The translations under genes were made by a program, and so were the position numbers. This document shows positions 1 to 64,000 of a DNA stretch of 64,000 nucleotides, piece by piece (position 1 is the stretch's first letter; every line of letters begins with the position of its first letter). The stretch lies in contig NZ_LPZN01000014.1 of NCBI RefSeq assembly GCF_001646655.1, positions 1 through 64,000 of the forward strand, written 5' to 3'. Source of the DNA: Rhodococcus gordoniae (GTDB lineage Bacteria; Actinomycetota; Actinomycetes; Mycobacteriales; Mycobacteriaceae). Below the pieces are notes generated by a model, which saw only the letters and a program-made list of their open reading frames with translations, ran no database searches and was not told the DNA's origin.

Positions 1-298
1 CATCGCGACGCAGATCGGTGAGGCGACGGTCGGTTCGCTCCTGGATCTGCGTGCCACCCTCGCGCAACTCGAGGGACAGGATCCCGGCGCCGCGTCGAGC
101 GTCCGTAAACTCATCGGCGTGCGGCAGCGGCAGGACACCGCCGAACTCGCCATGGATCTCGCGGGCGAGGCCGGGTGGGTGGAAGGACCGCTCACCCGGG
201 AGTTCCTCAACACCCGGTGCCTGACGATCGCCGGTGGAACCGAGCAGATTCTGCTGACCGTGGCGGCCGAGCGGCTCCTGGGGCTGCCGCGCGACTGA
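1..298 (+). CDS. Acyl-CoA dehydrogenase, C-terminal fragment
   Basis: The gene enters from the left edge; 98 codons are visible in the frame starting at base 2, ending at TGA 296-298. The end of the protein carries the motif AGGTEQILL followed by AERLLGLPRD, typical of the C-terminus of acyl-CoA dehydrogenases, where the G-[GS]-[TS]-E-[QI] stretch packs on the adenine part of FAD. It would oxidise an acyl-CoA to the enoyl-CoA. Its position directly before fadE28-fadE29 suggests a sterol side-chain FadE, but which one cannot be told from the tail. A KstR box lies in the 62-bp gap to fadE28, so the next genes probably have their own promoter. Confidence 0.85.
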   Translation, partial: IATQIGEATVGSLLDLRATLAQLEGQDPGAASSVRKLIGVRQRQDTAELAMDLAGEAGWVEGPLTREFLNTRCLTIAGGTEQILLTVAAERLLGLPRD

Positions 299-334
299 GG
301 AGTCCTTCCGCCGGACGCCCGGGAATGCTACAAC

Positions 335-348
335 TGGAACACGTTCTA
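335..348. promoter_or_regulatory. KstR operator (fadE28 promoter)
   Basis: TGGAACACGTTCTA fits the KstR palindrome TnnAACnnGTTnnA exactly. It lies 13 bp before the GTG start of fadE28, and a TATAT stretch follows directly, so bound repressor would cover the likely -10 region. KstR is the TetR-family repressor of the sterol upper pathway, released by 3-oxo-cholestenoyl-CoA-type inducers. The kstR gene itself is not in the window. Confidence 0.85.
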
Positions 349-360
349 TATCGAAGGTGG

Positions 361-1410
361 GTGACGGTGGACTTCGCACGTGACGAGACACAGGAGGAGA
401 TCGCCGGTGTGGCGGCCGGTCTCCTGAAACGCGGCCTCGCCGACGAAGCGCTGTGGGCCGCGCTGGCCGACGCCGACCTGCTGTCGCTCGCCCTGCCCGA
501 ACGGCTCGGCGGATCGGGGCTCGGGCTCGGTGAAGTGGCCACCGTCCTCACCGAGGTCGGACGCGGAGCGGCGCAGACGCCGGCCCTGGCCACCCTCGGC
601 CTGGGCGTCCTGCCGATCCTCGCGCTCGCCTCCGAGCAGCAGCAGGACGAACTGCTCGCCGGCGTCGCGGAGGGAGCCGTCCTGACGGCCGCACTCGGTG
701 AACCCGGCCGCGCCTTCCCGGAACAGCCGGCCGCCACCGCCGTCCGAACCGACGGGGGTCACGCGGTCACCGGGTCGTTCGTCGCCGTGCCCTACGCCGA
801 TCGGGCGCGCCTGGTGCTCCTGCCCACCGATGCCGGTGTGGTCGCGGTGGCTCCCGACGCCACCGGCGTGACCCTGCGTCCGAGCCCCACCTCGACCGGC
901 TCCCCGGAGTTCTCGCTGCGCGCCGACGGCGCCGTCGGTGTCCTGCTCGCGGAGTCCGGTGCCGACGCCGTGGCGACCCTCCACCGGATCGCGCTCGCCG
1001 CTGTGGCGGCCTTCGCGGACGGACTGCTCTCCGGGGCGACCGAGCTCACCGCGAAGCACGTCAGCGAACGGCACCAGTTCGGCAAACCGCTCGCGACCTT
1101 CCAGGCCGTCGCGCAGCAGATCGCCGATGTCTACGTCACCGCGCGCACCCTGCACGTCGCGGCGTTGTCGTCGGTGTGGCGCCTGTCCGAAGGTCTCGAC
1201 GCGGCAGACGATCTCGATGTCACCGCGTACTGGATCGCGGCCGAACTGCCTCCGGCCGTGCGTGTGCTGCACCATCTGCACGGCGGGGTGGGTGTCGACG
1301 AGACCTATCCACTGCACAAGTATTCGTCGGCCGCCAAGGACCTCGCCCGGTTGCTCGGCGGCGCCTCGTACCGACTCGACCTCGTGGGGGCCCGGTGTTC
1401 ATCGATCTGA
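361..1410 (+). CDS. fadE28: Acyl-CoA dehydrogenase FadE28 (steroid side chain)
   Basis: A 349-residue acyl-CoA dehydrogenase-like subunit. In mycobacteria FadE28 and FadE29 form the heterotetramer ChsE1-ChsE2, which dehydrogenates the C3 (propionyl-CoA) side chain of the steroid. The N-terminal helical domain contains LPERLGGSG, the C-terminal part has RHQFGKPLATFQAVAQQ and ends KDLARLLGGASYRLDLVGAR, very like the mycobacterial protein as I recall it. The GTG at 361 was chosen because it gives the family length, follows AAGGTGG, and lies just after the KstR box; GTG 367 is possible. The 3' end overlaps fadE29 by 16 bp, so the two subunits are probably translated together. Confidence 0.92.
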   Translation: MTVDFARDETQEEIAGVAAGLLKRGLADEALWAALADADLLSLALPERLGGSGLGLGEVATVLTEVGRGAAQTPALATLGLGVLPILALASEQQQDELLAGVAEGAVLTAALGEPGRAFPEQPAATAVRTDGGHAVTGSFVAVPYADRARLVLLPTDAGVVAVAPDATGVTLRPSPTSTGSPEFSLRADGAVGVLLAESGADAVATLHRIALAAVAAFADGLLSGATELTAKHVSERHQFGKPLATFQAVAQQIADVYVTARTLHVAALSSVWRLSEGLDAADDLDVTAYWIAAELPPAVRVLHHLHGGVGVDETYPLHKYSSAAKDLARLLGGASYRLDLVGARCSSI

Positions 1411-2546
1411 CAGACGAGCAGCGCGCGCTGCAGGCCGAGCTGTGCCGCTATTTCGGCAATCTGGTCTCCCCGGAGGAGGCTGCGATCATGCGTACCGAAC
1501 GGCACGGGCCCACCTACCGCGAGGTCGTCCGTCGAATGGGCAAGGACGGATGGCTCGGCGTCGGCTGGCCGGTGGAGTTCGGCGGCCACGGTTTCGGCGA
1601 CGTCGAACAGCAGATCTTCGCCAACGAGGCCGTCCGGGCCGACGTCCCGTTGCCGAGCGTCACGCTGCAGACCGTCGGCCCGACGCTGCAGGTCTACGGC
1701 ACCGACGAGCAGAAGCGGAAGTTCCTGCCCGCCATCCTCGCCGGCGAGGTGCACTTCGCGATCGGGTACTCCGAGCCGGAGGCCGGCACCGACCTCGCCG
1801 CACTGCGCACCACCGCGGTGCGCGACGGCGACCACTACATCGTCAACGGACAGAAGATCTTCACCACCGGTGGGCACGACGCCGACTACATCTGGCTCGC
1901 GGTCCGTACCGGCCCCGCCGACTCGCGTCACCGGGGCATCTCCGTGCTCATCGTCGACACGAAGGACCCGGGCTTCAGCTGGACGCCGATCATCACCTGC
2001 GACGGCGCCCATCACGTCAACGCCACCTACTACAGCGACGTGCGTGTTCCGGCCGAGATGCTCGTCGGCGAGGAGAACAAGGGCTGGAAGCTCATCACCA
2101 CCCAGCTCAACCACGAACGCGTCATGCTCGGACCGGCCGGTCGTGTGGCGGGCATCTACGACCGGCTCGTCGAGTGGGTCCGCGCGCACGAACTCCAGGA
2201 CCGTCCCGAGGTGCGACGCGCACTCGGGGAGATCCACGCGACCTGGCGGCTCAACGAACTGCTCAACTGGCAGGTCGCGGCGAGCAGCAACGACGCCGTC
2301 GACATCGCCGACGCCTCGGCCACCAAGGTGTTCGCCACCGAGCGGATCCAGCGGGTCGGGCGTCTGGCCGAGGAGATCGTCGGTGCCTTCGGCGACCCCG
2401 CCGACGACGACACCGCCGAGCTGCTCCGCTGGCTCGACATGATGGCCAAACGCAACGTGGTCATCACCTTCGGTGGCGGCGTCAACGAGGTCATGCGCGA
2501 ACTGATCGCGACGGCCGGACTGGGCATGCCGCGGGTGCCGCGGTGA
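1395..2546 (+). CDS. fadE29: Acyl-CoA dehydrogenase FadE29 (steroid side chain)
   Basis: 383 residues, partner of FadE28 in the dehydrogenase acting on the 3-carbon steroid side-chain CoA thioester. Visible acyl-CoA dehydrogenase signatures: FAIGYSEPEAGTDLA in the flavin-binding middle domain, a conserved NGQKIFTTGGHDADYIW stretch, and the C-terminal ITFGGGVNEVMRE in place of the usual GTxE motif. The start is GTG 1395 (reading VFIDLTDEQRALQ), inside the end of fadE28; this agrees with the start of the mycobacterial homologue as I recall it. The stop TGA 2544-2546 is just before the start of chsH2. Third segment of an igr-type operon, KstR-controlled. Confidence 0.93.
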   Translation: MFIDLTDEQRALQAELCRYFGNLVSPEEAAIMRTERHGPTYREVVRRMGKDGWLGVGWPVEFGGHGFGDVEQQIFANEAVRADVPLPSVTLQTVGPTLQVYGTDEQKRKFLPAILAGEVHFAIGYSEPEAGTDLAALRTTAVRDGDHYIVNGQKIFTTGGHDADYIWLAVRTGPADSRHRGISVLIVDTKDPGFSWTPIITCDGAHHVNATYYSDVRVPAEMLVGEENKGWKLITTQLNHERVMLGPAGRVAGIYDRLVEWVRAHELQDRPEVRRALGEIHATWRLNELLNWQVAASSNDAVDIADASATKVFATERIQRVGRLAEEIVGAFGDPADDDTAELLRWLDMMAKRNVVITFGGGVNEVMRELIATAGLGMPRVPR

Positions 2547-2560
2547 CGCAGGAGAATTCG

Positions 2561-3577
2561 GTGACACGTGACGTTCCGGGAAGCACCCCGGAGGAGATCC
2601 TGCGGGCGGCCGAACAGGTGCGGAGCGACGGCTCGTCCGCACCCCGGCCCGGCCGCGATCCGGTGAATCTGCCGATGATCCGTAACTGGCTCGAGGCGAT
2701 CGGCGACGGCAATCCGATCTACACCGACGAATCCGCGGCGATCGCCGCCGGTCACGGCGGTCTCGTGGCCCCGCCCGCCATGGCGCAGGTGTGGACGATG
2801 CGCGGTCTCGGCGCCGAACGGGAGAAGGACGATCCGCTCGGCCGGATGACGCAGATCCTCGACGACGCCGGATACACGTCGGTGGTCGCCACCAACTGCG
2901 ACCAGATCTACCACCGCTACCTGCGTCACGGCGAACAGGTGACGATCGAGTCCACCCTCGAGGACGTCGTCGGCCCGAAGAAGACCGGCCTGGGGGAGGG
3001 CTGGTTCTTCACCACCCGCAACCTGTGGAGGGTCGGCGACGAGGTCGTCGCCGAAATGCTGTTCCGCATACTGAAGTTCGCCCCGCCGGCCAAGGTGGAG
3101 GAGGCGTCGTCCTCCGACGGCCGGGCACCGTCGGTTCCCGACGATCTCGACCCCGCACGGTTGCTCCGCCCGTCCGTCTCCCGCGACACGCAGTTCTTCT
3201 GGGAGGGCGTCTCGGCCCACGAACTGCGCATCCAGCGACGCCCCGACGGCACGCTGCAGCACCCACCCGTCCCGGCGCTCTGGCTCGACAAGTCCGAGAC
3301 CACCGACTACGTCGTGTCCTCCGGACGCGGAACGGTGTTCAGCTTCGTCGTCCACCACGCCCCGAAGGTGCCGGGACGGCAGCTGCCCTTCGTCGTCGCA
3401 CTCGTCGAACTCGACGAAGGGGTGCGGATGCTCGGTGAACTCCGCGGCGCCGATCCCGGGCAGGTGCGGATCGGAATGCCGGTGGAAGCCACCTATCTCG
3501 ATTTCCCCGGCGATGACGAGACCGGGGGAGAAGCGTGGACGCTGTACGCCTGGAAGCCTCTCGAGGAGGACGTGTGA
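2561..3577 (+). CDS. chsH2: Steroid enoyl-CoA hydratase subunit ChsH2 (MaoC + DUF35)
   Basis: 338 residues. The N-terminal half is a MaoC-like hot-dog domain (residues ~25-180, with GDGNPIYTDESAA near the entrance), the C-terminal ~130 residues a DUF35/OB-fold domain (from about PPVPALWLD). In the igr operon ChsH1-ChsH2 hydrates the side-chain enoyl-CoA, and the DUF35 part binds the aldolase Ltp2 to form one hydratase-aldolase complex. A GTG at 2543 overlaps the fadE29 stop, but GTG 2561 has a good AGGAG six bases upstream and is preferred. The stop overlaps the chsH1 start in GTGA, as expected for subunits of one complex. Confidence 0.9.
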   Translation: MTRDVPGSTPEEILRAAEQVRSDGSSAPRPGRDPVNLPMIRNWLEAIGDGNPIYTDESAAIAAGHGGLVAPPAMAQVWTMRGLGAEREKDDPLGRMTQILDDAGYTSVVATNCDQIYHRYLRHGEQVTIESTLEDVVGPKKTGLGEGWFFTTRNLWRVGDEVVAEMLFRILKFAPPAKVEEASSSDGRAPSVPDDLDPARLLRPSVSRDTQFFWEGVSAHELRIQRRPDGTLQHPPVPALWLDKSETTDYVVSSGRGTVFSFVVHHAPKVPGRQLPFVVALVELDEGVRMLGELRGADPGQVRIGMPVEATYLDFPGDDETGGEAWTLYAWKPLEEDV

Positions 3578-3978
3578 GCGCCCCGACCGTCACGATCGGC
3601 GAGAACCTGCCCACTTCGACGATCCACGCGGATCCGACCTTCGTCGTGTCGACGGCCCTGGCCACCCGCGATTTCCAGGACGTGCACCACGACCGCGACA
3701 AGGCACAGCAACGCGGATCGAAGGACATCTTCGTCAACATCCTCACCGACACCGGGCTCGTGCAGCGCTACGTCACCGAGTGGGCAGGACCCCGAGCGGT
3801 GATCAGGTCGATCTCGCTGAGGCTGGGTGTGCCCTGGTACGCCTACGACACCCTGACCCTTTCCGGCACCGTTGCCTCCGTCGAGGGCGGACTGGTCACC
3901 GTCGACGTCACCGGCACCAACAGTCTGGGAAAACACATCACGGCCACAGCCACTTTCGTGATCGGAGGCACCGCATGA
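3574..3978 (+). CDS. chsH1: Steroid enoyl-CoA hydratase subunit ChsH1 (MaoC)
   Basis: 134 residues, a single MaoC hot-dog domain. It is the catalytic partner of ChsH2; the hydratase Asp-His pair is visible as D33 and H38 in the stretch RDFQDVHHDRD (numbering from GTG 3574). The product adds water to the unsaturated C3 side chain of the steroid-CoA so that Ltp2 can cleave it. GTG 3574 overlaps the chsH2 stop; the TGA at its own end overlaps the ATG of ltp2. Length and order match the mycobacterial igr locus. Confidence 0.92.
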   Translation: MSAPTVTIGENLPTSTIHADPTFVVSTALATRDFQDVHHDRDKAQQRGSKDIFVNILTDTGLVQRYVTEWAGPRAVIRSISLRLGVPWYAYDTLTLSGTVASVEGGLVTVDVTGTNSLGKHITATATFVIGGTA

Positions 3979-5144
3979 GCGGCCTGTCGAGTGCAGCGGC
4001 GATCGTCGGCATCGGTGCCACCGACTTCTCGAAGGACTCCGGTCGCAGCGAACTCCGCCTCGCCGCCGAAGCGGTACGCGCCGCCCTCGACGACGCGGGA
4101 CTCACCCCGGACGACGTCGACGGCCTGGTCTCGTTCACGATGGACACCAACACCGAAGTGGCCGTGGCCCGTTCGGTGGGTATCCCTCACCTGAAGTTCT
4201 TCTCCCGCATCCACTACGGCGGCGGTGCGGCGTGCGCGACGGTGCAGCAGGCGGCGATGGCCGTCGCGACCGGCGTGGCCGACGTGGTGGTCGCCTACCG
4301 GGCATTCAACGAACGATCCGGGGCGCGTTACGGTCAGGTCAATACCGCACTTGCCGCGCAGGTGAATTCGTCGGGCACCGACAACGCGTTCTCCTACCCG
4401 CACGGGCTGAGCACCCCGGCCTCGTTCGTCGCGATGGTCGCGCAACGCTACATGCACGTCTCCGGTGCGACGAGTGCCGACTTCGGTGCCGTGGCCGTTG
4501 CGGACCGCGCTCATGCGGCAACCAATCCCGAGGCGTTCTTCCACGGGAAACCGATCACGCTCGAGGACCACCAGAACTCGCGGTGGATCGCCGAGCCGCT
4601 GCACCTGCTCGACTGCTGCCAGGAGTCCGACGGCGGCGTGGCGCTCGTCGTGACGAGCGCCGAGCGGGCGAAGGACCTGAAGCAGACTCCCGCGGTGATC
4701 GCCGCCGCGGCACAGGGAAGCGGTCCCGACCAGTACATCATGACCAGTTACTACCGGGACGGGCTCGCAGGACTGCCCGAGATGGGCATCGTCGGCGACC
4801 AGTTGTGGAAACAGGCCGGCATCGGACCGCAGGACGTCGCGACGGCCGTCCTCTACGACCATTTCACCCCGTACGTGCTCATGCAGCTCGAAGAACTCGG
4901 ATTCTGCGGACGCGGTGAGGCCAAGGACTTCGTCGCCGACGGCATCCAGGTCGGCGGGCGGCTGCCGATCAACACTCACGGCGGTCAGCTGGGTGAGGCC
5001 TACATCCACGGTATGAACGGCATCGCCGAGGGCGTCCGGCAGATCCGCGGCACGGCGGTCAACCAGGTCGACGACGTCGGCCACGTCCTGGTCACGGCAG
5101 GAACGGGAGTTCCGACCTCGGGACTGGTGCTGTCGCGGTCCTGA
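3975..5144 (+). CDS. ltp2: Steroid side-chain aldolase Ltp2
   Basis: 389 residues, thiolase-fold protein of the SCP-x/lipid-transfer family. Despite the name, Ltp2 is the retro-aldolase that splits the hydroxylated 3-carbon side chain, releasing propionyl-CoA and the C17-keto steroid (androstenedione type). The thiolase catalytic cysteine region reads HYGGGAACATVQQAAMAV and the C-terminal active-site region NTHGGQLGEAYIHG, where His-Gly-Gly replaces the Cys-x-Gly of true thiolases. ATG 3975 overlaps the chsH1 stop (ATGA). It is the last gene of the operon; it needs the DUF35 domain of ChsH2 for activity in studied systems. Confidence 0.93.
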   Translation: MSGLSSAAAIVGIGATDFSKDSGRSELRLAAEAVRAALDDAGLTPDDVDGLVSFTMDTNTEVAVARSVGIPHLKFFSRIHYGGGAACATVQQAAMAVATGVADVVVAYRAFNERSGARYGQVNTALAAQVNSSGTDNAFSYPHGLSTPASFVAMVAQRYMHVSGATSADFGAVAVADRAHAATNPEAFFHGKPITLEDHQNSRWIAEPLHLLDCCQESDGGVALVVTSAERAKDLKQTPAVIAAAAQGSGPDQYIMTSYYRDGLAGLPEMGIVGDQLWKQAGIGPQDVATAVLYDHFTPYVLMQLEELGFCGRGEAKDFVADGIQVGGRLPINTHGGQLGEAYIHGMNGIAEGVRQIRGTAVNQVDDVGHVLVTAGTGVPTSGLVLSRS

Positions 5145-5223
5145 CGCCGTTTCGCTCCCACGGGGACGCGGGCCTGCCTACGATGAAGGCCCACGCTCCG
5201 GCGAGATCCCTGTGGGAGGACCC

Positions 5224-6630
5224 GTGTCGGTCACGGACGGACATGTCGTGCATCCGACCCGCGAACAGCGGGTCCGGAACGGCCTCGCCGCTCGGAGGGT
5301 CACTCCCGTCGAGTCGCTGGCCGATCTCGGGGAGTCGTCCCGGGATCCGATCGCGCTGCTCGAGAGCCAGGCGCAGTCCCGCGTCCCCCAGCTCGTCCCG
5401 GTGCGATACGGCCGCATGGCGACATCGGCGTTCGCGTTCTTCCGCGGTGCCGCGCTGGTGATGGCCGACGATCTGTCGCGCACGCCCGACAGCGGTCTGC
5501 ACACACAGTTGTGCGGCGACGCCCACGCGAGCAATTTCGGCCTGTTCGCGACTCCGGAACGGAAGACGGCCTTCGACGTCAACGACTTCGACGAAACGTA
5601 TCCGGGGCCGTTCGAATGGGACGTCAAGCGCCTGGTCGCAAGCCTCGAGATCGCGGGCCGCGACAACGGGTTCACCACGAAGGAATGCCGGAAGATCACC
5701 CGGGCGTGTGCGGCCGAGTATCGCGAGACCATGTGCAGACAGGCGCAACTCGGAAATCTGGCGGTGCGGTATTCCCACCTCGATCCCACGGTCGAGATAG
5801 CGGAGTCGGGTGGTCTGCTGGATGCGAAGATGGAGAAACGCACCCGGAAAGCGCTCGACAAGGCCTCGCGGCGCGACAGCCTCCAGGCACTGGAGAAGCT
5901 GACCGCCATCATCGACGGTCACCGGCGGATCATCAGCGATCCGCCGCTCATCGTGCCCGTCGAAGAGGTCTTCGCCGATCTCGATGCCGAGGCGATCTAC
6001 GACGAGTTGTACGGCCGCGTCCGGTCGTACCGGGCGACGCTGCAGTGGGACCGCCGGGTCCTTCTCGAACAGTTCGAACTGGTCCAGGCGGCGCGGAAGG
6101 TCGTCGGAGTGGGAAGCGTCGGCACGCGGGCGTGGATCCTCCTGTTGCGGGGTGTGGACGACGACGATCCGCTGTTCCTGCAGGCGAAGGAAGCCCAGCG
6201 TTCGGTGTTGTCGTACTACGTGGACGGGCCGTCCTTCCGCAACGAGGGCGAACGCGTCGTGAACGGTCAGCGCCTGATGCAGTCCGCGAGCGACATCTTC
6301 CTCGGCTGGCAGCGGGGTACGGGCGCCGACGGGGTGGACCGGGACTTCTACATCCGTCAGCTCCGCGACGGTAAGGGCTCGGCGGTGATCGAGGAGATGG
6401 TGCCCAAGGGCCTGAAGCTCTACGGGCGGTTGTGCGCGCGGGTCCTCGCCTACGCCCACGCCCGGGCGGGCGACCGGATCGCGCTGGCGGCCTATCTCGG
6501 CACGGACGAGCAGTTCGACGAGGCGCTCGCGTCCTTCGCGGTGGCCTATGCGGACCGGACCGAGCGCGACCTGCAGGCACTGCACGACGCAGTGGACCAG
6601 GGCCGGGTGAAGGCCCGGTCCGGACTCTGA
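5224..6630 (+). CDS. DUF2252 family protein
   Basis: 468 residues. The N-terminal third has the family signature: GDAHASNFGLFATPERKTAF, then FDVNDFDETYPGPFEWDVK and RLVASLEIAGRD. DUF2252 proteins have a kinase-like (aminoglycoside phosphotransferase-like) fold, with GDxHxxN resembling a catalytic loop and DxxD a metal-binding motif; no substrate is established. GTG 5224 is chosen because GGGAGGA lies just before it; GTG 5212 would sit upstream of this site. It follows ltp2 by 79 bp without an obvious KstR box and ends before a hairpin terminator at 6650, so it looks like a single-gene unit. A role in steroid breakdown is not shown. Confidence 0.85.
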   Translation: MSVTDGHVVHPTREQRVRNGLAARRVTPVESLADLGESSRDPIALLESQAQSRVPQLVPVRYGRMATSAFAFFRGAALVMADDLSRTPDSGLHTQLCGDAHASNFGLFATPERKTAFDVNDFDETYPGPFEWDVKRLVASLEIAGRDNGFTTKECRKITRACAAEYRETMCRQAQLGNLAVRYSHLDPTVEIAESGGLLDAKMEKRTRKALDKASRRDSLQALEKLTAIIDGHRRIISDPPLIVPVEEVFADLDAEAIYDELYGRVRSYRATLQWDRRVLLEQFELVQAARKVVGVGSVGTRAWILLLRGVDDDDPLFLQAKEAQRSVLSYYVDGPSFRNEGERVVNGQRLMQSASDIFLGWQRGTGADGVDRDFYIRQLRDGKGSAVIEEMVPKGLKLYGRLCARVLAYAHARAGDRIALAAYLGTDEQFDEALASFAVAYADRTERDLQALHDAVDQGRVKARSGL

Positions 6631-6649
6631 TCCCCGTCTTCGCCTCGAC

Positions 6650-6678
6650 GGTCCCGGACCCTTCCGGTGTCCGGGACC
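6650..6678 (+). terminator. Hairpin terminator after DUF2252 gene
   Basis: GGTCCCGGAC pairs perfectly with GTCCGGGACC across a 9-base loop, 20 bp after the stop codon of the DUF2252 gene. No T-run follows, as is common in actinobacteria. Confidence 0.6.
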
Positions 6679-6743
6679 GCGAGTTCGTCCTCGGCGATCG
6701 GCAGGGTACAAGTGACGCAACCACGCGCCGACGGAAGGACGTC

Positions 6744-7580
6744 ATGATGGGTTTCGAGGGCAGGGTCGCATTCGTCACGGGAGCAGCGCGAGGACAGGGT
6801 CGCTCGCATGCCGTCGCATTCGCCGAGGCCGGAGCGGATCTGGTGATCTGCGATCGGTGCACCGATTCACCGATGGTGGGCTACCCACTGGCGACGGAGG
6901 GGGATCTGGCCGAGACGGTGCGCCTCGTCGAAGCCACCGGCCGCCGGGTCGTCTCGGCGACACTCGACACCGCCGATCGTCCGGCGATGGATGCGCTGGT
7001 AGCCCGCGCCCACGACGAATTGGGGCGGATCGACATCGCGGTCGCCAACGCCGGGGTGTCGGTGGCGGCACCGGTGCACCGCATGCCGCAGGCGATGTGG
7101 GACGAAGCGATCTCGTCGAATCTCACCGGGGTGTTCAACACCGTCGCCGCGGTGGCACCCGGGATGATCGAGCGCAATTACGGACGCATCGTGACGGTGT
7201 CGTCCATGCTCGGCCGGGCCGGCAATACCAACATGGTCGCCTATGCGGCGTCGAAGTGGGGCGTGATCGGCCTGACGAAGAGCGCGGCCCTGGACCTCGC
7301 GCAGAACGGCATCACCGTCAACGCGGTCGCTCCGGGCAACATCTCCACGCCGATGATCCACAACGACACGCTCTACGGGATGCTGCGGCCCGACCTCGAG
7401 CACCCGACCGCCGACGATGTCGCACCGGTGTTCACCTCGCTGCACGCGCAACCGGTCCCGTGGCTCGAACCTGCCGAGATCACCCGCGCAGTTCTCTTCT
7501 TCGCCGACGAGGCGTCCGCACACATCTCCGGTACCGTGCTGCCGATCGACGCGGGCAATGCCGCGCGGGTGACCGGCTGA
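6744..7580 (+). CDS. Mycofactocin-type short-chain dehydrogenase
   Basis: 278 residues. Classical SDR: TGAARGQGRSHAVAFAEAGA (TGxxxGxG nucleotide loop, residues ~12-31), NAG motif in VANAGVS, catalytic Ser in TVSSMLGRAG and YAASK (Tyr-x-x-x-Lys). Between beta-2 and the next helix there is an insertion with YPLATEGDLAETVRLVEATG, the hallmark of mycofactocin-coupled SDRs, in which the nicotinamide is bound tightly and reoxidised by mycofactocin rather than by exchange. The substrate is a carveol- or steroid-like alcohol in other members; here it is unknown. ATG 6744 follows GGAAGGA; ATG 6747 is next in frame. It stands alone between two unrelated units. Confidence 0.85.
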   Translation: MMGFEGRVAFVTGAARGQGRSHAVAFAEAGADLVICDRCTDSPMVGYPLATEGDLAETVRLVEATGRRVVSATLDTADRPAMDALVARAHDELGRIDIAVANAGVSVAAPVHRMPQAMWDEAISSNLTGVFNTVAAVAPGMIERNYGRIVTVSSMLGRAGNTNMVAYAASKWGVIGLTKSAALDLAQNGITVNAVAPGNISTPMIHNDTLYGMLRPDLEHPTADDVAPVFTSLHAQPVPWLEPAEITRAVLFFADEASAHISGTVLPIDAGNAARVTG

Positions 7581-7668
7581 GCATCTGTCGATGCGATGAG
7601 AAAACCTGTCGAATCGTGTCGGTCTCTTCGTGCACACTGTGCTAGCCACCACAGTCAGGGAGACACTC

Positions 7669-8646
7669 ATGGCCGACGCCATAGTTGCAGAAGGACTGAT
7701 CAAGACATACGGACAGGTCAGAGCGCTCGACGGTGTGGATCTGCGGGTGCCGGAAGGAACGGTCACCGCGCTGCTCGGCCCCAACGGGGCCGGTAAGACC
7801 ACCACGGTGCGCGTCCTGACGACACTGCTCGTTCCCGATGCCGGTCGCGCCGAGGTAGCAGGATTCGACGTCTTCACCGAGGGGCGCGCACTCCGGTCCC
7901 GGATCGGCGCGTCGGGGCAGTACGCCGCGGTCGACGAATATCTCACGGGCTTCGAGAACCTCGAGATGGTCGGTCGTCTCTACCACCTCGGCACCAAACG
8001 AAGTCGGCTCCGGGCACGAGAACTGCTCGAGCAGTTCGACCTCGAGGAGGCGGGCGATCGCCCGGTCAAGGGTTATTCGGGCGGTATGCGGCGTCGCCTC
8101 GACCTCGCCGGTGCTCTCGTCGCCGATCCTCCGGTGCTCTTCCTCGACGAACCGACCACCGGGCTCGATCCGCGTGCCCGTCTCGGGTTGTGGGAGGTCA
8201 TCGACACGCTGGTGCAACGCGGCACCACGTTGCTGCTGACCACTCAATACATGGACGAAGCCGAACGCCTCGCCGACGACATCGCCGTGATCGATCGCGG
8301 GAAGGTCATCGCTCGTGGCACCGCCGACGAACTCAAGAGCCGCGTCGGTGGCGAGCGCATCGAACTCGGCGTGGCCGAGGTCGAGCAGCGTGAGCGCGCG
8401 GTCCGCGAACTCGAATCGGTCGCGTCCGGCGAGATCAGGGTCGAGCGCAGCACCGGCCGTATCACCGTTCCGGTGAGCGCGGATTCCGGTGGCGGAACCG
8501 ACGGTCTCGTGACCGCACTGGGGAAACTGTCGGCCGCAGGTATCCGGGTCTCCGACGTCGCGCTCCGCAAACCCACGCTCGACGACGTGTTCCTCACGCT
8601 CACCGGGCACGGGACGGACGACAAGATCGAGGAGGCGGTGTCGTGA
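7669..8646 (+). CDS. ABC exporter ATP-binding protein (DrrA type)
   Basis: 325 residues. Walker A GPNGAGKTTT, ABC signature YSGGMRRRLDLAGAL, Walker B VLFLDEPTTGLDP and switch His region LLTTQYMDEAERL are all present, followed by a ~100-residue C-terminal domain typical of the daunorubicin-resistance (DrrA) group. It powers export of a hydrophobic compound by the permease encoded directly downstream, whose GTG start overlaps its stop. ATG 7669 has CAGGGAG just upstream. The substrate cannot be told; no biosynthetic cluster is next to it. General drug or lipid efflux is likely. Confidence 0.93.
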   Translation: MADAIVAEGLIKTYGQVRALDGVDLRVPEGTVTALLGPNGAGKTTTVRVLTTLLVPDAGRAEVAGFDVFTEGRALRSRIGASGQYAAVDEYLTGFENLEMVGRLYHLGTKRSRLRARELLEQFDLEEAGDRPVKGYSGGMRRRLDLAGALVADPPVLFLDEPTTGLDPRARLGLWEVIDTLVQRGTTLLLTTQYMDEAERLADDIAVIDRGKVIARGTADELKSRVGGERIELGVAEVEQRERAVRELESVASGEIRVERSTGRITVPVSADSGGGTDGLVTALGKLSAAGIRVSDVALRKPTLDDVFLTLTGHGTDDKIEEAVS

Positions 8647-9446
8647 ACACGCTCGAAACGATCGCCACCGACGGCCTGACCATCGCCAAGCGCAACATGA
8701 TCAAGATCAAGCGTGTACCGGATCTCCTGGTGTTCACCACGCTCTCCCCGATCATGTTCGTGTTGCTGTTCGCCTATGTCTTCGGCAGCGCGATCGAGGT
8801 GCCCGGCATGTCGTACCGGGAGTTCCTCATCGCAGGCATCTTCACCCAGACGGTGATCTTCGGATCCACGTGGACGGGCCTCGGGATGGTCGAGGATCTC
8901 CAGAAGGGCATCATCGACCGGTTCCGGTCGCTGCCGATGGCGCCGTCCGCGGTGCTCATCGGACGCACCACCACCGACGTGCTGATCAATGTGCTCAGCC
9001 TTGTCGTGATGTCGTTGACCGGCCTCCTCGTAGGCTGGCGGATCAACACCTCGCTGGGAGAGGCCCTCGCCGGCTACCTGTTGCTGCTGTTGTTCGCCTA
9101 CGCCCTGTCGTGGGTGATGGCCGTGATCGGCATGTGGATCCGCACACCCGAGGTCTTCAACAACGCCAGCTTCATGGTGATCTTCCCGCTGTCGTTCATC
9201 GCCAACACGTTCGTCGATCCGTCGACGATGCCACCGGTGCTGCGGACCATCGCCGAGTGGAATCCCATCTCGGCGCTGACGCAGGCGGTGCGCGAGTTGT
9301 TCGGCAACACCAATCCCATGGTGCCGCCACCGGACGTGTGGCCCCTGCAGAATCCGATCCTCGCATCGCTGATGTGGACGGCTCTGATGCTGATCGTGTT
9401 CGTGCCGTTCGCGATTCGGAGGTACCAGAAGGCCGTCAGTCGCTGA
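8643..9446 (+). CDS. ABC-2 type exporter permease (DrrB type)
   Basis: 267 residues, six predicted membrane segments: residues ~28-50 (VFTTLSPIMFVLLFAYVFGS), ~60-80, ~108-130 (VLINVLSLVVMSLTGLLVG), ~137-163, ~170-190 and ~233-255 (LMWTALMLIVFVPFAI). The order and the RFRSLPMAP loop are typical of ABC-2 permeases of the DrrB group. It overlaps the ATPase gene by 4 bp, so the two form one exporter. Substrate unknown. Confidence 0.92.
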   Translation: MNTLETIATDGLTIAKRNMIKIKRVPDLLVFTTLSPIMFVLLFAYVFGSAIEVPGMSYREFLIAGIFTQTVIFGSTWTGLGMVEDLQKGIIDRFRSLPMAPSAVLIGRTTTDVLINVLSLVVMSLTGLLVGWRINTSLGEALAGYLLLLLFAYALSWVMAVIGMWIRTPEVFNNASFMVIFPLSFIANTFVDPSTMPPVLRTIAEWNPISALTQAVRELFGNTNPMVPPPDVWPLQNPILASLMWTALMLIVFVPFAIRRYQKAVSR

Positions 9447-9481
9447 CGGCCGAACTCACCTCCCCGTGGGACCGGTGGGAC

Positions 9482-10096
9482 TCACTCGGGGTAGGGCGAG
9501 TACTGCCGCTGACGCAACAACGTGGCCAGGTGCACGGCGTTCCGGGCGACGGATTCGGTGGTCGAGCGCACCGCTTCGGGGATCTCGTCGAGATCCTTGA
9601 AGTCGGTGCCCGACATCGCTTCGCCGTTCCAGTAGGTCGACCCCTGGGCGGGAATGGAGAATCCGATGTCGTTGAGGCTCTGGAACAGGTCGGCGACGAT
9701 CTTGTGCGCACCGTCCTCGTTGCCGACTACTGCGGCGATCCCGACCTTGCCCACCATGCGTGGCCGGTTCTCGTCGTCGGTGTTCGACAGTTCGGCATCG
9801 AGCCGCTCGAGGACACGCTGAGCGACACTCGACATGTGTCCCACCCAGGTCGGTGTGGCGATGAGCAGGATGTCGGCCGAGCCGATGCGCTCGACGATCT
9901 CCGGCCACTGATCCCCGTCGCCCATGTCGGCTTCCACGCCCGGCGCGACGTCGAAATCGACGACCCGGACCGTTTCGACGCTGACGTCGTGCTTCGACAG
10001 TGCGTCGAACACGTGCGCCACCATCTTGTCGGTGCTGGACTCGGCGGGAGACGGCTTGAGGGTGCAATTCAGTGCCACGGCGTGAAGTGCTGTCAT
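9482..10096 (-). CDS. Flavodoxin-like NAD(P)H-dependent oxidoreductase
   Basis: 204 residues with the flavodoxin/NADPH-dependent FMN reductase fold: N-terminal strand with LNCTLKPSPAESST (phosphate-binding loop for FMN), the second FMN loop in LLIATPTWVGHMSS, and VGKVGIAAVVGNEDGAH as third strand. Such proteins reduce quinones, azo dyes or flavins with NAD(P)H. ATG 10096 is preferred over the longer ATG 10117 because it starts directly at the first strand. It converges with the ABC exporter genes and is followed upstream by an unrelated secreted hydrolase. The physiological substrate is unknown. Confidence 0.8.
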   Translation of the reverse strand: MTALHAVALNCTLKPSPAESSTDKMVAHVFDALSKHDVSVETVRVVDFDVAPGVEADMGDGDQWPEIVERIGSADILLIATPTWVGHMSSVAQRVLERLDAELSNTDDENRPRMVGKVGIAAVVGNEDGAHKIVADLFQSLNDIGFSIPAQGSTYWNGEAMSGTDFKDLDEIPEAVRSTTESVARNAVHLATLLRQRQYSPYPE

Positions 10097-10157
10097 GTGC
10101 CGTGGATACCCGCACACCGGGACGACAATCCCGTGTCCCCGATCGTGCGTCGCACGC

Positions 10158-11213
10158 TCAGCGTGCTCGTTCGGCCCAACGGTCGACGGCCGCCGAGAAT
10201 TCCGACGACACGGGCAGAAGCGCGATCAGATCCGCCGGCCCCGGCTGCAGGGGGCCGAGTTCCTCGAGTCCGTGATTCGCGGTGGCGAAATGCTCGAACT
10301 GCAGGTCGGTGTGTGCGAGTGCAGCCCGCAGCGGTTCGACCTGCGCACAGCTGATGTTCAGATCCTTGTCGGAGCAGGTGAGCAGCACAGGGGTGTCGGC
10401 CGCCAACCGGGCGGCGAGTTCGACCGGATCGAGCTCGTCGGCCTCGGCGAGGAACTTGGCGTTCGCGGCATTCAGGCCGAGCTGCGCGACGACCGGGTGC
10501 TGGTCGGCCGGCACGGTGCCGGTCGACCGCAACGATGCGACGGTGCGCGGCAGCTCGGCTCGCACGGCGTCGGCGTCGGCGCCGAGCTGCCCGGAATCGG
10601 CGAGCGCGGTGAGCTGGGCGGACAACAGATCCAGATAGCGCATCGGTAGCGGCGCCAACAGCGCGAAGCCGCTCCCGATGCCGCGATCGGCCAGTGCGAG
10701 TGCGGTCAGGCCGCCCTCGCTGTGTCCGAGGACGAGGATGTCCTCGGCGGCGACGCCGGTGCGTTCGCTGAGCAACCGCACGGCGGCCTCGGCATGATCG
10801 ACCTGCTCGGTGAAGCCGTACTCGCCGACGGTCTCGGGGGTGTAGGTCCCGAGACCTGTCCGGCCGGCCCCGATCTTGTCGAACCGCAGGCTCGCGATGC
10901 CGTGGGCGGCGAGTGCGTCCGCGGAGCGCACCAGGGTGTCGGCCGCAGCGCCGGGCTGATTGCCGTTGCGATCGGTGGGACCGCTGCCCGGAAGCAGCAG
11001 CGCGGCGGCGACCGTCGCACCGTCCGGACTGCGCAGACTGCCGTGGAAGGTGGTGCCGGCGGCCTCGAAGGTCACCGGGCTGTCGCTGCCGGTCGACACG
11101 GTGACCGAACCCGTATCGGGAAGAGCCGCGGCCGTTCCGGCGAGTGTCACACCTCCCGCGAGAACCAGCACGGGCACAGCAGCAGCACCGATCCACCTTC
11201 GCACGTTCCGCAT
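10158..11213 (-). CDS. Secreted alpha/beta hydrolase
   Basis: 351 residues. A Sec signal peptide is visible (RRWIGAAAVPVLVLAGGVTL, cleavage probably after AGTAAA). The mature part has the alpha/beta hydrolase pattern: LLLPGSGPTDRNGN (oxyanion region), ASLRFDKIGAGRT, and the nucleophile elbow VLGHSEGG (Ser); a C-terminal His is likely in ATANHGLEELG. Related proteins are esterases or peptidase-like hydrolases of unknown substrate. The gene is transcribed away from the cholesterol oxidase operon on the same strand with a 60-bp gap; no sterol operator is seen before it. Confidence 0.82.
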   Translation of the reverse strand: MRNVRRWIGAAAVPVLVLAGGVTLAGTAAALPDTGSVTVSTGSDSPVTFEAAGTTFHGSLRSPDGATVAAALLLPGSGPTDRNGNQPGAAADTLVRSADALAAHGIASLRFDKIGAGRTGLGTYTPETVGEYGFTEQVDHAEAAVRLLSERTGVAAEDILVLGHSEGGLTALALADRGIGSGFALLAPLPMRYLDLLSAQLTALADSGQLGADADAVRAELPRTVASLRSTGTVPADQHPVVAQLGLNAANAKFLAEADELDPVELAARLAADTPVLLTCSDKDLNISCAQVEPLRAALAHTDLQFEHFATANHGLEELGPLQPGPADLIALLPVSSEFSAAVDRWAERAR

Positions 11214-11276
11214 GGGGCGAACCCTAGCAAAGGACCGCGCTGTGCCCGTGCCGAGCGAGCTGTGCCCGTGCGCAGT

Positions 11277-13022
11277 TCAGGGGAGGAGGGTGTCGATGAA
11301 AGTGTTGCTGAACACCCGATGCGGATCGAGGCGGTTGTACACCGCACGAGCCGAATCCCAGTTCTCGTCGGACGGTACGCCTTCCCGATAGGTCTCGGGT
11401 AGGCCCTGCGTCAGGATCTGCTCGTCCGTGTACGGCAGGTCGGGACCGAACGCCCAGCCCTTCGACCATTCGGGCCGGAAGGTCGAGTCGCTTCCGTTGT
11501 ACCGCTGTCGCATCCACTGCTCCATCTCCCGGTAAAAGGCGAACATCCCAGGAGTGCCCGGAACGCCGAGGACGTTGAGCCAGATGGCCGTGTCCCATTC
11601 CGGGTGGTCGGGCCGCGGACGGGTCGAGGCGATCGTCGGAGGGCCTGCAGACGGGACGAGGACGTCCTCAGGACGATCCAGTCCGCAACAACGGATTTCG
11701 ACCGGGCCGTTGAGGGGGAACTGCCCCAGGCCGCGATAGTGCTCGATGCGTTCGGCGAACCAGTGGGTGAAGTCGTGGATCACGTTGGCGATGTTGGCCC
11801 GGTTCGTGAGCACCACGCCGCCGCCCTCGGTGAGACGCAGAGTGGTCGCCTTGATGTAGAACTGCAGATCCTTCGACCAGCCCCAGATGTCGGACGATCC
11901 CGTCGCCGCGAGACCGGCCACCGTCACGCCGTAGTAGGTCTGCCCGAAAGCCGGTGCGATCGACGTGTTCCCGGCTGTGATCTGACCCAGCAGGTCGGTG
12001 ATCGGTTCGGGCACGTTGTCGGAGAACGGATAGTTGTACGGTCCGGTCACTTCCCGCGAGGTGGCCGGCTTCTCCGGCGCAAGCGACCACACCTTCATCC
12101 ACGGTTTGTCCGTGAACGGATACCAGATCGCCTCGGCGCGACCCGCAGAGGCGACGAACGATTCGAAGGTCCGACCCGACGCTCCGGCCGGCGCGAACAG
12201 TTCCTGCCAGGAGACGTCGGTGAAGGACCGGCACCGCATCCGGTAGTTCGGTCCGGCCTGCAGGGTGACGGACGTGATGAACGTGCGGCCGAGGTGGGTG
12301 AGCAGGGGAGTGATCTCGGGGTCGGCGCGGGTGAACGTGCGCAGCGCGTAGGCGCTGCCGTCCCATTCGACGGCAGTCAGCTCGGTGACGAGGTTGCTCA
12401 TCGACCCGAAAGTGTGTCCGGGAAGGGTGGATTCACCGTCCGCGGGCAGGGCGGCGCCGTGGGCGTTGACGGCGAGTGCCCCTGCGATCGACAACACCCC
12501 GGGCGCAGGCAGATTCGCGAGTCCGAGACCGTGGTCCTGCAGTGCCGCGGTGATCGCGTCGAGTGTCGCGCCGGGATCGGCCGTGACGGTCGCGGGTGAG
12601 CCGCCGGGGTTCACCCGCACCCGGTTGAGATGGAGCATGGTGTCGGCGAGGATCACCCGGTCGACGGGCGCACCGTTGACGATCGTCAGCGGTGTCCAGC
12701 CGTGCATCGCTCCGCGCGGACGGATGGTGTATCCGCTCCGGTGTGCCCAGTTCACGAGACGCACGATGTCGTCGGGAGTGCGCGGCGCACAGGTCTGGAT
12801 CGCGTCCAGCATGATCTCTTTCGACCAGTTCTGGTATGCCTGCTGATAGAGCTCGATGCCCTCGGGGAAACCCGGTGGGGTAGGGAGTGTCGCCCCTGCC
12901 GATCCGGAAGGAACCGCGTGGACCGGAGTCCAGCCGCCGATCGCGGTGACGGCCAGCGCGCCTGCACCGGCCGCAAGGAAGCCGCGCCGCGACAGGCGCG
13001 GCGACGAATCACGAAGTGTCAT
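11277..13022 (-). CDS. Class II (VAO-type) cholesterol oxidase, Tat-exported
   Basis: 581 residues. The N-terminus has a twin-arginine signal (RLSRRGFLAAGAGALAVTAI), so the folded flavoprotein is exported. It is followed by a VAO/FAD_binding_4 domain in which GAMHGWTPL holds the probable histidine for covalent FAD attachment, GVLSIAGALAVNAHGAA the FAD loop, and then the cholesterol-oxidase substrate-binding domain. It oxidises the 3-hydroxyl of cholesterol and isomerises the product to cholest-4-en-3-one, releasing hydrogen peroxide. ATG 13022 is chosen because it begins the signal peptide; the frame stays open upstream without signal. It lies downstream of the MaoC hydratase and kstD on the same strand, 32 bp after the former, so it may be part of the KstR-controlled unit. 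Confidence 0.88.
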   Translation of the reverse strand: MTLRDSSPRLSRRGFLAAGAGALAVTAIGGWTPVHAVPSGSAGATLPTPPGFPEGIELYQQAYQNWSKEIMLDAIQTCAPRTPDDIVRLVNWAHRSGYTIRPRGAMHGWTPLTIVNGAPVDRVILADTMLHLNRVRVNPGGSPATVTADPGATLDAITAALQDHGLGLANLPAPGVLSIAGALAVNAHGAALPADGESTLPGHTFGSMSNLVTELTAVEWDGSAYALRTFTRADPEITPLLTHLGRTFITSVTLQAGPNYRMRCRSFTDVSWQELFAPAGASGRTFESFVASAGRAEAIWYPFTDKPWMKVWSLAPEKPATSREVTGPYNYPFSDNVPEPITDLLGQITAGNTSIAPAFGQTYYGVTVAGLAATGSSDIWGWSKDLQFYIKATTLRLTEGGGVVLTNRANIANVIHDFTHWFAERIEHYRGLGQFPLNGPVEIRCCGLDRPEDVLVPSAGPPTIASTRPRPDHPEWDTAIWLNVLGVPGTPGMFAFYREMEQWMRQRYNGSDSTFRPEWSKGWAFGPDLPYTDEQILTQGLPETYREGVPSDENWDSARAVYNRLDPHRVFSNTFIDTLLP

Positions 13023-13054
13023 TTCGTATGTCGCTCTTTCGGGGGGCGTGGCGC

Positions 13055-13915
13055 TCAGGCCACGGTGAGTACCACGTCGGTCAGGGCGGGGGCGAGGTCG
13101 CGTTCGACCACGGATGCGGTGACGAGCTTGCGTTCGCCGTCGTTCCAGACGCGCACCCGGAGTGTCTCGCCGGGGAAGACCACGCCGGCGAAACGGGCAC
13201 GGAATCCTTTCACGCGGGACGCGTCCGCATCCAGCAGGTTGTCGGTCACGGCCCTGCACACGATGCCGTAGGTGCACAGCCCGTGCAGGATGGGTGCGGG
13301 AAATCCTGCCGCGGAAGCGAACTCCGGATCGGAATGGAGCGGGTTGCGGTCGCCGCACAGCCGGTACAACAACGCTTGCTGAGGCAGGGTGGGCACGTCG
13401 AACTCGGCATCCGGCGCGCGATCGGGGTACTCCACCGACTCCGACGGTCCACGTTCACCGCCGAAACCGCCCTCGCCGCGAGCGAAGATCGACGACCGTG
13501 CGGTCCACAGGGGGGTGCCGTCGAGATCCTCGGTCCTCGATTCCTGGACGACGACAGCGGCCTTGCCCTTGTCCCATACCTCGGCGATGCGGGTGATCGT
13601 GCGTCCCTTGCCCGAAGCCGGGACGGGTGCGTGCACGGTCACCTCCTGACTGCCGTGGACGACTCGGGCGAGATCGATCTCGATTCCGGGGAACGATACC
13701 TTCGGCGGCTCGACCTGGTGGAAGGTCGCGGCGACGGTCGCGAAGGTGGGGAGCACCTGGGGCTCCTTGTCGTGGAGGTATCGGAGTTCGCCTGCGTCGG
13801 TCGGGCGGGAACCGGCACCGATGCCGAGGTTGTAGAGCTGGACATCGGTACTGTTCCACTCGAATTCCTGGGCGGGCAGTTCGGCTCCGACGGCAACCGA
13901 GGGATCGATGGGCAC
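13055..13915 (-). CDS. hsd4B: Steroid enoyl-CoA hydratase ChsH3/Hsd4B (double MaoC)
   Basis: 286 residues, the length of the mycobacterial homologue. Two hot-dog repeats; the second holds the hydratase-2 motif YRLCGDRNPLHSDPEFA with catalytic Asp and His, followed by PILHGLCTYG. It hydrates enoyl-CoA intermediates during sterol side-chain beta-oxidation; in mycobacteria the gene lies next to kstD, as here. The GTG at 13915 is preceded by GAAAGGAAG at proper distance, which fixes the start; the open frame runs further upstream without ribosome site. The kstD stop is 40 bp upstream, so both are likely on one transcript. A paralogue is at 56026. Confidence 0.87.
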   Translation of the reverse strand: MPIDPSVAVGAELPAQEFEWNSTDVQLYNLGIGAGSRPTDAGELRYLHDKEPQVLPTFATVAATFHQVEPPKVSFPGIEIDLARVVHGSQEVTVHAPVPASGKGRTITRIAEVWDKGKAAVVVQESRTEDLDGTPLWTARSSIFARGEGGFGGERGPSESVEYPDRAPDAEFDVPTLPQQALLYRLCGDRNPLHSDPEFASAAGFPAPILHGLCTYGIVCRAVTDNLLDADASRVKGFRARFAGVVFPGETLRVRVWNDGERKLVTASVVERDLAPALTDVVLTVA

Positions 13916-13955
13916 AGGCGCTTCCTTTCTACGGCTCGAACTCGGGTCGGTCGGG

Positions 13956-15668
13956 TCACACGGTGTCGGCGGATGCTCGCATTTCTCCGGTGTGGTCGTC
14001 ACGTGTGCGGTCGAGGATGTCGAGTGCCGCGAGGTAGCCGAAGGTCATCGCCGGTCCGATGGTGGCGCCGGGGCCGGCATAGGTGTGGCCCATGACCGGC
14101 GAGCTGACGTTGCCGGTCGCGTAGAGGCCGTCGATCACGGTGCCGTCCTCGCGCAGGACCCGGCCGTGGACGTCGGTGACGAGGCCACCCTTGGTGCCGA
14201 GATCACCGGGGACCACCGCGAACGCGTAGAACGGGGCCTTGTCGACCACGCCGAGGCTCGGGTTCGGCTTGTTGCGCGGGTCCCCGTAGTAGTGGTCGTA
14301 GTGGGATTCGCCGCGGCCGAAGTCCTCGTCCTTCCCGGCGCGTGCGAACCCGTTGAACCGCTGCACGGTCTCGGTGAGGGCGTCGGCCGGCACCCCGATC
14401 CTCTCGGCGAGTTCGGCGATGGAACCGGCCTTGACGAGTACGCCGGCCTCGAACCACCGGCGGGGGAAGGGGGTGCGGGGTGTGATGCCGGCGAAGGTGT
14501 AGCGGTCGCGGTAACGCTGATCGAGGATCAGCCAGCTGGGGGTGTTCTCTCCCGGACCGTCGCCGCGTCCGTGCTTGCCGCCGTACATCGCATGGGTCGC
14601 CTCGACGTAGGGCGCCGACTCGTTGACGAAGCGCTTGCCCGCTGTATTGACCATGAGGCAACCGGGGAGACTGCGTTCCGACAGTGCGAACCACGGGCCG
14701 CCGGTGAGCGTGAAGGACGGCCCCCACCAGGCGTCGTCCATGAAGTCGACTGCGGCGCCGAGCTTCTGTCCGGCGAGGATGCCGTCGCCGGTGTTGGCCT
14801 TCGCCCCCACGGTCCACTCGGTGCCGATCGGCTGACGCTGGTACTGCGCCCGCATCTCGGCGTTGTGCTCGAAACCGCCGCTGGCGAGGATGACGCCCTT
14901 GCGGGCGCGGATGATGCGCTTCTCACCGTTCGCGACGACCTCGACACCGCGCACGGTGCCGTCCTCGACGACGAGGTCGGTGAGCGCGGTCTCCAGGAGG
15001 AGGGGGACGCCGGCGTCGCGCAGGCCGATTCGCAGACCGGCCATGAGCGCCTGGCCCCGGACGAGCAGGTGCTTCCTGGTGAGATTCGCCCAGACGAAAC
15101 GCGCCCCGACCCGCATGGCGCGCGCCGGTCCGCGCGGGTTGCGCATGAGCAGGTTCAACCACTTGTAGTCGGCCTGGGTGATGACGAAATTCTTGGGAGC
15201 GCGGGCGTAATCGGGTTCGAGGAGTGCGAGATCCTCGCCGAGGCGGCGCCCGTCGAAAGGTGCCGGTTCCACCGAACGGCCCCCCGGACGTCCGCCGGGC
15301 GCCTCGGGGTAGTAGTCGGAATAGCCCGGTACCCACTGCAGTTCGAGCGCGCTGTTCTTCAGGACGAAGGAGAGCATCTCCGGTCCGCGATCGATATAGG
15401 TGTCGATCTTCTCGGCGGGCACGTCGTCGCCGATGATGCTGTGGAGGTACTTCCGGGCTTCCTCGGGGGTGTCGTCCACTCCGGCGGCCTTCAGTGCCTC
15501 GTTGTTCGGGATCCACACACCGCCACCCGATCGGGCGCTCGACCCGCCGTAGCGCGGCGCCTTCTCGATCAGGACCACGTCGGCACCCTTGCGGGCGGCG
15601 GTGACGGCGGCGGTCATCCCGCCGGCACCGCTGCCGACGACAACGATGTCGTATTCCTGCTTCGTCAT
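13956..15668 (-). CDS. kstD: 3-Ketosteroid delta-1-dehydrogenase KstD
   Basis: 570 residues, FAD-dependent. The N-terminal GxGxxG flavin motif reads VVVGSGAGGMTAAVTAAR, followed by YGGSSARSGGGVWIPNN; the C-terminus carries YATGNVSSPVMGHTYAGPG and GPAMTFGYLAA, characteristic of KstD with the active-site Tyr and Gly stretch. It removes hydrogens from C1 and C2 of 3-keto-4-ene steroids, which together with KshA leads to 9,10-seco opening of ring B. ATG 15668 is almost adjacent to a KstR box (15670-15683) and no ribosome site fits, so the mRNA is probably leaderless. Downstream on the same strand: hsd4B and cholesterol oxidase. Confidence 0.93.
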   Translation of the reverse strand: MTKQEYDIVVVGSGAGGMTAAVTAARKGADVVLIEKAPRYGGSSARSGGGVWIPNNEALKAAGVDDTPEEARKYLHSIIGDDVPAEKIDTYIDRGPEMLSFVLKNSALELQWVPGYSDYYPEAPGGRPGGRSVEPAPFDGRRLGEDLALLEPDYARAPKNFVITQADYKWLNLLMRNPRGPARAMRVGARFVWANLTRKHLLVRGQALMAGLRIGLRDAGVPLLLETALTDLVVEDGTVRGVEVVANGEKRIIRARKGVILASGGFEHNAEMRAQYQRQPIGTEWTVGAKANTGDGILAGQKLGAAVDFMDDAWWGPSFTLTGGPWFALSERSLPGCLMVNTAGKRFVNESAPYVEATHAMYGGKHGRGDGPGENTPSWLILDQRYRDRYTFAGITPRTPFPRRWFEAGVLVKAGSIAELAERIGVPADALTETVQRFNGFARAGKDEDFGRGESHYDHYYGDPRNKPNPSLGVVDKAPFYAFAVVPGDLGTKGGLVTDVHGRVLREDGTVIDGLYATGNVSSPVMGHTYAGPGATIGPAMTFGYLAALDILDRTRDDHTGEMRASADTV

Positions 15669-15669
15669 G

Positions 15670-15683
15670 TAGAACACGTTATA
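15670..15683. promoter_or_regulatory. KstR operator over the kstD start
   Basis: TAGAACACGTTATA matches TnnAACnnGTTnnA exactly. Read in the direction of kstD it begins with TATAAC, a good -10 hexamer, with the ATG only ten bases further on, so operator, -10 box and transcription start overlap. Confidence 0.85.
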
Positions 15684-15786
15684 GAAATGGTGGTGCCGAG
15701 TCCATCCCCGAAAACGAAGAGTCCTGGGCGTGAACCGAAGACGGCGTGATGTCGGCAGTGGAACCGGATACCACCGAGGAAAGGGA

Positions 15787-15823
15787 ACGCGACAGCACCG
15801 TCGGTGGGACGGTGCTGTCGCGT
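15787..15823 (-). terminator. Hairpin terminator of the kshA operon
   Basis: A perfect 16-bp inverted repeat (ACGCGACAGCACCGTC and complement) with a 5-base loop lies 23 bp after the stop of the small cysteine protein, between it and the kstD promoter. Confidence 0.75.
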
Positions 15824-15845
15824 GGCGGGTCGGTGACCGGGTCGG

Positions 15846-16208
15846 TCAGGTGGGGGATCCGTCGGGCACGGGAAGGGTGCCGTCGAGCACGGCCCGGTCG
15901 ATGCTCGCCCCGAGTTGCGGACACCCTTCGCGCGGCGTGATGGACGAACCTCGCGTCGAGGTGCTTCCTCGGAAGGTCGGGCACACGGTGTCCGGATCCT
16001 CCTGCCACTGCACGCTCGTGTGCGAGAGGCTGCTCTTGCGGACGAGGACGCACGTGCCGCACTCGCGGCACCGTACCTCGTGCTGGCCGGACTCCAGGTA
16101 GTTGATCTTGTCGATGGCGGTCTGAGCGGCGACGGCCTCGGCCCGGCCGGGCCACTCGGAGAAGTCCGGGGACTTCGCCCACCTGCTCTGTCGGGCCGAG
16201 GCGCTCAT
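15846..16208 (-). CDS. Small KshA-linked four-cysteine protein (copy 1)
   Basis: 120 residues, no known function that I recognise. The core reads VRCRECGTCVLVRKSSLSHT followed by SVQWQ, then VCPTF and GCPQL: a C-x2-C pair plus two later Cys-Pro sites (a fifth Cys follows the pair). This suggests a zinc ribbon or a small iron-sulfur/rubredoxin-like protein. The ATG at 16208 is 2 bp beyond the kshA stop, so both are on one transcript. A clearly homologous gene directly follows the second kshA at 59919, with the same spacing of the conserved residues, which argues for a function tied to the oxygenase, such as electron transfer, cofactor insertion or stability. Confidence 0.82.
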   Translation of the reverse strand: MSASARQSRWAKSPDFSEWPGRAEAVAAQTAIDKINYLESGQHEVRCRECGTCVLVRKSSLSHTSVQWQEDPDTVCPTFRGSTSTRGSSITPREGCPQLGASIDRAVLDGTLPVPDGSPT

Positions 16209-16210
16209 CG

Positions 16211-17359
16211 TCAGACCTCCGCTTCCTGCTGGCCCTGTTCTTCCTCGCGCTTCGTGCGTTCGAGGTTCTCGGCGACTTCCTTCTCCCAGGCCTCGTTCGC
16301 CTTGGCGGTGTCGACTTCGAACTCGAAGCGGCCCGTCATCTTCTCCGTCACGTCGGCGACGTCGACGTAGAACTGCTCGTACCAGCGCCGGAGCTGGTAG
16401 ACCGGACCGTCCTCGTCGCACAGCAGCGGATTCTCGATCTTGGTCTTGTTCTTCCAGATCTCGACGTCCTGCAGGAAGCCCTCACCGACACCTTCGGTGA
16501 GCTTGGCGGCCAGTGCATCCGACTGCTCCGCCGACATGCCCGTGGGCTTCTTGACGATGACGCCGTACTGGAGCATGAACGAATCGTGCGTGATCGGGTA
16601 ATGGCAGTTGATCAACACGGATTCGGTCCGGTACCCGCCGTAGTTGTTCTCGAGCGGATTGATCATGTAGGACGGGCCGTAATAGGCCGCATACGACCGG
16701 AGTGTCGACTCCATGCCGTACTGCGTCGCCATGCCCTTGTCCGGCCGCCCCCGGGTGTTGAGGTACTGCTCGGCGATATGCCCCTCGAAGACGTTCTTGA
16801 AGAACGTGGGGAAGGCGTAGTGGATGTAGAAGAAGTGCGCCATGTCGACGACGTTGTCGATGATCTCCCGGCAGTTGGAACCTTCGATGAGGATCTGGTT
16901 CCAGGTCCAGTCCGTCCATTCGTCGCTGCCGTACTGCTCGATCTCGGGGATCGTGACGTCCGCCGGCGGCTCGTTGCCCTCGGGGTCGTTCCAGACGAAC
17001 AGCTGTCCGTGGCGCTCCATCGTCGTCCACGCCCGGGTCCGCGCGAGCGGTGGGACGCGACGCGCATAGGGGATGTCGGTGCACTTGCCGTTGCCGCCCC
17101 ACCGCCAGTCGTGGAACGGGCAGGCGACCGAGTCGCCCTTGATCTCCCCTTGCGACAGGTCGCCGCCCATGTGGCGGCAGTACGCGTCGAGCACCTTCAG
17201 ATCGCCGTTGCTGTCGGCCCACACCACGAGTTTCGTGCCGAAGGCCTCGACGGCGTGGGGCTTGCCGTCCCTGAACGTGCGACCGAGGCCGAGGCAGTGC
17301 CAGCCTCGCGCGAAACGCGTCCGGACCTCTCCGACGTCGATCTCGCGAATCTGTGCCAT
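16211..17359 (-). CDS. kshA: 3-Ketosteroid 9-alpha-hydroxylase oxygenase KshA
   Basis: 382 residues, the family length. The Rieske [2Fe-2S] site is visible as CRHMGG and CPFHDWRWGG (C-x-H ... C-x2-H, residues ~60-85); the mononuclear iron site lies in IDNVVDMAHFFYIHYAFP (Asn/Asp, His, His). It takes electrons from KshB and hydroxylates C9 of androstadienedione-like steroids, which with KstD action breaks ring B. ATG 17359 follows GGAAGGAAGTGA. A perfect KstR box lies at 17390-17403 upstream, and the divergent hsaA operon shares the intergenic region. The small cysteine protein follows 2 bp downstream. Confidence 0.93.
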   Translation of the reverse strand: MAQIREIDVGEVRTRFARGWHCLGLGRTFRDGKPHAVEAFGTKLVVWADSNGDLKVLDAYCRHMGGDLSQGEIKGDSVACPFHDWRWGGNGKCTDIPYARRVPPLARTRAWTTMERHGQLFVWNDPEGNEPPADVTIPEIEQYGSDEWTDWTWNQILIEGSNCREIIDNVVDMAHFFYIHYAFPTFFKNVFEGHIAEQYLNTRGRPDKGMATQYGMESTLRSYAAYYGPSYMINPLENNYGGYRTESVLINCHYPITHDSFMLQYGVIVKKPTGMSAEQSDALAAKLTEGVGEGFLQDVEIWKNKTKIENPLLCDEDGPVYQLRRWYEQFYVDVADVTEKMTGRFEFEVDTAKANEAWEKEVAENLERTKREEEQGQQEAEV

Positions 17360-17389
17360 GTCCGCTCACTTCCTTCCGGAAATCATCTC

Positions 17390-17403
17390 TAGAACACGTT
17401 ATA
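17390..17403. promoter_or_regulatory. KstR operator (kshA promoter)
   Basis: TAGAACACGTTATA, the same 14-mer as at kstD and an exact match to TnnAACnnGTTnnA, 30 bp before the kshA ATG. Read towards kshA it contains TATAAC as possible -10. Confidence 0.88.
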
Positions 17404-17492
17404 GAACTCGCGTGCGGAGGGGAAGGGTTCGGGGACTTTGGTCCCTCTATAGGGATCACCTACCTGCGGTGCGCCTGCACCTCGACACGAAT

Positions 17493-17506
17493 AAGAACAT
17501 GTTCTA
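17493..17506. promoter_or_regulatory. KstR-type operator (hsaADCB promoter)
   Basis: AAGAACATGTTCTA has the AACnnGTT core with one deviation at the first base; it is embedded in TAAGAACATGTTCTAG. It lies 44 bp before the GTG of hsaA, divergent from the kshA box 90 bp away. Confidence 0.8.
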
Positions 17507-17550
17507 GTCTCGGTACAAGCGATCATTTCCTGAACAGACGGGAGCGTCCA

Positions 17551-20509
<2,959 letters not shown>

Positions 20510-20510
<1 letters not shown>

Positions 20511-21097
20511 TGACCGCGCCGGAGGCCGGACGGGACGGTGCGATCGACCCGCGGGCGTTCCGCACCGTGCTCGGGCAATTCTGCACCGGCGTCACCGTCA
20601 TCACCACCACCGAGGACGACGGGACGCCGGTGGGATTCGCGTGCCAGTCGTTCGCCGCGTTGTCGCTCGACCCGCCGTTGGTGCTGTTCTGTCCCACGAA
20701 GCAGTCGCGGTCGTGGGCGGCGATCGAACGAGCCGGCCGGTTCTGCGTCAACGTTCTCGCCGAGGAGCAGCAGCAGACCTGCGCGCGGTTCGGCTCCCGC
20801 GAACCCGACAAGTTCGCCGGCCTCGATTGGACGTCCTCACCGCTGGGCTCACCCGTCCTCACCGGATCGCTCGCGCACATCGACTGCACGGTCGAGACGG
20901 TGCACGACGGGGGAGACCACTGGGTGGTGTTCGGGCGTGTGTCGTCGCTGAGCGAAGTGCGCGACGACAAGGAGCGCCCGCTGCTCTTCTACCGGGGGCA
21001 GTACACCGGGATCGAACCGGAGAAGACCACTCCGGCGCCCTGGCGCGACGACCTCGAAGCGTTCCTCACCTCGGTCACGGAGGACACCTGGTTGTAG
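20510..21097 (+). CDS. hsaB: Flavin reductase HsaB
   Basis: 195 residues, FMN reductase of the HpaC/flavin-reductase-like domain family. Motifs: FCTGVTVITT near the N-terminus, GFACQSFAALSLDPPLVLFC and the GRVSSLS region near the end. It supplies reduced FMN to HsaA using NADH. ATG 20510 overlaps the hsaC stop; GTG 20507 one codon earlier is also possible. Last gene of the operon; a 21-bp perfect hairpin follows 9 bp after its stop. Confidence 0.92.
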
Positions 21098-21105
21098 ACC
21101 GCACG

Positions 21106-21150
21106 ACGAAGCCGGGACGGCCACATGCGATGTGGCCGTCCCGGCTTCGT
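21106..21150. terminator. Bidirectional hairpin terminator (hsaB / PRC gene)
   Basis: A perfect 21-bp inverted repeat with the 3-base loop GCG separates the converging hsaB and PRC-barrel genes. It lies 9 bp after the hsaB stop and 8 bp from the other stop and can serve both strands. Confidence 0.9.
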
Positions 21151-21157
21151 ATGTGGA

Positions 21158-22201
21158 TCAGGAACGGTCGGTGTCGGTCGCGTCGTCCGGCGATTCCTCG
21201 TAGTACTCCGTGGTCACGACGCGGCGCACCAGGCGCGGCTTGCGCGGTCGATCGTCGTCCGCGCTGCCTGTCGCGGCCGTGTCCGTCTTCGCGTCGGTCG
21301 TGCCCGTGTCGGTGCCGGCCGGCTGCGGCGGCGTGAAGTGCGCCGGCCCCGTCGGCCCCGGACCGACGATCTCCTGCTCACCGCCGGTGCCGCCGGGCGC
21401 CGCGTGGCGGGCGGTGTCCGCCGCCGAGTGTGCGGTGCCGGACGGGTGCGCGGTGCCGGACGGGGCGGCCGGTGTCGACGCGGTATGCCCGGGCATCGAG
21501 TGCTCGAGCGATTCGTCCCTCTGGCCCTCGCTCGGCCGGTAGTTGCCGGCGATCTCCTCACGAGCGACATCGGGCGGCGTCGGCGAATGCCCGGTGCTCG
21601 CGGTGGGCGCATGCCCGGTCCCCGCAGTGGGTGACTGTGCGGTCCCCGCAGTGGGCGACTGTCCTGTTCCCGCCGGCGCTGCGGTGCCGTACGACTCGCC
21701 GGTGTGCGGCGCTCCGGTACTGCCCGGTCCGCCGGCTGCACCACCGACGAGACCGCCACCACCGGCCGTGTTCCGGTCGTCGAGGCCCCTCCGGTCGTCG
21801 GTGAACCCGGTCCGGTCGTCGGTCGACCCAGCCCGCTCGTCCGTGAATCCGCCCCGGTCGCCGGTGGATCCACCCTCTGCATGGGTGTCCCCGAACCGGC
21901 GGTAGTAGCGGTACAGTTCGTCCTCTTCGAGCGGCGTCAGCTCACCGTTCTCGTCGATGTTCGGGGCGCCGGTGATCGTGTCCTTGTCGAAGGGCAGGCG
22001 CACTCCGCTGCTGTCGAGTTCGGCTTCGTCGATGGGGGCGAAGTGCCGGCGTGTGCCGAACAGTCCCGTGACGACGGTGATCCATGCGGGTCGGCCCGTG
22101 TCGTTGTCCAGGTACACCTCTCCGACGCGTCCGAGCTTGTCACCGTCGGGCCCGTACGCGGTGGCGCGAGCGAGGGTGTCGATGTCGTCGTTGCTGATCA
22201 T
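21158..22201 (-). CDS. PRC-barrel domain protein with repeat-rich tail
   Basis: 347 residues. Residues 1-~100 form a PRC-barrel: ATAYGPDGDKLGRVGEVYLD, TGRPAWITVVTGLFGTRRHF, then FAPIDEAELDSSGVRLPFD and the closing LTPLEEDELYRYYRRFGD. The rest is a Gly/Thr/Ala/Asp-rich, probably disordered tail with tandem units (T-D-[DE]-R-x-G-[FS] at ~110-140 and 8-residue units of TAGTxxSP type at ~180-205), ending in a basic PRKPRLVRRVV segment followed by an acidic TTEYYEESPDDATD. Such proteins are often stress-induced in actinobacteria; function is unknown. It starts at ATG 22201, 119 bp from the divergent aminotransferase operator. Confidence 0.85.
   Translation of the reverse strand: MISNDDIDTLARATAYGPDGDKLGRVGEVYLDNDTGRPAWITVVTGLFGTRRHFAPIDEAELDSSGVRLPFDKDTITGAPNIDENGELTPLEEDELYRYYRRFGDTHAEGGSTGDRGGFTDERAGSTDDRTGFTDDRRGLDDRNTAGGGGLVGGAAGGPGSTGAPHTGESYGTAAPAGTGQSPTAGTAQSPTAGTGHAPTASTGHSPTPPDVAREEIAGNYRPSEGQRDESLEHSMPGHTASTPAAPSGTAHPSGTAHSAADTARHAAPGGTGGEQEIVGPGPTGPAHFTPPQPAGTDTGTTDAKTDTAATGSADDDRPRKPRLVRRVVTTEYYEESPDDATDTDRS
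21592..21663. repeat. Three 24-bp tandem repeats in the PRC gene
   Basis: Units begin at 21592, 21616 and 21640; the last two are near-identical (GGTCCCCGCAGTGGGYGACT core). They encode the 8-residue repeat in the disordered tail and may vary in copy number between strains. Confidence 0.75.
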
Positions 22202-22320
22202 GATGTCCTCATCCGTGGGCGATGCGGCTTACTGCAGTGCGGATGCCCTCCGGTGAGAGTGACGAAACGCCGTTGTCACACCGCTCGCCGTTGCGCGACC
22301 CCTCTCCGCGTGTTATCCAT

Positions 22321-22332
22321 ATTGTCAACAAT
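22321..22332. promoter_or_regulatory. Putative GntR operator, copy 1 (aminotransferase promoter)
   Basis: The perfect palindrome ATTGTCAACAAT lies 50 bp before the aminotransferase ATG. The identical 12-mer recurs at 26598-26609 in the divergent promoter of the same gene island, which encodes a FadR-type GntR regulator. TTGT-n-ACAA type palindromes are common operators of this family. Confidence 0.65.
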
Positions 22333-22382
22333 CCGACAACAAGCATGAGGGTTCGCTCCCTCGGCTGTTCGGAGGGATCGTC

Positions 22383-23624
22383 ATGACCCGACTGTCACCC
22401 CGCCTGCTACAGGCGACGTCCGTCACCGTCGACCATGCCGAGGGGTGTTACGTCCACGGCACCGACGGACGCCGCTACCTCGACTTCACCGCCGGTATCG
22501 GCGTGACGAGCACCGGGCATTGTCATCCGCACGTCGTCGAAGCCGCGCGCCGGCAGATCGGCTCGCTCATCCACGGGCAGTACACGACCGTGATGCACCG
22601 GCCCCTGCTCGAACTCACCGAACGGCTGGGCACGGTACTGCCCGGAGGGCTCGACTCGTTGTTCTTCGCCAATTCGGGTAGCGAGGCCGTCGAAGCGGCG
22701 TTGCGGCTGGCCCGGCAGGCGACGGGACGCCCCGGAATCGTCGTCTTCCACGGCGGTTTCCACGGCCGGACCGTCGCCGCTGCGACGATGACGACCTCGG
22801 GAACCCGCTTCTCCGCTGGATTCTCACCGCTCATGGGTGGTGTACACGTCGCTCCGTTCCCCACCGCCTATCGATACGGCTGGTCGGAGGAGGAGGCGAC
22901 CGACTTCGCGCTGCAGGAACTGGACTACCTGTTCGCGACCCTGGTGGCACCGGACGAGATCGCGGCCTTCGTCGTCGAACCGGTCCTGGGCGAGGGCGGC
23001 TACGTACCGGGGAACACGCGGTTCTTCCGCGGATTGCGGCAACGGGCCGACGAGCACGGCATCCTGCTCGTCTTCGACGAGATCCAGACCGGTTTCGGCC
23101 GCACCGGAAAGTTCTTCGGCCACCAGCACTTCGGAGTGCGACCCGACGTCATCACCATCGCCAAGGGGCTCGCGAGCGGTTTCCCGTTGTCGGGTATCGC
23201 CGCCTCCGAGGAGCTCATGGAGCGCGCCCGCCCGGGATCGCAGGGCGGGACGTACGGGGCGAATGCCGTCTCGTGCGCGGCGGCCGTGGCCACTCTCGAC
23301 GTGATCGAGAAGGAAGGGCTCGTCGACAACGCGGCCACGCGTGGACGCGAACTGCTCTCCGGTGCGCGGGAGCGCGCGACCGGCGATATCGGCGACGTGC
23401 GGGGGCTCGGTCTCATGGTGGGCCTCGAATTCACCACCGAGGGGTCTCCCGATCGGGACCGCGCAACCGCCGCACAACAACTCGCATCCCGAAAGGGATT
23501 GCTGCTGTTGACCTGTGGTGCCCACATGAATGTGGTGCGTATGATCCCACCCCTGATCGTCACCGCGCAGCAGATCGATGATGCGCTCGGCATCTGGTCC
23601 GAAGTCCTCGCAGAGGTCCGATAA
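22383..23624 (+). CDS. Class III PLP aminotransferase
   Basis: 413 residues, 4-aminobutyrate/ornithine aminotransferase group. Visible: SGSEAVEAALRLARQATGR and HGGFHGRTVAA (PLP phosphate/ring contacts), LVFDEIQTGFGRTGKF (Asp for the pyridine nitrogen) and the Schiff-base lysine in TIAKGLASGFPLSG. It moves an omega-amino group from an amine or amino acid to an oxoacid, giving a semialdehyde or ketone. ATG 22383 follows GGAGGG. The palindrome ATTGTCAACAAT lies 50 bp upstream. It is followed 22 bp later by the DUF3830 gene, so both form a short operon. Substrate unknown; the amidase next door may provide it. Confidence 0.9.
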   Translation: MTRLSPRLLQATSVTVDHAEGCYVHGTDGRRYLDFTAGIGVTSTGHCHPHVVEAARRQIGSLIHGQYTTVMHRPLLELTERLGTVLPGGLDSLFFANSGSEAVEAALRLARQATGRPGIVVFHGGFHGRTVAAATMTTSGTRFSAGFSPLMGGVHVAPFPTAYRYGWSEEEATDFALQELDYLFATLVAPDEIAAFVVEPVLGEGGYVPGNTRFFRGLRQRADEHGILLVFDEIQTGFGRTGKFFGHQHFGVRPDVITIAKGLASGFPLSGIAASEELMERARPGSQGGTYGANAVSCAAAVATLDVIEKEGLVDNAATRGRELLSGARERATGDIGDVRGLGLMVGLEFTTEGSPDRDRATAAQQLASRKGLLLLTCGAHMNVVRMIPPLIVTAQQIDDALGIWSEVLAEVR

Positions 23625-23646
23625 TCCGTCGAACGAGGGAGTCCGC

Positions 23647-24141
23647 GTGGCCCGATACATCACGATCGCTCTCGACAAGCGCGACATCACGTGCAGAGCA
23701 CGACTTCTCGACGACGAAGCGCCGCTCACCTGCGCGGCGGTGTGGGATGCGTTGCCGCAGAGCGGTGCCGCCTTCCATGCCAAGTACGCTCGCAACGAGT
23801 TGTACACCCTGGTGCCGAGGATCGCCGGGGCACCGCACCGGGAGAATCCGACGGTGACGCCGATCCCCGGCGACGTGTGCCTGTTCGATTTCGAACCGTG
23901 GGAGATCGGCAATCCCGCCTATGGCTACGAACCCGGCTCGCAGGCCCATGCCTCGCAGGGGGCGACCGATCTCGCGTTGTTCTACGGACGGAACAATCTG
24001 CTGCTCAACGGCGACGTGGGCTGGGTGCCGGGCAATGTCTTCGCGAGCATCGAGGACGGCCTGCCCGAACTCGCCGTCGCGTGCAACGACCTGTGGATCG
24101 GGGGTGTCGTAGGGGAGACGCTGAGCTTCGCCCGCGCGTAG
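23647..24141 (+). CDS. DUF3830 (cyclophilin-like) protein
   Basis: 164 residues. The sequence matches the DUF3830 family: N-terminal ITIALDKRDITCRARLLDDE, APLTCAAVWDALP, then a central PGDVCLFDFEPWEIGNPAY and C-terminal GNVFASIEDGLPELAVACN. These proteins have a small cyclophilin-like beta barrel; many are encoded next to amidases and Asp/Glu racemase-like genes, as here, but no activity is established. GTG 23647 follows a GAGGGAG site. It is the second gene of the aminotransferase operon and is followed by a hairpin at 24153. Confidence 0.83.
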   Translation: MARYITIALDKRDITCRARLLDDEAPLTCAAVWDALPQSGAAFHAKYARNELYTLVPRIAGAPHRENPTVTPIPGDVCLFDFEPWEIGNPAYGYEPGSQAHASQGATDLALFYGRNNLLLNGDVGWVPGNVFASIEDGLPELAVACNDLWIGGVVGETLSFARA

Positions 24142-24152
24142 ACGGGCGCCGA

Positions 24153-24189
24153 ACCGAACGGTACCGCGCGATGTGCGGTGCCGTTCGGT
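24153..24189. terminator. Hairpin terminator between DUF3830 and amidase genes
   Basis: ACCGAACGGTACCGC pairs with GCGGTGCCGTTCGGT with one G-T mismatch over a 7-base loop. It lies between the converging stop codons (24141 and 24193) and can act on both strands. Confidence 0.75.
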
Positions 24190-24192
24190 GGG

Positions 24193-25563
24193 TCAGCTCA
24201 GTGCGTGCTCGGCGAATCTCGCCACCGCGAGCAGCAGGTCGTCCGAGTGCCGCGGCCCGACGATCTGCAGACCCACGGGCAGGCCCGCCGAGGTCGTCCC
24301 GACGGGCAGGCTGATGGCGGGCTGCTGCGTGAGATTGAAGGGATAGGTGAACGGGGTCCACTGCGGCCACGAGGTCAGCGACGACCCCGGCGGCACGTCG
24401 TGGCCGGCCTCGAATGCGGGGATCGGCATCGTCGGGGTGAGCAGAACGTTGAACTTCTGGTGGAACATCCCCATCGTGATGCCGACCGCCGCCGCGACCG
24501 CGCGGGCTTCGAGATAGTCCACGGCACCGAGTTGTTCGCCGTGCGACCATACGCGTCCGAGTCCGGGGTCCACCTTGTCCCGCGTGCCCTCGGGGAAGGT
24601 CTTCAGCATCGTGGCTGCGCCTGCCGCCCAGAGGTTCTCGAAAGCCTCGAGCGGGTCGGTGAAACCGGGATCGGCGGCGGTCACCCGTAGTCCTGCCTCG
24701 TCGAGCACGCGGACCGCCCGGTCGACGATCTCACCCACCTCTGGATCGACGTGGACGTATCCGAGGGTCTTCGAGTAGGCGACGTCCATCCCCACCACCT
24801 CACGATGGAGGCCACCGCGGAAGGTCGTGAGGGGCGGTGCCAGCGCTGTCGGATCCCGGGGATCGGGCAGGGAGAGAATGTCGGTGAGCAGCGCCGCGTC
24901 CTCGACCGTCCGGGTGATCGGCCCGGCATGCGCGAGCGGCCCGAACGGGCTGGCGGGGAAGATCGGGATCCGCCCGTGGGTGGGCTTGAATCCGACGACG
25001 CCGCAGAACGACGCGGGGATGCGGATGCTGCCCCCACCGTCGGTGCCGACGGAGCACGGACCGAATCCGGCCGCGACCGCCGCCGCGCTGCCCCCGGACG
25101 AGCCACCGGCGGTCTTCGTCGTGTCGGCGGGATTCGTGGTCACCCCGTAGAGTGCCGAATCGGTCACCGCCTTCCATGCGATCTCCGGAGTGGTGGTCTT
25201 GCCCACCAACACCATCCCGTCCTCCCGCAGCCGGGCCGCGACCGGGCTGTCGACGTTCCAGTCCTGGTTCTCGTCGACGGCCTGCGAACCTCGCAGGGTC
25301 GGCCATCCGTCGGTGAGGAAGACGTCTTTGATCGAGATGGGGACCCCGTCGAGCAGACCCTTCGAATAACCGGTCCGCCACCGCTCCTCGGACCTACGGG
25401 CCTGGTCGAGTGCCTTCTCCTCGTCGACGAGGCAGAACGAGTTGATCTCGCGGTCGTGGGATGCGATCCGATCGAGCACGGCTCGCGTCACCTCGACGGG
25501 AGACAACTTGCCCGAGGAGAAGGCCGACACGAGTTCGACGGCGGTCATCTCTGTGGGCTCCAT
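24193..25563 (-). CDS. Amidase signature family hydrolase
   Basis: 456 residues. The Ser-cisSer-Lys triad is complete: Lys in VPISIKDVFLTDG, cis-Ser in TAGGSSGGSAAAVAAG and nucleophile Ser in GTDGGGSIRIPASFCG. The C-terminus has the usual PVGLQIVGPRHSDDLLL. It hydrolyses a carboxamide (or related C-N bond) to acid and amine. ATG 25563 is preceded by GAAGGAGGCACG. It follows the dehydrogenase gene by 32 bp on the same strand, so it is the second gene of the leftward arm of the GntR-linked island. The substrate is unknown; a malonamate-, maleamate- or N-acyl-type amide would fit the isomerase-like neighbours. Confidence 0.9.
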   Translation of the reverse strand: MEPTEMTAVELVSAFSSGKLSPVEVTRAVLDRIASHDREINSFCLVDEEKALDQARRSEERWRTGYSKGLLDGVPISIKDVFLTDGWPTLRGSQAVDENQDWNVDSPVAARLREDGMVLVGKTTTPEIAWKAVTDSALYGVTTNPADTTKTAGGSSGGSAAAVAAGFGPCSVGTDGGGSIRIPASFCGVVGFKPTHGRIPIFPASPFGPLAHAGPITRTVEDAALLTDILSLPDPRDPTALAPPLTTFRGGLHREVVGMDVAYSKTLGYVHVDPEVGEIVDRAVRVLDEAGLRVTAADPGFTDPLEAFENLWAAGAATMLKTFPEGTRDKVDPGLGRVWSHGEQLGAVDYLEARAVAAAVGITMGMFHQKFNVLLTPTMPIPAFEAGHDVPPGSSLTSWPQWTPFTYPFNLTQQPAISLPVGTTSAGLPVGLQIVGPRHSDDLLLAVARFAEHALS

Positions 25564-25595
25564 CGTGCCTCCTTCTCGTCGGACGATGCCGACTC

Positions 25596-26570
25596 TCACG
25601 CGCCGGGCACGTAACCCAGCTTCTTGTCCACCACGTTCCGAAGAGGTTCGCCACTGCGGTGACGGTGGAAGTTGTCGACGAAGACGTCCACCAGCGCGTC
25701 GCGCCAGCCGACGAAGTCTCCCGAATTGTGCGGGGTGATCGAGACATTCGGCATGTCCCAGAGCGGATGGTCGTCGGGGAGCGGTTCGACGTCGAGCACG
25801 TCGAGTGCGGCGCCGGAGATCGTGCCGGCCCGCAGTGCCTCGACCAGGTCGCCGGTGCGCACGAGTTCGCCCCGCCCGACGTTGACGAACCGGGCCTGCG
25901 GCTTCATCGCGGCGAACATCCGGGCGTCGAACAGGTGCCGGGTCTGCTCCGTGAGCGGCGCGGCCACGACGACGAAATCGGCGTCGGCCAGGGCGGCCGG
26001 AAGATCGGCGGTCGCGGTGACGCTGCCGAAATCGGGGTCGTCGTGGCGAGGCCGTCGGCCGGAGCCGCGGACCGTCATCCCCACGGCGGAGAGCAGCCGC
26101 GCGATCGCGCGACCGATCGGACCGGTGCCGACGACGAGCACGGAGCGCCCGGCGATGCGTTCGGATTCGCGGTGCTTCCAGATGTGCCCGTGCTGGAGCC
26201 GCAGCGATTCGGGGATGTCCTTGGCGAAGGAGAGTATCTGGGCGAGCACGTATTCGGCGATCGCCCCGTCGAAGACTCCGCGGGAGTTGGTGACGACCAC
26301 GTCGCTGTCGCGCAGCTCGGGGAACATGAGGGCGTCGACCCCGGCCGCGGCGACGTGGATCCATCGCAGGGACGTCGCGGCATGCCAGGCCGCAGGCAGG
26401 GCATCGGTGAGGAAGTCGTACGCGAACAGGATGTCGGCACCGTCGAGCGCATCGGCCAGACCGGCGGCGTCGGTACAGCGCACCGCGGCATGTTCGGCCA
26501 CCGGGGTCATCCGCGCGCGGTCCGGCACGGCTTCGGCATGAAGCACTGCAACGACCGGCTCGGCATCCAC
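25596..26570 (-). CDS. D-2-hydroxyacid dehydrogenase family protein
   Basis: 324 residues. Rossmann motif VVGTGPIGRAIARLLSAVG, then catalytic Arg in FVNVGRGELVRTGDL, Glu in DVLDVEPLPDDHPL and His in SITPHNSGDF. It should reduce a 2-oxoacid to the D-2-hydroxyacid (or the reverse) with NAD(P)H. GTG 26570 is chosen because it directly begins the first beta strand (VVAVLHAE); the frame stays open for 48 more codons, but this would run through the palindrome at 26598-26609 and the promoter region. First gene of the leftward arm of the island, divergent from the isomerase-like pair. Confidence 0.87.
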   Translation of the reverse strand: MDAEPVVAVLHAEAVPDRARMTPVAEHAAVRCTDAAGLADALDGADILFAYDFLTDALPAAWHAATSLRWIHVAAAGVDALMFPELRDSDVVVTNSRGVFDGAIAEYVLAQILSFAKDIPESLRLQHGHIWKHRESERIAGRSVLVVGTGPIGRAIARLLSAVGMTVRGSGRRPRHDDPDFGSVTATADLPAALADADFVVVAAPLTEQTRHLFDARMFAAMKPQARFVNVGRGELVRTGDLVEALRAGTISGAALDVLDVEPLPDDHPLWDMPNVSITPHNSGDFVGWRDALVDVFVDNFHRHRSGEPLRNVVDKKLGYVPGA

Positions 26571-26597
26571 GTTGACACCGTAGGAGCGCCTCGTATT

Positions 26598-26609
26598 ATT
26601 GTCAACAAT
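26598..26609. promoter_or_regulatory. Putative GntR operator, copy 2 (divergent promoter)
   Basis: ATTGTCAACAAT, identical to the palindrome at 22321-22332, in the 80-bp gap between the leftward dehydrogenase and the rightward isomerase-like gene. Read leftward it contains TTGACA and an AATAAT stretch, which may be promoter elements. Confidence 0.68.
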
Positions 26610-26650
26610 CCTCGAGGCTGAGGGAACTCTCGACGAAGCCGAGGGACCGT

Positions 26651-27391
26651 ATGGAACTGAACATTCCCGAATTCGAAGGTCCTCTGGCTCAGCGGGGCAT
26701 CGGTGTGATCGCACCCTTCGATCTCGCTCTGGAACGAGAATTGTGGCGATGGGCGCCGCTCGAGGTCAGCCTGCACCTCGCTCGGACCCCCTACGAACCG
26801 GTGCCGGTGAGTCGTGCCATGGCCGAACTGGTCTCCGACCGCCGGCACCTGATGGTCGCGACCCGCGACGTCCTGTCGGTGGAACCGGAAGTCGTTGCGT
26901 ATCTGTGTACCTCGGGAAGTTTCGTCAACGGGGTGACCTACGAGAAGGCCCTGTGCGACGCGATCTGCGAGGCGGGCGCCTCGTGCGCGGTGACGACCTC
27001 CGGCGCGCTCCTCGAAGCGCTCCGGAAGCTCGACCTCACCCGCATCTCGGTGATCACTCCCTACGACCGGGAACTCACCGACCTGCTGCGCGACTTCCTG
27101 GACGAAGCCGGGACCGAGGTCGTCCGATCGTCGCATCTCGGCCTGGGCGGCGGCATCTGGAAGGTCAACTACCGCACCATCGCCGAACACATCATCGGGG
27201 CCGACACACCCGATGCGCAGGCGATCTTCGTCAGTTGCACCAACCTGCCGACCTACGACCTGATCGCACCGCTCGAACGGGAACTCGGCAAGCCGGTCCT
27301 CACGGCCAACCAGCTCACCATCTGGGCGTGCCTCGGCCGGATGAAACTGCCCATGACCGGGCCCGGGAAATGGTTGAGAGGAGTCTTCTGA
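26651..27391 (+). CDS. Maleate isomerase-like Asp/Glu racemase superfamily protein
   Basis: 246 residues. Both catalytic cysteines of the family are present, in YLCTSGSFVNG (first half) and VSCTNLPTYD (second half), followed by GKPVLTANQLTIWACL, typical of maleate cis-trans isomerases and arylmalonate decarboxylases. The two-Cys state suits maleate isomerase or a racemase. ATG 26651 starts a rightward three-gene operon (two isomerase-like genes and the GntR regulator) and lies 41 bp after the palindrome. The stop is directly followed by the ATG of the paralogue, suggesting equal synthesis and perhaps a heteromer. Confidence 0.87.
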   Translation: MELNIPEFEGPLAQRGIGVIAPFDLALERELWRWAPLEVSLHLARTPYEPVPVSRAMAELVSDRRHLMVATRDVLSVEPEVVAYLCTSGSFVNGVTYEKALCDAICEAGASCAVTTSGALLEALRKLDLTRISVITPYDRELTDLLRDFLDEAGTEVVRSSHLGLGGGIWKVNYRTIAEHIIGADTPDAQAIFVSCTNLPTYDLIAPLERELGKPVLTANQLTIWACLGRMKLPMTGPGKWLRGVF

Positions 27392-28132
27392 ATGCATCGT
27401 GCCCGCCCGACCGTCGGGATCGTCTACCCGGATCATGCCGCCGAGGACGACTATCCGTTCGCCGCAGAACTCCTGGGGGTGAACCTGCCCGTCGCCCACA
27501 TCTACGGCACCGACCTGCATGCCGTTCCCGAACTCCTCGACCTGGGGAGCCCCGCCAGGCTCGCCGGAGGGGCGGCACAGTTCGCGGGTGAGCGCCTCGA
27601 CGCCCTCGTGTGGGCGTGCACGTCGGGCAGCTTCGTCTACGGGCCCGAGGGGGCACGCACTCAGATCGAGCGGCTCTCCCGGGCTGCCGGGGGTGTGCCC
27701 ACGACGAGCACCGGCATCGCGTTCGTCGCCGCGATCCGGTCGCTCGGGATCACCCGGACGGCCGTGGCGGCGAGTTATCCGCGCGATGTCGCCGACCTGT
27801 TCGTCGCCTTCCTCGCGGACGTCGGCATCGACATCGTGTCGCTCGCGGATGCCGGCATCGACACCGCCGCCGAGGTCGGCGCCCTGACCGGGGAGGCGGT
27901 GCTCGACTTCGTGCGAACCAACGATCACCCCGACGCCCAGGCGGTGCTGGTGCCCGACACCGCGATGCACACGCTGCGGATCGTGCGGGAGCTCGAGAAG
28001 GAGACCGGCAAACCGGTCCTCACCGCCAACCAGGTCACCGTATGGCACGGCCTGGAACTCGCCGGATATACAGTGGGATGCCCGGAGCTGGGCTCGCTGT
28101 TCGAGGAGGATGCCGATCATGGTGCTCGGTGA
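27392..28132 (+). CDS. Maleate isomerase-like paralogue lacking the second catalytic Cys
   Basis: 246 residues, paralogue of the preceding gene with the same length. The first cysteine motif is kept (WACTSGSFVYG), but the second, SCTNLPT in the neighbour, reads VPDTAMHT, so the second catalytic Cys is lost while the following GKPVLTANQVTVWHGLE is conserved. It may be a decarboxylase-like or one-Cys enzyme, or a subunit that works only with its neighbour. ATG 27392 abuts the upstream stop; its end overlaps the start of the GntR gene by 14 bp. Confidence 0.85.
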   Translation: MHRARPTVGIVYPDHAAEDDYPFAAELLGVNLPVAHIYGTDLHAVPELLDLGSPARLAGGAAQFAGERLDALVWACTSGSFVYGPEGARTQIERLSRAAGGVPTTSTGIAFVAAIRSLGITRTAVAASYPRDVADLFVAFLADVGIDIVSLADAGIDTAAEVGALTGEAVLDFVRTNDHPDAQAVLVPDTAMHTLRIVRELEKETGKPVLTANQVTVWHGLELAGYTVGCPELGSLFEEDADHGAR

Positions 28133-28814
28133 TCTGGGAGATCTACGTCCTGTCACCCGTCCGTCCACGGCCGAGCTCATCGCCGAGCAGATCAGGTCGG
28201 CCATCGTCCGGGGCGTGCTCGCCCCCGGCGCGCAGCTGGGCGAAGCCGAACTCGCGGCGCACTTCCAGGTCTCCCGTGGGCCGCTGCGGGAAGCCATGCA
28301 GCGGTTGCTGTCCGAAGGACTGCTCTACAGCATCCGCAATCGCGGGATCTTCGTCACCCAGCTCACCTTCGACGACGTCGTCGACATCTACCGCAGCCGC
28401 CGGGTCATCGAGGGTGGCGCCCTCGACCTGGTGCTGAACGGCCGTCGCGAGCAGACGTGGAAGGCTCTCGAACTCGCGATCGACGAGATGCGCACCGCCG
28501 CCGAGCGCGAGGACGCCACCGGTGTCTCGGACGGCGACCGTCGTTTCCACGAGATCCTCGTGTCGAGCGCGGAGAGTCCGCGGCTCGTGCGGGCTGCCCG
28601 TACCCTGCTCGTCGAGACACGAATGTGCCTCGGCGCGTTGCAGACCACCTATCCCGACCTGCACGTGCAGGTGGACGAGCACGTCGTGCTCCGGGAGGCG
28701 ATCCGTACCGCCGACCGGGACGATGTGCGGCGACTGCTCGACGAGCACCTGCACGACACGGTCACCCGGCTCCGCGAGCGTCAGGACGTCGACGGCGTGA
28801 TCGCCTCGAGCTGA
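28119..28814 (+). CDS. GntR-family regulator (FadR/FCD type)
   Basis: 231 residues. N-terminal winged helix: AELIAEQIRSAIVRGVLAPG and FQVSRGPLREAMQRLLSEGL (GntR signature, residues ~20-75), then an all-helical FCD domain with conserved acid/His positions (RRVIEGGALDLVL, RRFHEILVSS, HVVLREAI, HLHDTV), likely binding a carboxylate with a metal. ATG 28119 is preferred over ATG 28110 because AGGAGG at 28104-28109 is nine bases before it and would abut the other. Encoded at the end of the isomerase-like operon; most likely controls the island through the two ATTGTCAACAAT palindromes, responding to a pathway acid. Confidence 0.9.
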   Translation: MVLGDLGDLRPVTRPSTAELIAEQIRSAIVRGVLAPGAQLGEAELAAHFQVSRGPLREAMQRLLSEGLLYSIRNRGIFVTQLTFDDVVDIYRSRRVIEGGALDLVLNGRREQTWKALELAIDEMRTAAEREDATGVSDGDRRFHEILVSSAESPRLVRAARTLLVETRMCLGALQTTYPDLHVQVDEHVVLREAIRTADRDDVRRLLDEHLHDTVTRLRERQDVDGVIASS

Positions 28815-28820
28815 TGCCGG

Positions 28821-29441
28821 TCAGTCGGGTGGGGTGAACGACGACAGGGCCGTCGCGGCGATGTAGTCCGCGGCGTCCTTCGTCGACAGTCGTCCGGCGG
28901 CGACTTCGACTGCGGCGCAATGGACCAGGCTGTGCAGAACGGATGCCAGCCAGAGTGACGGCAGGTCGGTGCGGAAGACCCCCTCGGCTCGACCGCGATC
29001 GATGAGGGCGGTCGCGCGGGCGAGCAGGCCGTCGTGGGCGGCACGGACCTCCTCGGCGGGCAGCGCTTGTCCGGCGGCGGCGAGCAGTGCCCCTGCGTCC
29101 GCGGTCAGCGACCACGAACCGGTGATCAGGCGGCGCAGGGCGTCGCGTGGGTCGCCGGCGAGGTCGATCCGGTCCACGGTCTCCTCCGCCTCGGCGAGCG
29201 CGCGGTGCACCACCGCCGTGACGAGTTCTGCGCGAGTGGGGAAGTGGCCGTAGAGCGTGACGCGACCGACGCCGGCGGTCTCGGCGATCTCCCCGATGCT
29301 CGCGTCGGGGTTGCGGCTCAGAGAGATCCGTGCGGCCTCGAGAATCGATTCGATGTTCCGTTCGGCGTCCGCGCGTTTCCTGACGCGGGGGGAGCCCGGT
29401 CGGACGGCTTCGGATCGGGGGGATGTCTTACCGGTGGTCAC
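28821..29441 (-). CDS. TetR-family repressor
   Basis: 206 residues. HTH at residues ~30-75: ESILEAARISLS, then IGEIAETAGVGRVTLYGHFP with the typical TLYxHF recognition helix end; the C-terminal ligand domain (SLWLASVLHSLVHCAAVEVA) is not assignable. GTG 29441 follows AAGAGGAGGATCC. The gene is divergent from a membrane protein gene, and two GAACA-n4-TGTTC repeats lie in the shared 83-bp gap, so it likely represses both. It converges with the GntR gene with only 6 bp between the stops. Confidence 0.88.
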   Translation of the reverse strand: MTTGKTSPRSEAVRPGSPRVRKRADAERNIESILEAARISLSRNPDASIGEIAETAGVGRVTLYGHFPTRAELVTAVVHRALAEAEETVDRIDLAGDPRDALRRLITGSWSLTADAGALLAAAGQALPAEEVRAAHDGLLARATALIDRGRAEGVFRTDLPSLWLASVLHSLVHCAAVEVAAGRLSTKDAADYIAATALSSFTPPD

Positions 29442-29457
29442 GGATCCTCCTCTTGTC

Positions 29458-29471
29458 GAACACCGGTGTTC
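29458..29471. promoter_or_regulatory. TetR operator candidate 1
   Basis: GAACACCGGTGTTC is a perfect 14-bp palindrome in the TetR/membrane-protein intergenic region. A second GAACA-n4-TGTTC copy follows 22 bp downstream. Confidence 0.7.
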
Positions 29472-29493
29472 AGGTTACGCTGGACGACAAATC

Positions 29494-29507
29494 GAACATC
29501 ACTGTTC
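29494..29507. promoter_or_regulatory. TetR operator candidate 2
   Basis: GAACATCACTGTTC shares the GAACA/TGTTC arms of the palindrome at 29458-29471, with a non-symmetric centre. It ends 17 bp before the membrane protein start. Confidence 0.65.
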
Positions 29508-29524
29508 AACTTAGGCGGATCGCC

Positions 29525-30148
29525 ATGACGAGTTCCGGCATCACCACCGTCCCCGTGGATCGACCTGCGGCGGGCGCCGGCCCGAAGGTGCTGCTACGAG
29601 GGGTGTTGCGTCGGTGGCCGAGCCTCGTCGCGGTCGCCCTCGCCGCCTTCGTCCTCGCGGACGGGGGAACCGACTTCCCGGCGATCCTGACCGGCGCGGC
29701 GCTCGTCTATCTCGGTGCGGCCGTACTGGGCCGCCGCAGTACGGCCTGGCCGTTGTTCCTCGGCGCCGTCGTGCTGATCGGGATCGGCAAGGTCGCCGTC
29801 GTCGCCTTCGGCATACCGGTGCCGGTCACCGGGGTGATGGTCGCTCTCGGTGCCGCCGGCGCCGTCTACGGGCTCGCGCGCACCCCGGCCGGCCGGACGA
29901 TGCTCGTCGGGCCGTCGGCCGTGGCCATGCTCGGATTCGGGGCCGTCGCGGTGGCTGCGCTGATGCTCGCTCCCGTCCCGGCCGGAGTGGTCGTCGGACT
30001 CGGACTGCTCGGCCACGCTGCGTGGGACTGTCTTCACTTCCGGCGGAACACCGTGGTCGCTCGCTCGCTGGCGGAGTTCTGCGGCGTACTCGACACCCTC
30101 CTGGGTGTCGCGGTGATCGTTCTCGCCGTGACGGGCGCGCTCTCCTGA
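29525..30148 (+). CDS. Polytopic membrane protein, TetR-linked
   Basis: 207 residues, not recognised. After a 30-residue cytoplasmic N-terminus there are about six hydrophobic segments, for example SLVAVALAAFVLADGG (~32-50), GAALVYLGAAVLG (~58-70), FLGAVVLIGIGKVAVVAFGI (~77-98), TGVMVALGAAGAVYGLA, AVAMLGFGAVAVAALML and VVVGLGLLGHAAWDCLHF; the last segment is LLGVAVIVLAVTGAL. It may be a small transporter or membrane stress protein. ATG 29525 lies 17 bp after the second operator. Most of its length is antisense to the run-on frame of the acetoacetate-decarboxylase-like gene; its operator context and hydrophobic pattern argue that this one is real. Confidence 0.78.
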   Translation: MTSSGITTVPVDRPAAGAGPKVLLRGVLRRWPSLVAVALAAFVLADGGTDFPAILTGAALVYLGAAVLGRRSTAWPLFLGAVVLIGIGKVAVVAFGIPVPVTGVMVALGAAGAVYGLARTPAGRTMLVGPSAVAMLGFGAVAVAALMLAPVPAGVVVGLGLLGHAAWDCLHFRRNTVVARSLAEFCGVLDTLLGVAVIVLAVTGALS

Positions 30149-30901
30149 GCGCGGTGGTCGTCGTCGGACGACGGTCGCGTCGCCGAAGGTCATCCGCAGG
30201 TCGGGTATCGACGACGAGGCGAGTGCGCGGCGGGGCAGGCCCAGCGAACGCAGTTCGTCGGCGATCGGATGAGTACCCAACCGCAGGGTCGCGCCGCCGA
30301 ACCGGGTGCGCACCCCGCTCGGGTTCATCTCCCAGACCGTGCGCCGGGTGATGCCGTCGATGTGCGAATACGCGGCGAGCGACGCGGCGAGACCTTTGCC
30401 GGGGACGGGAATTCCTGGCACTACCGTCAATTCGGCGATCAGCGCTCCGTCCGCGGAGACCGAACCGCGTCCGGTACTGCTGTCGTGGTCGACGTCGAAG
30501 TCGGCGAGGGTCTTGGGGAAGCCCCAGATGCCGCGTCCGGCCGCGAGGGTGAAGTCCCCGTCGACGGGCAGGTGGTGGATGAGTGCACCGGCGCGCCCGC
30601 CGAGGAGGCTCCGCCAGTCTCCGATGATGCCGTCTCCGCGGTCGGGATGATCGCGGACGAGGAAGCACACCCCGAACTCGTTGTACGGACCGAGATCCCC
30701 GTCGACGTAGTCCACGAAGACGAGAGTGCAGATCCCGTGACCCGGCCGGTACTGCAGGATCTCGAGCCCGGTGTGGGCGACGAGTTCCTGCGCGGGGTGC
30801 ACGGGAACGGAGAACATCCCCATGAACGCCGTGGCGGTCCGGACTTGCACGGGCATCGTGACCGGTCTGCCCAACACGAGATGCGTCGTCGTCTCGCTCA
30901 T
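29594..30901 (-). CDS. Acetoacetate decarboxylase-like protein with run-on C-terminus
   Basis: The frame codes for 435 residues, but only the first ~245 (30901 to about 30165) look like a protein domain: VLGRPVTMPVQVRTATAFMG, YRPGHGICTLVFVDYVDG, GAGALIHHLPVDG-like stretch and RGIWGFPKTLADFDVD, the pattern of acetoacetate decarboxylase-superfamily proteins. The domain seems to end at MTFGDATVV near 30170; from there the frame has no stop until TAG 29596-29594 and reads an Arg/Asp/His/Glu-rich tail antisense to the membrane protein gene. ATG 30901 begins the domain; a KstR-like box lies 40 bp upstream, so it may belong to sterol catabolism. Either the natural stop was lost or the tail is truly translated. 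Confidence 0.72.
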   Translation of the reverse strand: MSETTTHLVLGRPVTMPVQVRTATAFMGMFSVPVHPAQELVAHTGLEILQYRPGHGICTLVFVDYVDGDLGPYNEFGVCFLVRDHPDRGDGIIGDWRSLLGGRAGALIHHLPVDGDFTLAAGRGIWGFPKTLADFDVDHDSSTGRGSVSADGALIAELTVVPGIPVPGKGLAASLAAYSHIDGITRRTVWEMNPSGVRTRFGGATLRLGTHPIADELRSLGLPRRALASSSIPDLRMTFGDATVVRRRPPRSGERARHGENDHRDTQEGVEYAAELRQRASDHGVPPEVKTVPRSVAEQSESDDHSGRDGSEHQRSHRDGPESEHGHGRRPDEHRPAGRGAREPVDGAGGTESDHHPGDRHRYAEGDDGDLADPDQHDGAEEQRPGRTAAAQYGRTEIDERRAGQDRREVGSPVREDEGGEGDRDEARPPTQHPS

Positions 30902-30940
30902 CGCTGCCTTCCGGAAGTCGGACGTGCGCACTCCAGTAAT

Positions 30941-30954
30941 GAGAACACGTTCCA
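30941..30954. promoter_or_regulatory. KstR-like box before the decarboxylase-like gene
   Basis: GAGAACACGTTCCA has the AACnnGTT core of the KstR motif with one deviating outer base. It lies 40 bp before the ATG at 30901. Confidence 0.6.
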
Positions 30955-30971
30955 ATTATGGAGGGAAGGGA

Positions 30972-31847
30972 TCAGGCCGGTGCGCCGATGTTCATCTCGT
31001 CGGGATGCGCGCCCACCCGGGTGCCGTCGTCGAGGGTGTCGAGTTCGCTGAGGTCGAGTTCGTCGAGTTCGAAGTCGAAGACGTCGATGTTCTGGGAGAT
31101 GCGCTGCTCGTGTACCGACTTCGGGATGACGATCAGACCGTTCTGCAGGTGCCAGCGGATGAGCACCTGCGCGGCCGACTTGCTGTGACGATCGGCGATA
31201 CGGGTGACGATCGGATCGACGAGCAAGGTGTTCGGCTTCGAGTTCGGACCCCACCCCGAGTTGCTCGTGCCCCCGAGCGGGCTCCACGACTCCACGGCGA
31301 TGCCGTGTTCGGACGCGAACCTGCGGATCCCCTGCTGCGGCAGATGCGGATGCAACTCCACCTGATCCACCGCCGGCAACAGTCCGCCGCGATCGACCAG
31401 CACCTGCAGATGGTGCGGTTCGAAATTGCACACCCCGACCGCCTTCGCGCGACCCGACTCGGCGATCTTCTCGAGCGCGTCCCAGGTACGCAGGATCCGC
31501 TCACGGTCCTGCAGCGGCCAATGGATGAGGTACAGGTCGACGTACTCGGTGCCCAGCTTCTTCAGGCTCGTGTCGAAGGCCTTCAGCGCCGGTTCGTAAC
31601 CCTGATCCGAATTCCACAGCTTCGTGGTGACGAAGATGTCCTCGCGCGGCACCGGCGATGCGGCGAGCGCGCGACCGACGCCCTCCTCGTTGCCGTAGGC
31701 CGCGGCCGTATCGATGTGCCGGTAGCCGGCCTCGTCGATCGCGTATCGGACCGCGCGTTCGGTCTCGTCGTTTGTGGCCTGCCAGACACCCAGGCCCAGC
31801 TGCGGGATCGTCGTTCCGGAATTCAGCGTGATCGTGGGAGGTGTCAT
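30972..31847 (-). CDS. Aldo/keto reductase
   Basis: 291 residues, (beta/alpha)8 NADPH-dependent reductase. Signature 1 YRHIDTAAAYGNEEGVGRAL with catalytic Asp and Tyr; Lys in VTTKLWNSDQG; His in YLIHWPLQDR; C-terminal cofactor motif GLIVIPKSVHEQRISQN. The tetrad Asp-Tyr-Lys-His is complete. It is similar to 2,5-diketogluconate reductase-type aldo/keto reductases that act on many aldehydes and ketones. ATG 31847 is preceded by GTCGGAGAG. It is on the same strand as the decarboxylase-like gene, 70 bp before it, but the KstR-like box in that gap makes separate control likely. Confidence 0.92.
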   Translation of the reverse strand: MTPPTITLNSGTTIPQLGLGVWQATNDETERAVRYAIDEAGYRHIDTAAAYGNEEGVGRALAASPVPREDIFVTTKLWNSDQGYEPALKAFDTSLKKLGTEYVDLYLIHWPLQDRERILRTWDALEKIAESGRAKAVGVCNFEPHHLQVLVDRGGLLPAVDQVELHPHLPQQGIRRFASEHGIAVESWSPLGGTSNSGWGPNSKPNTLLVDPIVTRIADRHSKSAAQVLIRWHLQNGLIVIPKSVHEQRISQNIDVFDFELDELDLSELDTLDDGTRVGAHPDEMNIGAPA

Positions 31848-31941
31848 CTCTCCGACGTTAGCGAGCCACCGCGGCGGGCGCGAGCAATCCCGGATGATCA
31901 GGGGTTCCGGACCGCGGATACCGGGGAATCGAGGAGGCTCG

Positions 31942-32343
31942 TCACCGAAGGGTCGGGTCGGTGACGCGGTCGCCGCTCCCGGCGGTGCGGAAGACCGTGT
32001 CGGCGGCATCGGCGAGCGGATCGGCGGGCCGGACGTCGACGATGCGGTCGTAGACGATGCCTCCGTCGGGACACCACACCAGGACCCGCCGGGGACCGGG
32101 GTCGACGAAGTGCGCGATCATCGTCCCCGACGGTTCCACCGGCAGGCTCCGGGTGTTCCCGTTCGCGTCGGGGTCGACCCGGCAACTCTCCGGATGGACC
32201 GGCACACCGTGCACGGTCACCATGATCCGGGTGCGTCCCGGGACGACCTCCGCGGTCGCTGCGGCCCCGGCCACGCCCGGCGTGGCCAGGGTGATCGCAG
32301 CGGCGGACAGGACGGCGGCGGCACTCGCGTATCGGACTCTCAT
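31942..32343 (-). CDS. Small exported protein of unknown function
   Basis: 133 residues. Signal peptide MRVRYASAAAVLSAAAITLA with probable cleavage after GVAGAAA. The mature part (~105 residues) has two cysteines (ESCRVD and VLVWCPDGG), which may form a disulfide, and beta-rich sequence such as TRIMVTVHGVPVH and GIVYDRIVDVRPAD. I do not recognise the family. It sits between the aldo/keto reductase and fadE33 on the same strand; the 38-bp gap to fadE33 would allow read-through from the HIP operon. Confidence 0.72.
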   Translation of the reverse strand: MRVRYASAAAVLSAAAITLATPGVAGAAATAEVVPGRTRIMVTVHGVPVHPESCRVDPDANGNTRSLPVEPSGTMIAHFVDPGPRRVLVWCPDGGIVYDRIVDVRPADPLADAADTVFRTAGSGDRVTDPTLR

Positions 32344-32381
32344 GTATCTCCTTCCGCAGGGATCGCCGCCGACGATATTGC

Positions 32382-33431
32382 TCAGGCCGAGATTGCGCCC
32401 AGGTATTCGCGAGGTTGCCCGAACAGCTGGGCGCTGCCGTGCGCCCGTTTGAAGAACAACTGTGCGTCGTGCTCCCAGGTGATCGCGATCCCGCCGTGAA
32501 GCTGCACGGCCTCGGCGGCGACCTGCTGGAGAGCTTCCGAGCAGTAGATCTTCGCGGCGTACGCGTCCTGCGGATCCTGCGACAGTGCCGCCGCGTAGGA
32601 CATCGAACGTGCGGTCTCCACCAGTGCGTACATGTCGGCCATGCGGTGCTTGAGCGCCTGGAAGGAGCCGATGACGCGTCCGAACTGCTTGCGGTTCTTC
32701 GTATACTCGACGGTCAGGTCGAGTACCGCCTGCGCGGCGCCGACCTGCTCGGCGGACAGGGCGATCGCGGCGGCCACCCGCAGCCGGTCGACGAGATCGT
32801 CGGACGACGACAGGCGACGACCGGTCACCGCGGAGAACGACACCTCCGCGAGGGCACGCGTGGGATCCATCGTGGGCACGCGGCGTCGCATCACCCCGTC
32901 GGCATCCGGATCGACCTCGAAGAGGGCTACCGAGTCGCCGTCGGCCGCGAGAACGAGCAGGACGGACGCGGTGTCACCTCCGAGCACGTAGTGCGCGGTA
33001 CCGGTCAGCACGTCCCCGTCGGTGCTCACTCCGGGACACTGCCATCCGGCGGCCGACGCCCAGCACACCGCCACGACCTCGCCGGCCGCGATGCCGGGAA
33101 GCAGGCGCGCCGCCGCGTCGGTATCACCGGACGACAGCACGGCCTGCGCCGCGAGGACCGCCGAACCCAGGAAGGGGGAGGGCGTGAGCGTGCGGCCGAG
33201 TTCCTCGAGCACCACGTGGGTTTCGACCCACGACGCACCCACACCGTCGTATTCCTCCGGGACGGCGAGGGCTGCGACACCGATCTGCTCGACGAGCATC
33301 GTCCACAGGTCGCCGTCGTAACCGTCGGCGGTGGTGATCGCGCGCCGGACGGCAGCCGAATCGGAATGCTTGGAGAGCAGGGTACGCACCGATTCCCTCA
33401 GTGCGGCACGCTCTTCCGTTTCGAACGTCAC
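32382..33431 (-). CDS. fadE33: Acyl-CoA dehydrogenase FadE33 (HIP pathway)
   Basis: 349 residues, acyl-CoA dehydrogenase-type subunit. Visible: ALAVPEEYDGVGASWVETHV, YTKNRKQFGRVIGSFQALKH (C-terminal helical domain) and AVQLHGGIAITWEHDAQLFF. It is the last of three fadE genes after fadD3, in the order of mycobacterial fadE31-fadE32-fadE33, which act on late ring C/D intermediates; FadE31-FadE33 type enzymes are usually heteromeric, with only one subunit holding the catalytic Glu. GTG 33431 overlaps the fadE32 stop in GTGA. The assignment to FadE33 rests on gene order. Confidence 0.85.
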   Translation of the reverse strand: MTFETEERAALRESVRTLLSKHSDSAAVRRAITTADGYDGDLWTMLVEQIGVAALAVPEEYDGVGASWVETHVVLEELGRTLTPSPFLGSAVLAAQAVLSSGDTDAAARLLPGIAAGEVVAVCWASAAGWQCPGVSTDGDVLTGTAHYVLGGDTASVLLVLAADGDSVALFEVDPDADGVMRRRVPTMDPTRALAEVSFSAVTGRRLSSSDDLVDRLRVAAAIALSAEQVGAAQAVLDLTVEYTKNRKQFGRVIGSFQALKHRMADMYALVETARSMSYAAALSQDPQDAYAAKIYCSEALQQVAAEAVQLHGGIAITWEHDAQLFFKRAHGSAQLFGQPREYLGAISA

Positions 33432-34399
33432 GACGCCTCGCTCTCGAGTGCCGCGACCACGCGTGCCCGGTGCTCGTCGGGGGTGCCCCACGCGGTGACG
33501 AGCGCGCGGACCTTCGTGATCCACAGCGACAGATCGTATTCCTGGGTGTAACCGATGGCGCCGTGCACCTGCAGGGCCGTGCGCGCCGCGAGGTACGCGG
33601 CGTCGCCGCACGCGACCTTGGCGGCCGAGACGTCGCGGGCCGCGGTGGGCAGACCGTCGCGGACGGCGAGCGCGGCGCCGTGCAGCAACGGACGCGCCAT
33701 CTCGAGTGCGACCGCCACCTCGGCGAGGTGGTGCTTGACCGCCTGGAAGGAACCGATGGCCCGCCCGAACTGCTTGCGCTGCTGAGCGTATTCGACCGTG
33801 GTGTCGAGCAGCGTCCGGCCGAGGCCCTGCAATTGGGCGGCCGCGGCGAGCACACCGATGTCGAAGGCTGCGGCGGTGTCGCAGGATCCGAGGGACTCGG
33901 TCGGGGTGAGCGAGGCGAGCGTCCGGGACCGGTCGACCGACCTGCGTGATTCTCCGGCGGTGCCCACCGAGACGGTGCCGTCGGCGACGTGCAGCGCGAG
34001 ATCGGTGACGTGCGCGTCCACCGCATAGGGAACGTGCGGGAGCATCGCGACCGTGGCGAGGGAACCCGCCGCGAGCAGCGCGAGCCGTTCCGGTGCCACG
34101 GATGCGAGCAGGGCCGGGGCCACCGCGACGGTCTCCACCACCGGGCCCGGCACGGCGTGGCGGCCGAGTTGTTCGACGGCGACGACGAGATCGACCGCGT
34201 CGGCGCCGAGTCCGTCGTGTTCCTCGGCCACGAGCAGGCCGTTGATGCCCGTCTCGGCGAGTCGCTGCCACACCTGCAGACCGGGAGCCGTGTCGCCGTC
34301 GTTCCAGGCGCGGATCACGGCGGGCATGTCCGATTTGGTGAGCAGGGCATCGATACTGGACGCGAAGTCCTCATGGGACTCGTCGAGTGCGAATCTCAT
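33428..34399 (-). CDS. fadE32: Acyl-CoA dehydrogenase FadE32 (HIP pathway)
   Basis: 323 residues. Short acyl-CoA dehydrogenase-like subunit with LVAEEHDGLGADAVDLVVA, YAQQRKQFGRAIGSFQAVKH and TALQVHGAIGYTQEYDLSLW. Proposed to act with FadE31 in dehydrogenating a CoA thioester formed after opening of steroid rings C and D. ATG 34399 overlaps the fadE31 stop (ATGA); its stop overlaps the fadE33 start, so the three genes are translationally coupled. Part of the leftward operon starting at fadD3, under the palindrome at 37980. Symbol by gene order. Confidence 0.86.
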   Translation of the reverse strand: MRFALDESHEDFASSIDALLTKSDMPAVIRAWNDGDTAPGLQVWQRLAETGINGLLVAEEHDGLGADAVDLVVAVEQLGRHAVPGPVVETVAVAPALLASVAPERLALLAAGSLATVAMLPHVPYAVDAHVTDLALHVADGTVSVGTAGESRRSVDRSRTLASLTPTESLGSCDTAAAFDIGVLAAAAQLQGLGRTLLDTTVEYAQQRKQFGRAIGSFQAVKHHLAEVAVALEMARPLLHGAALAVRDGLPTAARDVSAAKVACGDAAYLAARTALQVHGAIGYTQEYDLSLWITKVRALVTAWGTPDEHRARVVAALESEAS

Positions 34400-35556
34400 C
34401 GGTCACCCCTCGGGAGGCCGAGCAGTCGCTCGGCGATGACGTTCTTCTGGATTTCGTTGGTGCCGGCGTAGATCGGTCCCGACAGGGAGAACAGGTAACC
34501 GTCGGTCCAGCCATCGGCAAGTTCCGCGTCGGGACCCTGCAGGTCGAGCGCGGTCTCGTGAGTGGCGATGTCCCAGTCGGACCAGAACACCTTGTTGATC
34601 GACGATTCGGCGCCGAGCTGCCCACCGGCCTGCAGCCGGGTCACGGTGGCCCAGGTCGACAGCTCGTAGGCACGAGCGCCGATCCAGGCGTCGGCGACGC
34701 GGTTACGGAGGGCGGGATCGCCGTGCAGGGCGGAGTCGCGGTAGGAGCGCAGCAACCGGTCGGTGGCGGCGAGGAAGCGACCCGGCGAACGCAGCGACAG
34801 CCCGCGTTCGTTGGACGCCGTGCTCATCGCGACACGCCAGCCCTCGTTCACCCCACCGATGACGCCGGACTCACCGGGCTTCTCGGGGTCGTCGGGCACG
34901 AAGACGTCCTCGAGGAAGATCTCCGCGAAACCGGGTTCGCCGTCGAGCTGCGGGATGGGCCGGACCGTGACCCCTTCGGCCCGAAGGTCGAACATGAAGT
35001 AGGTGATTCCCTTGTGGCGCTGAGCTTCCGGATCGGACCGGAACAGGCCGAAGCCCATGTCGGCGTAGGAGGCGCGCGAGCTCCACGTCTTCTGGCCGTT
35101 GAGCAGCCAGCCGCCGTCGACCTTCGTGGCCGTCGAACGCAGCGACGCGAGGTCCGAACCCGATTCCGGCTCCGACCAGGCCTGCGCCCAGATGTCGTCG
35201 GCGCGGGCCATGCGGGGCATGATGCGTGCGAGCTGCTCGGGGTGCGCGTGCTCGAACAGAGTGGGGGCGAGCAGGAAGATGCCGTTCTGGCTCACACGTC
35301 CGGGTGCGCCCGAACGGTAGTACTCCTCCTCGAAGACCACCCACTGTTCGAGCGTCGCATCGCGGCCACCGAGTTCCTCGGGCCACGAGACGACCGCCAG
35401 CCGTGCGTCGGCGAGCTGTCGTTCCCACTCACGGTGCTGTTCGAAGCCTTCCGCGGTGTCCATCGACTTCAGCGGTGTGCTGGGAACGTTCGCCTCGAGG
35501 AAGGCGCGCACCTCGTCGCGGAACGCGACGGTGGCATCGTCGAGTTCGAGATTCAC
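34396..35556 (-). CDS. fadE31: Acyl-CoA dehydrogenase FadE31 (HIP pathway)
   Basis: 386 residues, full-length acyl-CoA dehydrogenase. Motifs: VSWPEELGGRDATLEQW, WAQAWSEPESGSDLASLRS (FAD/substrate), LNGQKTWSSRASYADMGFG and C-terminal YAGTNEIQKNVIAERLLGLP. It is the larger partner for FadE32/FadE33 in degradation of the CoA thioesters after ring C/D opening. GTG 35556 shares its first base with the stop of the upstream enoyl-CoA hydratase gene (TAGTG) and has AGGAAGGG before it. Symbol by gene order and length. Confidence 0.87.
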   Translation of the reverse strand: MNLELDDATVAFRDEVRAFLEANVPSTPLKSMDTAEGFEQHREWERQLADARLAVVSWPEELGGRDATLEQWVVFEEEYYRSGAPGRVSQNGIFLLAPTLFEHAHPEQLARIMPRMARADDIWAQAWSEPESGSDLASLRSTATKVDGGWLLNGQKTWSSRASYADMGFGLFRSDPEAQRHKGITYFMFDLRAEGVTVRPIPQLDGEPGFAEIFLEDVFVPDDPEKPGESGVIGGVNEGWRVAMSTASNERGLSLRSPGRFLAATDRLLRSYRDSALHGDPALRNRVADAWIGARAYELSTWATVTRLQAGGQLGAESSINKVFWSDWDIATHETALDLQGPDAELADGWTDGYLFSLSGPIYAGTNEIQKNVIAERLLGLPRGDR

Positions 35557-36428
35557 TACTTGGACCCTTCCTGGACCGGGCGCGCGCTCGCGGCCATCGA
35601 CTTGGCGTTCATGCCGCCGAGAGAGTCGGTGCCGACCTCGGCGTTGTACGAATGGGCGAAGTGGTGCAGCCCGAAGACCGAGTCCATGCCGTTGCGCATG
35701 CCCATCTGGTCCTCGCACTGGTTGACGGCACGCTTGGTGAGCGCGAGACCGAAACGGGGCATCTCCGCGATGCGGGCGGCGAGGGCGAGGGTCTCGGACT
35801 CGAGCTGCTCACGCGGGACGACACGGTTGACCATGCCGACCTCGTACGCGCGCTGCGCCGAGAAACGATCGCCGGTGTAGAGGATCTCCTTCGCGAAACG
35901 CGTCCCGAGGACCCACGGGTGGGCGAAGTACTCGACACCCGGGATACCCATGCGCACGACCGGGTCGGAGAAGAAGGCGTCGTCGGACGCGACGATGAGA
36001 TCGCACACCCAGGCCAGCATCAGGCCGCCGGCGATGCACGCACCCTGCACCGAGGCGATGGTGGGCTTGGGGATCTCACGCCAGCGGCGGCACATCCCCA
36101 GGTACACCTCCATCTCACGCGCGTAGCGCTGGTCGCCGCCCTCCTTGTCGACGTGGTCCCACCACATGACGGCCTTGTTCTCGTAGTGGACGTGATGGTC
36201 GCGGCCCGGGGTGCCCAGATCGTGACCGGCGGAGAAGTGCTTGCCGTTGCCGGCCAGCACGATCACCTTCACCTCGTCGTCCTCGACGGCCTTCTCGAAG
36301 GCCGCGTCGAGGGCGTAGGTCATGACCGAGTTCTGGGCGTTGCGATAGTCGGGTCGGTTGAGAGTGACGATCGCGATGCCGTCGCGCACCTCGTAGGTGA
36401 CGACATCGGGTTCGTACGGGACGGTCAT
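35556..36428 (-). CDS. Enoyl-CoA hydratase/isomerase inserted in the HIP operon
   Basis: 290 residues, crotonase fold. Visible: VTLNRPDYRNAQNSVMTYAL, GKHFSAGHDLGTPGRD (first oxyanion-hole segment), VQGACIAGGLMLAWVCDLIV (second oxyanion segment) and DPVVRMGIPGVEYFAHPW. The catalytic Glu position of classical hydratases is not clear. It lies between fadD3 and fadE31 with 4-bp and 1-bp overlaps, so it belongs to the operon and to the KstR2 regulon by inference; in mycobacteria the fadD3-fadE31 genes are adjacent as I recall, so the insertion is lineage-specific. A hydratase or hydrolase step on a HIP-CoA derivative is plausible. Confidence 0.86.
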   Translation of the reverse strand: MTVPYEPDVVTYEVRDGIAIVTLNRPDYRNAQNSVMTYALDAAFEKAVEDDEVKVIVLAGNGKHFSAGHDLGTPGRDHHVHYENKAVMWWDHVDKEGGDQRYAREMEVYLGMCRRWREIPKPTIASVQGACIAGGLMLAWVCDLIVASDDAFFSDPVVRMGIPGVEYFAHPWVLGTRFAKEILYTGDRFSAQRAYEVGMVNRVVPREQLESETLALAARIAEMPRFGLALTKRAVNQCEDQMGMRNGMDSVFGLHHFAHSYNAEVGTDSLGGMNAKSMAASARPVQEGSK

Positions 36429-37972
36429 GACTTCTCCTCACGCAGAACGTTCTTCAATACCTTGCCGGACGGGTTTCGGGGCAGCGCATCGACGAACCGT
36501 ACCGAGCGCGGTGCCTTGAAGTTGGCGAGTTTCTCTCTGGCATACGCGATCACGTCGTCCTCGGTGAGGGGATGCCCGTCCAGCGGGACGACGAAGGCGC
36601 GTCCCACCTCGCCCATGCGCCCGTCGGGAACACCGATCACGGCGACCTCGTGTACACCCGGCAGGCGCAGGAGGGCCGCCTCGACCTCGGCGGGATACAC
36701 GTTGAATCCGCCGCTGATGTACATGTCCTTGAGCCGGTCGGTGATGTCGAGATAACCGCGGTCGTCGAGGACACCCACATCACCGGTGTGGAGCCAGCCG
36801 TCCTCGTCGATCGTCTTCGCGGTGGCTTCGGGGTCGTCGAGATAGCCCAACATCACATTGGGGCCGCGCAGGAGGATCTCGCCCTTGTCGCCGATGCGTA
36901 CCTCGAAGTCGGCGGTGGCGCGACCCGACGAGGTCGACACGGTCACGGGATCGTCGTCGATACGGCACATCGTGGCCACCACGGCTTCGGTCTGCCCGTA
37001 GGCGGTGAGCACCGCGTCGAAGCTCAGCTCGGTCTGCATACGTTCGACGAGGGAGACGGGCACGGGTGCGGCGCCGGTGACGGCGATGCGCAGGTTGCTC
37101 AGGTCGTAGTCGTCGCGACGCGGGTGGTCGAGGATGCTCTGGTAGATCGTCGGTGCGCCGGGCAGCACACTGATGTTCTCCTGCGCGACGATGGCCATGA
37201 CCTTCTCGGTGTCGAAGACCGCCATCGGCACGACGGTGGAGCCGGCGAGCAGCGCGGCGACGAAACCCGCCTTGTAGCCGAAGCTGTGGAAGAACGGGTT
37301 GATGATCAGGTAGTTGTCGTCGGGGGTCAGCGCGGCGCATTCGGCCCAGGCCTGTGCGACACCGATCAACTGACGGTGTGCGCTCAGGACGCCTTTGCTG
37401 CGGCCTGTCGTGCCGGATGTGAAGAGGATGTCGCACACGTCGTCGGGCCGTACCGATCGCGCGCGCTCGTCCGCCTGCTCGAGCAATCGCTCCGTGGCAA
37501 GACCGAGGAAGTCCTCCCACTCGAAGACATCGCCGCGCGGGGTGTCGTTGCCACCCAGTGGGATTCGTATCACCGTGGGAACGGTGAGGTCGGGCGCGGC
37601 CTCACACAGGGCAGCGAATCGGTCGGAGCCGAGGAAGTCGCCCGCGACGACGAGGGCGGCGGCCCGCACGCGTTCGACGATGTCGGCTGCCTCGCTGCCG
37701 GTGTACCGGGTGTTGACGGGGACGACGACCCCACCCGCCCAGTGCACGCCCAGTGCGGCGACCTCCCAGTGGAAGGTGTTCGGGGACCAGATCGCGACGC
37801 GCTCACCGGGTTGCAGACCCCGTGCCACGAGCGCGGCAGCGAAAGCCCGGACGTGTTCGTGCAGTCGAGCGAAACTCAATCGGATGTCGCCGTCGACGAG
37901 GGCGCACCGGTCGGCGTGGTCGCGGACGGCACGGTTGAGGGCGGCCGGCGTGGTTCCGGGTGTTGTGTTCAC
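36425..37972 (-). CDS. fadD3: HIP-CoA synthetase FadD3
   Basis: 515 residues, ANL-superfamily acyl-CoA ligase. Motifs: ILFTSGTTGRSKGVLSAH (AMP/phosphate loop), YGQTEAVVATM (A5), GWLHTGDVGVLDDRGYLDI (A7), RLKDMYISGGFNVYPAEVE (A8 hinge) and the catalytic Lys in PRNPSGKVLKNVL. FadD3 activates HIP, the hexahydroindanone propionate left after HsaD, with ATP and CoA, and so starts ring C/D breakdown. GTG 37972 lies 8 bp after the KstR2-type palindrome, so the transcript is short-leadered or leaderless. Divergent from fadE30; first gene of a five-gene leftward operon. Confidence 0.92.
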   Translation of the reverse strand: MNTTPGTTPAALNRAVRDHADRCALVDGDIRLSFARLHEHVRAFAAALVARGLQPGERVAIWSPNTFHWEVAALGVHWAGGVVVPVNTRYTGSEAADIVERVRAAALVVAGDFLGSDRFAALCEAAPDLTVPTVIRIPLGGNDTPRGDVFEWEDFLGLATERLLEQADERARSVRPDDVCDILFTSGTTGRSKGVLSAHRQLIGVAQAWAECAALTPDDNYLIINPFFHSFGYKAGFVAALLAGSTVVPMAVFDTEKVMAIVAQENISVLPGAPTIYQSILDHPRRDDYDLSNLRIAVTGAAPVPVSLVERMQTELSFDAVLTAYGQTEAVVATMCRIDDDPVTVSTSSGRATADFEVRIGDKGEILLRGPNVMLGYLDDPEATAKTIDEDGWLHTGDVGVLDDRGYLDITDRLKDMYISGGFNVYPAEVEAALLRLPGVHEVAVIGVPDGRMGEVGRAFVVPLDGHPLTEDDVIAYAREKLANFKAPRSVRFVDALPRNPSGKVLKNVLREEKS

Positions 37973-37979
37973 GTAGCTC

Positions 37980-38003
37980 CCTACCTAGCAATTGCTTGGT
38001 AGG
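37980..38003. promoter_or_regulatory. KstR2 operator between fadD3 and fadE30
   Basis: A 24-bp palindrome with one mismatched pair, core ACCTAGCAATTGCTTGGT. The core matches ACCAAGCGATTGCTTGGT at 52728-52745 and contains the CAAG/CTTG arms reported for KstR2. It separates the divergent fadD3 and fadE30 starts and can control both. Confidence 0.85.
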
Positions 38004-38016
38004 TTATCGTACAGAC

Positions 38017-39225
38017 GTGCACGAGAGCGAGAGCCAGGACAATGCGGAGTTCGCAGCCACCGTACGACAGTGGCTCGAAGACAACCTGACCGGCGAGTTC
38101 GCCGAGCTCAGGGGGAAGGGTGGGCCCGGAAGCGAACACGAATTCTTCGATCAGCGACTCGCGTGGGACCGCCACCTGGCGGCCGCCGGATGGACCTGCA
38201 TCGGGTGGCCCACCGAGTACGGCGGTCGCGGTGCGAGCATGGATCAACGGGTGATCTTCCACGAGGAGTACGCGAAGGCGAACGCGCCCGCACGCGTCAA
38301 CCACCTCGGTGAGGAACTGCTCGGCCCCACCCTCATCGCCTTCGGGACCGAGGAGCAGAAGAAGCGCTTCCTGCCCGGGATCCGCAACGTCACCGAACTG
38401 TGGGCGCAGGGATACTCCGAGCCGGGCGCCGGCTCCGACCTCGCCAACGTCTCCACCACCGCGCGCCTCGAAGGCGACAAGTGGGTGATCAACGGCCAGA
38501 AGGTCTGGACGTCGCTCGCCCACGTCGCGCAATGGGCGTTCGTCGTCGCCCGGACCGAACCCGGCTCGACCCGCCACCACGGTCTGAGCTTCCTGCTCGT
38601 CCCGCTCGATCAGCCCGGCGTGACGGTGCGGCCCATCCAGCAGCTCACCGGTACCTCCGAGTTCAACGAGGTCTTCTTCGACGACGCCGTCACCGACGCC
38701 GACCTCGTCGTCGGTGCCCCCGGCGACGGGTGGAAGGTCGCGATGGGTCTGCTGACCTTCGAACGCGGCGTCTCGACGCTCGGTCAGCAGATCGGCTTCG
38801 CCCGCGAGCTCGACGGCGTCGTCGAGATCGCCCGCGGTAACGGGGCGTTCGACGATCCGCACATCCGCGAACGGATCGCACGCGCGCGAATCGGGTTGCG
38901 TGTCATGCGCGCTCACGCGCTACGTACACTCGGCGACGCCGACCCCGGACAAGCCTCGGTCGCGAAGTTGCTGTGGGCCGGCTGGCACCGTGACCTCGGG
39001 GAGCTGGCGATGGACGTGCAGGGCGCGTCGTCGCTCGTCGGACCGGACCACGACCATGCCGGGACTCCTTCCGACCTCACCGATCCCGAGCATCTCGAAC
39101 TCGCGGAGTGGCAGCGCCTGTTCCTGTTCACCCGCGCCGACACCATCTACGGCGGATCCAACGAGGTCCAGCGCAACATCATCGCCGAGCGTGTGCTCGG
39201 CCTTCCCCGGGAGGCACGTCCGTGA
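38017..39225 (+). CDS. fadE30: Acyl-CoA dehydrogenase FadE30 (HIP pathway)
   Basis: 402 residues, complete acyl-CoA dehydrogenase: CIGWPTEYGGRGASMDQRVI, LWAQGYSEPGAGSDLANVST, INGQKVWTSLAHVAQWAFVV and the C-terminal YGGSNEVQRNIIAERVLGLP. In mycobacteria FadE30 dehydrogenates 5-hydroxy-HIP-CoA in its propionyl side chain, the first oxidation after FadD3. GTG 38017 begins the reading VHESESQ and lies 13 bp after the KstR2-type palindrome; no good ribosome site is seen, so a short leader is likely. The stop overlaps the next start (GTGA). Confidence 0.92.
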   Translation: MHESESQDNAEFAATVRQWLEDNLTGEFAELRGKGGPGSEHEFFDQRLAWDRHLAAAGWTCIGWPTEYGGRGASMDQRVIFHEEYAKANAPARVNHLGEELLGPTLIAFGTEEQKKRFLPGIRNVTELWAQGYSEPGAGSDLANVSTTARLEGDKWVINGQKVWTSLAHVAQWAFVVARTEPGSTRHHGLSFLLVPLDQPGVTVRPIQQLTGTSEFNEVFFDDAVTDADLVVGAPGDGWKVAMGLLTFERGVSTLGQQIGFARELDGVVEIARGNGAFDDPHIRERIARARIGLRVMRAHALRTLGDADPGQASVAKLLWAGWHRDLGELAMDVQGASSLVGPDHDHAGTPSDLTDPEHLELAEWQRLFLFTRADTIYGGSNEVQRNIIAERVLGLPREARP

Positions 39226-40037
39226 CCGTTTCACCCCACACCACCTCGCCCCTCGCGACCCCGCCCGCCGAGACCCCCGGTCACGGCCTCCTCGCCGGTA
39301 AGAAGGTCGTCGTCACCGCCGCGGCCGGCACCGGGATCGGATTCTCGTCCGCACGGCGGGCGCTGCTCGAGGGTGCCGATGTGCTGATCTCCGACTTCCA
39401 CGAGCGTCGTCTCGGGGAGGCCGCGGACAAGCTGGCCGCGGAATTCCCGGAACAGCAGGTCGCGTCGATCGTGTGCGACGTCTCGTCCACCGAACAGGTC
39501 GACGCCCTGATCAGCGGTGCGGCCGAGACTCTCGGGCGTATCGATGTGCTGATCAACAATGCCGGTCTCGGCGGTGAGACCCCGGTCGTGGACATGACCG
39601 ACGAGCAATGGGATCGCGTCCTCGACATCACCCTCACCAGCACCTTCCGCGCGACCCGCGCGGCACTGCGGTACTTCCGCTCGGTCGATCACGGCGGTGT
39701 GCTGGTCAACAACGCGTCGGTGCTCGGCTGGCGCGCGCAGCACTCGCAGGCGCACTACGCGGCGGCGAAGGCCGGCGTCATGGCACTCACCAGGTGCTCC
39801 GCGATCGAGGCCGCCGAATACGGTGTGCGCATCAACGCCGTCGCCCCGTCCATCGCCCGGCATCCCTTCCTCGCGAAGGTCACCAGCGAGGAACTGCTCG
39901 ACAATCTGGCCGCCGGTGAGGCGTTCGGACGGGCTGCGGAGGTCTGGGAGGTCGCGGCGACGATCGCGATGCTCGCCAGCGACTACACGACCTATCTGAC
40001 CGGCGAGGTCGTGTCGATCTCCTCGCAGCGCGCGTGA
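39222..40037 (+). CDS. ipdF: SDR dehydrogenase IpdF (HIP pathway)
   Basis: 271 residues, short-chain dehydrogenase with a ~25-residue N-terminal extension. Motifs: VVVTAAAGTGIGFSSARRAL (TGxxxGIG variant), INNAGLGGETP, Ser in NNASVLGWRAQ and YAAAKAGVM (Tyr-x3-Lys). The gene corresponds by position (behind fadE30, before kstR2) and similarity to mycobacterial Rv3559c/IpdF, proposed to oxidise the 5-hydroxyl of the HIP-CoA intermediate. GTG 39222 overlaps the fadE30 stop. A strong hairpin follows the stop at 40037. Confidence 0.88.
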   Translation: MTVSPHTTSPLATPPAETPGHGLLAGKKVVVTAAAGTGIGFSSARRALLEGADVLISDFHERRLGEAADKLAAEFPEQQVASIVCDVSSTEQVDALISGAAETLGRIDVLINNAGLGGETPVVDMTDEQWDRVLDITLTSTFRATRAALRYFRSVDHGGVLVNNASVLGWRAQHSQAHYAAAKAGVMALTRCSAIEAAEYGVRINAVAPSIARHPFLAKVTSEELLDNLAAGEAFGRAAEVWEVAATIAMLASDYTTYLTGEVVSISSQRA

Positions 40038-40043
40038 CCGCGT

Positions 40044-40088
40044 CCGTGCGCGGTTCCCGTCACGCCTGCGCTCGGGAACCGCGCACGG
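40044..40088 (+). terminator. Hairpin terminator after ipdF
   Basis: A perfect 16-bp inverted repeat (CCGTGCGCGGTTCCCG and complement) with a 13-base loop starts 6 bp after the ipdF stop and ends 20 bp before the kstR2 start. It may terminate or attenuate fadE30-ipdF transcription before kstR2. Confidence 0.75.
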
Positions 40089-40108
40089 CAGCTTGAAAGG
40101 ATGTCTCC

Positions 40109-40720
40109 ATGACTCCATCCCGCGACGACACCAACGGCAAGTCCGGACGCCGTGCCGAACTGCTCGACATCGCCGCCGATCTGTTCGCCTCCCGCGGTGT
40201 CAGAGCAACCACCGTGCGCGACATCGCCGACGCGGCGGGAATCCTCTCCGGCAGCCTCTACCACCACTTCGACTCCAAGGAGTCCATGGTGGACGAGATC
40301 CTGCGCGCGTTCCTCGACGACCTGTTCGACCGGTACCGCAAGATCGTCGCGTCCGGTCTTTCTTCCCGCGACACCCTCGCGGCACTCGTGACGACCTCCT
40401 ACGACGCGATCGACAAGTCGCATCCGGCAGTGGCCATCTATCAGGGCGAGGCCAAGCATCTCGAAGGGGAGCGTTTCGCGTACATCGCCGAACTCCACAT
40501 CGAGTTCCGAGAGCTGTGGGTGGGGGTGATCGAACGCGGTGTCGCAGACGGCTCGTTCCGGCCGGACGTCGACGTCGAACTCGTCTTCCGGTTCCTGCGC
40601 GACACGGTCTGGGTCGCGGTCCGCTGGTACCGGCCGGGGGGGCCGCTCAGTATCGAACAGGTTGCCCAGCAGTATCTCTCCATCGTTCTCGACGGACTGT
40701 CGAACCAGAATTCCAGTTAA
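40109..40720 (+). CDS. kstR2: TetR-family repressor KstR2
   Basis: 203 residues. HTH: LLDIAADLFASRGVRATTVR, then DIADAAGILSGSLYHHFDSK, the typical TetR recognition part. The C-terminal domain binds HIP-CoA in studied KstR2 proteins, which then release the HIP-pathway promoters; features such as YQGEAKHLEGERFAYI and FRFLRDTVWVAVRWYRPGG match the family as I recall. ATG 40109 has GAAAGG eight bases upstream. The gene lies between ipdF and fadA6 as in mycobacteria. No operator palindrome is visible directly before it, so autoregulation may go through the fadE30 promoter. Confidence 0.92.
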   Translation: MTPSRDDTNGKSGRRAELLDIAADLFASRGVRATTVRDIADAAGILSGSLYHHFDSKESMVDEILRAFLDDLFDRYRKIVASGLSSRDTLAALVTTSYDAIDKSHPAVAIYQGEAKHLEGERFAYIAELHIEFRELWVGVIERGVADGSFRPDVDVELVFRFLRDTVWVAVRWYRPGGPLSIEQVAQQYLSIVLDGLSNQNSS

Positions 40721-40729
40721 GGAGCAGCA

Positions 40730-41878
40730 ATGACCGAGGTCTACATCGTCGACGCGGTACGCACCCCGATCGGCAAGAAGAACGGCGGTCTGTCCGGCGT
40801 GCATCCGGCCGATCTCGGCGCGCACGTCATCAAGGCCGTCGTCGAGCGCACGGGTATCGACCCGGCCGACGTCGACGACGTGGTCTTCGGCTGCGTCGAC
40901 GCCATCGGTGGGCAGGCCGGCAATATCGCCCGTACCTCGTGGCTCGCCGCCGGTTACCCGCAGCACGTGCCGGGCGTGACCGTCGACCGTCAGTGCGGGT
41001 CGAGCCAGCAGGCGCTGCACTTCGGAGCCCAGGCGATCCTCAGCAACACCGCCGACCTCATCATCGCCGGCGGCGTGCAGAACATGTCGCAGATCCCGAT
41101 CTCCGCGGCCATGATCGTCGGCCAGCAGTACGGTTTCGACACCCCCTTCGGCGGGTCGACCGGCTGGACCGAGCGTTACGGCAGCGACGAGGTCTCCCAG
41201 TTCAAGGGCGCCGAGATGATCGCCGAGAAGTGGGACCTCAGCCGTGAGGAACTCGAGAAGTGGGCGTTGCAGAGCCACGAGCGCGCCAAGGCGGCCATCG
41301 CCGAGGGTCGCTTCGAGAACGAGATCGTGCCGCTCGGCGACGCCGCCGTCGACGAAGGACCGCGCGAGACCAGCCTCGAGAAGATGGCCTCGCTGCAGAC
41401 CCTCGTCGAAGGGGGCCGTCTGACCGCGGCGGTCGCGAGCCAGATCTCCGACGGTGCGTCCGCGGTGCTGCTCGCCTCGGACGAGGCCGTGAAGAAGTAC
41501 GGCCTGAAGCCGCGCGCCCGCATCCACCATCTCAGCGCCCGCGGCGACGACCCGATCTTCATGCTCACCGCTCCGATCCCGGCGACGCAGTACGCGCTCG
41601 AGAAGACGGGTCTGACGATCGACGACATCGATCTGATCGAGATCAACGAGGCCTTCGCGCCCGTCGTCCTGGCGTGGATCAAGGAGATCGGCGCCGACCC
41701 GTCGAAGGTCAACGTCAACGGTGGTGCGATCGCCCTCGGCCACCCGCTCGGCGCGACCGGCACCAAGCTCATGGGGACGCTGCTCAACGAACTCGAGCGC
41801 ACCGGTGGCCGCTACGGCCTGCTCACCATCTGCGAGGGTGGCGGCACCGCCAATGTGACCATCATCGAACGCGTCTGA
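40730..41878 (+). CDS. fadA6: Thiolase FadA6 (HIP pathway)
   Basis: 382 residues, thiolase. Active-site Cys in VDRQCGSSQQALHFGAQ, NEAFAPVV and the His of GGAIALGHPLGATG, with the second Cys region LLTICEGGGTANVTIIERV (Cys-Glu-Gly-Gly). The gene adjoins kstR2 and is closely similar to mycobacterial FadA6, which thiolyses the ring-opened CoA intermediate of the C/D ring pathway. ATG 40730 follows TAAGGAGCAGC nine bp after the kstR2 stop, so both are co-transcribed. A long two-part hairpin lies downstream at 41894. Confidence 0.92.
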   Translation: MTEVYIVDAVRTPIGKKNGGLSGVHPADLGAHVIKAVVERTGIDPADVDDVVFGCVDAIGGQAGNIARTSWLAAGYPQHVPGVTVDRQCGSSQQALHFGAQAILSNTADLIIAGGVQNMSQIPISAAMIVGQQYGFDTPFGGSTGWTERYGSDEVSQFKGAEMIAEKWDLSREELEKWALQSHERAKAAIAEGRFENEIVPLGDAAVDEGPRETSLEKMASLQTLVEGGRLTAAVASQISDGASAVLLASDEAVKKYGLKPRARIHHLSARGDDPIFMLTAPIPATQYALEKTGLTIDDIDLIEINEAFAPVVLAWIKEIGADPSKVNVNGGAIALGHPLGATGTKLMGTLLNELERTGGRYGLLTICEGGGTANVTIIERV

Positions 41879-41893
41879 TCTGCTCCTTCACCT

Positions 41894-41955
41894 CCGCGCG
41901 CCCGTTCGTCATCCGCTACAGCGATTGCTGTAGCGGATGGACAGCGGGCGCGCGG
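41894..41955 (+). terminator. Two-tier hairpin terminator after fadA6
   Basis: An outer perfect 11-bp stem (CCGCGCGCCCG / CGGGCGCGCGG) and an inner perfect 13-bp stem (CATCCGCTACAGC / GCTGTAGCGGATG) with a 4-base loop, separated by five-base internal bulges, follow the fadA6 stop by 15 bp. Confidence 0.85.
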
Positions 41956-41995
41956 ATGTATGGTCCGGCACTCGGGTGGCGTCTACCCTCGAAGC

Positions 41996-42265
41996 ATGTG
42001 CCGGAACATCACGGGGCTGCGCGGGCTCGAGCCGGCTGCGACCGCCGAGGAGATCGAAGCGGCCGCACGGCAGTACGTCCGTAAGGTCAGCGGAATCACC
42101 ACACTCTCCGATGCCACGCGTGAACCCTTCGAACAGGCCGTCGCCGAGGTCACCGCGACGACCACTCGGCTGCTCGGGGCGCTTCCCGCGCGGCGGCAAC
42201 CGCCGCCGACGGTTCCGCCGCTTCGGCGACCCGAGGTACGCGCGAGGATCGCCGCACGCGGCTGA
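41996..42265 (+). CDS. DUF2277 small protein
   Basis: 89 residues. It begins with MCRNITGLRGLEPAATAEEI, the family signature of DUF2277 (conserved MCRNI start), followed by AARQYVRKVSGITTLSD and a helical part; the C-terminal PPPTVPPLRRPEVRARIAA is basic. Function unknown; homologues are common in soil bacteria as free-standing genes. ATG 41996 fits the conserved start exactly. It lies 40 bp after the fadA6 terminator and is probably transcribed alone. Confidence 0.85.
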   Translation: MCRNITGLRGLEPAATAEEIEAAARQYVRKVSGITTLSDATREPFEQAVAEVTATTTRLLGALPARRQPPPTVPPLRRPEVRARIAARG

Positions 42266-42533
42266 CCCGCGACCGGGTCGTCGAGTCGTGGTACAGCGGG
42301 TGGCGCCGGTCCGGAACGGTACGGAACTCGAACGTCGGCCCGCTCGGCGGTGATCACCTCGCATACCCGCGACCGGCGCATGTGCTGCGCTCGGAGACGG
42401 CGTATCGAGACATGCAAGTCCCGTCGGCGAACCGGCCGGGTCGGGTAGCGTCACGTTGGTCAGCAGCGTGCACGTTGTCGAGGACCGTAACGGGCGGTAT
42501 ACGGAGTCGCGACGGTCCTGGTGAGGAGCCGAT

Positions 42534-44849
42534 ATGGCCGTCGATCCGGCGTCGAGAACGAGCGAAGTCGAGTACCTCCGGACCGATCCCGATCTTCCAC
42601 CGGTCGGTGTCGTCGACCGGACACCGATCTCGCCCACCGCGCGCATCGTCTTCCTCGTGCTCGCGATTCTCGGTGCGGTCGCGTGGTCGATCATCGCGCT
42701 GGTGCGCGGTGAGGAGATCAACGCGGTCTGGTTCGTCATCGCCGCCGTGTGCACCTATCTCGTCGCCTACCGCTTCTACGCGAAGTTCATCGAACGCAGG
42801 ATCGTGCAGCCACGCGACGATCGTGCGACACCCGCAGAAGAACTGGAGAACGGCAAGGACTACATGCCGACGGACCGTCGGGTGTTGTTCGGCCACCACT
42901 TCGCCGCCATCGCCGGCGCCGGCCCGCTCGTCGGCCCGGTTCTCGCCGCCCAGATGGGCTATCTGCCCGGCACGATCTGGATCATCGTCGGTGTCGTCTT
43001 CGCCGGTGCGGTCCAGGACTTCCTCGTCCTGTGGATCTCGTCGCGCCGCCGCGGCCGCAGCCTCGGTCAGATGGCCCGCGAGGAACTCGGACCGATCGGT
43101 GGCGTCGCGGCCCTGATCGCGGTCTTCGTCATCATGATCATCCTCATCGCGGTGCTCGCGCTGGTGGTCGTGAATGCGCTCGCCGACAGCCCGTGGGGAC
43201 TGTTCTCGATCGCGATGACCATCCCCATCGCGTTGTTCATGGGGGTCTATCTCCGGTACCTGCGACCCGGCAAGGTCGCGGAAGTGTCGCTGATCGGCGT
43301 CGTCCTGTTGCTCGTCGCGATCATCGCGGGCGGCTGGGTCGCCGAGACCGACTGGGGGACGAACTGGTTCACCCTGTCCCCGGTGACGATCTCGTGGTTG
43401 ATGATCGCCTACGGATTCGCGGCGTCGGTGTTGCCGGTCTGGCTGCTGCTCGCCCCGCGCGACTACCTCTCGACCTTCATGAAGGTGGGCACGATCGTCC
43501 TGCTCGCGATCGGGATCCTCGTCGCACGACCGAACCTGGAGATGCCCGACGTCACGTCGTTCGCGATCGACGGTGATGGTCCGGCGTTCGCGGGATCGTT
43601 GTTCCCGTTCCTGTTCATCACCATCGCCTGCGGTGCACTCTCGGGCTTCCACGCCCTGATCTCGTCGGGCACCACACCGAAGCTGATCGAGAAGGAGAAG
43701 CAGATCCGGCTCATCGGCTACGGCGGCATGCTCACCGAGTCGTTCGTCGCGATCATGGCACTGGTCACCGCCTGCATCATCGACCAGCACCTGTACTTCA
43801 CGCTCAACGCCCCTGCGGCCCTGACCGGCGGCACCCCCGAAACCGCAGCGGCCTACGTCAACGGTCTCGGGCTGGGTGCGCCCGACATCACGCCCGAACA
43901 GATCTCCGCCGCTGCCGAATCGGTCGGCGAGGAATCGATCATCTCCCGCACCGGCGGCGCACCGACGCTCGCCTTCGGCATGTCGCAGGTGCTCAGCGAC
44001 CTGTTCGGAGGCGACAGCCTCAAATCGTTCTGGTACCACTTCGCGATCATGTTCGAGGCGCTGTTCATCCTCACCACCGTCGACGCGGGAACGCGTGTCG
44101 CGCGGTTCATGCTGTCGGACTCGCTCGGCAACTTCGGCGGTCCGGCCCGCCGCTTCAAGGATCCGTCCTGGCGCCCCGGTGCGTGGCTGTGCTCCGCGGT
44201 GGTCGTCGGCCTGTGGGGTGCGATCCTGCTGATGGGCGTCACCGACCCCCTGGGCGGTATCAACACTCTGTTCCCGCTGTTCGGCATCGCCAACCAGTTG
44301 CTCGCCGCCATCGCCCTGACGGTCGTGCTCACCATCGTCGTGAAGAGGGGGCTGGTGAAGTGGGCGTGGATCCCCGGTGTGCCGCTGGTGTGGGATCTGA
44401 TCGTGACCATGACGGCGTCGTGGCAGAAGATCTTCTCCGGCGACCGCGCGGTCGGTTACTGGGCGCAGCACCGGGCCTTCGTCGACGCAAAGAACTCCGG
44501 CGCGACCACTTTCGGTTCGGCGAAGACGGCCGACGAGATCGACGCCGTCATCCGCAACACGTTCATCCAGGGCACCCTGTCGATCGTGTTCGCGGGTCTC
44601 GTACTGATCGTCGTCACAGCCGGTGTGGTGGTGTGCATCAGATCGGTGCGGGCCGGAGGTATGCCCACCACCGAGACACCCGACGTACCGTCGAAGATAT
44701 TCGCGCCCGCGGGTTTCGTGCCGACCGCGGCCGAGCGGGAACTGCAGAAGGAGTGGGACGAGCTGATCGCATCCGGCAGGGTCCGCGCCCCGGGCGCCGC
44801 ACACACCCACGCCTCGCGGCATCGCGACGGGGACGGAGGTGGGTCGTGA
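42534..44849 (+). CDS. cstA: Carbon starvation/pyruvate transporter CstA
   Basis: 771 residues, very hydrophobic, about 16-18 membrane segments starting at residue ~36 (ARIVFLVLAILGAVAWSIIA). Family marks: RRVLFGHHFAAIAGAGPLVG, GVVFAGAVQDFLVLWIS, SGFHALISSGTTPKLI and TDPLGGINTLFPLFGIANQ. CstA takes up pyruvate and/or peptides under carbon limitation. ATG 42534 has GTGAGGAGCCGAT upstream. The 268-bp region before it holds no gene; no clear cAMP-receptor site was found. The stop overlaps the start of ybdD. The large minus-strand open frame under this gene is a shadow. Confidence 0.94.
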   Translation: MAVDPASRTSEVEYLRTDPDLPPVGVVDRTPISPTARIVFLVLAILGAVAWSIIALVRGEEINAVWFVIAAVCTYLVAYRFYAKFIERRIVQPRDDRATPAEELENGKDYMPTDRRVLFGHHFAAIAGAGPLVGPVLAAQMGYLPGTIWIIVGVVFAGAVQDFLVLWISSRRRGRSLGQMAREELGPIGGVAALIAVFVIMIILIAVLALVVVNALADSPWGLFSIAMTIPIALFMGVYLRYLRPGKVAEVSLIGVVLLLVAIIAGGWVAETDWGTNWFTLSPVTISWLMIAYGFAASVLPVWLLLAPRDYLSTFMKVGTIVLLAIGILVARPNLEMPDVTSFAIDGDGPAFAGSLFPFLFITIACGALSGFHALISSGTTPKLIEKEKQIRLIGYGGMLTESFVAIMALVTACIIDQHLYFTLNAPAALTGGTPETAAAYVNGLGLGAPDITPEQISAAAESVGEESIISRTGGAPTLAFGMSQVLSDLFGGDSLKSFWYHFAIMFEALFILTTVDAGTRVARFMLSDSLGNFGGPARRFKDPSWRPGAWLCSAVVVGLWGAILLMGVTDPLGGINTLFPLFGIANQLLAAIALTVVLTIVVKRGLVKWAWIPGVPLVWDLIVTMTASWQKIFSGDRAVGYWAQHRAFVDAKNSGATTFGSAKTADEIDAVIRNTFIQGTLSIVFAGLVLIVVTAGVVVCIRSVRAGGMPTTETPDVPSKIFAPAGFVPTAAERELQKEWDELIASGRVRAPGAAHTHASRHRDGDGGGS

Positions 44850-45028
44850 TCACGGCACTGCGTCGCGCGTGGTGGTGGGTCGGGGCGGTCATGGGCGACC
44901 ACGACTACGCGAGGTACGTCGAACTGCACCGCCGCCTGCATCCCGATCGGCCGCCGCCGAGCGAACGCGACTACTGGCGTGAGCGGCATGCCGCAGCGGA
45001 TGCGAACCCGGCAAGTCGATGCTGTTGA
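44846..45028 (+). CDS. ybdD: YbdD/YjiX family small protein
   Basis: 60 residues, partner of CstA in most bacteria. It reads WWWVGAVMGDHDYARYVELH and HPDRPPPSERDYWRERHA, the conserved YbdD pattern (GxxxYxxYxxHxxxxHPdxpplseeeFyrer). GTG 44846 overlaps the cstA stop (GTGA). In Enterobacteria the pair acts together in pyruvate uptake; the exact role of YbdD is not known. Confidence 0.9.
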   Translation: MITALRRAWWWVGAVMGDHDYARYVELHRRLHPDRPPPSERDYWRERHAAADANPASRCC

Positions 45029-45044
45029 GCGGGGGAGGACGGGT

Positions 45045-45818
45045 ATGACGCCGTACGAATCGATCGGCGTCGAGACGCGCGATCGGGTGACGACCGTGAT
45101 CATGGACCGCCCCGAGCGCCGGAACGCGGTCGACGGTCCGATGGCCGCCGAGCTGGCCCACGCGTTCAGGACATTCGACGCAGACGCTGCCGCCGATGTG
45201 GCGGTCCTCTACGGGGACGGCGGAAACTTCTGTGCAGGAGCGGATCTCGAAGCGATCGGTACCGACCGGCAGAACGTTCTCGGCGCGGACGGCGACGGTC
45301 CGATGGGACCGACGCGTCTGGTGCTCTCCAAGCCGGTGATCGCGGCGGTGGAAGGCTACGCGGTTGCCGGTGGACTCGAACTGGCGATCTGGTGCGATCT
45401 GCGCGTCGTCTCCGCCGACGCGGTGTTCGGTGTCTTCTGCCGCCGGTGGGGAGTGCCGTTGATCGACGGCGGCACCGTTCGGCTGCCCCGCCTGATCGGC
45501 ACGAGCCGGGCCATGGACATGATCCTGACGGGTCGACCCGTCGGTGCGGCGGAAGCGCGCGAATTCGGTCTGGCCAACCGTGTGGTCGAACCCGGAACCA
45601 CACGCGACGCCGGCGAACACCTGGCGCGGGAGATCGCCGGATTCCCGCAGACCTGCATGCGCAACGACCGTCGGTCGGTCCACGAACAGTTCGGCCGCTC
45701 CGAATCCGAGGCGCTCGGATTCGAATTCGCCATCGGGATGGAGTCCGTCGGAAGCGACACCGTCGCTGGGGCCGCGCGGTTCGCCTCCGGCGAGGGCCGC
45801 CACGGTTCGTTCTCCTGA
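45045..45818 (+). CDS. Enoyl-CoA hydratase/isomerase family protein
   Basis: 257 residues, crotonase fold. Visible: VIMDRPERRNAVDGPMAAEL, GGNFCAGADLEAIG (first oxyanion segment), VEGYAVAGGLELAIWCDLRV (second) and FCRRWGVPLIDGGTVRLPR, the last with Asp in place of the usual catalytic Glu. It may be a hydratase, isomerase or dehalogenase-like member. ATG 45045 is preceded by GGGGGAGGACGGGT, 16 bp after ybdD, so it may be co-transcribed with cstA. The substrate is unknown; no steroid operator is near. Confidence 0.87.
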   Translation: MTPYESIGVETRDRVTTVIMDRPERRNAVDGPMAAELAHAFRTFDADAAADVAVLYGDGGNFCAGADLEAIGTDRQNVLGADGDGPMGPTRLVLSKPVIAAVEGYAVAGGLELAIWCDLRVVSADAVFGVFCRRWGVPLIDGGTVRLPRLIGTSRAMDMILTGRPVGAAEAREFGLANRVVEPGTTRDAGEHLAREIAGFPQTCMRNDRRSVHEQFGRSESEALGFEFAIGMESVGSDTVAGAARFASGEGRHGSFS

Positions 45819-45841
45819 TCCGGTCCCGGCCACGGATCAGG
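45814..45841. terminator. Small bidirectional hairpin
   Basis: CCTGATCCG pairs with CGGATCAGG over a 10-base loop and includes both converging stop codons (45818 and 45837). Confidence 0.5.
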
Positions 45842-46463
45842 CGATCAGGCCCCGTTCGCGTGCGGCCACCACCGCGGCGGTGCGGTTGTCCACATCCAGT
45901 TTGGTGAAGGCATGCACCAGATGAGATTTCACGGTCGCCTCGCTGACGAAGAGCTGTTTCGCGATTGCGCGATTCGACAACCCTTCGGCCACGAGCGAGA
46001 GCACCTCGATCTCACGGGCGCTGAGGTCGGCGCGGGGCTGCTGCATGCGGCGGTAGAGGCGCCGGGCCACGTCCGGATCCAGGACCGTCTCCCCACGGGC
46101 CGCCGCGAACACCGATTCGATCAGCACTTTCGGGTCGGTGTCCTTGAGGAGATAACCTGCCGCACCGGCCTCCACCGCACGCAGAATATCCGCGTCGGTG
46201 TCGTAGGTGGTGAGCACGACGACCCTCGGCGGATCGGCCGCCGCCACGATCCGGGCGGTCGCCTGCGCCCCGTCGATCCCCGATCCCAGACGCAGATCCA
46301 TCAACACCACATCCGGTTTCGCGGCAGCCGCCGACGCCACGGCCTCCTCACCCGACGATGCCTCCGCCACCACCACGACGTCGTCGTGCGACGCCAGCAA
46401 CGCGCGCAGTCCCGCCCGCACCACCGGGTGATCGTCGACGAGCAGTACACGCACCGCGCTCAT
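45837..46463 (-). CDS. NarL/FixJ-type response regulator
   Basis: 208 residues. Receiver domain with VLLVDDHPVVRAGLRALL (acidic pocket), phosphoacceptor Asp in PDVVLMDLRLG (~56), Thr in VVVLTTYDTDADI and Lys in GYLLKDTDPK; then a LuxR-type HTH, LSAREIEVLSLVAEGLSNRA and LFVSEATVKSHLVHAFTKL. It pairs with the sensor kinase encoded directly upstream (4-bp overlap, ATGA). Target genes and signal are unknown; cstA or the DUF5996 gene next to it are candidates only by position. Confidence 0.94.
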   Translation of the reverse strand: MSAVRVLLVDDHPVVRAGLRALLASHDDVVVVAEASSGEEAVASAAAAKPDVVLMDLRLGSGIDGAQATARIVAAADPPRVVVLTTYDTDADILRAVEAGAAGYLLKDTDPKVLIESVFAAARGETVLDPDVARRLYRRMQQPRADLSAREIEVLSLVAEGLSNRAIAKQLFVSEATVKSHLVHAFTKLDVDNRTAAVVAARERGLIA

Positions 46464-47674
46464 GCGACCCGACCGACCGGAAGGGTTGCGGCAACCGCAG
46501 TTCCGTCTCCGGGCGCCGATTCCACGACGAGTGTGCCGCCCAGTTCGGCCAGTCGTTCCCGCATCGACCGCAAGCCGAATCCACCATCCTGACGTTGATC
46601 GAATCCGATACCGTCGTCGACGATATCGAGCCGCACTTCGTCGGTGGCGTAGCTCAATGTCACCCGCACCCGACGGGCCCGCGAATGCAGCCGCACGTTC
46701 GCGAGGGCGCTCTGGGCGACACGCAGCAAGGCGACGTCGAAGTCCATCACGAGCGAGACCGGCTCGCCGTCGGTGAGCAGCTCACCGCTGATCCCGGTCT
46801 GCTGCTCGAGTTGCTCGAGCAGGCGCCGCAGTGCGGATTCGAGCGGCGCGGACTCGAGTGCAACCGGTGCGAGCGCGTCGACCACTCGGCGGGCCTCGAC
46901 CAGATTCTGCTGCGCGGTGTCCGCTATCTGCACGAAGATCGCGGCGGGGTCGTCGGACGCGCGCTGCCCGGCACGAGAGAGCAGCAGGATGGACGAGAAT
47001 CCCTGCGCCAGTGTGTCGTGGATGTCGCGCGCGAGGCGGGAACGTTCGGTCAGTGCGCCCGCTTCCCGTTGCAGCGCCACCAATTCGTCCTGCGCGCCGA
47101 GCAGTTCGCGGTGCGCCTCGGTGAGCTCGTCCACCAACTGTTGTCGCTGCGCGGACTGCCGCACCAGCTGCTGATAGACGACGGCCATGCCGGCAGCGGC
47201 TGCCGCTCCGAACACCGGACCGAGAATCGAGGCAACCGTGTTCGTGGTGCCGTGCCACAGGGTCGCCGCGATCGCCGCCGCGGTCAGTACGCTCGTCACC
47301 GTCAACGCGACCGGAGTGGAGAACAAGGGGAAGCACAAGAAGAACAACGCGAACGCCAGCCAGACGAAGTTGACCTCCGCCACCACGAGTGCCAGCCATC
47401 CCAGTGCAAGCGCCGCGAACCAGATCTGTCCCCATCGGCGCTGTACCGGCTCCCCGTTCTCGAAGCCCTTACGTCGCGCGAACAAGATTCCGAAGACGTA
47501 CCATCCCGCCACCACGACAGCGAGCACGATGATCGGAACGGGATGAGCACTGTCGGCAACCGTGCGTACGACACCCACCGCGAGAAGCAGGAAGAACAGG
47601 AGATGGGCGCCGAGCTGCATGGCGCGCAGCACCGGCAGGGCCCCGCCCGCGTGGGACACATCGGAACTCCGCAT
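46460..47674 (-). CDS. Sensor histidine kinase (HisKA_3 type)
   Basis: 404 residues. The N-terminal ~150 residues have four to five membrane segments (LGAHLLFFLLLAVGVVRTV, VPIIVLAVVVAGWYVFGIL, IWFAALALGWLALVVAEVNF and following); then a coiled coil around YQQLVRQSAQRQQLVDELTE; HisKA_3 with phospho-His in RLARDIHDTLAQGFSS; HATPase_c with SALANVRLHSRARRV (N box), VDDGIGFD (G1), GGFGLRSM (F/G2) and PGDGTAV. It phosphorylates the NarL-type regulator downstream. No extracellular domain is present, so the signal is probably sensed in or at the membrane. Confidence 0.93.
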   Translation of the reverse strand: MRSSDVSHAGGALPVLRAMQLGAHLLFFLLLAVGVVRTVADSAHPVPIIVLAVVVAGWYVFGILFARRKGFENGEPVQRRWGQIWFAALALGWLALVVAEVNFVWLAFALFFLCFPLFSTPVALTVTSVLTAAAIAATLWHGTTNTVASILGPVFGAAAAAGMAVVYQQLVRQSAQRQQLVDELTEAHRELLGAQDELVALQREAGALTERSRLARDIHDTLAQGFSSILLLSRAGQRASDDPAAIFVQIADTAQQNLVEARRVVDALAPVALESAPLESALRRLLEQLEQQTGISGELLTDGEPVSLVMDFDVALLRVAQSALANVRLHSRARRVRVTLSYATDEVRLDIVDDGIGFDQRQDGGFGLRSMRERLAELGGTLVVESAPGDGTAVAATLPVGRVA

Positions 47675-48194
47675 CTCGCCACTCTAGTCCCGCCGTCCGC
47701 CACCGTGCCGTACCGATCCTGGGTCTCCGACTTTCGATGGATGAGCGCACTCGACCCATGCGCGGCGCCCGGGATACCCCTTCGGCGACGCTGGATGCAT
47801 GTTCCTCGGTCCCCGAGATCTCCGTTGCGCCGAAGGCCGATTCACCTCGACGACCTCGGCGCTGTCGGGGCTTTCGCTCGTTACCTGCTCCGGGATGCAC
47901 TCGGTCGGAGCGCGATCGTGCTAGTACTCGGATCCGGACCGGGAAACCTGACTGCCATCGGGCTGGAAGCGATTGCGTCACAGTCCGTTCCCACTGGCGA
48001 TCTCCATCACCACCGTTTCGTTTCTCGCTGTCGTCGTGACAGGCATGATCGGTGCGGCAGATCCGGTCCGCTTCCGAACACAGTTCCCTGAATCCGTGGG
48101 GAACTACTGTGACGCGGTCTCGGGAATCCTCCTGACCGGGCCCTGGGCCGGGCTTCGGCGGAGTAGGGTCGATTCCCGGACCGCGGGAGGCATC
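47675..48194. other. 520-bp intergenic region without a convincing gene
   Basis: The stretch between the divergent kinase and DUF5996 genes must hold both promoters. Open frames on both strands are short or lack a start and protein-like composition. I see no tRNA, repeat or strong hairpin; the codon-position GC pattern looks weaker than in the neighbours, so a decayed gene is possible. Confidence 0.5.
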
Positions 48195-49124
48195 GTGAAC
48201 GACCCAGCACCTGTTTCCGGCGAGGCGTGGCCGAGCCTGCGCACGGCGGAATGGACCGACACCCGGGACACGCTTCACATGTGGTTGCAGATCGTCGGCA
48301 AGATCCGCATGGCCCATTCACCGATGGTCAACCACTGGTGGCAGACGACGCTGTACGTCACGCCACGAGGGCTGGGCACCTCGTCGATTCCGTACGAGCA
48401 CTCCGTCTTCGACATGGAGTTCGATTTCTTCGAACACCGCCTGCACATCCGGGCGAGCGACGGCCGCAGTCGTTCCGTCCCTCTGGTCGCGCAACCGGTC
48501 GCGGACTTCTACAGCCGCACCTTCACGGCTCTGGACGAGCTGGGTATCGCGACCCGGATCCAGGCTACGCCCAACGAGGTGGACCCGGCGATCCCGTTCA
48601 CCCAGGACCGTGAGCACGATTCGTACGATGCCGAGGCGGCCCATCTCTTCTGGCGGCAACTCGTGCAGGCGCATCGTGTCCTGCTCCGGTTCCGAGCAGA
48701 ATTCCTCGGCAAGGTCAGTCCGGTGCACTTCTTCTGGGGTGCGATGGACCTCGCATGCACCCGATTCTCCGGGCGCCCTGCTCCGCCCCATCCCGGGGGA
48801 ATCCCGAACTGTCCCGACGCAGTGATGAGGGAGGCCTACTCCCACGAGCTCAGCAGCTGTGGATTCTGGCCCGGCGGTGGGGACGAAGGCGCGTTCTATT
48901 CGTACGTCTACCCTGCACTGGAGGGCTTCGCCCAGTACCCGGTGCGCCCCGACGCCGCTCACTACGCTGCCGAACTGGGGGAGTTCGTGCTGCCCTACGA
49001 GGCGGTGCGGACCGCGGCCGACCCCGACGCGGAACTGTTGCAGTTCCTGCGCAGCACCTACGACGCTGCCGCCGAGCTCGGCGGCTGGGATCGTGGCAAC
49101 CTGAGCGCGCTCGCCGCCGAGTAG
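48195..49124 (+). CDS. DUF5996 family protein
   Basis: 309 residues. Family features: WPSLRTAEWTDTRDTLHMWL, VGKIRMAHSPMVNHWWQTTL, FDMEFDFFEHRLHI and a C-terminal FFWGAMDLACTRFSGRPAPP with SCGFWPGG and AFYSYVYP. DUF5996 proteins are widespread but uncharacterised; the many conserved Trp, His and Tyr suggest an enzyme or a ligand-binding pocket. GTG 48195 follows GCGGGAGGCATC. It stands alone and converges with the ipdC operon across a hairpin. Confidence 0.85.
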   Translation: MNDPAPVSGEAWPSLRTAEWTDTRDTLHMWLQIVGKIRMAHSPMVNHWWQTTLYVTPRGLGTSSIPYEHSVFDMEFDFFEHRLHIRASDGRSRSVPLVAQPVADFYSRTFTALDELGIATRIQATPNEVDPAIPFTQDREHDSYDAEAAHLFWRQLVQAHRVLLRFRAEFLGKVSPVHFFWGAMDLACTRFSGRPAPPHPGGIPNCPDAVMREAYSHELSSCGFWPGGGDEGAFYSYVYPALEGFAQYPVRPDAAHYAAELGEFVLPYEAVRTAADPDAELLQFLRSTYDAAAELGGWDRGNLSALAAE

Positions 49125-49141
49125 CGGACGCTGGCGTCGAT

Positions 49142-49183
49142 CGAGACCGTCGTCGTTGTTATTCGACAACGACGCCGGTCTCG
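49142..49183. terminator. Bidirectional hairpin terminator (DUF5996 / ipdC)
   Basis: An 18-bp stem with one mismatch (CGAGACCGTCGTCGTTGT with its complement) and a 6-base loop lies between the two converging stop codons. Confidence 0.8.
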
Positions 49184-49201
49184 ACGTGCTCGGGATCGGA
49201 A

Positions 49202-50281
49202 TCAGGCGACGGGACGTCCCTGATCGCGCAGGCCGGCAAGGGCGTCGATGCGCTCGACGGCCTCGGCGACGATGCGGTCGATCAGTTCCTGGCAGCTCGG
49301 CAGGTCGTCGAGCATGCCCACGACCTGACCGGAAGCCAGTACACCGGCTTCGGTGTTGCCTTCCACCAGGCCGGCCTTGAGGAGCATCGGGGTGTTCGCG
49401 GCCATGATGATCTGCTGCCAGGTGCGGTCGCTCGCCTTCTTCATGGCGAGGCCGTCCTTGACGAGGGTCGACCACTTCATACCCGTCATGGCCTTGAACT
49501 TCGTCGCGTTCCGTGCGGCTGCGACCAGTCCCTTGGCGTAGCTCGACTTCTCGAGGCTGTTCACCAGTTCGGTGTTGAGCACGCGGTGCGGCATGCCGTC
49601 GACCTTGAGCGAGACGGTGGTGTCCTGCAGACCCCGCGCGAGGTACTGCTGCTTCACCGAATCGGGCACCGCGCTGTCGCTCGTGAGCAGGAAGCGCGTG
49701 CCCATCGCGACGCCCGCGGCACCGTACGACAGCGCAGCTGCGAGTCCCCGACCGTCGAAGAAACCACCGGCGGCGATCACCGGGATGTCGACGGCGTCGA
49801 GCACGCTCGGCAGCAGCAGCGTCGTCGCGACCGGTCCGGTGTGACCACCACCCTCGCCGCCCTGCACGATCACAGCATCCGCGCCCCAGGATGCGACCTT
49901 CACGGCGTGCTTCGCCGCACCGATCGACGGCACCACGACGATGCCGTGGTCCTTGAGCTTGGCGATCAGCTCCTTCTTCGGGGCGAGCGCGAACGACGCG
50001 ACCTTGACCTTCTCGCGGATCAGCAGGTCGATGCGCTCGCCGGCGTCCGAAGCGTCGGCGCGCATGTTGACGCCGAACGGCTTGTCGGTGAGCGACTTGG
50101 TCTTCGCGACCGCCGCTTCGAGTTCGGGATAGGTCATCGTCGCCGACGCGAGGATGCCGAGACCACCGGCGTTCGAGGTCGCGGCGGTCAGGCGCGGGCC
50201 GGACACCCAGCCCATGCCCGTCTGGACGATGGGATGCTCGATGCCCACGAGCTCCGTCAGGGCTGTGCGCAGGGTGCTCAC
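49202..50281 (-). CDS. ipdC: IpdC, flavin-dependent oxidoreductase (HIP pathway)
   Basis: 359 residues, nitronate monooxygenase/2-nitropropane dioxygenase-like TIM barrel with FMN: PIVQTGMGWVSGPRLTAATS, VIVQGGEGGGHTGP (phosphate and active-site His) and IPVIAAGGFFDGRGLAAALS. In the steroid pathway IpdC is a CoA-thioester-acting flavin enzyme that works on the HIP-derived intermediate before ring opening. GTG 50281 overlaps the ipdB stop (GTGA). Last gene of echA20-ipdA-ipdB-ipdC, the same order as mycobacterial Rv3550-Rv3553. Confidence 0.92.
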   Translation of the reverse strand: MSTLRTALTELVGIEHPIVQTGMGWVSGPRLTAATSNAGGLGILASATMTYPELEAAVAKTKSLTDKPFGVNMRADASDAGERIDLLIREKVKVASFALAPKKELIAKLKDHGIVVVPSIGAAKHAVKVASWGADAVIVQGGEGGGHTGPVATTLLLPSVLDAVDIPVIAAGGFFDGRGLAAALSYGAAGVAMGTRFLLTSDSAVPDSVKQQYLARGLQDTTVSLKVDGMPHRVLNTELVNSLEKSSYAKGLVAAARNATKFKAMTGMKWSTLVKDGLAMKKASDRTWQQIIMAANTPMLLKAGLVEGNTEAGVLASGQVVGMLDDLPSCQELIDRIVAEAVERIDALAGLRDQGRPVA

Positions 50282-51036
50282 AGCGCGACCTCACGATCGC
50301 GGAATCCCTTGGGGTCGATCACCTCTCGGATGATGCGCAGTTCCTCGGCGGTGGGTTCACGGGTCACACCGGCCTCGTCGAGACCGGCGACCTCGAAGGA
50401 GGTGTTCTCGGCGACGGTCGCGGCCTCGACACCCGGGTGCAGGGTCAATGCCCGGAAGGTGTGGCCGGGGCCGCCGAAGTCGAAGACACCGAGGTTGGTG
50501 ACGACCCGCGGGATGTCCAGGAAGCGGAACGCCGGGTTCTCGGGATCGACCTTGTCGTATCCGACACCGGACACGATGTCGACGGTGTCGACGAACACGC
50601 GCGAGGAGTGCTTGCCGACCCAGTAGCTGGTCGCGTGGTTGATGGTGTTGCCGGGAGCACCACGCACACCGAACATCTGACGCGTCGGCTGCTGGAGCGG
50701 GCCGAAGGCCGACAGATTCTGGTTGCCGTAGCGGTCGATCTGGTTGGCGCCCATCACCACGTGACGGCGACCCGACGCGACGACGTCGAACACCTTGCGG
50801 AACGGCATCCATCCTTCGACCGGTGCCTTCGCTCCGAGAGCCGGGACGTCGGCGAGGATGAGTGCTTCACCGTCGGTGATGAGCAGGTCGGGCTCGGTGG
50901 TGAGCTTGGCCAGCCGCGCCCCGATCTGGGGCAGCGTCGCCATCGGGCTCGCCATGATCTCGCCGGCACCGGAGAAGATGTCGGCGCAGGCGATCGCGCA
51001 GTACTCGGCGCGGGTCACGGTCTCGGTGGTGGTCAT
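50278..51036 (-). CDS. ipdB: IpdB, steroid ring C hydrolase beta subunit
   Basis: 252 residues, CoA-transferase fold class I beta subunit. IpdAB is not a transferase but opens ring C of COCHEA-CoA by hydrolysis. Visible: CADIFSGAGEIMASPMATLP, HVVMGANQIDRYGNQNLSA and FRALTLHPGVEAATV. ATG 51036 overlaps the ipdA stop (ATGA), its stop overlaps the ipdC start, so the subunits are translationally coupled. Under the KstR2-type box at 52728. Confidence 0.92.
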   Translation of the reverse strand: MTTTETVTRAEYCAIACADIFSGAGEIMASPMATLPQIGARLAKLTTEPDLLITDGEALILADVPALGAKAPVEGWMPFRKVFDVVASGRRHVVMGANQIDRYGNQNLSAFGPLQQPTRQMFGVRGAPGNTINHATSYWVGKHSSRVFVDTVDIVSGVGYDKVDPENPAFRFLDIPRVVTNLGVFDFGGPGHTFRALTLHPGVEAATVAENTSFEVAGLDEAGVTREPTAEELRIIREVIDPKGFRDREVAL

Positions 51037-51911
51037 GACTGCTCCTGTGCGAACTTCTGAACTGCGGCCTGATAGTCGTCCTCGCTGCCCGAAAGGAAGC
51101 GGTCGACGAATGCCTTCCACGACTCGGGGTCCTTGGCGGACTCGGCGTAGTGGCGCTGGAACTTCTCGTCGCGACCGTAGCTGTCGCCGGCGAGGGTGAA
51201 GTGCGCCCCGTTCGGTGCTTCGACGATCCCGTCGACCATCATGCGGTTGAGCAGGAGCTGCTGCAGCGGAACCTCTTTCACGAGCTGCTCGGTCTCGACG
51301 ATCTTCTCGACGGAGACGTAGCGACGTTCTGCGGCCATGCAGTAGAGGTCGTCGAAGTAGGGGTCCACGCCCTGGTAACCGGCGTTGCCGTGCTTGTCGC
51401 CGATGTTGAGGTGCACGAACGACGCGTCGAGGTTCAGCGCCGGCATGGCGATGAGGGTCTCGGTGCCGTCCGGTCCGGGATACGGCGAGGTGACGGTCTT
51501 CAGTTCGCCCTCCCAGAAGTCGACCACGGCCGAACCCAGGCCTGCGCGGAGGGGCAGGAACGGCAGGCGCGCGGCGGCGGCTTCCAGGCCGCACTTGACC
51601 ATGCCCTCGTCCATCTCACGGGCGATGATCTCGCCGCCCGTGCGGGCCTTGGAGAACCACGGGTCGTAGAACGGTGCCGAGTCGAGCGACACGAATCCGT
51701 AGTACGCCTTCTTCACCTTGCCCGCCGAACACAGCAGACCCAGATCGGGACCGCCGTAGGTGACGACGGTCAGATCCTTCACGTCCGAACGGAGGATGGC
51801 CCGGACGAGGGCCATGGGCTTGCGGCGCGATCCCCAGCCGCCGAGGCCGATGGTCATTCCGCTGCGCAGCTCGCCGACCACGTCGTCGAGCGACATTCTC
51901 TTGTCACGCAT
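51033..51911 (-). CDS. ipdA: IpdA, steroid ring C hydrolase alpha subunit
   Basis: 292 residues, CoA-transferase fold class I alpha subunit: LRSGMTIGLGGWGSRRKPMA (CoA-binding glycine loop), VVTYGGPDLGLLCSAGKVKK, LPFLPLRAGLGS and VHLNIGDKHGNAGYQGVDPY. With IpdB it hydrolyses the ring C diketone of the steroid-derived CoA thioester. ATG 51911 is preceded by GGAGTTCG. The gap from echA20 is 29 bp. Length and order agree with the mycobacterial locus. Confidence 0.92.
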   Translation of the reverse strand: MRDKRMSLDDVVGELRSGMTIGLGGWGSRRKPMALVRAILRSDVKDLTVVTYGGPDLGLLCSAGKVKKAYYGFVSLDSAPFYDPWFSKARTGGEIIAREMDEGMVKCGLEAAAARLPFLPLRAGLGSAVVDFWEGELKTVTSPYPGPDGTETLIAMPALNLDASFVHLNIGDKHGNAGYQGVDPYFDDLYCMAAERRYVSVEKIVETEQLVKEVPLQQLLLNRMMVDGIVEAPNGAHFTLAGDSYGRDEKFQRHYAESAKDPESWKAFVDRFLSGSEDDYQAAVQKFAQEQS

Positions 51912-51940
51912 GGTGTTCCGAACTCCTGGTGGTATGGGCG

Positions 51941-52702
51941 TCAGCTGTTGCTGCGCGGCTTTCCGGTTGCGACGAACTCGTCGCGGTGCTCGTCGGCGAC
52001 GCCGGCGAGATTCAGCTCGAAGGTGAAACCCTGCTCGAGGCGGTAGCTCGTCTTGACGTCGACGGGGTCGATGCGGTTGATGGCTTCCTTCGCGCGGCGG
52101 ATGACGCGGGTGTCCTTCGCGGCGATCATCTCGGCGACCTCGCGTGCGGCAGCGTCGAGTTCGCTGCGCGGCACGACCTTGTACACCGAGCCGAAGTGCT
52201 CGAGTTGCTGCGCGGTCACGTTCTGTGCCGTGTAGTACAGGGTTCGCATCATGTGCTGGGGGACGAGGCGCGCGAGATGCGTCGCGGCTCCGAGCGCACC
52301 ACGGTCGACTTCGGGCAGACCGAAGATCGCATCGTCGGAGGCGACGATGACGTCCGCGTTGCCGACGAGGCCGATGCCGCCTCCGACGCAGAATCCGTTG
52401 ACGGCGACGATCACCGGTACTTCGCAGTCGTAGACGGCGGCGAATGCGGCAGCACATCCGTGGTTGGCGGCGATCAGGGCGTCGAACCCTTCGGTGGCCT
52501 GCATTTCCTTGATGTCCACACCTGCGTTGAAGCCCCTGCCCTCGGCACGGAGGATCACCACATGGGTGTCGAGACTGCGCCCGGCCGTGGTGACGGCCTC
52601 GGCCAGGTCGAACCAGGCCTGTGAGGGGAGAGCGTTCACGGGCGGGAAGTCGACGGTGACCGTGGTGATACCGGCGCTGTCGGAGGTCGAGGTGATGCCC
52701 AT
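51941..52702 (-). CDS. echA20: EchA20, steroid ring D hydrolase (crotonase fold)
   Basis: 253 residues. Crotonase motifs: VDFPPVNALPSQAWFDLAEA, GRGFNAGVDIKEMQATEGFD and VNGFCVGGGIGLVGNADVIV, FGLPEVDRGALGAATH. EchA20 hydrolyses the ring D ketone of the HIP-derived enoyl-CoA, opening the five-membered ring. ATG 52702 is the first gene after the KstR2-type palindrome at 52728, reading left; no strong ribosome site is visible. It starts the operon echA20-ipdA-ipdB-ipdC. Confidence 0.91.
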   Translation of the reverse strand: MGITSTSDSAGITTVTVDFPPVNALPSQAWFDLAEAVTTAGRSLDTHVVILRAEGRGFNAGVDIKEMQATEGFDALIAANHGCAAAFAAVYDCEVPVIVAVNGFCVGGGIGLVGNADVIVASDDAIFGLPEVDRGALGAATHLARLVPQHMMRTLYYTAQNVTAQQLEHFGSVYKVVPRSELDAAAREVAEMIAAKDTRVIRRAKEAINRIDPVDVKTSYRLEQGFTFELNLAGVADEHRDEFVATGKPRSNS

Positions 52703-52727
52703 GGCATGTTCCTAACGTCTGTACCGA

Positions 52728-52745
52728 ACCAAGCGATTGCTTGGT
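52728..52745. promoter_or_regulatory. KstR2 operator between echA20 and the thiolase
   Basis: ACCAAGCGATTGCTTGGT, palindromic except for one inner pair, matches the core at the fadD3/fadE30 promoter in 16 of 18 bases. It lies 25 bp before echA20 and 74 bp before the divergent thiolase gene. Confidence 0.87.
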
Positions 52746-52819
52746 AAGTTAGCACAGGATAGCCGCTTGACCCAGAGGGTCGTAAGGTCGCAGTACGACC
52801 GGAACACCGAGGAGAGAAC

Positions 52820-54037
52820 ATGCCCGAAGCAGTAATCGTGTCCGCAGTACGGTCGCCGATCGGACGAGCACGCAAGGGCTCGCTTGCGTCGATCCGTCCG
52901 GACGACCTGGCGACGCAGATGGTCGCGGCGGCGCTGGCGAAGGTTCCCGACCTCGACCCCGCCGAGATCGACGACCTCATGCTCGGCTGCGGTCAGCCCG
53001 CAGGCCAGTCCGGCTTCAACATCGCCCGCGTCGTCGCCGTCCAGCTCGGCTACGACTTCCTGCCCGGTGTCACGGTCAACCGCTACTGTTCGTCGTCACT
53101 GCAGACCACCCGCATGGCGCTGCACGCCATCAAGGCCGGCGAGGGCGACGTGTTCGTCTCGGCCGGCGTCGAGTCGGTGTCGAGCTTCGTCACCGGCAAC
53201 GCCGACGGTCTGCCGAACACGAAGAACCCGTTGTTCGACGATGCACAGGCACGCAGCGCGACGCTCGCCGAAGGCGGCGTGAAGTGGACCGACCCGCGCA
53301 GTGAGGGACTTTTGCCGGATGTCTACCTCGGCATGGGGCAGACCGCGGAGAACGTCGCGTCGTTCACCGGGATCTCCCGTGAGGACCAGGACCGCTGGGG
53401 CGTGCGCTCGCACAACCGTGCCGAGGAAGCGATCGCGAGCGGCTTCTTCGAGCGGGAGATCACCCCGGTGACCCTCGCCGACGGCACGGTCGTGTCCACC
53501 GACGACGGCCCGCGTCCGGGCACCACCTACGAGGCGGTCAGCCAGCTCAAGCCGGTCTTCCGCCCGGACGGCACCGTGACCGCCGGCAACGCGTGCCCGC
53601 TCAACGACGGTGCGGCCGCCCTGGTGATCATGTCCGACGTCAAGGCGAAGGAACTCGGGCTGACCCCGCTCGCCCGGATCGTCTCCACGGGTGTCTCGGG
53701 CCTGTCGCCGGAGATCATGGGTCTCGGGCCGATCGACGCCACCCGCAAGGCCCTCGCGAATGCGAACATGGGCATCGGCGACATCGACCTGTTCGAGATC
53801 AACGAGGCCTTCGCCGTGCAGGTGCTCGGTTCGGCGCGTGAGCTGGGTATCGACGAGGACAAGCTCAATGTCGCCGGTGGGGCGATCGCACTGGGTCATC
53901 CCTTCGGTATGACCGGTGCCCGCATCACCACGACGCTCATCAACAATCTGCGCACTCACGACAAGCAGTTCGGTGTCGAGACGATGTGTGTCGGCGGCGG
54001 TCAGGGCATGGCGATGGTGCTCGAGCGCCTGAGCTGA
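52820..54037 (+). CDS. Acetyl-CoA acetyltransferase (thiolase), KstR2-linked
   Basis: 405 residues, thiolase with complete active site: nucleophile Cys in VNRYCSSSLQTTRMAL, NEAFAVQVLG, His in GGAIALGHPFGMTGAR and second Cys in VETMCVGGGQGMAM. It is not FadA6, which is at 40730; it groups with the ~405-residue FadA-type thiolases. Divergent from echA20 and sharing the KstR2-type box, so it probably releases acetyl-CoA from a late HIP intermediate. ATG 52820 follows GAGGAGAGAAC. A 12-bp hairpin lies after the stop. Confidence 0.9.
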   Translation: MPEAVIVSAVRSPIGRARKGSLASIRPDDLATQMVAAALAKVPDLDPAEIDDLMLGCGQPAGQSGFNIARVVAVQLGYDFLPGVTVNRYCSSSLQTTRMALHAIKAGEGDVFVSAGVESVSSFVTGNADGLPNTKNPLFDDAQARSATLAEGGVKWTDPRSEGLLPDVYLGMGQTAENVASFTGISREDQDRWGVRSHNRAEEAIASGFFEREITPVTLADGTVVSTDDGPRPGTTYEAVSQLKPVFRPDGTVTAGNACPLNDGAAALVIMSDVKAKELGLTPLARIVSTGVSGLSPEIMGLGPIDATRKALANANMGIGDIDLFEINEAFAVQVLGSARELGIDEDKLNVAGGAIALGHPFGMTGARITTTLINNLRTHDKQFGVETMCVGGGQGMAMVLERLS

Positions 54038-54049
54038 CGGAAACGCCTC

Positions 54050-54083
54050 GCGGGTGGGCCGGGTCCGGTCTCGGCCCACCCGC
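54050..54083. terminator. Bidirectional hairpin terminator (thiolase / acyl-CoA synthetase)
   Basis: GCGGGTGGGCCG and its perfect complement over a 10-base loop, between the converging stop codons at 54037 and 54109. Confidence 0.8.
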
Positions 54084-54108
54084 AGCGGCAGTCAGGATTC
54101 GTAGAGGG

Positions 54109-55788
54109 TCACCAGGGTCCGTGGGTGTCCCGCCAGCGCTTGCGGATGATCTTTCCGGTGGCGTTGCGCGGCAGCAGACTGCGGGTCAGTGTCCACTGCG
54201 TCGGGACCTTGAAGTAGGCGAGATGCTCGGAAGCGAAGGTCGTCAGTTCCTCGGAGGTGACCGAGGAGCCCTCGACGAGCGCCACCACCGCGGCGACCTC
54301 CTGCCCCCATTCGGGATGGGGCACGCCGGTCACCAGGCACTCGCGGACGGCCGGGTGCTGGGCCAGCACGCGTTCGACCTCCGAGGGGTAGACGTTTTCG
54401 CCGTTCTGATGGATCAGATCCGCACGGCGGCCCACCAGGCGCAACCGGCCGTCCTCCACGAAACCGAAATCCCCTGTGCGCAACCAGCGGTCGGGGGTGA
54501 TGGCCTCCGCCGTCGCTGCTTCGTCGTCCCAGTAGCCCAACATCACGAAGGGGCTGCGGACACACACCTCGCCCACATGCCCGTCGGGCAGCCACGCGCC
54601 CGTCTGATCCCGGATCTCGAGGCTCACGGTGATGATCGGTGCGCCCACCGTGCCCGGATACTGCTCGAGTTCCGCGGCGGAGGCCACCGCGATCGAGGTA
54701 CTGCATTCGGTGATGGTGTAGCTGTCGACCATCGCTTGCCGGCCGAACGGAAGCCGTTCGCGCAGCTGCTGTTTGAACTCGGGGGTCAGCGGCTCCGACG
54801 ACAGGGTGAACCGCGTGAGGGAGGTGAGGTCGTATCCGTCGAGGTCCTCGTCCTCGAGCATTCGTGCCGCCATCGACGGCACGGCCATCCAGTGGGTGAC
54901 CTGCTCGGACTCGATGAGTTCGAGGACGGGGCGTACTCCGAACCACCCCTGGTTCATCACCACGGTGCTGCCGGTGGCCAGGCGGGGCACGATCGTGTTG
55001 TGCAGGCTCGTGATGTGGAACAGCGAGGATGTCAGCAGATACCGGGCATCCGACGGCGTGGCCCGGGTGTAGGTGCCGCCGGTCCAGATCGTCGTGATCG
55101 CGTCGAGGTACCGGTGGTAGTCGACCACCGCCAGCAGATTGCGCTGGGAGTGCAGCGCACCCTTCGGATCACCACTCGTGCCGGAGGTGTACAGGAGGAC
55201 GGCCGGATCGTCCTCGGCGACCCGCGGGGGAGGCGGTTGCGCGCCGTCGAATTCGGCGATGAGGCGCGGCAGGTCCTCCTCGATCGACAGCACCACGGTC
55301 CGTGCGCGGTCGATGCCGGCCACGGCGGCAGCGCGGGGACCGTCGACGAAGAGCACCCGGGGCCGGGAGTGGTGGATACCGAACTCGAGTTCCGGCTGCA
55401 CCCACCAGGCGTTCAGGCCCACCGAGATCGCGCCGAGAGCCTGCGTCGCCCAGAACGCGGTGATCCATTCGATCCGGTTCGCCGACAGGATCGCCACGCG
55501 GTCGCCCGTCCGCACCCCGTATCGCTCGTGCAGTGCAGCCGCGAGGGCGTAGGACATGCGCGCATTCTCGGCGAACGTGATGCGCCGATCGGACGTGACC
55601 AGGTACTCGCGGTCGTCCCAGACGAGGGACTGGGAGAGCAGATCCGCGACGGCGAGATCGCGCTTGCGCATGACGGGCATCTCGGTACCCAGGACGTCCT
55701 GTACCGCGATTTCGAACTCGCCGCCCGGACCGGTCAGTCGCGACACGAGCTGATCGACGTAGTGGGAGGGATCGGAGGGGATGGTCAT
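54109..55788 (-). CDS. Acyl-CoA synthetase, ANL superfamily
   Basis: 559 residues. Motifs: [18 protein letters not shown] (P loop), [15 protein letters not shown] (A5), [19 protein letters not shown] (A7), [20 protein letters not shown] (A8) and the catalytic Lys in [13 protein letters not shown]. It links a carboxylic acid to CoA with ATP; the substrate may be a steroid or its side-chain acid, judged only by the neighbours (MaoC hydratase, FadD17-like ligase, second KshA). ATG 55788 begins the protein-like sequence; the frame continues upstream without ribosome site. Divergent from the MaoC gene with 237 bp between; no KstR or KstR2 box is seen there. Confidence 0.88.
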
Positions 55789-56025
55789 CGCTCGAATCCC
55801 ATCTGTTCCCCTGCACGCTTCACGAACGTCCCCTCCTCCATCCAGTGCGTACCGCCAGAATCTCACGGCCGGTCACCCCGGCTTCGAATGTACCGGTGAG
55901 TGGGACGGGCGGTGACGGGCACCACCTGTCTCTTTAGCCTGTGACCTGGGCGTCTGTGGGAAGCGAGGTCCTGTCTCGGTCGGGCCGCCGCCCGGCGCCC
56001 TCTGTGAGAAAGGACTTCCATCCGC

Positions 56026-56838
56026 ATGACCGCAACGACCGCGTCGTCGCCCGCGCAGTGGGGCGGCCACGATCTGGGCACCCGCACGATCGGTTACGAC
56101 GAACGGGACGCGATCCTGTACGCGCTTGCCGTGGGGGCCGGCGCGACCGACCTCGACCTCGTGTTCGAGGACCGGTTGCGGGTACTGCCGACCTTCGCGC
56201 TGACCCTCGCCCAGTGGGCGCCGGATGCGCTCGGTGCGCTCGGCGCATTCGACACGAGCACCGCGCTCCACGGTTCCCAGAGTCTCGAGGTTCGCGCGCC
56301 GTTGCCGCGATCAGGGCAGATCACGATGTCCGCGCGCGTGGGGGAGGTCTGGGACAAGGGCCGGGCGGCCGTCTTCGAGGTCGTCGTGGAGAGCGACTTC
56401 TTCGTCGCGACGTGGTCGTTGTTCGCGCCCGGAGCGGGCGGCTTCGGCGGCGAACGCGGGCCGTCGGCACCGGCGGCGCCGGAGGGTGACGCCGACCTCG
56501 TCGGCACCCTCGTGACCAGCCCGGATCAGGCCGTTCTCTATCGGCTGACCGGTGACCGGCACCACATCCACATCGATCCCGACGCCGCGGCGCGGATCGG
56601 GCAGCCCCGCCCCATCCTGCACGGACTGTGCACGCTGGCCGCCGCGACGTTGCCGCTCGCACGCATGCTCGGGGTCCACCCCGCCGACCTCACGACGTTG
56701 TTCGGCCGGTTCGCGGCCCCCGTCTTCCCCGGCGACACCGCGCAGGTGCGCGCCTGGGGTGACGCCGCGGACGCCCGGTTCGACGTCGTCACGGAGACCG
56801 GTTCCGTCCTGTCCGGCGGTCGCGCCGTATTCGCTTGA
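56026..56838 (+). CDS. MaoC-type hydratase, paralogue of ChsH3/Hsd4B
   Basis: 270 residues, two hot-dog repeats. It shares with the protein at 13055 the stretch GGFGGERGPS and PILHGLCT. The hydratase-2 motif reads YRLTGDRHHIHIDPDAAA: the catalytic Asp and His are kept but the usual Asn-Pro (GDRNPLH in the paralogue) is replaced by His-His. It should hydrate a bulky enoyl-CoA, perhaps of another steroid side chain. ATG 56026 follows GAGAAAGGA. Its stop is 26 bp before the start of the FadD17-like ligase, so the two form an operon. Confidence 0.85.
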   Translation: MTATTASSPAQWGGHDLGTRTIGYDERDAILYALAVGAGATDLDLVFEDRLRVLPTFALTLAQWAPDALGALGAFDTSTALHGSQSLEVRAPLPRSGQITMSARVGEVWDKGRAAVFEVVVESDFFVATWSLFAPGAGGFGGERGPSAPAAPEGDADLVGTLVTSPDQAVLYRLTGDRHHIHIDPDAAARIGQPRPILHGLCTLAAATLPLARMLGVHPADLTTLFGRFAAPVFPGDTAQVRAWGDAADARFDVVTETGSVLSGGRAVFA

Positions 56839-56864
56839 TTGCCACAACCGTCTGGAGGAAAGAC

Positions 56865-58544
56865 TTGGACACGTTCGCAGAAGTAGTGCGCGCTCGTCAC
56901 GGTGACCCGAAGGTGGGGTTGCGTTTCGAGGACCGGCAGTGGACCTGGGACGAGGTGGTGCAGGAGAGCTCGGATCGTGCCGCCGCGCTCATCGCGACCG
57001 TGCCTGCTCCCGCAGATCGGCAGCGCCACATCGGGGTGCTGCTCGAGAACGTCCCCGACTTCGTCTTCTGGATCGGCGCCGGCGCGATGGCCGGGGCGGC
57101 AGTCGTGGGCATCAACGCCAGCCGTAGCGGCCCGGAGATCGCCCGGGACATCCGGCACGCGGATATCGACCTGGTGATCACCGAATCCCGGCTCGCGCAC
57201 CTGCTCGAAGGCGTCGATCACGGTCTCGCCGACGACAGGATCTACGACATCGACGACGCGCGGTACGGGCAGTTCCTCGAGCCGTTCCGCGGTGCAGACC
57301 TGCCGGAGGCGATCCCGTCCGCCGACGACATCGCGCTGCTGCTGTTCAGTTCCGGGTCCACCGGTGCGCCGAAGGCCGTCATCGTCGGGCAGGGACGATT
57401 GGCCCGCCTTCTCGGGCCGCTCACCGAGCGTGTGCGCATGCGCGAGGATTCGGTCGCCTATCTGTGCATGCCGCTCTTCCACGGCAACGCGGTCATGCTC
57501 AACCTCGGCACGGCCATGCGGGCCGGCGCGACCGTCTGCCTCATCCGGAAGTTCTCCGCAAGCCGGTTCTCCGACGACATCCACCGCTACGGCGCCACCT
57601 TCGTCAACTACGTGGGACGGGCACTGTCGTATGTCCTGAGCCGTCCCGAAGACCCCCGCGACCGCACGAGCACCCTGGAATTGGCGTTCGGCACCGAGGC
57701 GTCCGAGGCCGACGTGGCCCGCTTCTCCGAACGTTTCGGGTGCACGGTCGTCGAAGGCTACGGCATGAGCGAGGGGGTCTTCCGCATCAACCGCACCCCG
57801 GACACCCCGGCCGGTTCGCTCGGAGTCGCCGTCGGTGACGTCGACGTCCGCATTCTCGACGAGGCCACGGGCAAGGAATGTCCCCGCGCACGCTTCGACG
57901 AGTCGGGTCGTCTCCTCAACAGTGAGGCCGTCGGCCAGATCGTCGCCTGCAACACCGCACACACCTTCGAGGGCTACTACAAGAACCCCGAGGCGATGGC
58001 CGACCGGATCAAGGGGAACGACTTCTGGTCGGGAGACCTCGGATACCGCGACGAGAACGACTTCTTCTACTTCGCGGGCAGATCCTCCGACTGGCTCCGT
58101 GTCGACAGCGAGAACTTCTCCGCCGCCCCCGTCGAACGAATCGTTCTCCGGGTTCCGGGCATCCTGTCCGCCCCGGTCTTCGCCGTGCCCGATCCGACCA
58201 CCGGGGATCAGGTCATGTGCGCCGTCGAACTCGATCCCGGCGCGGAGTTCGATCCGGCGGTGTTCGGGGCCGTCCTCGCCGAGCAGCCCGACATGGGTGA
58301 CAAGTGGTGGCCGCGGTTCGTGCGCGTCACCGCACAGATCCCGCTGACGGGGAGCAACAAGGTGAACAAGGCACCGCTGCGGGCGGTGGCGTGGAACACC
58401 ACCGATCCGGTCTACGTGCGTGTCGGACGGACGCCGGAGTACGTTCTGCTCGACGACGAGGCGCGAGCGCGCATCGAGCAGGAGTTCGTCGCCAACGGCC
58501 GGGCGGCCCTGTTGCCGACCGCGGAGCCCGCTACGGTCGCGTGA
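56865..58544 (+). CDS. FadD17-like acyl-CoA synthetase
   Basis: 559 residues, ANL ligase of the subgroup with FadD17 and bile-acid CoA ligases: HIGVLLENVPDFVFWIGAGA and VVGINASRSGPEIARDI near the N-terminus, LLFSSGSTGAPKAVIVGQ (P loop), YGMSEGVFRINR (A5), SGDLGYRDENDFFYFAGR (A7), SSDWLRVDSENFSAAPVE (A8) and Lys in TGSNKVNKAPL. Such enzymes activate short steroid side-chain carboxylates. The TTG at 56865 is chosen because GGAGGAA lies 5-6 bases before it; the frame is open to the preceding gene without a better site. Part of an operon with the MaoC hydratase. Confidence 0.87.
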   Translation: MDTFAEVVRARHGDPKVGLRFEDRQWTWDEVVQESSDRAAALIATVPAPADRQRHIGVLLENVPDFVFWIGAGAMAGAAVVGINASRSGPEIARDIRHADIDLVITESRLAHLLEGVDHGLADDRIYDIDDARYGQFLEPFRGADLPEAIPSADDIALLLFSSGSTGAPKAVIVGQGRLARLLGPLTERVRMREDSVAYLCMPLFHGNAVMLNLGTAMRAGATVCLIRKFSASRFSDDIHRYGATFVNYVGRALSYVLSRPEDPRDRTSTLELAFGTEASEADVARFSERFGCTVVEGYGMSEGVFRINRTPDTPAGSLGVAVGDVDVRILDEATGKECPRARFDESGRLLNSEAVGQIVACNTAHTFEGYYKNPEAMADRIKGNDFWSGDLGYRDENDFFYFAGRSSDWLRVDSENFSAAPVERIVLRVPGILSAPVFAVPDPTTGDQVMCAVELDPGAEFDPAVFGAVLAEQPDMGDKWWPRFVRVTAQIPLTGSNKVNKAPLRAVAWNTTDPVYVRVGRTPEYVLLDDEARARIEQEFVANGRAALLPTAEPATVA

Positions 58545-58606
58545 TCGCAGGGGCCTTCGTTTCCGGCACCGGCGGAGGTCTCGACCAGTGAGATGCCCTC
58601 ATCAGG

Positions 58607-58622
58607 GGTGATTCCGATCACC
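58607..58622. promoter_or_regulatory. Palindrome before the second kshA
   Basis: GGTGATTCCGATCACC, a 6+4+6 inverted repeat, 85 bp before the kshA paralogue and ~14 bp before a TATAGC stretch that may be a -10 box. It resembles neither the KstR nor the KstR2 motif and may be the operator of a different regulator. Confidence 0.45.
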
Positions 58623-58707
58623 TAGCGTGCAGGTCGTATAGCGACGGAACGCTTCATCGGACTCCGCCGCCTGAACCCCAACGCTTCCCTTCCTCCCGAA
58701 AGGACGG

Positions 58708-59907
58708 ATGACCGTGAGCCTCGGCACTTCCGAACAATCCGAGATCCGTGAGATCGTCGCCGGGTCGACTCCCGCCCGCTTCGCCCGGGGCTGGCACTGC
58801 CTGGGTCTGTCGAAGGACTTCAAGGACGGCAAGCCTCACTCGGTCGAGGCCTTCGGCACCAAGCTCGTGGTGTGGGCCGACAGCAACGACGAGATCAAGA
58901 TCCTCGACGCGTACTGCCGGCACATGGGCGGGGACCTCAGCCGGGGCACCGTCAAGGGCGACGAGATCGCGTGTCCCTTCCACGATTGGCGCTGGGGCGG
59001 CAACGGTCGCTGCAAGAACATCCCGTATGCGCGGCGAGTTCCTCCGATCGCGAAGACCCGCGCATGGCACACCCTCGACCAGGACGGCATGCTCTTCGTG
59101 TGGCACGACCCGCAGGGGAACCCGCCGCCGGCCGACGTGACCATCCCGCGCATCGAAGGTGCGACGAGCGACGAGTGGACCGACTGGGTCTGGTACACCA
59201 CCGAGGTCGACACGAACTGCCGTGAGATCATCGACAACATCGTCGACATGGCGCACTTCTTCTATGTGCACTACTCCTTCCCGACGTACTTCAAGAACGT
59301 CTTCGAAGGACAGGTGGCGAGCCAGTTCATGCGCGGTCAGGCCCGGGAAGATGCCCGTCCGCATGCGGCCGGACAGCCGAAGATGCTGGGCAGCCGCTCG
59401 GATGCGAGCTATTTCGGACCGTCCTTCATGATCGACGACCTCGTCTACCAGTACGAGGGGTATGACGTCGAGTCGGTTCTGATCAACTGCCACTATCCGG
59501 TCTCCCAGGACAAGTTCGTGCTGATGTACGGCATGATCGTCAAGAAGTCCGACCGTCTCGAAGGCGAGCAGGCCTTGCAGACCGCTCAGCAGTTCGGGAC
59601 CTTCATCGCCAAGGGCTTCGAGCAGGACATCGAGATCTGGCGGAACAAGACGCGCATCGACAACCCGCTCCTGTGCGAGGAGGACGGCCCCGTCTACCAG
59701 TTGCGTCGCTGGTACGAGCAGTTCTATGTGGACGTCGAGGACGTCAAGCCGGAAATGACCGACCGCTTCGAATTCGAGATGGACACCACCCGTCCGGTGG
59801 CGGCCTGGATGAAGGAGGTCGAGGAGAACATCGCTCGCAAGACCGCCCTCGACGGAGCCGGCGCTGCCGAACAGGCCGGCGCGCAGCAGTCCACCACCGC
59901 GGACTAG
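58708..59907 (+). CDS. kshA: Second 3-ketosteroid 9-alpha-hydroxylase oxygenase (KshA paralogue)
   Basis: 399 residues. Rieske motifs CRHMGG and CPFHDWRWGG, iron site IDNIVDMAHFFYVHYSFP, and the C-terminal NPLLCEEDGPVYQLRRWYEQ shared with the copy at 16211. The N-terminal half is almost the same, the middle (residues ~200-240, with AREDARPHAAGQP) differs, which is the region that shapes substrate choice in KshA enzymes. Rhodococci often have several KshA paralogues for different steroids. ATG 58708 follows GAAAGGA. It is followed 11 bp later by a homologue of the small cysteine protein. The electron partner KshB is encoded nearby at 61110. Confidence 0.92.
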   Translation: MTVSLGTSEQSEIREIVAGSTPARFARGWHCLGLSKDFKDGKPHSVEAFGTKLVVWADSNDEIKILDAYCRHMGGDLSRGTVKGDEIACPFHDWRWGGNGRCKNIPYARRVPPIAKTRAWHTLDQDGMLFVWHDPQGNPPPADVTIPRIEGATSDEWTDWVWYTTEVDTNCREIIDNIVDMAHFFYVHYSFPTYFKNVFEGQVASQFMRGQAREDARPHAAGQPKMLGSRSDASYFGPSFMIDDLVYQYEGYDVESVLINCHYPVSQDKFVLMYGMIVKKSDRLEGEQALQTAQQFGTFIAKGFEQDIEIWRNKTRIDNPLLCEEDGPVYQLRRWYEQFYVDVEDVKPEMTDRFEFEMDTTRPVAAWMKEVEENIARKTALDGAGAAEQAGAQQSTTAD

Positions 59908-59918
59908 GAGCGGAGAAC

Positions 59919-60188
59919 ATGCAGAACCGGATGGAGCCGTTGCGGTGCGGCGAATGCGCCGCGCAGGTGCTGGTCCAGAAGAACAGCTGGGAGCACACGT
60001 CCATCCAGTGGAACGCCGACGCGCGCCGTCGTTGTCCTGTCGTTCAGGACGACGACGGTCGCGACGGCCGCCCCGGTGCGCCCCGGATGTCGTGTCCGCA
60101 TCTGGATGCGGCGATCACCCGGGCGGCCACCGCGGGCGTCATCGAGGTGTTCGACGACACCCCGATCAAACCTCCCATCGTGCACTGA
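59919..60188 (+). CDS. Small KshA-linked four-cysteine protein (copy 2)
   Basis: 89 residues, homologous to the protein at 15846. Conserved pattern: RCGECAAQVLVQKNSWEHTS, then IQWNADARRRCPVV and SCPHLDAAITRA; copy 1 has RCRECGTCVLVRKSSLSHTS, VQW, VCPTF and GCPQLGASIDRA. The four shared Cys (C-x2-C, CP, CP) fit a metal site. The copy lacks the first ~40 residues of copy 1, so the Cys core is the functional unit. ATG 59919 has GGAGCGGAG upstream and follows kshA by 11 bp. Function unknown. Confidence 0.83.
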   Translation: MQNRMEPLRCGECAAQVLVQKNSWEHTSIQWNADARRRCPVVQDDDGRDGRPGAPRMSCPHLDAAITRAATAGVIEVFDDTPIKPPIVH

Positions 60189-60240
60189 CGTCCACGCACC
60201 GAACTCTCGTTTTCCGACTACTTCCCGTAAGGACCCGATC

Positions 60241-61044
60241 ATGACCGAACGTCTCGACCTCGATCGCTCGCACTACGGCCCGTGGGCCGTCATCGCCGGC
60301 GGATCCGAAGGTGTCGGTGCGGCGTTCGCCGACGAACTGAGCCGCGCGGGATTCGATCTCGTGCTCATCGCCCGTAAGCCGGGGCCTCTCGAGGAGACGG
60401 CGGACAAGGCGCGCAGCAACGGCGTGCAGGTGCGCACCCTCGCGCTGGACCTCCTCGACGACGACGCGGTGGACCAGATCCGCCGGGCGACCGAGGACAT
60501 CGAGGTCGGGCTGTTCATCTTCAACGCCGGCGCCAACAGCTACGGCCACGAGTTCGTCACCGGTGATATCGACGGATTCCGCGGTGTGATCGAACTCAAC
60601 GTCCACCGTCAGGTCGAGTTGTCGCATCTGTTCGGTGGGCCGATGAAGGAACGCGGTCGCGGTGGCATCATGCTGCTCGGATCGCTCTCCGGGTACATGG
60701 GAGCCGAGCATCAGAGCATCTACGCGGCATCGAAGGCGTTCAGCCGCGTCTTCGCCGAGAGCCTGTGGCTCGAACTCGCGCCGCACGGTGTGCACGTCGT
60801 CGAACTCGTCCTCGGCGTGACCCGTACGCCCGCGATGGTGCGCGCGGGTCTGAACTTCGACATTCCCGGGATGCTCGTCGCCGAGCCGGAGGATGTCGCG
60901 CGCGAGGGCCTCGAACACCTCCAGGACGGTCCCGTATGGGTCGCGGGCGGCAACTACGAGGCCGCGGTCAAGCGCAGCGGGTTCCCTCGCGACAAGCTCG
61001 TCCACGGTGCCGCGGCGGCGATGCGGGCACTGCTCAATCGCTGA
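60241..61044 (+). CDS. Short-chain dehydrogenase
   Basis: 267 residues, classical SDR: VIAGGSEGVGAAFADELSRA (TGxxxGIG variant), NAGANSYGHEF, Ser in LLGSLSGYMGAEH and YAASKAFSRVF (Tyr-x3-Lys). The end contains PVWVAGGNYEAAVKRSGFPR, seen in SDRs encoded in steroid and terpene clusters. A hydroxysteroid dehydrogenase role is inferred from its place behind the second kshA. ATG 60241 follows CGTAAGGACCCGATC. A hairpin shared with kshB follows. Confidence 0.86.
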   Translation: MTERLDLDRSHYGPWAVIAGGSEGVGAAFADELSRAGFDLVLIARKPGPLEETADKARSNGVQVRTLALDLLDDDAVDQIRRATEDIEVGLFIFNAGANSYGHEFVTGDIDGFRGVIELNVHRQVELSHLFGGPMKERGRGGIMLLGSLSGYMGAEHQSIYAASKAFSRVFAESLWLELAPHGVHVVELVLGVTRTPAMVRAGLNFDIPGMLVAEPEDVAREGLEHLQDGPVWVAGGNYEAAVKRSGFPRDKLVHGAAAAMRALLNR

Positions 61045-61057
61045 TCCACCCCATACG

Positions 61058-61095
61058 GATCGTCCCCGGGTGCCTCACGGCATCCGGGGACGATC
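61058..61095. terminator. Bidirectional hairpin terminator (SDR / kshB)
   Basis: GATCGTCCCCGGGTGCC pairs with GGCATCCGGGGACGATC with one G-T pair over a 4-base loop, between converging stop codons. Confidence 0.82.
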
Positions 61096-61109
61096 TCGTT
61101 GTGGGGGAC

Positions 61110-62162
61110 TCAGAAGTCGATGCGCACGTTCTTGCTCTTGGGCCGGGCCTGGCACGCGAGGACGTAACCGTTGGCGATGTCCTCCTCGTCGAGGATCGCG
61201 GAGGGCGGGGTGTCCACCTCTCCTTCGACGACGGTGCACGCGCACGACCCGCACTCGCCCTCACGGCACGAATACGGCACGTCCAGGCCCTTGGACAGCA
61301 TGATGTCCACCAGGGTGGCGCTGCGCGGCCACACGAGCTCGTGCTCCTCGCCGTCGAGTTGCACTGTCGCAGAGGTCGCGTCGGCATCCGCCTCGTCGAT
61401 CTCGACGAGGGGGACGTCGGCGAACGGATCGCCGGACAGCGAGGTGAAGACCTCGGCGTGGATCCGGTCCTTGGGGACACCCGCAAGGAGCAGGCTGTTG
61501 CGGACGGTGTCCATGAACGGGCCGGGCCCGCACATGTACGCGCGGTGATCGGCGAAGGAGGAGATCAAGGTCGCGAGTTGCTGCGGGGACGGCAGGCCCT
61601 GCACGCTCTCGAGCCAGTGGACGACGGTGAGGGCGTCGGGGTGTCGTGCGGCGAGCTCACGGAGTTCTTCGGCGAAGATGACCGATTTCTCGTCACGATT
61701 GCCGTAGATCACCACCACATTGCGGTTTCCGCTGTGCAGTGCCGACTTGAGGATCGACATGACGGGGGTGATCCCGCTTCCACCGGCGAACAGTACGAGC
61801 TTCTCGGTGAGGTCGGCCGGGGTGAAGACTCCCGCGGGAGGCAGCACCTCGATGCTCTGGCCGGCGGTGATGTTGTCGCACAGCCAGTTCGAGCCGTATC
61901 CGTCGGCGGTGCGCTTGACCGTGACCTTGAGCGGTTCGTCGGCGTGCGGTGAGCTCGCCAGGGAGTAGCACCGAGCCACGGAACCCGTCACGTCGCTGGG
62001 GATGCGCAAGGTCAGGAACTGGCCGGGCTTGTAGGTGAAGTCCGCGCGGCGATCCTGGGGTACGTCGAACACCAGTGAACACGCGTCTGCGGTCTCCTGG
62101 ACGACTGCACTGACGGTCAGCACAGCGGAACGTGAACTGACCGGTGCCTGGACGGCTGTCAT
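61110..62162 (-). CDS. kshB: 3-Ketosteroid 9-alpha-hydroxylase reductase KshB
   Basis: 350 residues, phenol-hydroxylase-type reductase with FAD domain (RCYSLASSPH, residues ~65-75), NAD domain (LVLFAGGSGITPVMSIL, then AYMCGPGPFMDTVR) and a C-terminal plant-type ferredoxin domain (YSCREGECGSCACTV, later YVLACQARP: C-x4-C-x2-C ... C). It passes electrons from NADH to the Rieske centre of KshA. ATG 62162 follows GAAGGGAA. It converges with the second kshA unit; no KstR box is visible upstream. It could serve both KshA paralogues. Confidence 0.93.
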   Translation of the reverse strand: MTAVQAPVSSRSAVLTVSAVVQETADACSLVFDVPQDRRADFTYKPGQFLTLRIPSDVTGSVARCYSLASSPHADEPLKVTVKRTADGYGSNWLCDNITAGQSIEVLPPAGVFTPADLTEKLVLFAGGSGITPVMSILKSALHSGNRNVVVIYGNRDEKSVIFAEELRELAARHPDALTVVHWLESVQGLPSPQQLATLISSFADHRAYMCGPGPFMDTVRNSLLLAGVPKDRIHAEVFTSLSGDPFADVPLVEIDEADADATSATVQLDGEEHELVWPRSATLVDIMLSKGLDVPYSCREGECGSCACTVVEGEVDTPPSAILDEEDIANGYVLACQARPKSKNVRIDF

Positions 62163-62233
62163 CGCAGCGGGTTCCCTTCGATACAACAATTTTCGATCGG
62201 ACCACGGTAGAACGCCGCCCGATACACACGCGC

Positions 62234-62268
62234 GTCTCCTCCCGGTAATCGGGACACCGGGAGGAGAC
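62234..62268 (-). terminator. Hairpin terminator of the MFS gene
   Basis: GTCTCCTCCCGG and its perfect complement over an 11-base loop, starting 13 bp beyond the MFS transporter stop on the minus strand and before the kshB promoter region. Confidence 0.75.
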
Positions 62269-62281
62269 AGGGCATTCGGGA

Positions 62282-63727
62282 TCAGGCGGCGCGTGCGGTG
62301 CGGGGGATCAGCACGGTGATCCCGATCGTGACCACGGACAGGACGATGAGCATGACACCGACCATGTTGATTCCGGCGAGTGGGGTCGCCGCGAAGGCGA
62401 GCAGCATGGTGGCGATCGACGTACCGACACCCTGGCCCGCGGTGCGCAGCACGGCGTTCGTGCCGGTCGTCTCGCTCGTGTTGTGCTCGGGCACTGCCTC
62501 GACGATCAGGTTGGGAATTGCCGTGTAGGCGAAGGCGGTGGCGACGGAGACCACCACGACCATCGCGGTCATGGCGACCACGGAGTGGTGTGCCGTGAGC
62601 ATGACGACCGTTCCGACGACGAACAGACCGGTACCGAGCAGCATCGACACCCGCGAACCCACTGCGGCGGAGATCCGTCCGCTCAGCGGGGTGCACACGA
62701 AGCCGAACAGGGAGCCGATGAACGACAGCCAGCCTGCGTGCGTCGCGCTGAGACCGAGGCCGAAGCCGCCGGTCGACGGCGTCTGCATGATGATCGGGAT
62801 GATCATGGTGATCACACCCAGCGGTCCCGCCGCGATCGCCACGGTGGCCAGCATCGTGAGGGAGAACTTGCGATCGGTGAACAGGCGCACGTTGATGATG
62901 GGGGAGGGGATCCGGAGCTCCCAGCGCACGAACAGGACCAGTGCGACGGTGCCACCGAGGATGAGGCCCAGGGTGCGCGCATCGGACCATCCCCACGCCT
63001 GGGACTTGTTGACACCGAGCAGGATCGCGGCGACAGCACCCGCGAAGCCGACCGCTCCGAGGTAGTCGATCTTCTCGGAGGTCCCGGTGGGTCGGCGCCA
63101 GGGGAGGACGAACCAGACGAGCAGCAGCGCGAAGAGCGCATAGACGGCCGCCACGACGAAGATCATGTGCCAGCTTGCGTTGTCGATCAGCAGGCCGGCG
63201 ACGAGCAGCGACGCCGAACCCGCGGCGACGGCGGAACCGGAGATCAGTGCCACCGCGACGGGAACGCGCTCGGCCGGAAGGTGTTCGCGTGCCAGGCCGA
63301 TGCACAGCGGCAGAATCGCACCGGCCACACCCTGGATCGCGCGACCGACGATGATGCTGGTGAGGCTGTCACCGACAGCGCTGACCGTCGAACCCACCGC
63401 CGCGACGGCGAGAAGGATCATCAGGATCCGTTCCCGGCCGTACATGTCGCCGAGCCGCCCGCACACCGCGGCGGATGCCGCGGACACGAGCAGGAAGGCC
63501 GTCACAGCCCACCCGACCGTCGATGCGTCGCTACCGAATTCGGTGATGAGCGTCGGAATCGCGGCGAACATCATGGATGTTTCGAACGCACTGATGATCT
63601 CGACGGCGATCAGGACCGACACGATCACCCACACCGGTTGCCGCCGGTCGAATCGGCCCCGACCTGTGCGGGTCACGGATTCCGAGTGGGAGAGTTCGTT
63701 GGCGTAGGACGTCACAGCACATTCCAT
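62282..63727 (-). CDS. MFS transporter, DHA2 (14-TM) type
   Basis: 481 residues, about 14 membrane segments from VWVIVSVLIAVEIISAFETS to VGVMLIVLSVVTIGITVLIP. Motif A region GRLGDMYGRERILMI after TM2 and the ASAAVCGRLGD stretch are typical of drug/H+ antiporters. It may export a toxic intermediate or import a steroid; the neighbours give no proof. ATG 63727 (reading MECAVTSYANE) is used; ATG 63790 and GTG 63715 are alternatives. Single-gene unit between kshB and the Old Yellow Enzyme gene. Confidence 0.87.
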   Translation of the reverse strand: MECAVTSYANELSHSESVTRTGRGRFDRRQPVWVIVSVLIAVEIISAFETSMMFAAIPTLITEFGSDASTVGWAVTAFLLVSAASAAVCGRLGDMYGRERILMILLAVAAVGSTVSAVGDSLTSIIVGRAIQGVAGAILPLCIGLAREHLPAERVPVAVALISGSAVAAGSASLLVAGLLIDNASWHMIFVVAAVYALFALLLVWFVLPWRRPTGTSEKIDYLGAVGFAGAVAAILLGVNKSQAWGWSDARTLGLILGGTVALVLFVRWELRIPSPIINVRLFTDRKFSLTMLATVAIAAGPLGVITMIIPIIMQTPSTGGFGLGLSATHAGWLSFIGSLFGFVCTPLSGRISAAVGSRVSMLLGTGLFVVGTVVMLTAHHSVVAMTAMVVVVSVATAFAYTAIPNLIVEAVPEHNTSETTGTNAVLRTAGQGVGTSIATMLLAFAATPLAGINMVGVMLIVLSVVTIGITVLIPRTARAA

Positions 63728-63811
63728 ACTCTCGGCGGCCCGATCTCGGGCCGCGGTTCCCGACCCACGAATGGGAGTGTCTCGGATCACTTTCTAGAGC
63801 AGGTGAGAGTC

Positions 63812-63841
63812 GTCCCGCTCTGTGATCCCGATGAGCGGGAC
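63812..63841 (-). terminator. Hairpin terminator after the oxidoreductase gene
   Basis: GTCCCGCTC pairs with GAGCGGGAC over a 12-base loop, 13 bp beyond the stop of the gene at the right edge. Confidence 0.65.
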
Positions 63842-63854
63842 CGCGTGCCGGAGA

Positions 63855-64000
63855 TCAGATGAGTGCGGCCTCGTGCACCGTGCGATCGAACTCGGGCAGC
63901 TCGGCACCGGTGCGCAGGGTCGTTGCGAGCGCCGGGTCGGCCAGATGCAGACGTCCGATGGCGATCAGGTCGAATTCGTCTTCGCCCAAACGTCGTTCGA
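63855..64000 (-). CDS. Old Yellow Enzyme-type oxidoreductase, C-terminal fragment
   Basis: The gene enters from the right edge; 48 codons before TGA 63857-63855 are visible. They read FDLIAIGRLHLADPALATTL followed by a tail ending VHEAALI. The IAIGR stretch with following LADP is the FMN-phosphate binding end of the OYE/NADH:flavin oxidoreductase TIM barrel. Such enzymes reduce activated C=C bonds and could act on enone steroids, but this is inference from the neighbourhood. The start lies outside the window. Confidence 0.8.
   Translation of the reverse strand, partial: ERRLGEDEFDLIAIGRLHLADPALATTLRTGAELPEFDRTVHEAALI

Follow-up and report, generated by a model that had tools for sequence, protein, structure and literature searches.

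Described proteobacterial clusters for the utilization of ectoine and 5-hydroxyectoine comprise ehuABCD or uehABC, eutABCDE/doeAB, asnC, ssd, atf and enuR. In the sections of a 2018 review cited here, ectoine consumers, as detected by EutD, are confined to Proteobacteria, and the 5-hydroxyectoine steps are described as not biochemically evaluated (PMC5924519). A 2026 paper, in the parts cited here, tentatively describes EutD-containing clusters in other phyla, including Gram-positive bacteria (PMC13188858). These clusters, found by EutD and EutB queries, encode an amidohydrolase, an aldehyde dehydrogenase and varied transporters, and their phylum is partly that of the locus described below; the main text, as far as it was available, makes no mention of amidase, DUF, hydroxyacid, Rhodococcus, Streptomyces or Arthrobacter.

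The window, that is, the complete 64,000-nucleotide stretch of Rhodococcus gordoniae DNA analyzed, contains a seven-gene island. The host is a soil actinobacterium, and the island and its control elements are arranged as follows:

22321..22332, operator 1, ATTGTCAACAAT, before the aminotransferase gene; arms ATTGT/ACAAT, core CA
22383..23624, + strand, class III (omega-amino acid type) aminotransferase, 413 aa; PF00202, 397.7 bits
23647..24141, + strand, DUF3830 protein, 164 aa, GTG start; PF12903, 199 bits (cut-off 26)
24193..25563, - strand, amidase-signature hydrolase, 456 aa; PRK06169, 749.4 bits (over the cut-off, 506)
25596..~26576, - strand, D-2-hydroxyacid dehydrogenase (HDH); PF02826, 180.4 bits; start uncertain, likely GTG
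26572..26599, + strand, predicted sigma-70-like promoter TTGACA-16-TATTAT for MI1-MI2-gntR; its -10 overlaps operator 2
26598..26609, operator 2, ATTGTCAACAAT, in the divergent promoter; the - strand contains TTGACA
26651..27391, + strand, MI1, Asp/Glu-racemase superfamily, EutA/maleate-isomerase-like; C86 and C196 conserved
27392..28132, + strand, MI2, paralogue of MI1, EutA/AMDase-like; C76 kept, second cysteine replaced by Asp189
28110..28814, + strand, GntR/FCD transcriptional regulator; PF00392, 63.1 bits, and PF07729, 71.0 bits, both over cut-off

Pfam and NCBIfam profiles recovered all seven protein families named in the preliminary description, whose three transcription units also held up. 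The island does interrupt a sterol region, with HsaD, HsaC and HsaB over cut-off upstream and FadD3 over cut-off downstream. Among the 70 related loci with enough sequence to assess the full set, all seven families co-occur at 61, and the GntR gene is present in most relatives read; the gene sets of these relatives and the distribution of the operators strongly support the proposal that the genes form a single island and a single regulon. The literature searched, to the extent that the sources were accessible, yielded no published pathway made up of these seven genes. Although it was fair, from the sequence alone, to recognize no pathway, comparison sets the module beside genes for ectoine and hydroxyectoine uptake and catabolism.

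Like the proteobacterial cluster, the island encodes EutA-like proteins, a class III aminotransferase and a GntR-superfamily regulator; two further shared elements are an SSADH-like aldehyde dehydrogenase (ALDH) beside the aminotransferase, which is found in the island's relatives, and the Ehu importer, which lies next to the module in four genomes belonging to a genus here designated g45 and is encoded elsewhere in the island's own genome. In contrast to that cluster, none of the seven genes encodes EutB, EutC, EutD or EutE, in place of which stand DUF3830, the amidase and HDH; moreover, there are two EutA-like paralogues, and the regulator is FCD-type rather than MocR-type.

The 12-nt site reported at 22321 and 26598 is indeed ATTGTCAACAAT at both positions. 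It is not, however, the perfect palindrome it was taken for: the reverse complement is ATTGTTGACAAT, and only the arms ATTGT and ACAAT pair, the central CA being unpaired. The window holds four strand-wise operator matches with at most two mismatches, as against a shuffle mean of 0.68, four being reached in 1 of 100 shuffles. At operator 1, exact ATTGTNNACAAT lies no more than 150 bp upstream of the aminotransferase in all 77 assessable relatives (of 80), while operator 2, among the 67 relatives that could be assessed, is exact in 57 and retains only the TTGTNNACAA core in the remaining 10. Across 80 loci (1.479 Mb), exact ATTGTNNACAAT sites number 135, of which 134 fall in the two promoters of the island. 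The exception (L006) precedes the aminotransferase match of its locus; because this match is only partial, our script left the site unassigned. Congeneric genomes contain ATTGTYRACAAT in 13 of 13 cases with DUF3830 versus 0 of 5 without it. A backwards control pattern gave no matches across 18 congeneric genomes and, in a set of 12 genomes, matches in G032 only. The promoter, predicted by consensus match, agrees at 11 of 12 consensus positions (shuffle mean 0.0). With its winged helix and FCD domain, the regulator belongs to the FCD subfamily of the GntR family; we presume that it represses the island and would do so by binding both operators.

In our view, the island probably serves to break down a tetrahydropyrimidine osmolyte of the ectoine type without EutD, under its own FCD-type GntR repressor. 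We put the probability at roughly 0.55, a figure that refers to the class of substrate and to the independence from EutD; 5-hydroxyectoine is a more likely substrate than ectoine. The substrate class is argued from genomic context, and we infer the chemistry of every reaction. The module is associated with EhuABCD, EutD-like and transporter genes. Genes for DUF3830, amidase, HDH, MI1 and MI2 lie divergent from EhuBCDA genes in four g45 genomes, in all of which EhuB is over cut-off; EhuC (223 against 196.95) and EhuA (357 against 345.4) also pass at L134, the only locus scored for these. EhuB is over cut-off in 10 of 11 sampled g45 genomes, with MI2 no more than about 5 kb away in all 10. Counting against the ectoine reading, however, six g45 genomes have Ehu and MI2 (four also HDH) with no DUF3830 or amidase detected there.

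Two genomes extend the operator-linked gene set to EutD-like genes. All eight genomic ATTGTNNACAAT sites of G068 lie just upstream of island-type, EutD-like, transporter or EhuB genes, namely HDH, an EutD-like hydrolase (TIGR02993, 416.5 bits, below the cut-off of 613), DUF3830/aminotransferase (two sites), a transporter (MHS-type in our own reading), GntR/MI2, MI1 with a gene that we read as RidA-like, and EhuB. The one site examined of four in the G355 genome precedes genes for an aminotransferase (67% identical to that of the island), a flavoprotein, an ALDH, an EutD-like protein, a PLP aminotransferase and an M20-like protein; HDH lies about 1.2 kb from these genes and DUF3830 is absent, so that we regard this cluster, counted in favor of an ectoine substrate, as the island's trunk with a different front end. 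In our own reading, both genomes appear to carry members of the group of Gram-positive clusters described in the 2026 paper (PMC13188858), and they have the trunk and operator in common with the island. Transporter variants point the same way, with a ProP-like protein at L138 (469.7 bits, below the cut-off of 544) and a BCCT protein at L140 (TIGR00842, over cut-off).

Co-occurrence was scored in two samples. Among congeners, the own genome included, 11 of the 13 with DUF3830 have an EhuB over cut-off, as against 0 of the 5 without (Fisher p 0.0025, a value inflated, like all such co-occurrence p-values, by the relatedness of the genomes). In the phylum sample, EhuB passes its cut-off in 12 of 19 island genomes versus 20 of 377 others, and its absence over cut-off from the other 7 counts against the ectoine reading. 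EutD is over its cut-off in none of the 19, exceeding 410 bits only in G068; in the own genome, the best TIGR02993 match (E 2.9e-18) does not qualify as EutD/DoeA at 613 bits. EctD, for hydroxyectoine, is over cut-off in 13 of the 19 versus 17 of the 377, and in 1 of 12 genomes having EutD above 410 bits. The own genome encodes an ectoine-type importer, with EhuB over cut-off at G000:C18 and EhuCDA-like genes adjacent; this operon, on a contig other than the island's, has no operator, which counts against the ectoine reading. A further island genome, G158, has a DoeA_2-like gene (219.9 bits against 575) in addition to the island, and a hydrolase may therefore be present in part of the island genomes as well; this we count against our reading, as we do the lack of EutB, EutC and EutE among the seven genes.

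The aminotransferase (PRK08117, 479.5 bits, below the cut-off of 574) is only 31% identical to Rhizobium Atf, a point against the ectoine reading. Its gene is divergent from that of an SSADH-like ALDH in 60 of 75 relatives, which makes a terminal amine its probable target. These ALDHs are 45% identical to Ssd; the partner is missing from this window, the best match in the own genome (60% identical) being on another contig. A tartrate dehydrogenase-family gene adjoins the ALDH in 22 of the 29 loci having that gene (one member was scored, and is over cut-off), and a flavoprotein gene accompanies the ALDH at L154, L157, L158, L235 and L249; both are counted for the osmolyte reading.

A route can be proposed on this basis, although we regard the order of its steps as doubtful. 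The osmolyte would be taken up, with the Ehu operon elsewhere in the own genome, and the repressor would act at GATTGTYRACAATC-like operators, induction by a pathway intermediate being assumed. MI1 (both cysteines, as in EutA) and MI2 (one) may attack the alpha carbon next to the carboxylate and contribute to loss of the 5-hydroxyl; DUF3830 would open the cyclic amidine, one nitrogen being lost, to give 4-acetamido-2-oxobutyrate, which HDH would reduce to (R)-4-acetamido-2-hydroxybutyrate. The amidase, a proposed N-acetyl amidohydrolase that carries a GGSSGGS motif, which we take to be catalytic, would then remove acetate. The aminotransferase would convert the terminal amine to (R)-malate semialdehyde, and the ALDH would yield D-malate, to be oxidized, depending on the species, by a tartrate/D-malate dehydrogenase or a D-2-hydroxyglutarate-dehydrogenase-like flavoprotein. 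Amide hydrolysis and reduction thus survive from the preliminary scheme, which had an amide hydrolyzed, deaminated and reduced and a cis-diacid isomerized; as ordered, that chemistry is unsupported because MI2 lacks one cysteine and the aminotransferase gene is divergent from that of the SSADH-like ALDH.

More specifically, though only tentatively and with the odds well against it, DUF3830 with MI1/MI2 might constitute a second, EutD-independent ectoine ring opening. Here dehydration of 5-hydroxyectoine at C4-C5 would give an enamine ring, which DUF3830 would hydrolyze to 4-acetamido-2-oxobutyrate; carbon would exit as D-malate rather than L-aspartate, and hydroxyectoine-making Actinobacteria would recover their own hydroxyectoine. 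DUF3830 would then be a fold relative of the imine-forming Pictet-Spenglerases. The protein is about 62% identical to PDB 3kop (phmmer E 3.9e-65), a close homologue from Arthrobacter sp. FB24 that is itself a DUF3830 protein, named merely for its cyclophilin-like fold, and it has that fold. Foldseek, run with a low-confidence model (mean pLDDT 62.7), ranked 3kop first and then the Pictet-Spenglerases KslB and McbB, which are longer and 13-18% identical; this likeness, predicted from the model, is of fold only (best E 4.4e-6, 16% identity). The name DUF3830 occurs in no paper of the literature searched.

If the island is an EutD-less route, consumers in Rhodococcus, Nocardia and their relatives would have escaped surveys based on EutD. 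The island would then account for a food source that has gone unnoticed in these actinobacteria, assign the DUF3830 family a first function that can be tested and supply a concrete example for the open steps of 5-hydroxyectoine catabolism; as ectoines are also commercial products, the enzymes may have practical use.

MI1 and MI2 share a superfamily with maleate cis-trans isomerase (2xec, 4fq7) and arylmalonate decarboxylase (AMDase; 3ixm, 3ixl), and Pfam assigns both to Amdase. A maleamate/maleate-type route, in which an amide is hydrolyzed and both proteins convert a cis-diacid to fumarate, gains from MI1: its nearest solved structure is 2xec, and the alignment matches the two cysteines of the one with those of the other (C in 94 of 94 rows at the first and in 93 of 94 at the second, one row being uncalled). 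The label maleate-isomerase-like is, however, only half right. MI2, nearest to AMDase 3ixl, keeps the first cysteine (C in 90 and S in 8 of 98 rows) but has Asp (95) or Gly (3) where AMDases carry the second, Cys188, a few loci overlapping among the rows counted; the two catalytic cysteines of the isomerase are therefore not present in both proteins. Rather than an isomerase or AMDase model, the best curated NCBIfam model for both is ectoine-utilization EutA (TIGR02990), which counts for the ectoine reading, although scores of 98.5 bits (MI1) and 104.9 bits (MI2) for this equivalog, far below the cut-off of 318, count against it. As the maleate route also leaves the Ehu and EutD links unexplained, we consider it most improbable. 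Hardly better placed is pantothenate catabolism, a pathway with pantothenase, beta-alanine and 3,3-dimethylmalate steps: the amidase would be a pantothenase releasing pantoate and beta-alanine, the latter handled by the aminotransferase and ALDH, and the tartrate-dehydrogenase-like enzyme would act on 3,3-dimethylmalate. Many Nocardia loci do combine an amidase-signature hydrolase, an omega-aminotransferase, an ALDH and a tartrate-dehydrogenase-family enzyme, but this explanation gives DUF3830, MI1, MI2 and Ehu no role, does not account for the EutD-type variant and found no supporting paper in the literature searched, so that we judge it very unlikely.

A less remote alternative, which we nevertheless hold to be unlikely, is a different substrate, some other nitrogen compound of cyclic or amide type (a hydantoin, ureide, pyrimidine derivative or non-ectoine osmolyte). 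DUF3830 and the EutA-like pair would act on its ring, and the Ehu and EutD links would reflect shared operators and a broad importer. At three of seven loci read (L139, L146, L148), type-2 DUF3830 lies in uric acid/allantoin clusters with, in our own reading, uricase-, allantoinase- and allantoate amidohydrolase-like genes, and the family is therefore not ectoine-specific. The Shinella aminotransferase lies near hydantoinase-like genes; two Arthrobacter plasmids and Rhodococcus jostii pRHL1 reuse the operators with aminotransferase, ALDH and GntR genes, in the company of other genes and without DUF3830; and transporters differ among versions (Ehu, MHS, BCCT). The type-2 DUF3830, Shinella and plasmid cases count against an ectoine substrate. 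On the other hand, G068 and G355 have EutD-like genes linked to the trunk by the same operators, the five-gene core adjoins over-cut-off Ehu genes in g45, and EhuB tracks DUF3830 within the genus.

In Mesorhizobium sp. AR02, doeA, ectB and a gene for a PLP aminotransferase are found no more than 10 kb from an HDH homologue (46.8% identity, 77% of the query covered).

The seven-gene island is a real, conserved and co-regulated module. Family matches define its members and the genes that flank it:

22383 to 28814: class III aminotransferase, DUF3830 protein, amidase, D-2-hydroxyacid dehydrogenase (HDH), two EutA-like paralogues of the Asp/Glu-racemase superfamily (MI1 and MI2) and GntR/FCD regulator
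Upstream of the island: HsaD, HsaC and HsaB
Downstream of the island: FadD3

Since HsaD, HsaC and HsaB lie on one side and FadD3 on the other, the island does interrupt a sterol region, as the preliminary description had proposed. A DUF3830 query returned at least 569 related stretches in genome contigs; a search of plasmids gave no match. The best 80 of these at least 569 loci come from Nocardia, Rhodococcus, Hoyosella, Janibacter and Ruania, and the closest relatives of the DUF3830 protein from this 4.82-Mb genome are those of Rhodococcus. Genes in the relatives were called mechanically (by composition, at least 80–120 aa), and product names taken from translations are a reading unless a family search is given. 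The seven families do co-occur elsewhere: after 10 of the 80 loci with less than 7 kb past the DUF3830 gene were left out, all seven genes were found in 61 of 70. In five of the nine incomplete loci, the aminotransferase and DUF3830 genes stand alone over about 10 kb; the other four are truncated by the locus end. In more distant members of the phylum the gene order is shuffled and the gene set largely retained. Searches of open-licence literature, including PMC13188858, PMC5924519 and PMC4996985, yielded no description of such a module.

Two operators tie the genes together. Among the best 80 of the at least 569 loci, an exact ATTGTNNACAAT precedes the aminotransferase in all 77 assessable cases. 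In the divergent promoter between MI1 and HDH the exact site stands in 57 of 67 loci, and the remaining 10 retain TTGTNNACAA. Assessment required 150 bp of upstream sequence and a match beginning within the first 10 residues, which left out three of the 80 loci for the aminotransferase and 13 for MI1, among the latter the loci without MI1. Across 1.479 Mb of loci, 134 of 135 exact sites fall within these two promoters. The pattern ATTGTYRACAAT has two to three sites in each of 13 congeneric genomes bearing DUF3830 and none in the five without it, and a backwards control pattern has none in all 18. The operator, first taken for a perfect palindrome, has an unpaired centre. A near-consensus promoter (TTGACA-16-TATTAT) overlaps the operator in the MI1/HDH promoter, an arrangement as for a repressor, and we infer that the GntR protein binds these sites. 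A third exact copy in this genome (G000:C38:49783-49794; L099 8784-8795) lies just 3' of an enoyl-CoA-hydratase-like reading frame and has a weaker flank match; third copies in three other genomes (G002, G004 and G017) are upstream of a flavoprotein–aldehyde dehydrogenase pair. That of G011, within a thiolase-like reading frame, was set aside as probably due to chance.

The aldehyde dehydrogenase (ALDH, SSADH-like) is a frequent partner: of the 75 loci with room, among the best 80 of at least 569, 60 carry, in divergent orientation to the aminotransferase, a gene at least 60% identical to that of locus L007. Four of the 13 DUF3830-bearing genomes of the genus keep a copy of at least 82% identity; since the best match in the R. 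gordoniae genome is 60% identical, and on a different contig, the gene has presumably been lost there. In its place (21158-22201) stands a PRC-barrel-like repetitive protein, as read from the translation. Of 98 clustered loci, 29 have a gene of the tartrate dehydrogenase family, which adjoins the ALDH gene in 22 of the 29. The flavoprotein reaches 477.5 with the model for D-2-hydroxyglutarate dehydrogenase, whose cut-off is 1350. Enzymes of the tartrate dehydrogenase and D-2-hydroxyglutarate dehydrogenase-like kinds can accept D-malate.

We consider the island most likely to encode an ectoine-type catabolic route that lacks the ectoine hydrolase EutD, with a probability of roughly 0.55. In four genomes of one genus (g45), a DUF3830–amidase–HDH–MI1–MI2 core is divergent from EhuBCDA ectoine-importer genes; EhuB exceeds the NCBIfam cut-off in all four, and EhuC and EhuA, tested in locus L134 alone, both pass. 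Of 11 genomes sampled from this genus, 10 have EhuB above the cut-off, and in all 10 MI2 is close by. At the EhuABCD/MI2 locus of six of these (L225-L230), DUF3830 and amidase were undetected, with HDH present in four; these loci may represent a reduced version of the module, or the EutA-like protein may serve another purpose there. The whole genome of G068 has eight operators, placed before HDH, an EutD-like gene, DUF3830/aminotransferase (two sites), an MHS-type transporter, GntR/MI2, MI1/RidA-like and EhuB. A cluster without DUF3830 (G355) combines the operator with genes for the aminotransferase, flavoprotein, ALDH, an EutD-like protein, a PLP aminotransferase and an M20-like protein, and in the annotated Mesorhizobium sp. 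AR02 a 47% identical HDH gene has doeA, ectB and the genes for a PLP aminotransferase and ectoine synthase as neighbours no more than 10 kb away. Pantothenate catabolism, suggested by the amidase, ALDH and tartrate dehydrogenase, was dropped on account of these Ehu and EutD links.

Among 396 genomes of the phylum, DUF3830 was found in 43, of which 19 have type 1 (at least 187 bits). EhuB exceeds its cut-off in 12 of the 19 versus 20 of 377 others, and the hydroxyectoine-forming ectD in 13 of 19 versus 17 of 377, tests that kinship inflates. Within the genus, EhuB exceeds its cut-off in 11 of 13 genomes with DUF3830 versus none of five without (again inflated by relatedness), the two misses being a split match in an assembly 75% complete (G005) and a genome without a match (G012); ectD, above the cut-off in 15 of 18, was uninformative as a discriminator here. 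EutD exceeds 410 bits in one of 19 type-1 genomes versus 11 of 377 (p 0.45) and its cut-off in none of 19 versus six of 377; as there is no statistical exclusion, we claim absence of EutD rather than avoidance.

Several observations count against the ectoine reading. EhuB above the cut-off is absent from seven of the 19 island genomes of the phylum sample; the EhuABCD-like operon of R. gordoniae itself (L223, G000:C18, near a contig end) is unlinked to the island and without operator; G158 has a DoeA_2-like gene in addition to the island; the solved structures closest to MI1 are maleate isomerases; and three of seven type-2 DUF3830 loci, as judged from translations, lie in purine/allantoin clusters. 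Furthermore, the aminotransferase, ALDH, GntR and operators occur with other genes on two Arthrobacter plasmids and on R. jostii pRHL1. On the Arthrobacter plasmids (L248, L251) they adjoin genes for an FAD oxidoreductase, HAD dehalogenase, tartrate dehydrogenase and amino-acid ABC transporter, probably a sister pathway for another substrate.

In the known proposal, put forward without biochemical evaluation, EutABC invert, dehydrate and reduce 5-hydroxyectoine to ectoine (PMC5924519). The island differs in lacking EutB and EutC. Both superfamily cysteines of Rhizobium EutA are kept in MI1 (first 94/94, second 93/94 with one ambiguous row). In MI2 the second position is Asp or Gly in 98/98, and the first is Cys in 90 and Ser in 8; the loci partly overlap, and the window's own L001 and L002 were left out. 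From this residue pattern, the deprotonating activity is expected to reside in MI1, with MI2 specialised or structural. In the island's route the dehydrated 5-hydroxyectoine ring would instead be hydrolysed to a 2-oxo acid. Such a product would account for the HDH, for an amidase acting as a deacylase, for the pairing of omega-aminotransferase and ALDH, and for two possible D-malate oxidisers unrelated to each other, the tartrate dehydrogenase and the flavoprotein. Such dehydration and hydrolysis of hydroxyectoine to D-malate is our boldest reading, and we regard it as rather unlikely.

Foldseek, run on a predicted DUF3830 model, placed 3kop (62% identical) and then Pictet-Spenglerases nearest; given the mean pLDDT of 62.7, these neighbours are a lead only. 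His44 and Glu66 are common to all aligned DUF3830 proteins (seven type-1, three type-2). A shorter DUF3830 subfamily (about 140 aa) is found in other Actinomycetota amid allantoinase-, allantoate amidohydrolase- or uricase-like genes (L139, L146, L148), presumably with a part in purine/ureide breakdown. In G237 (L147 9334-10812) three DUF3830 genes in a row make up a putative operon, with genes for an ABC transporter and an amidohydrolase-like protein next to it.
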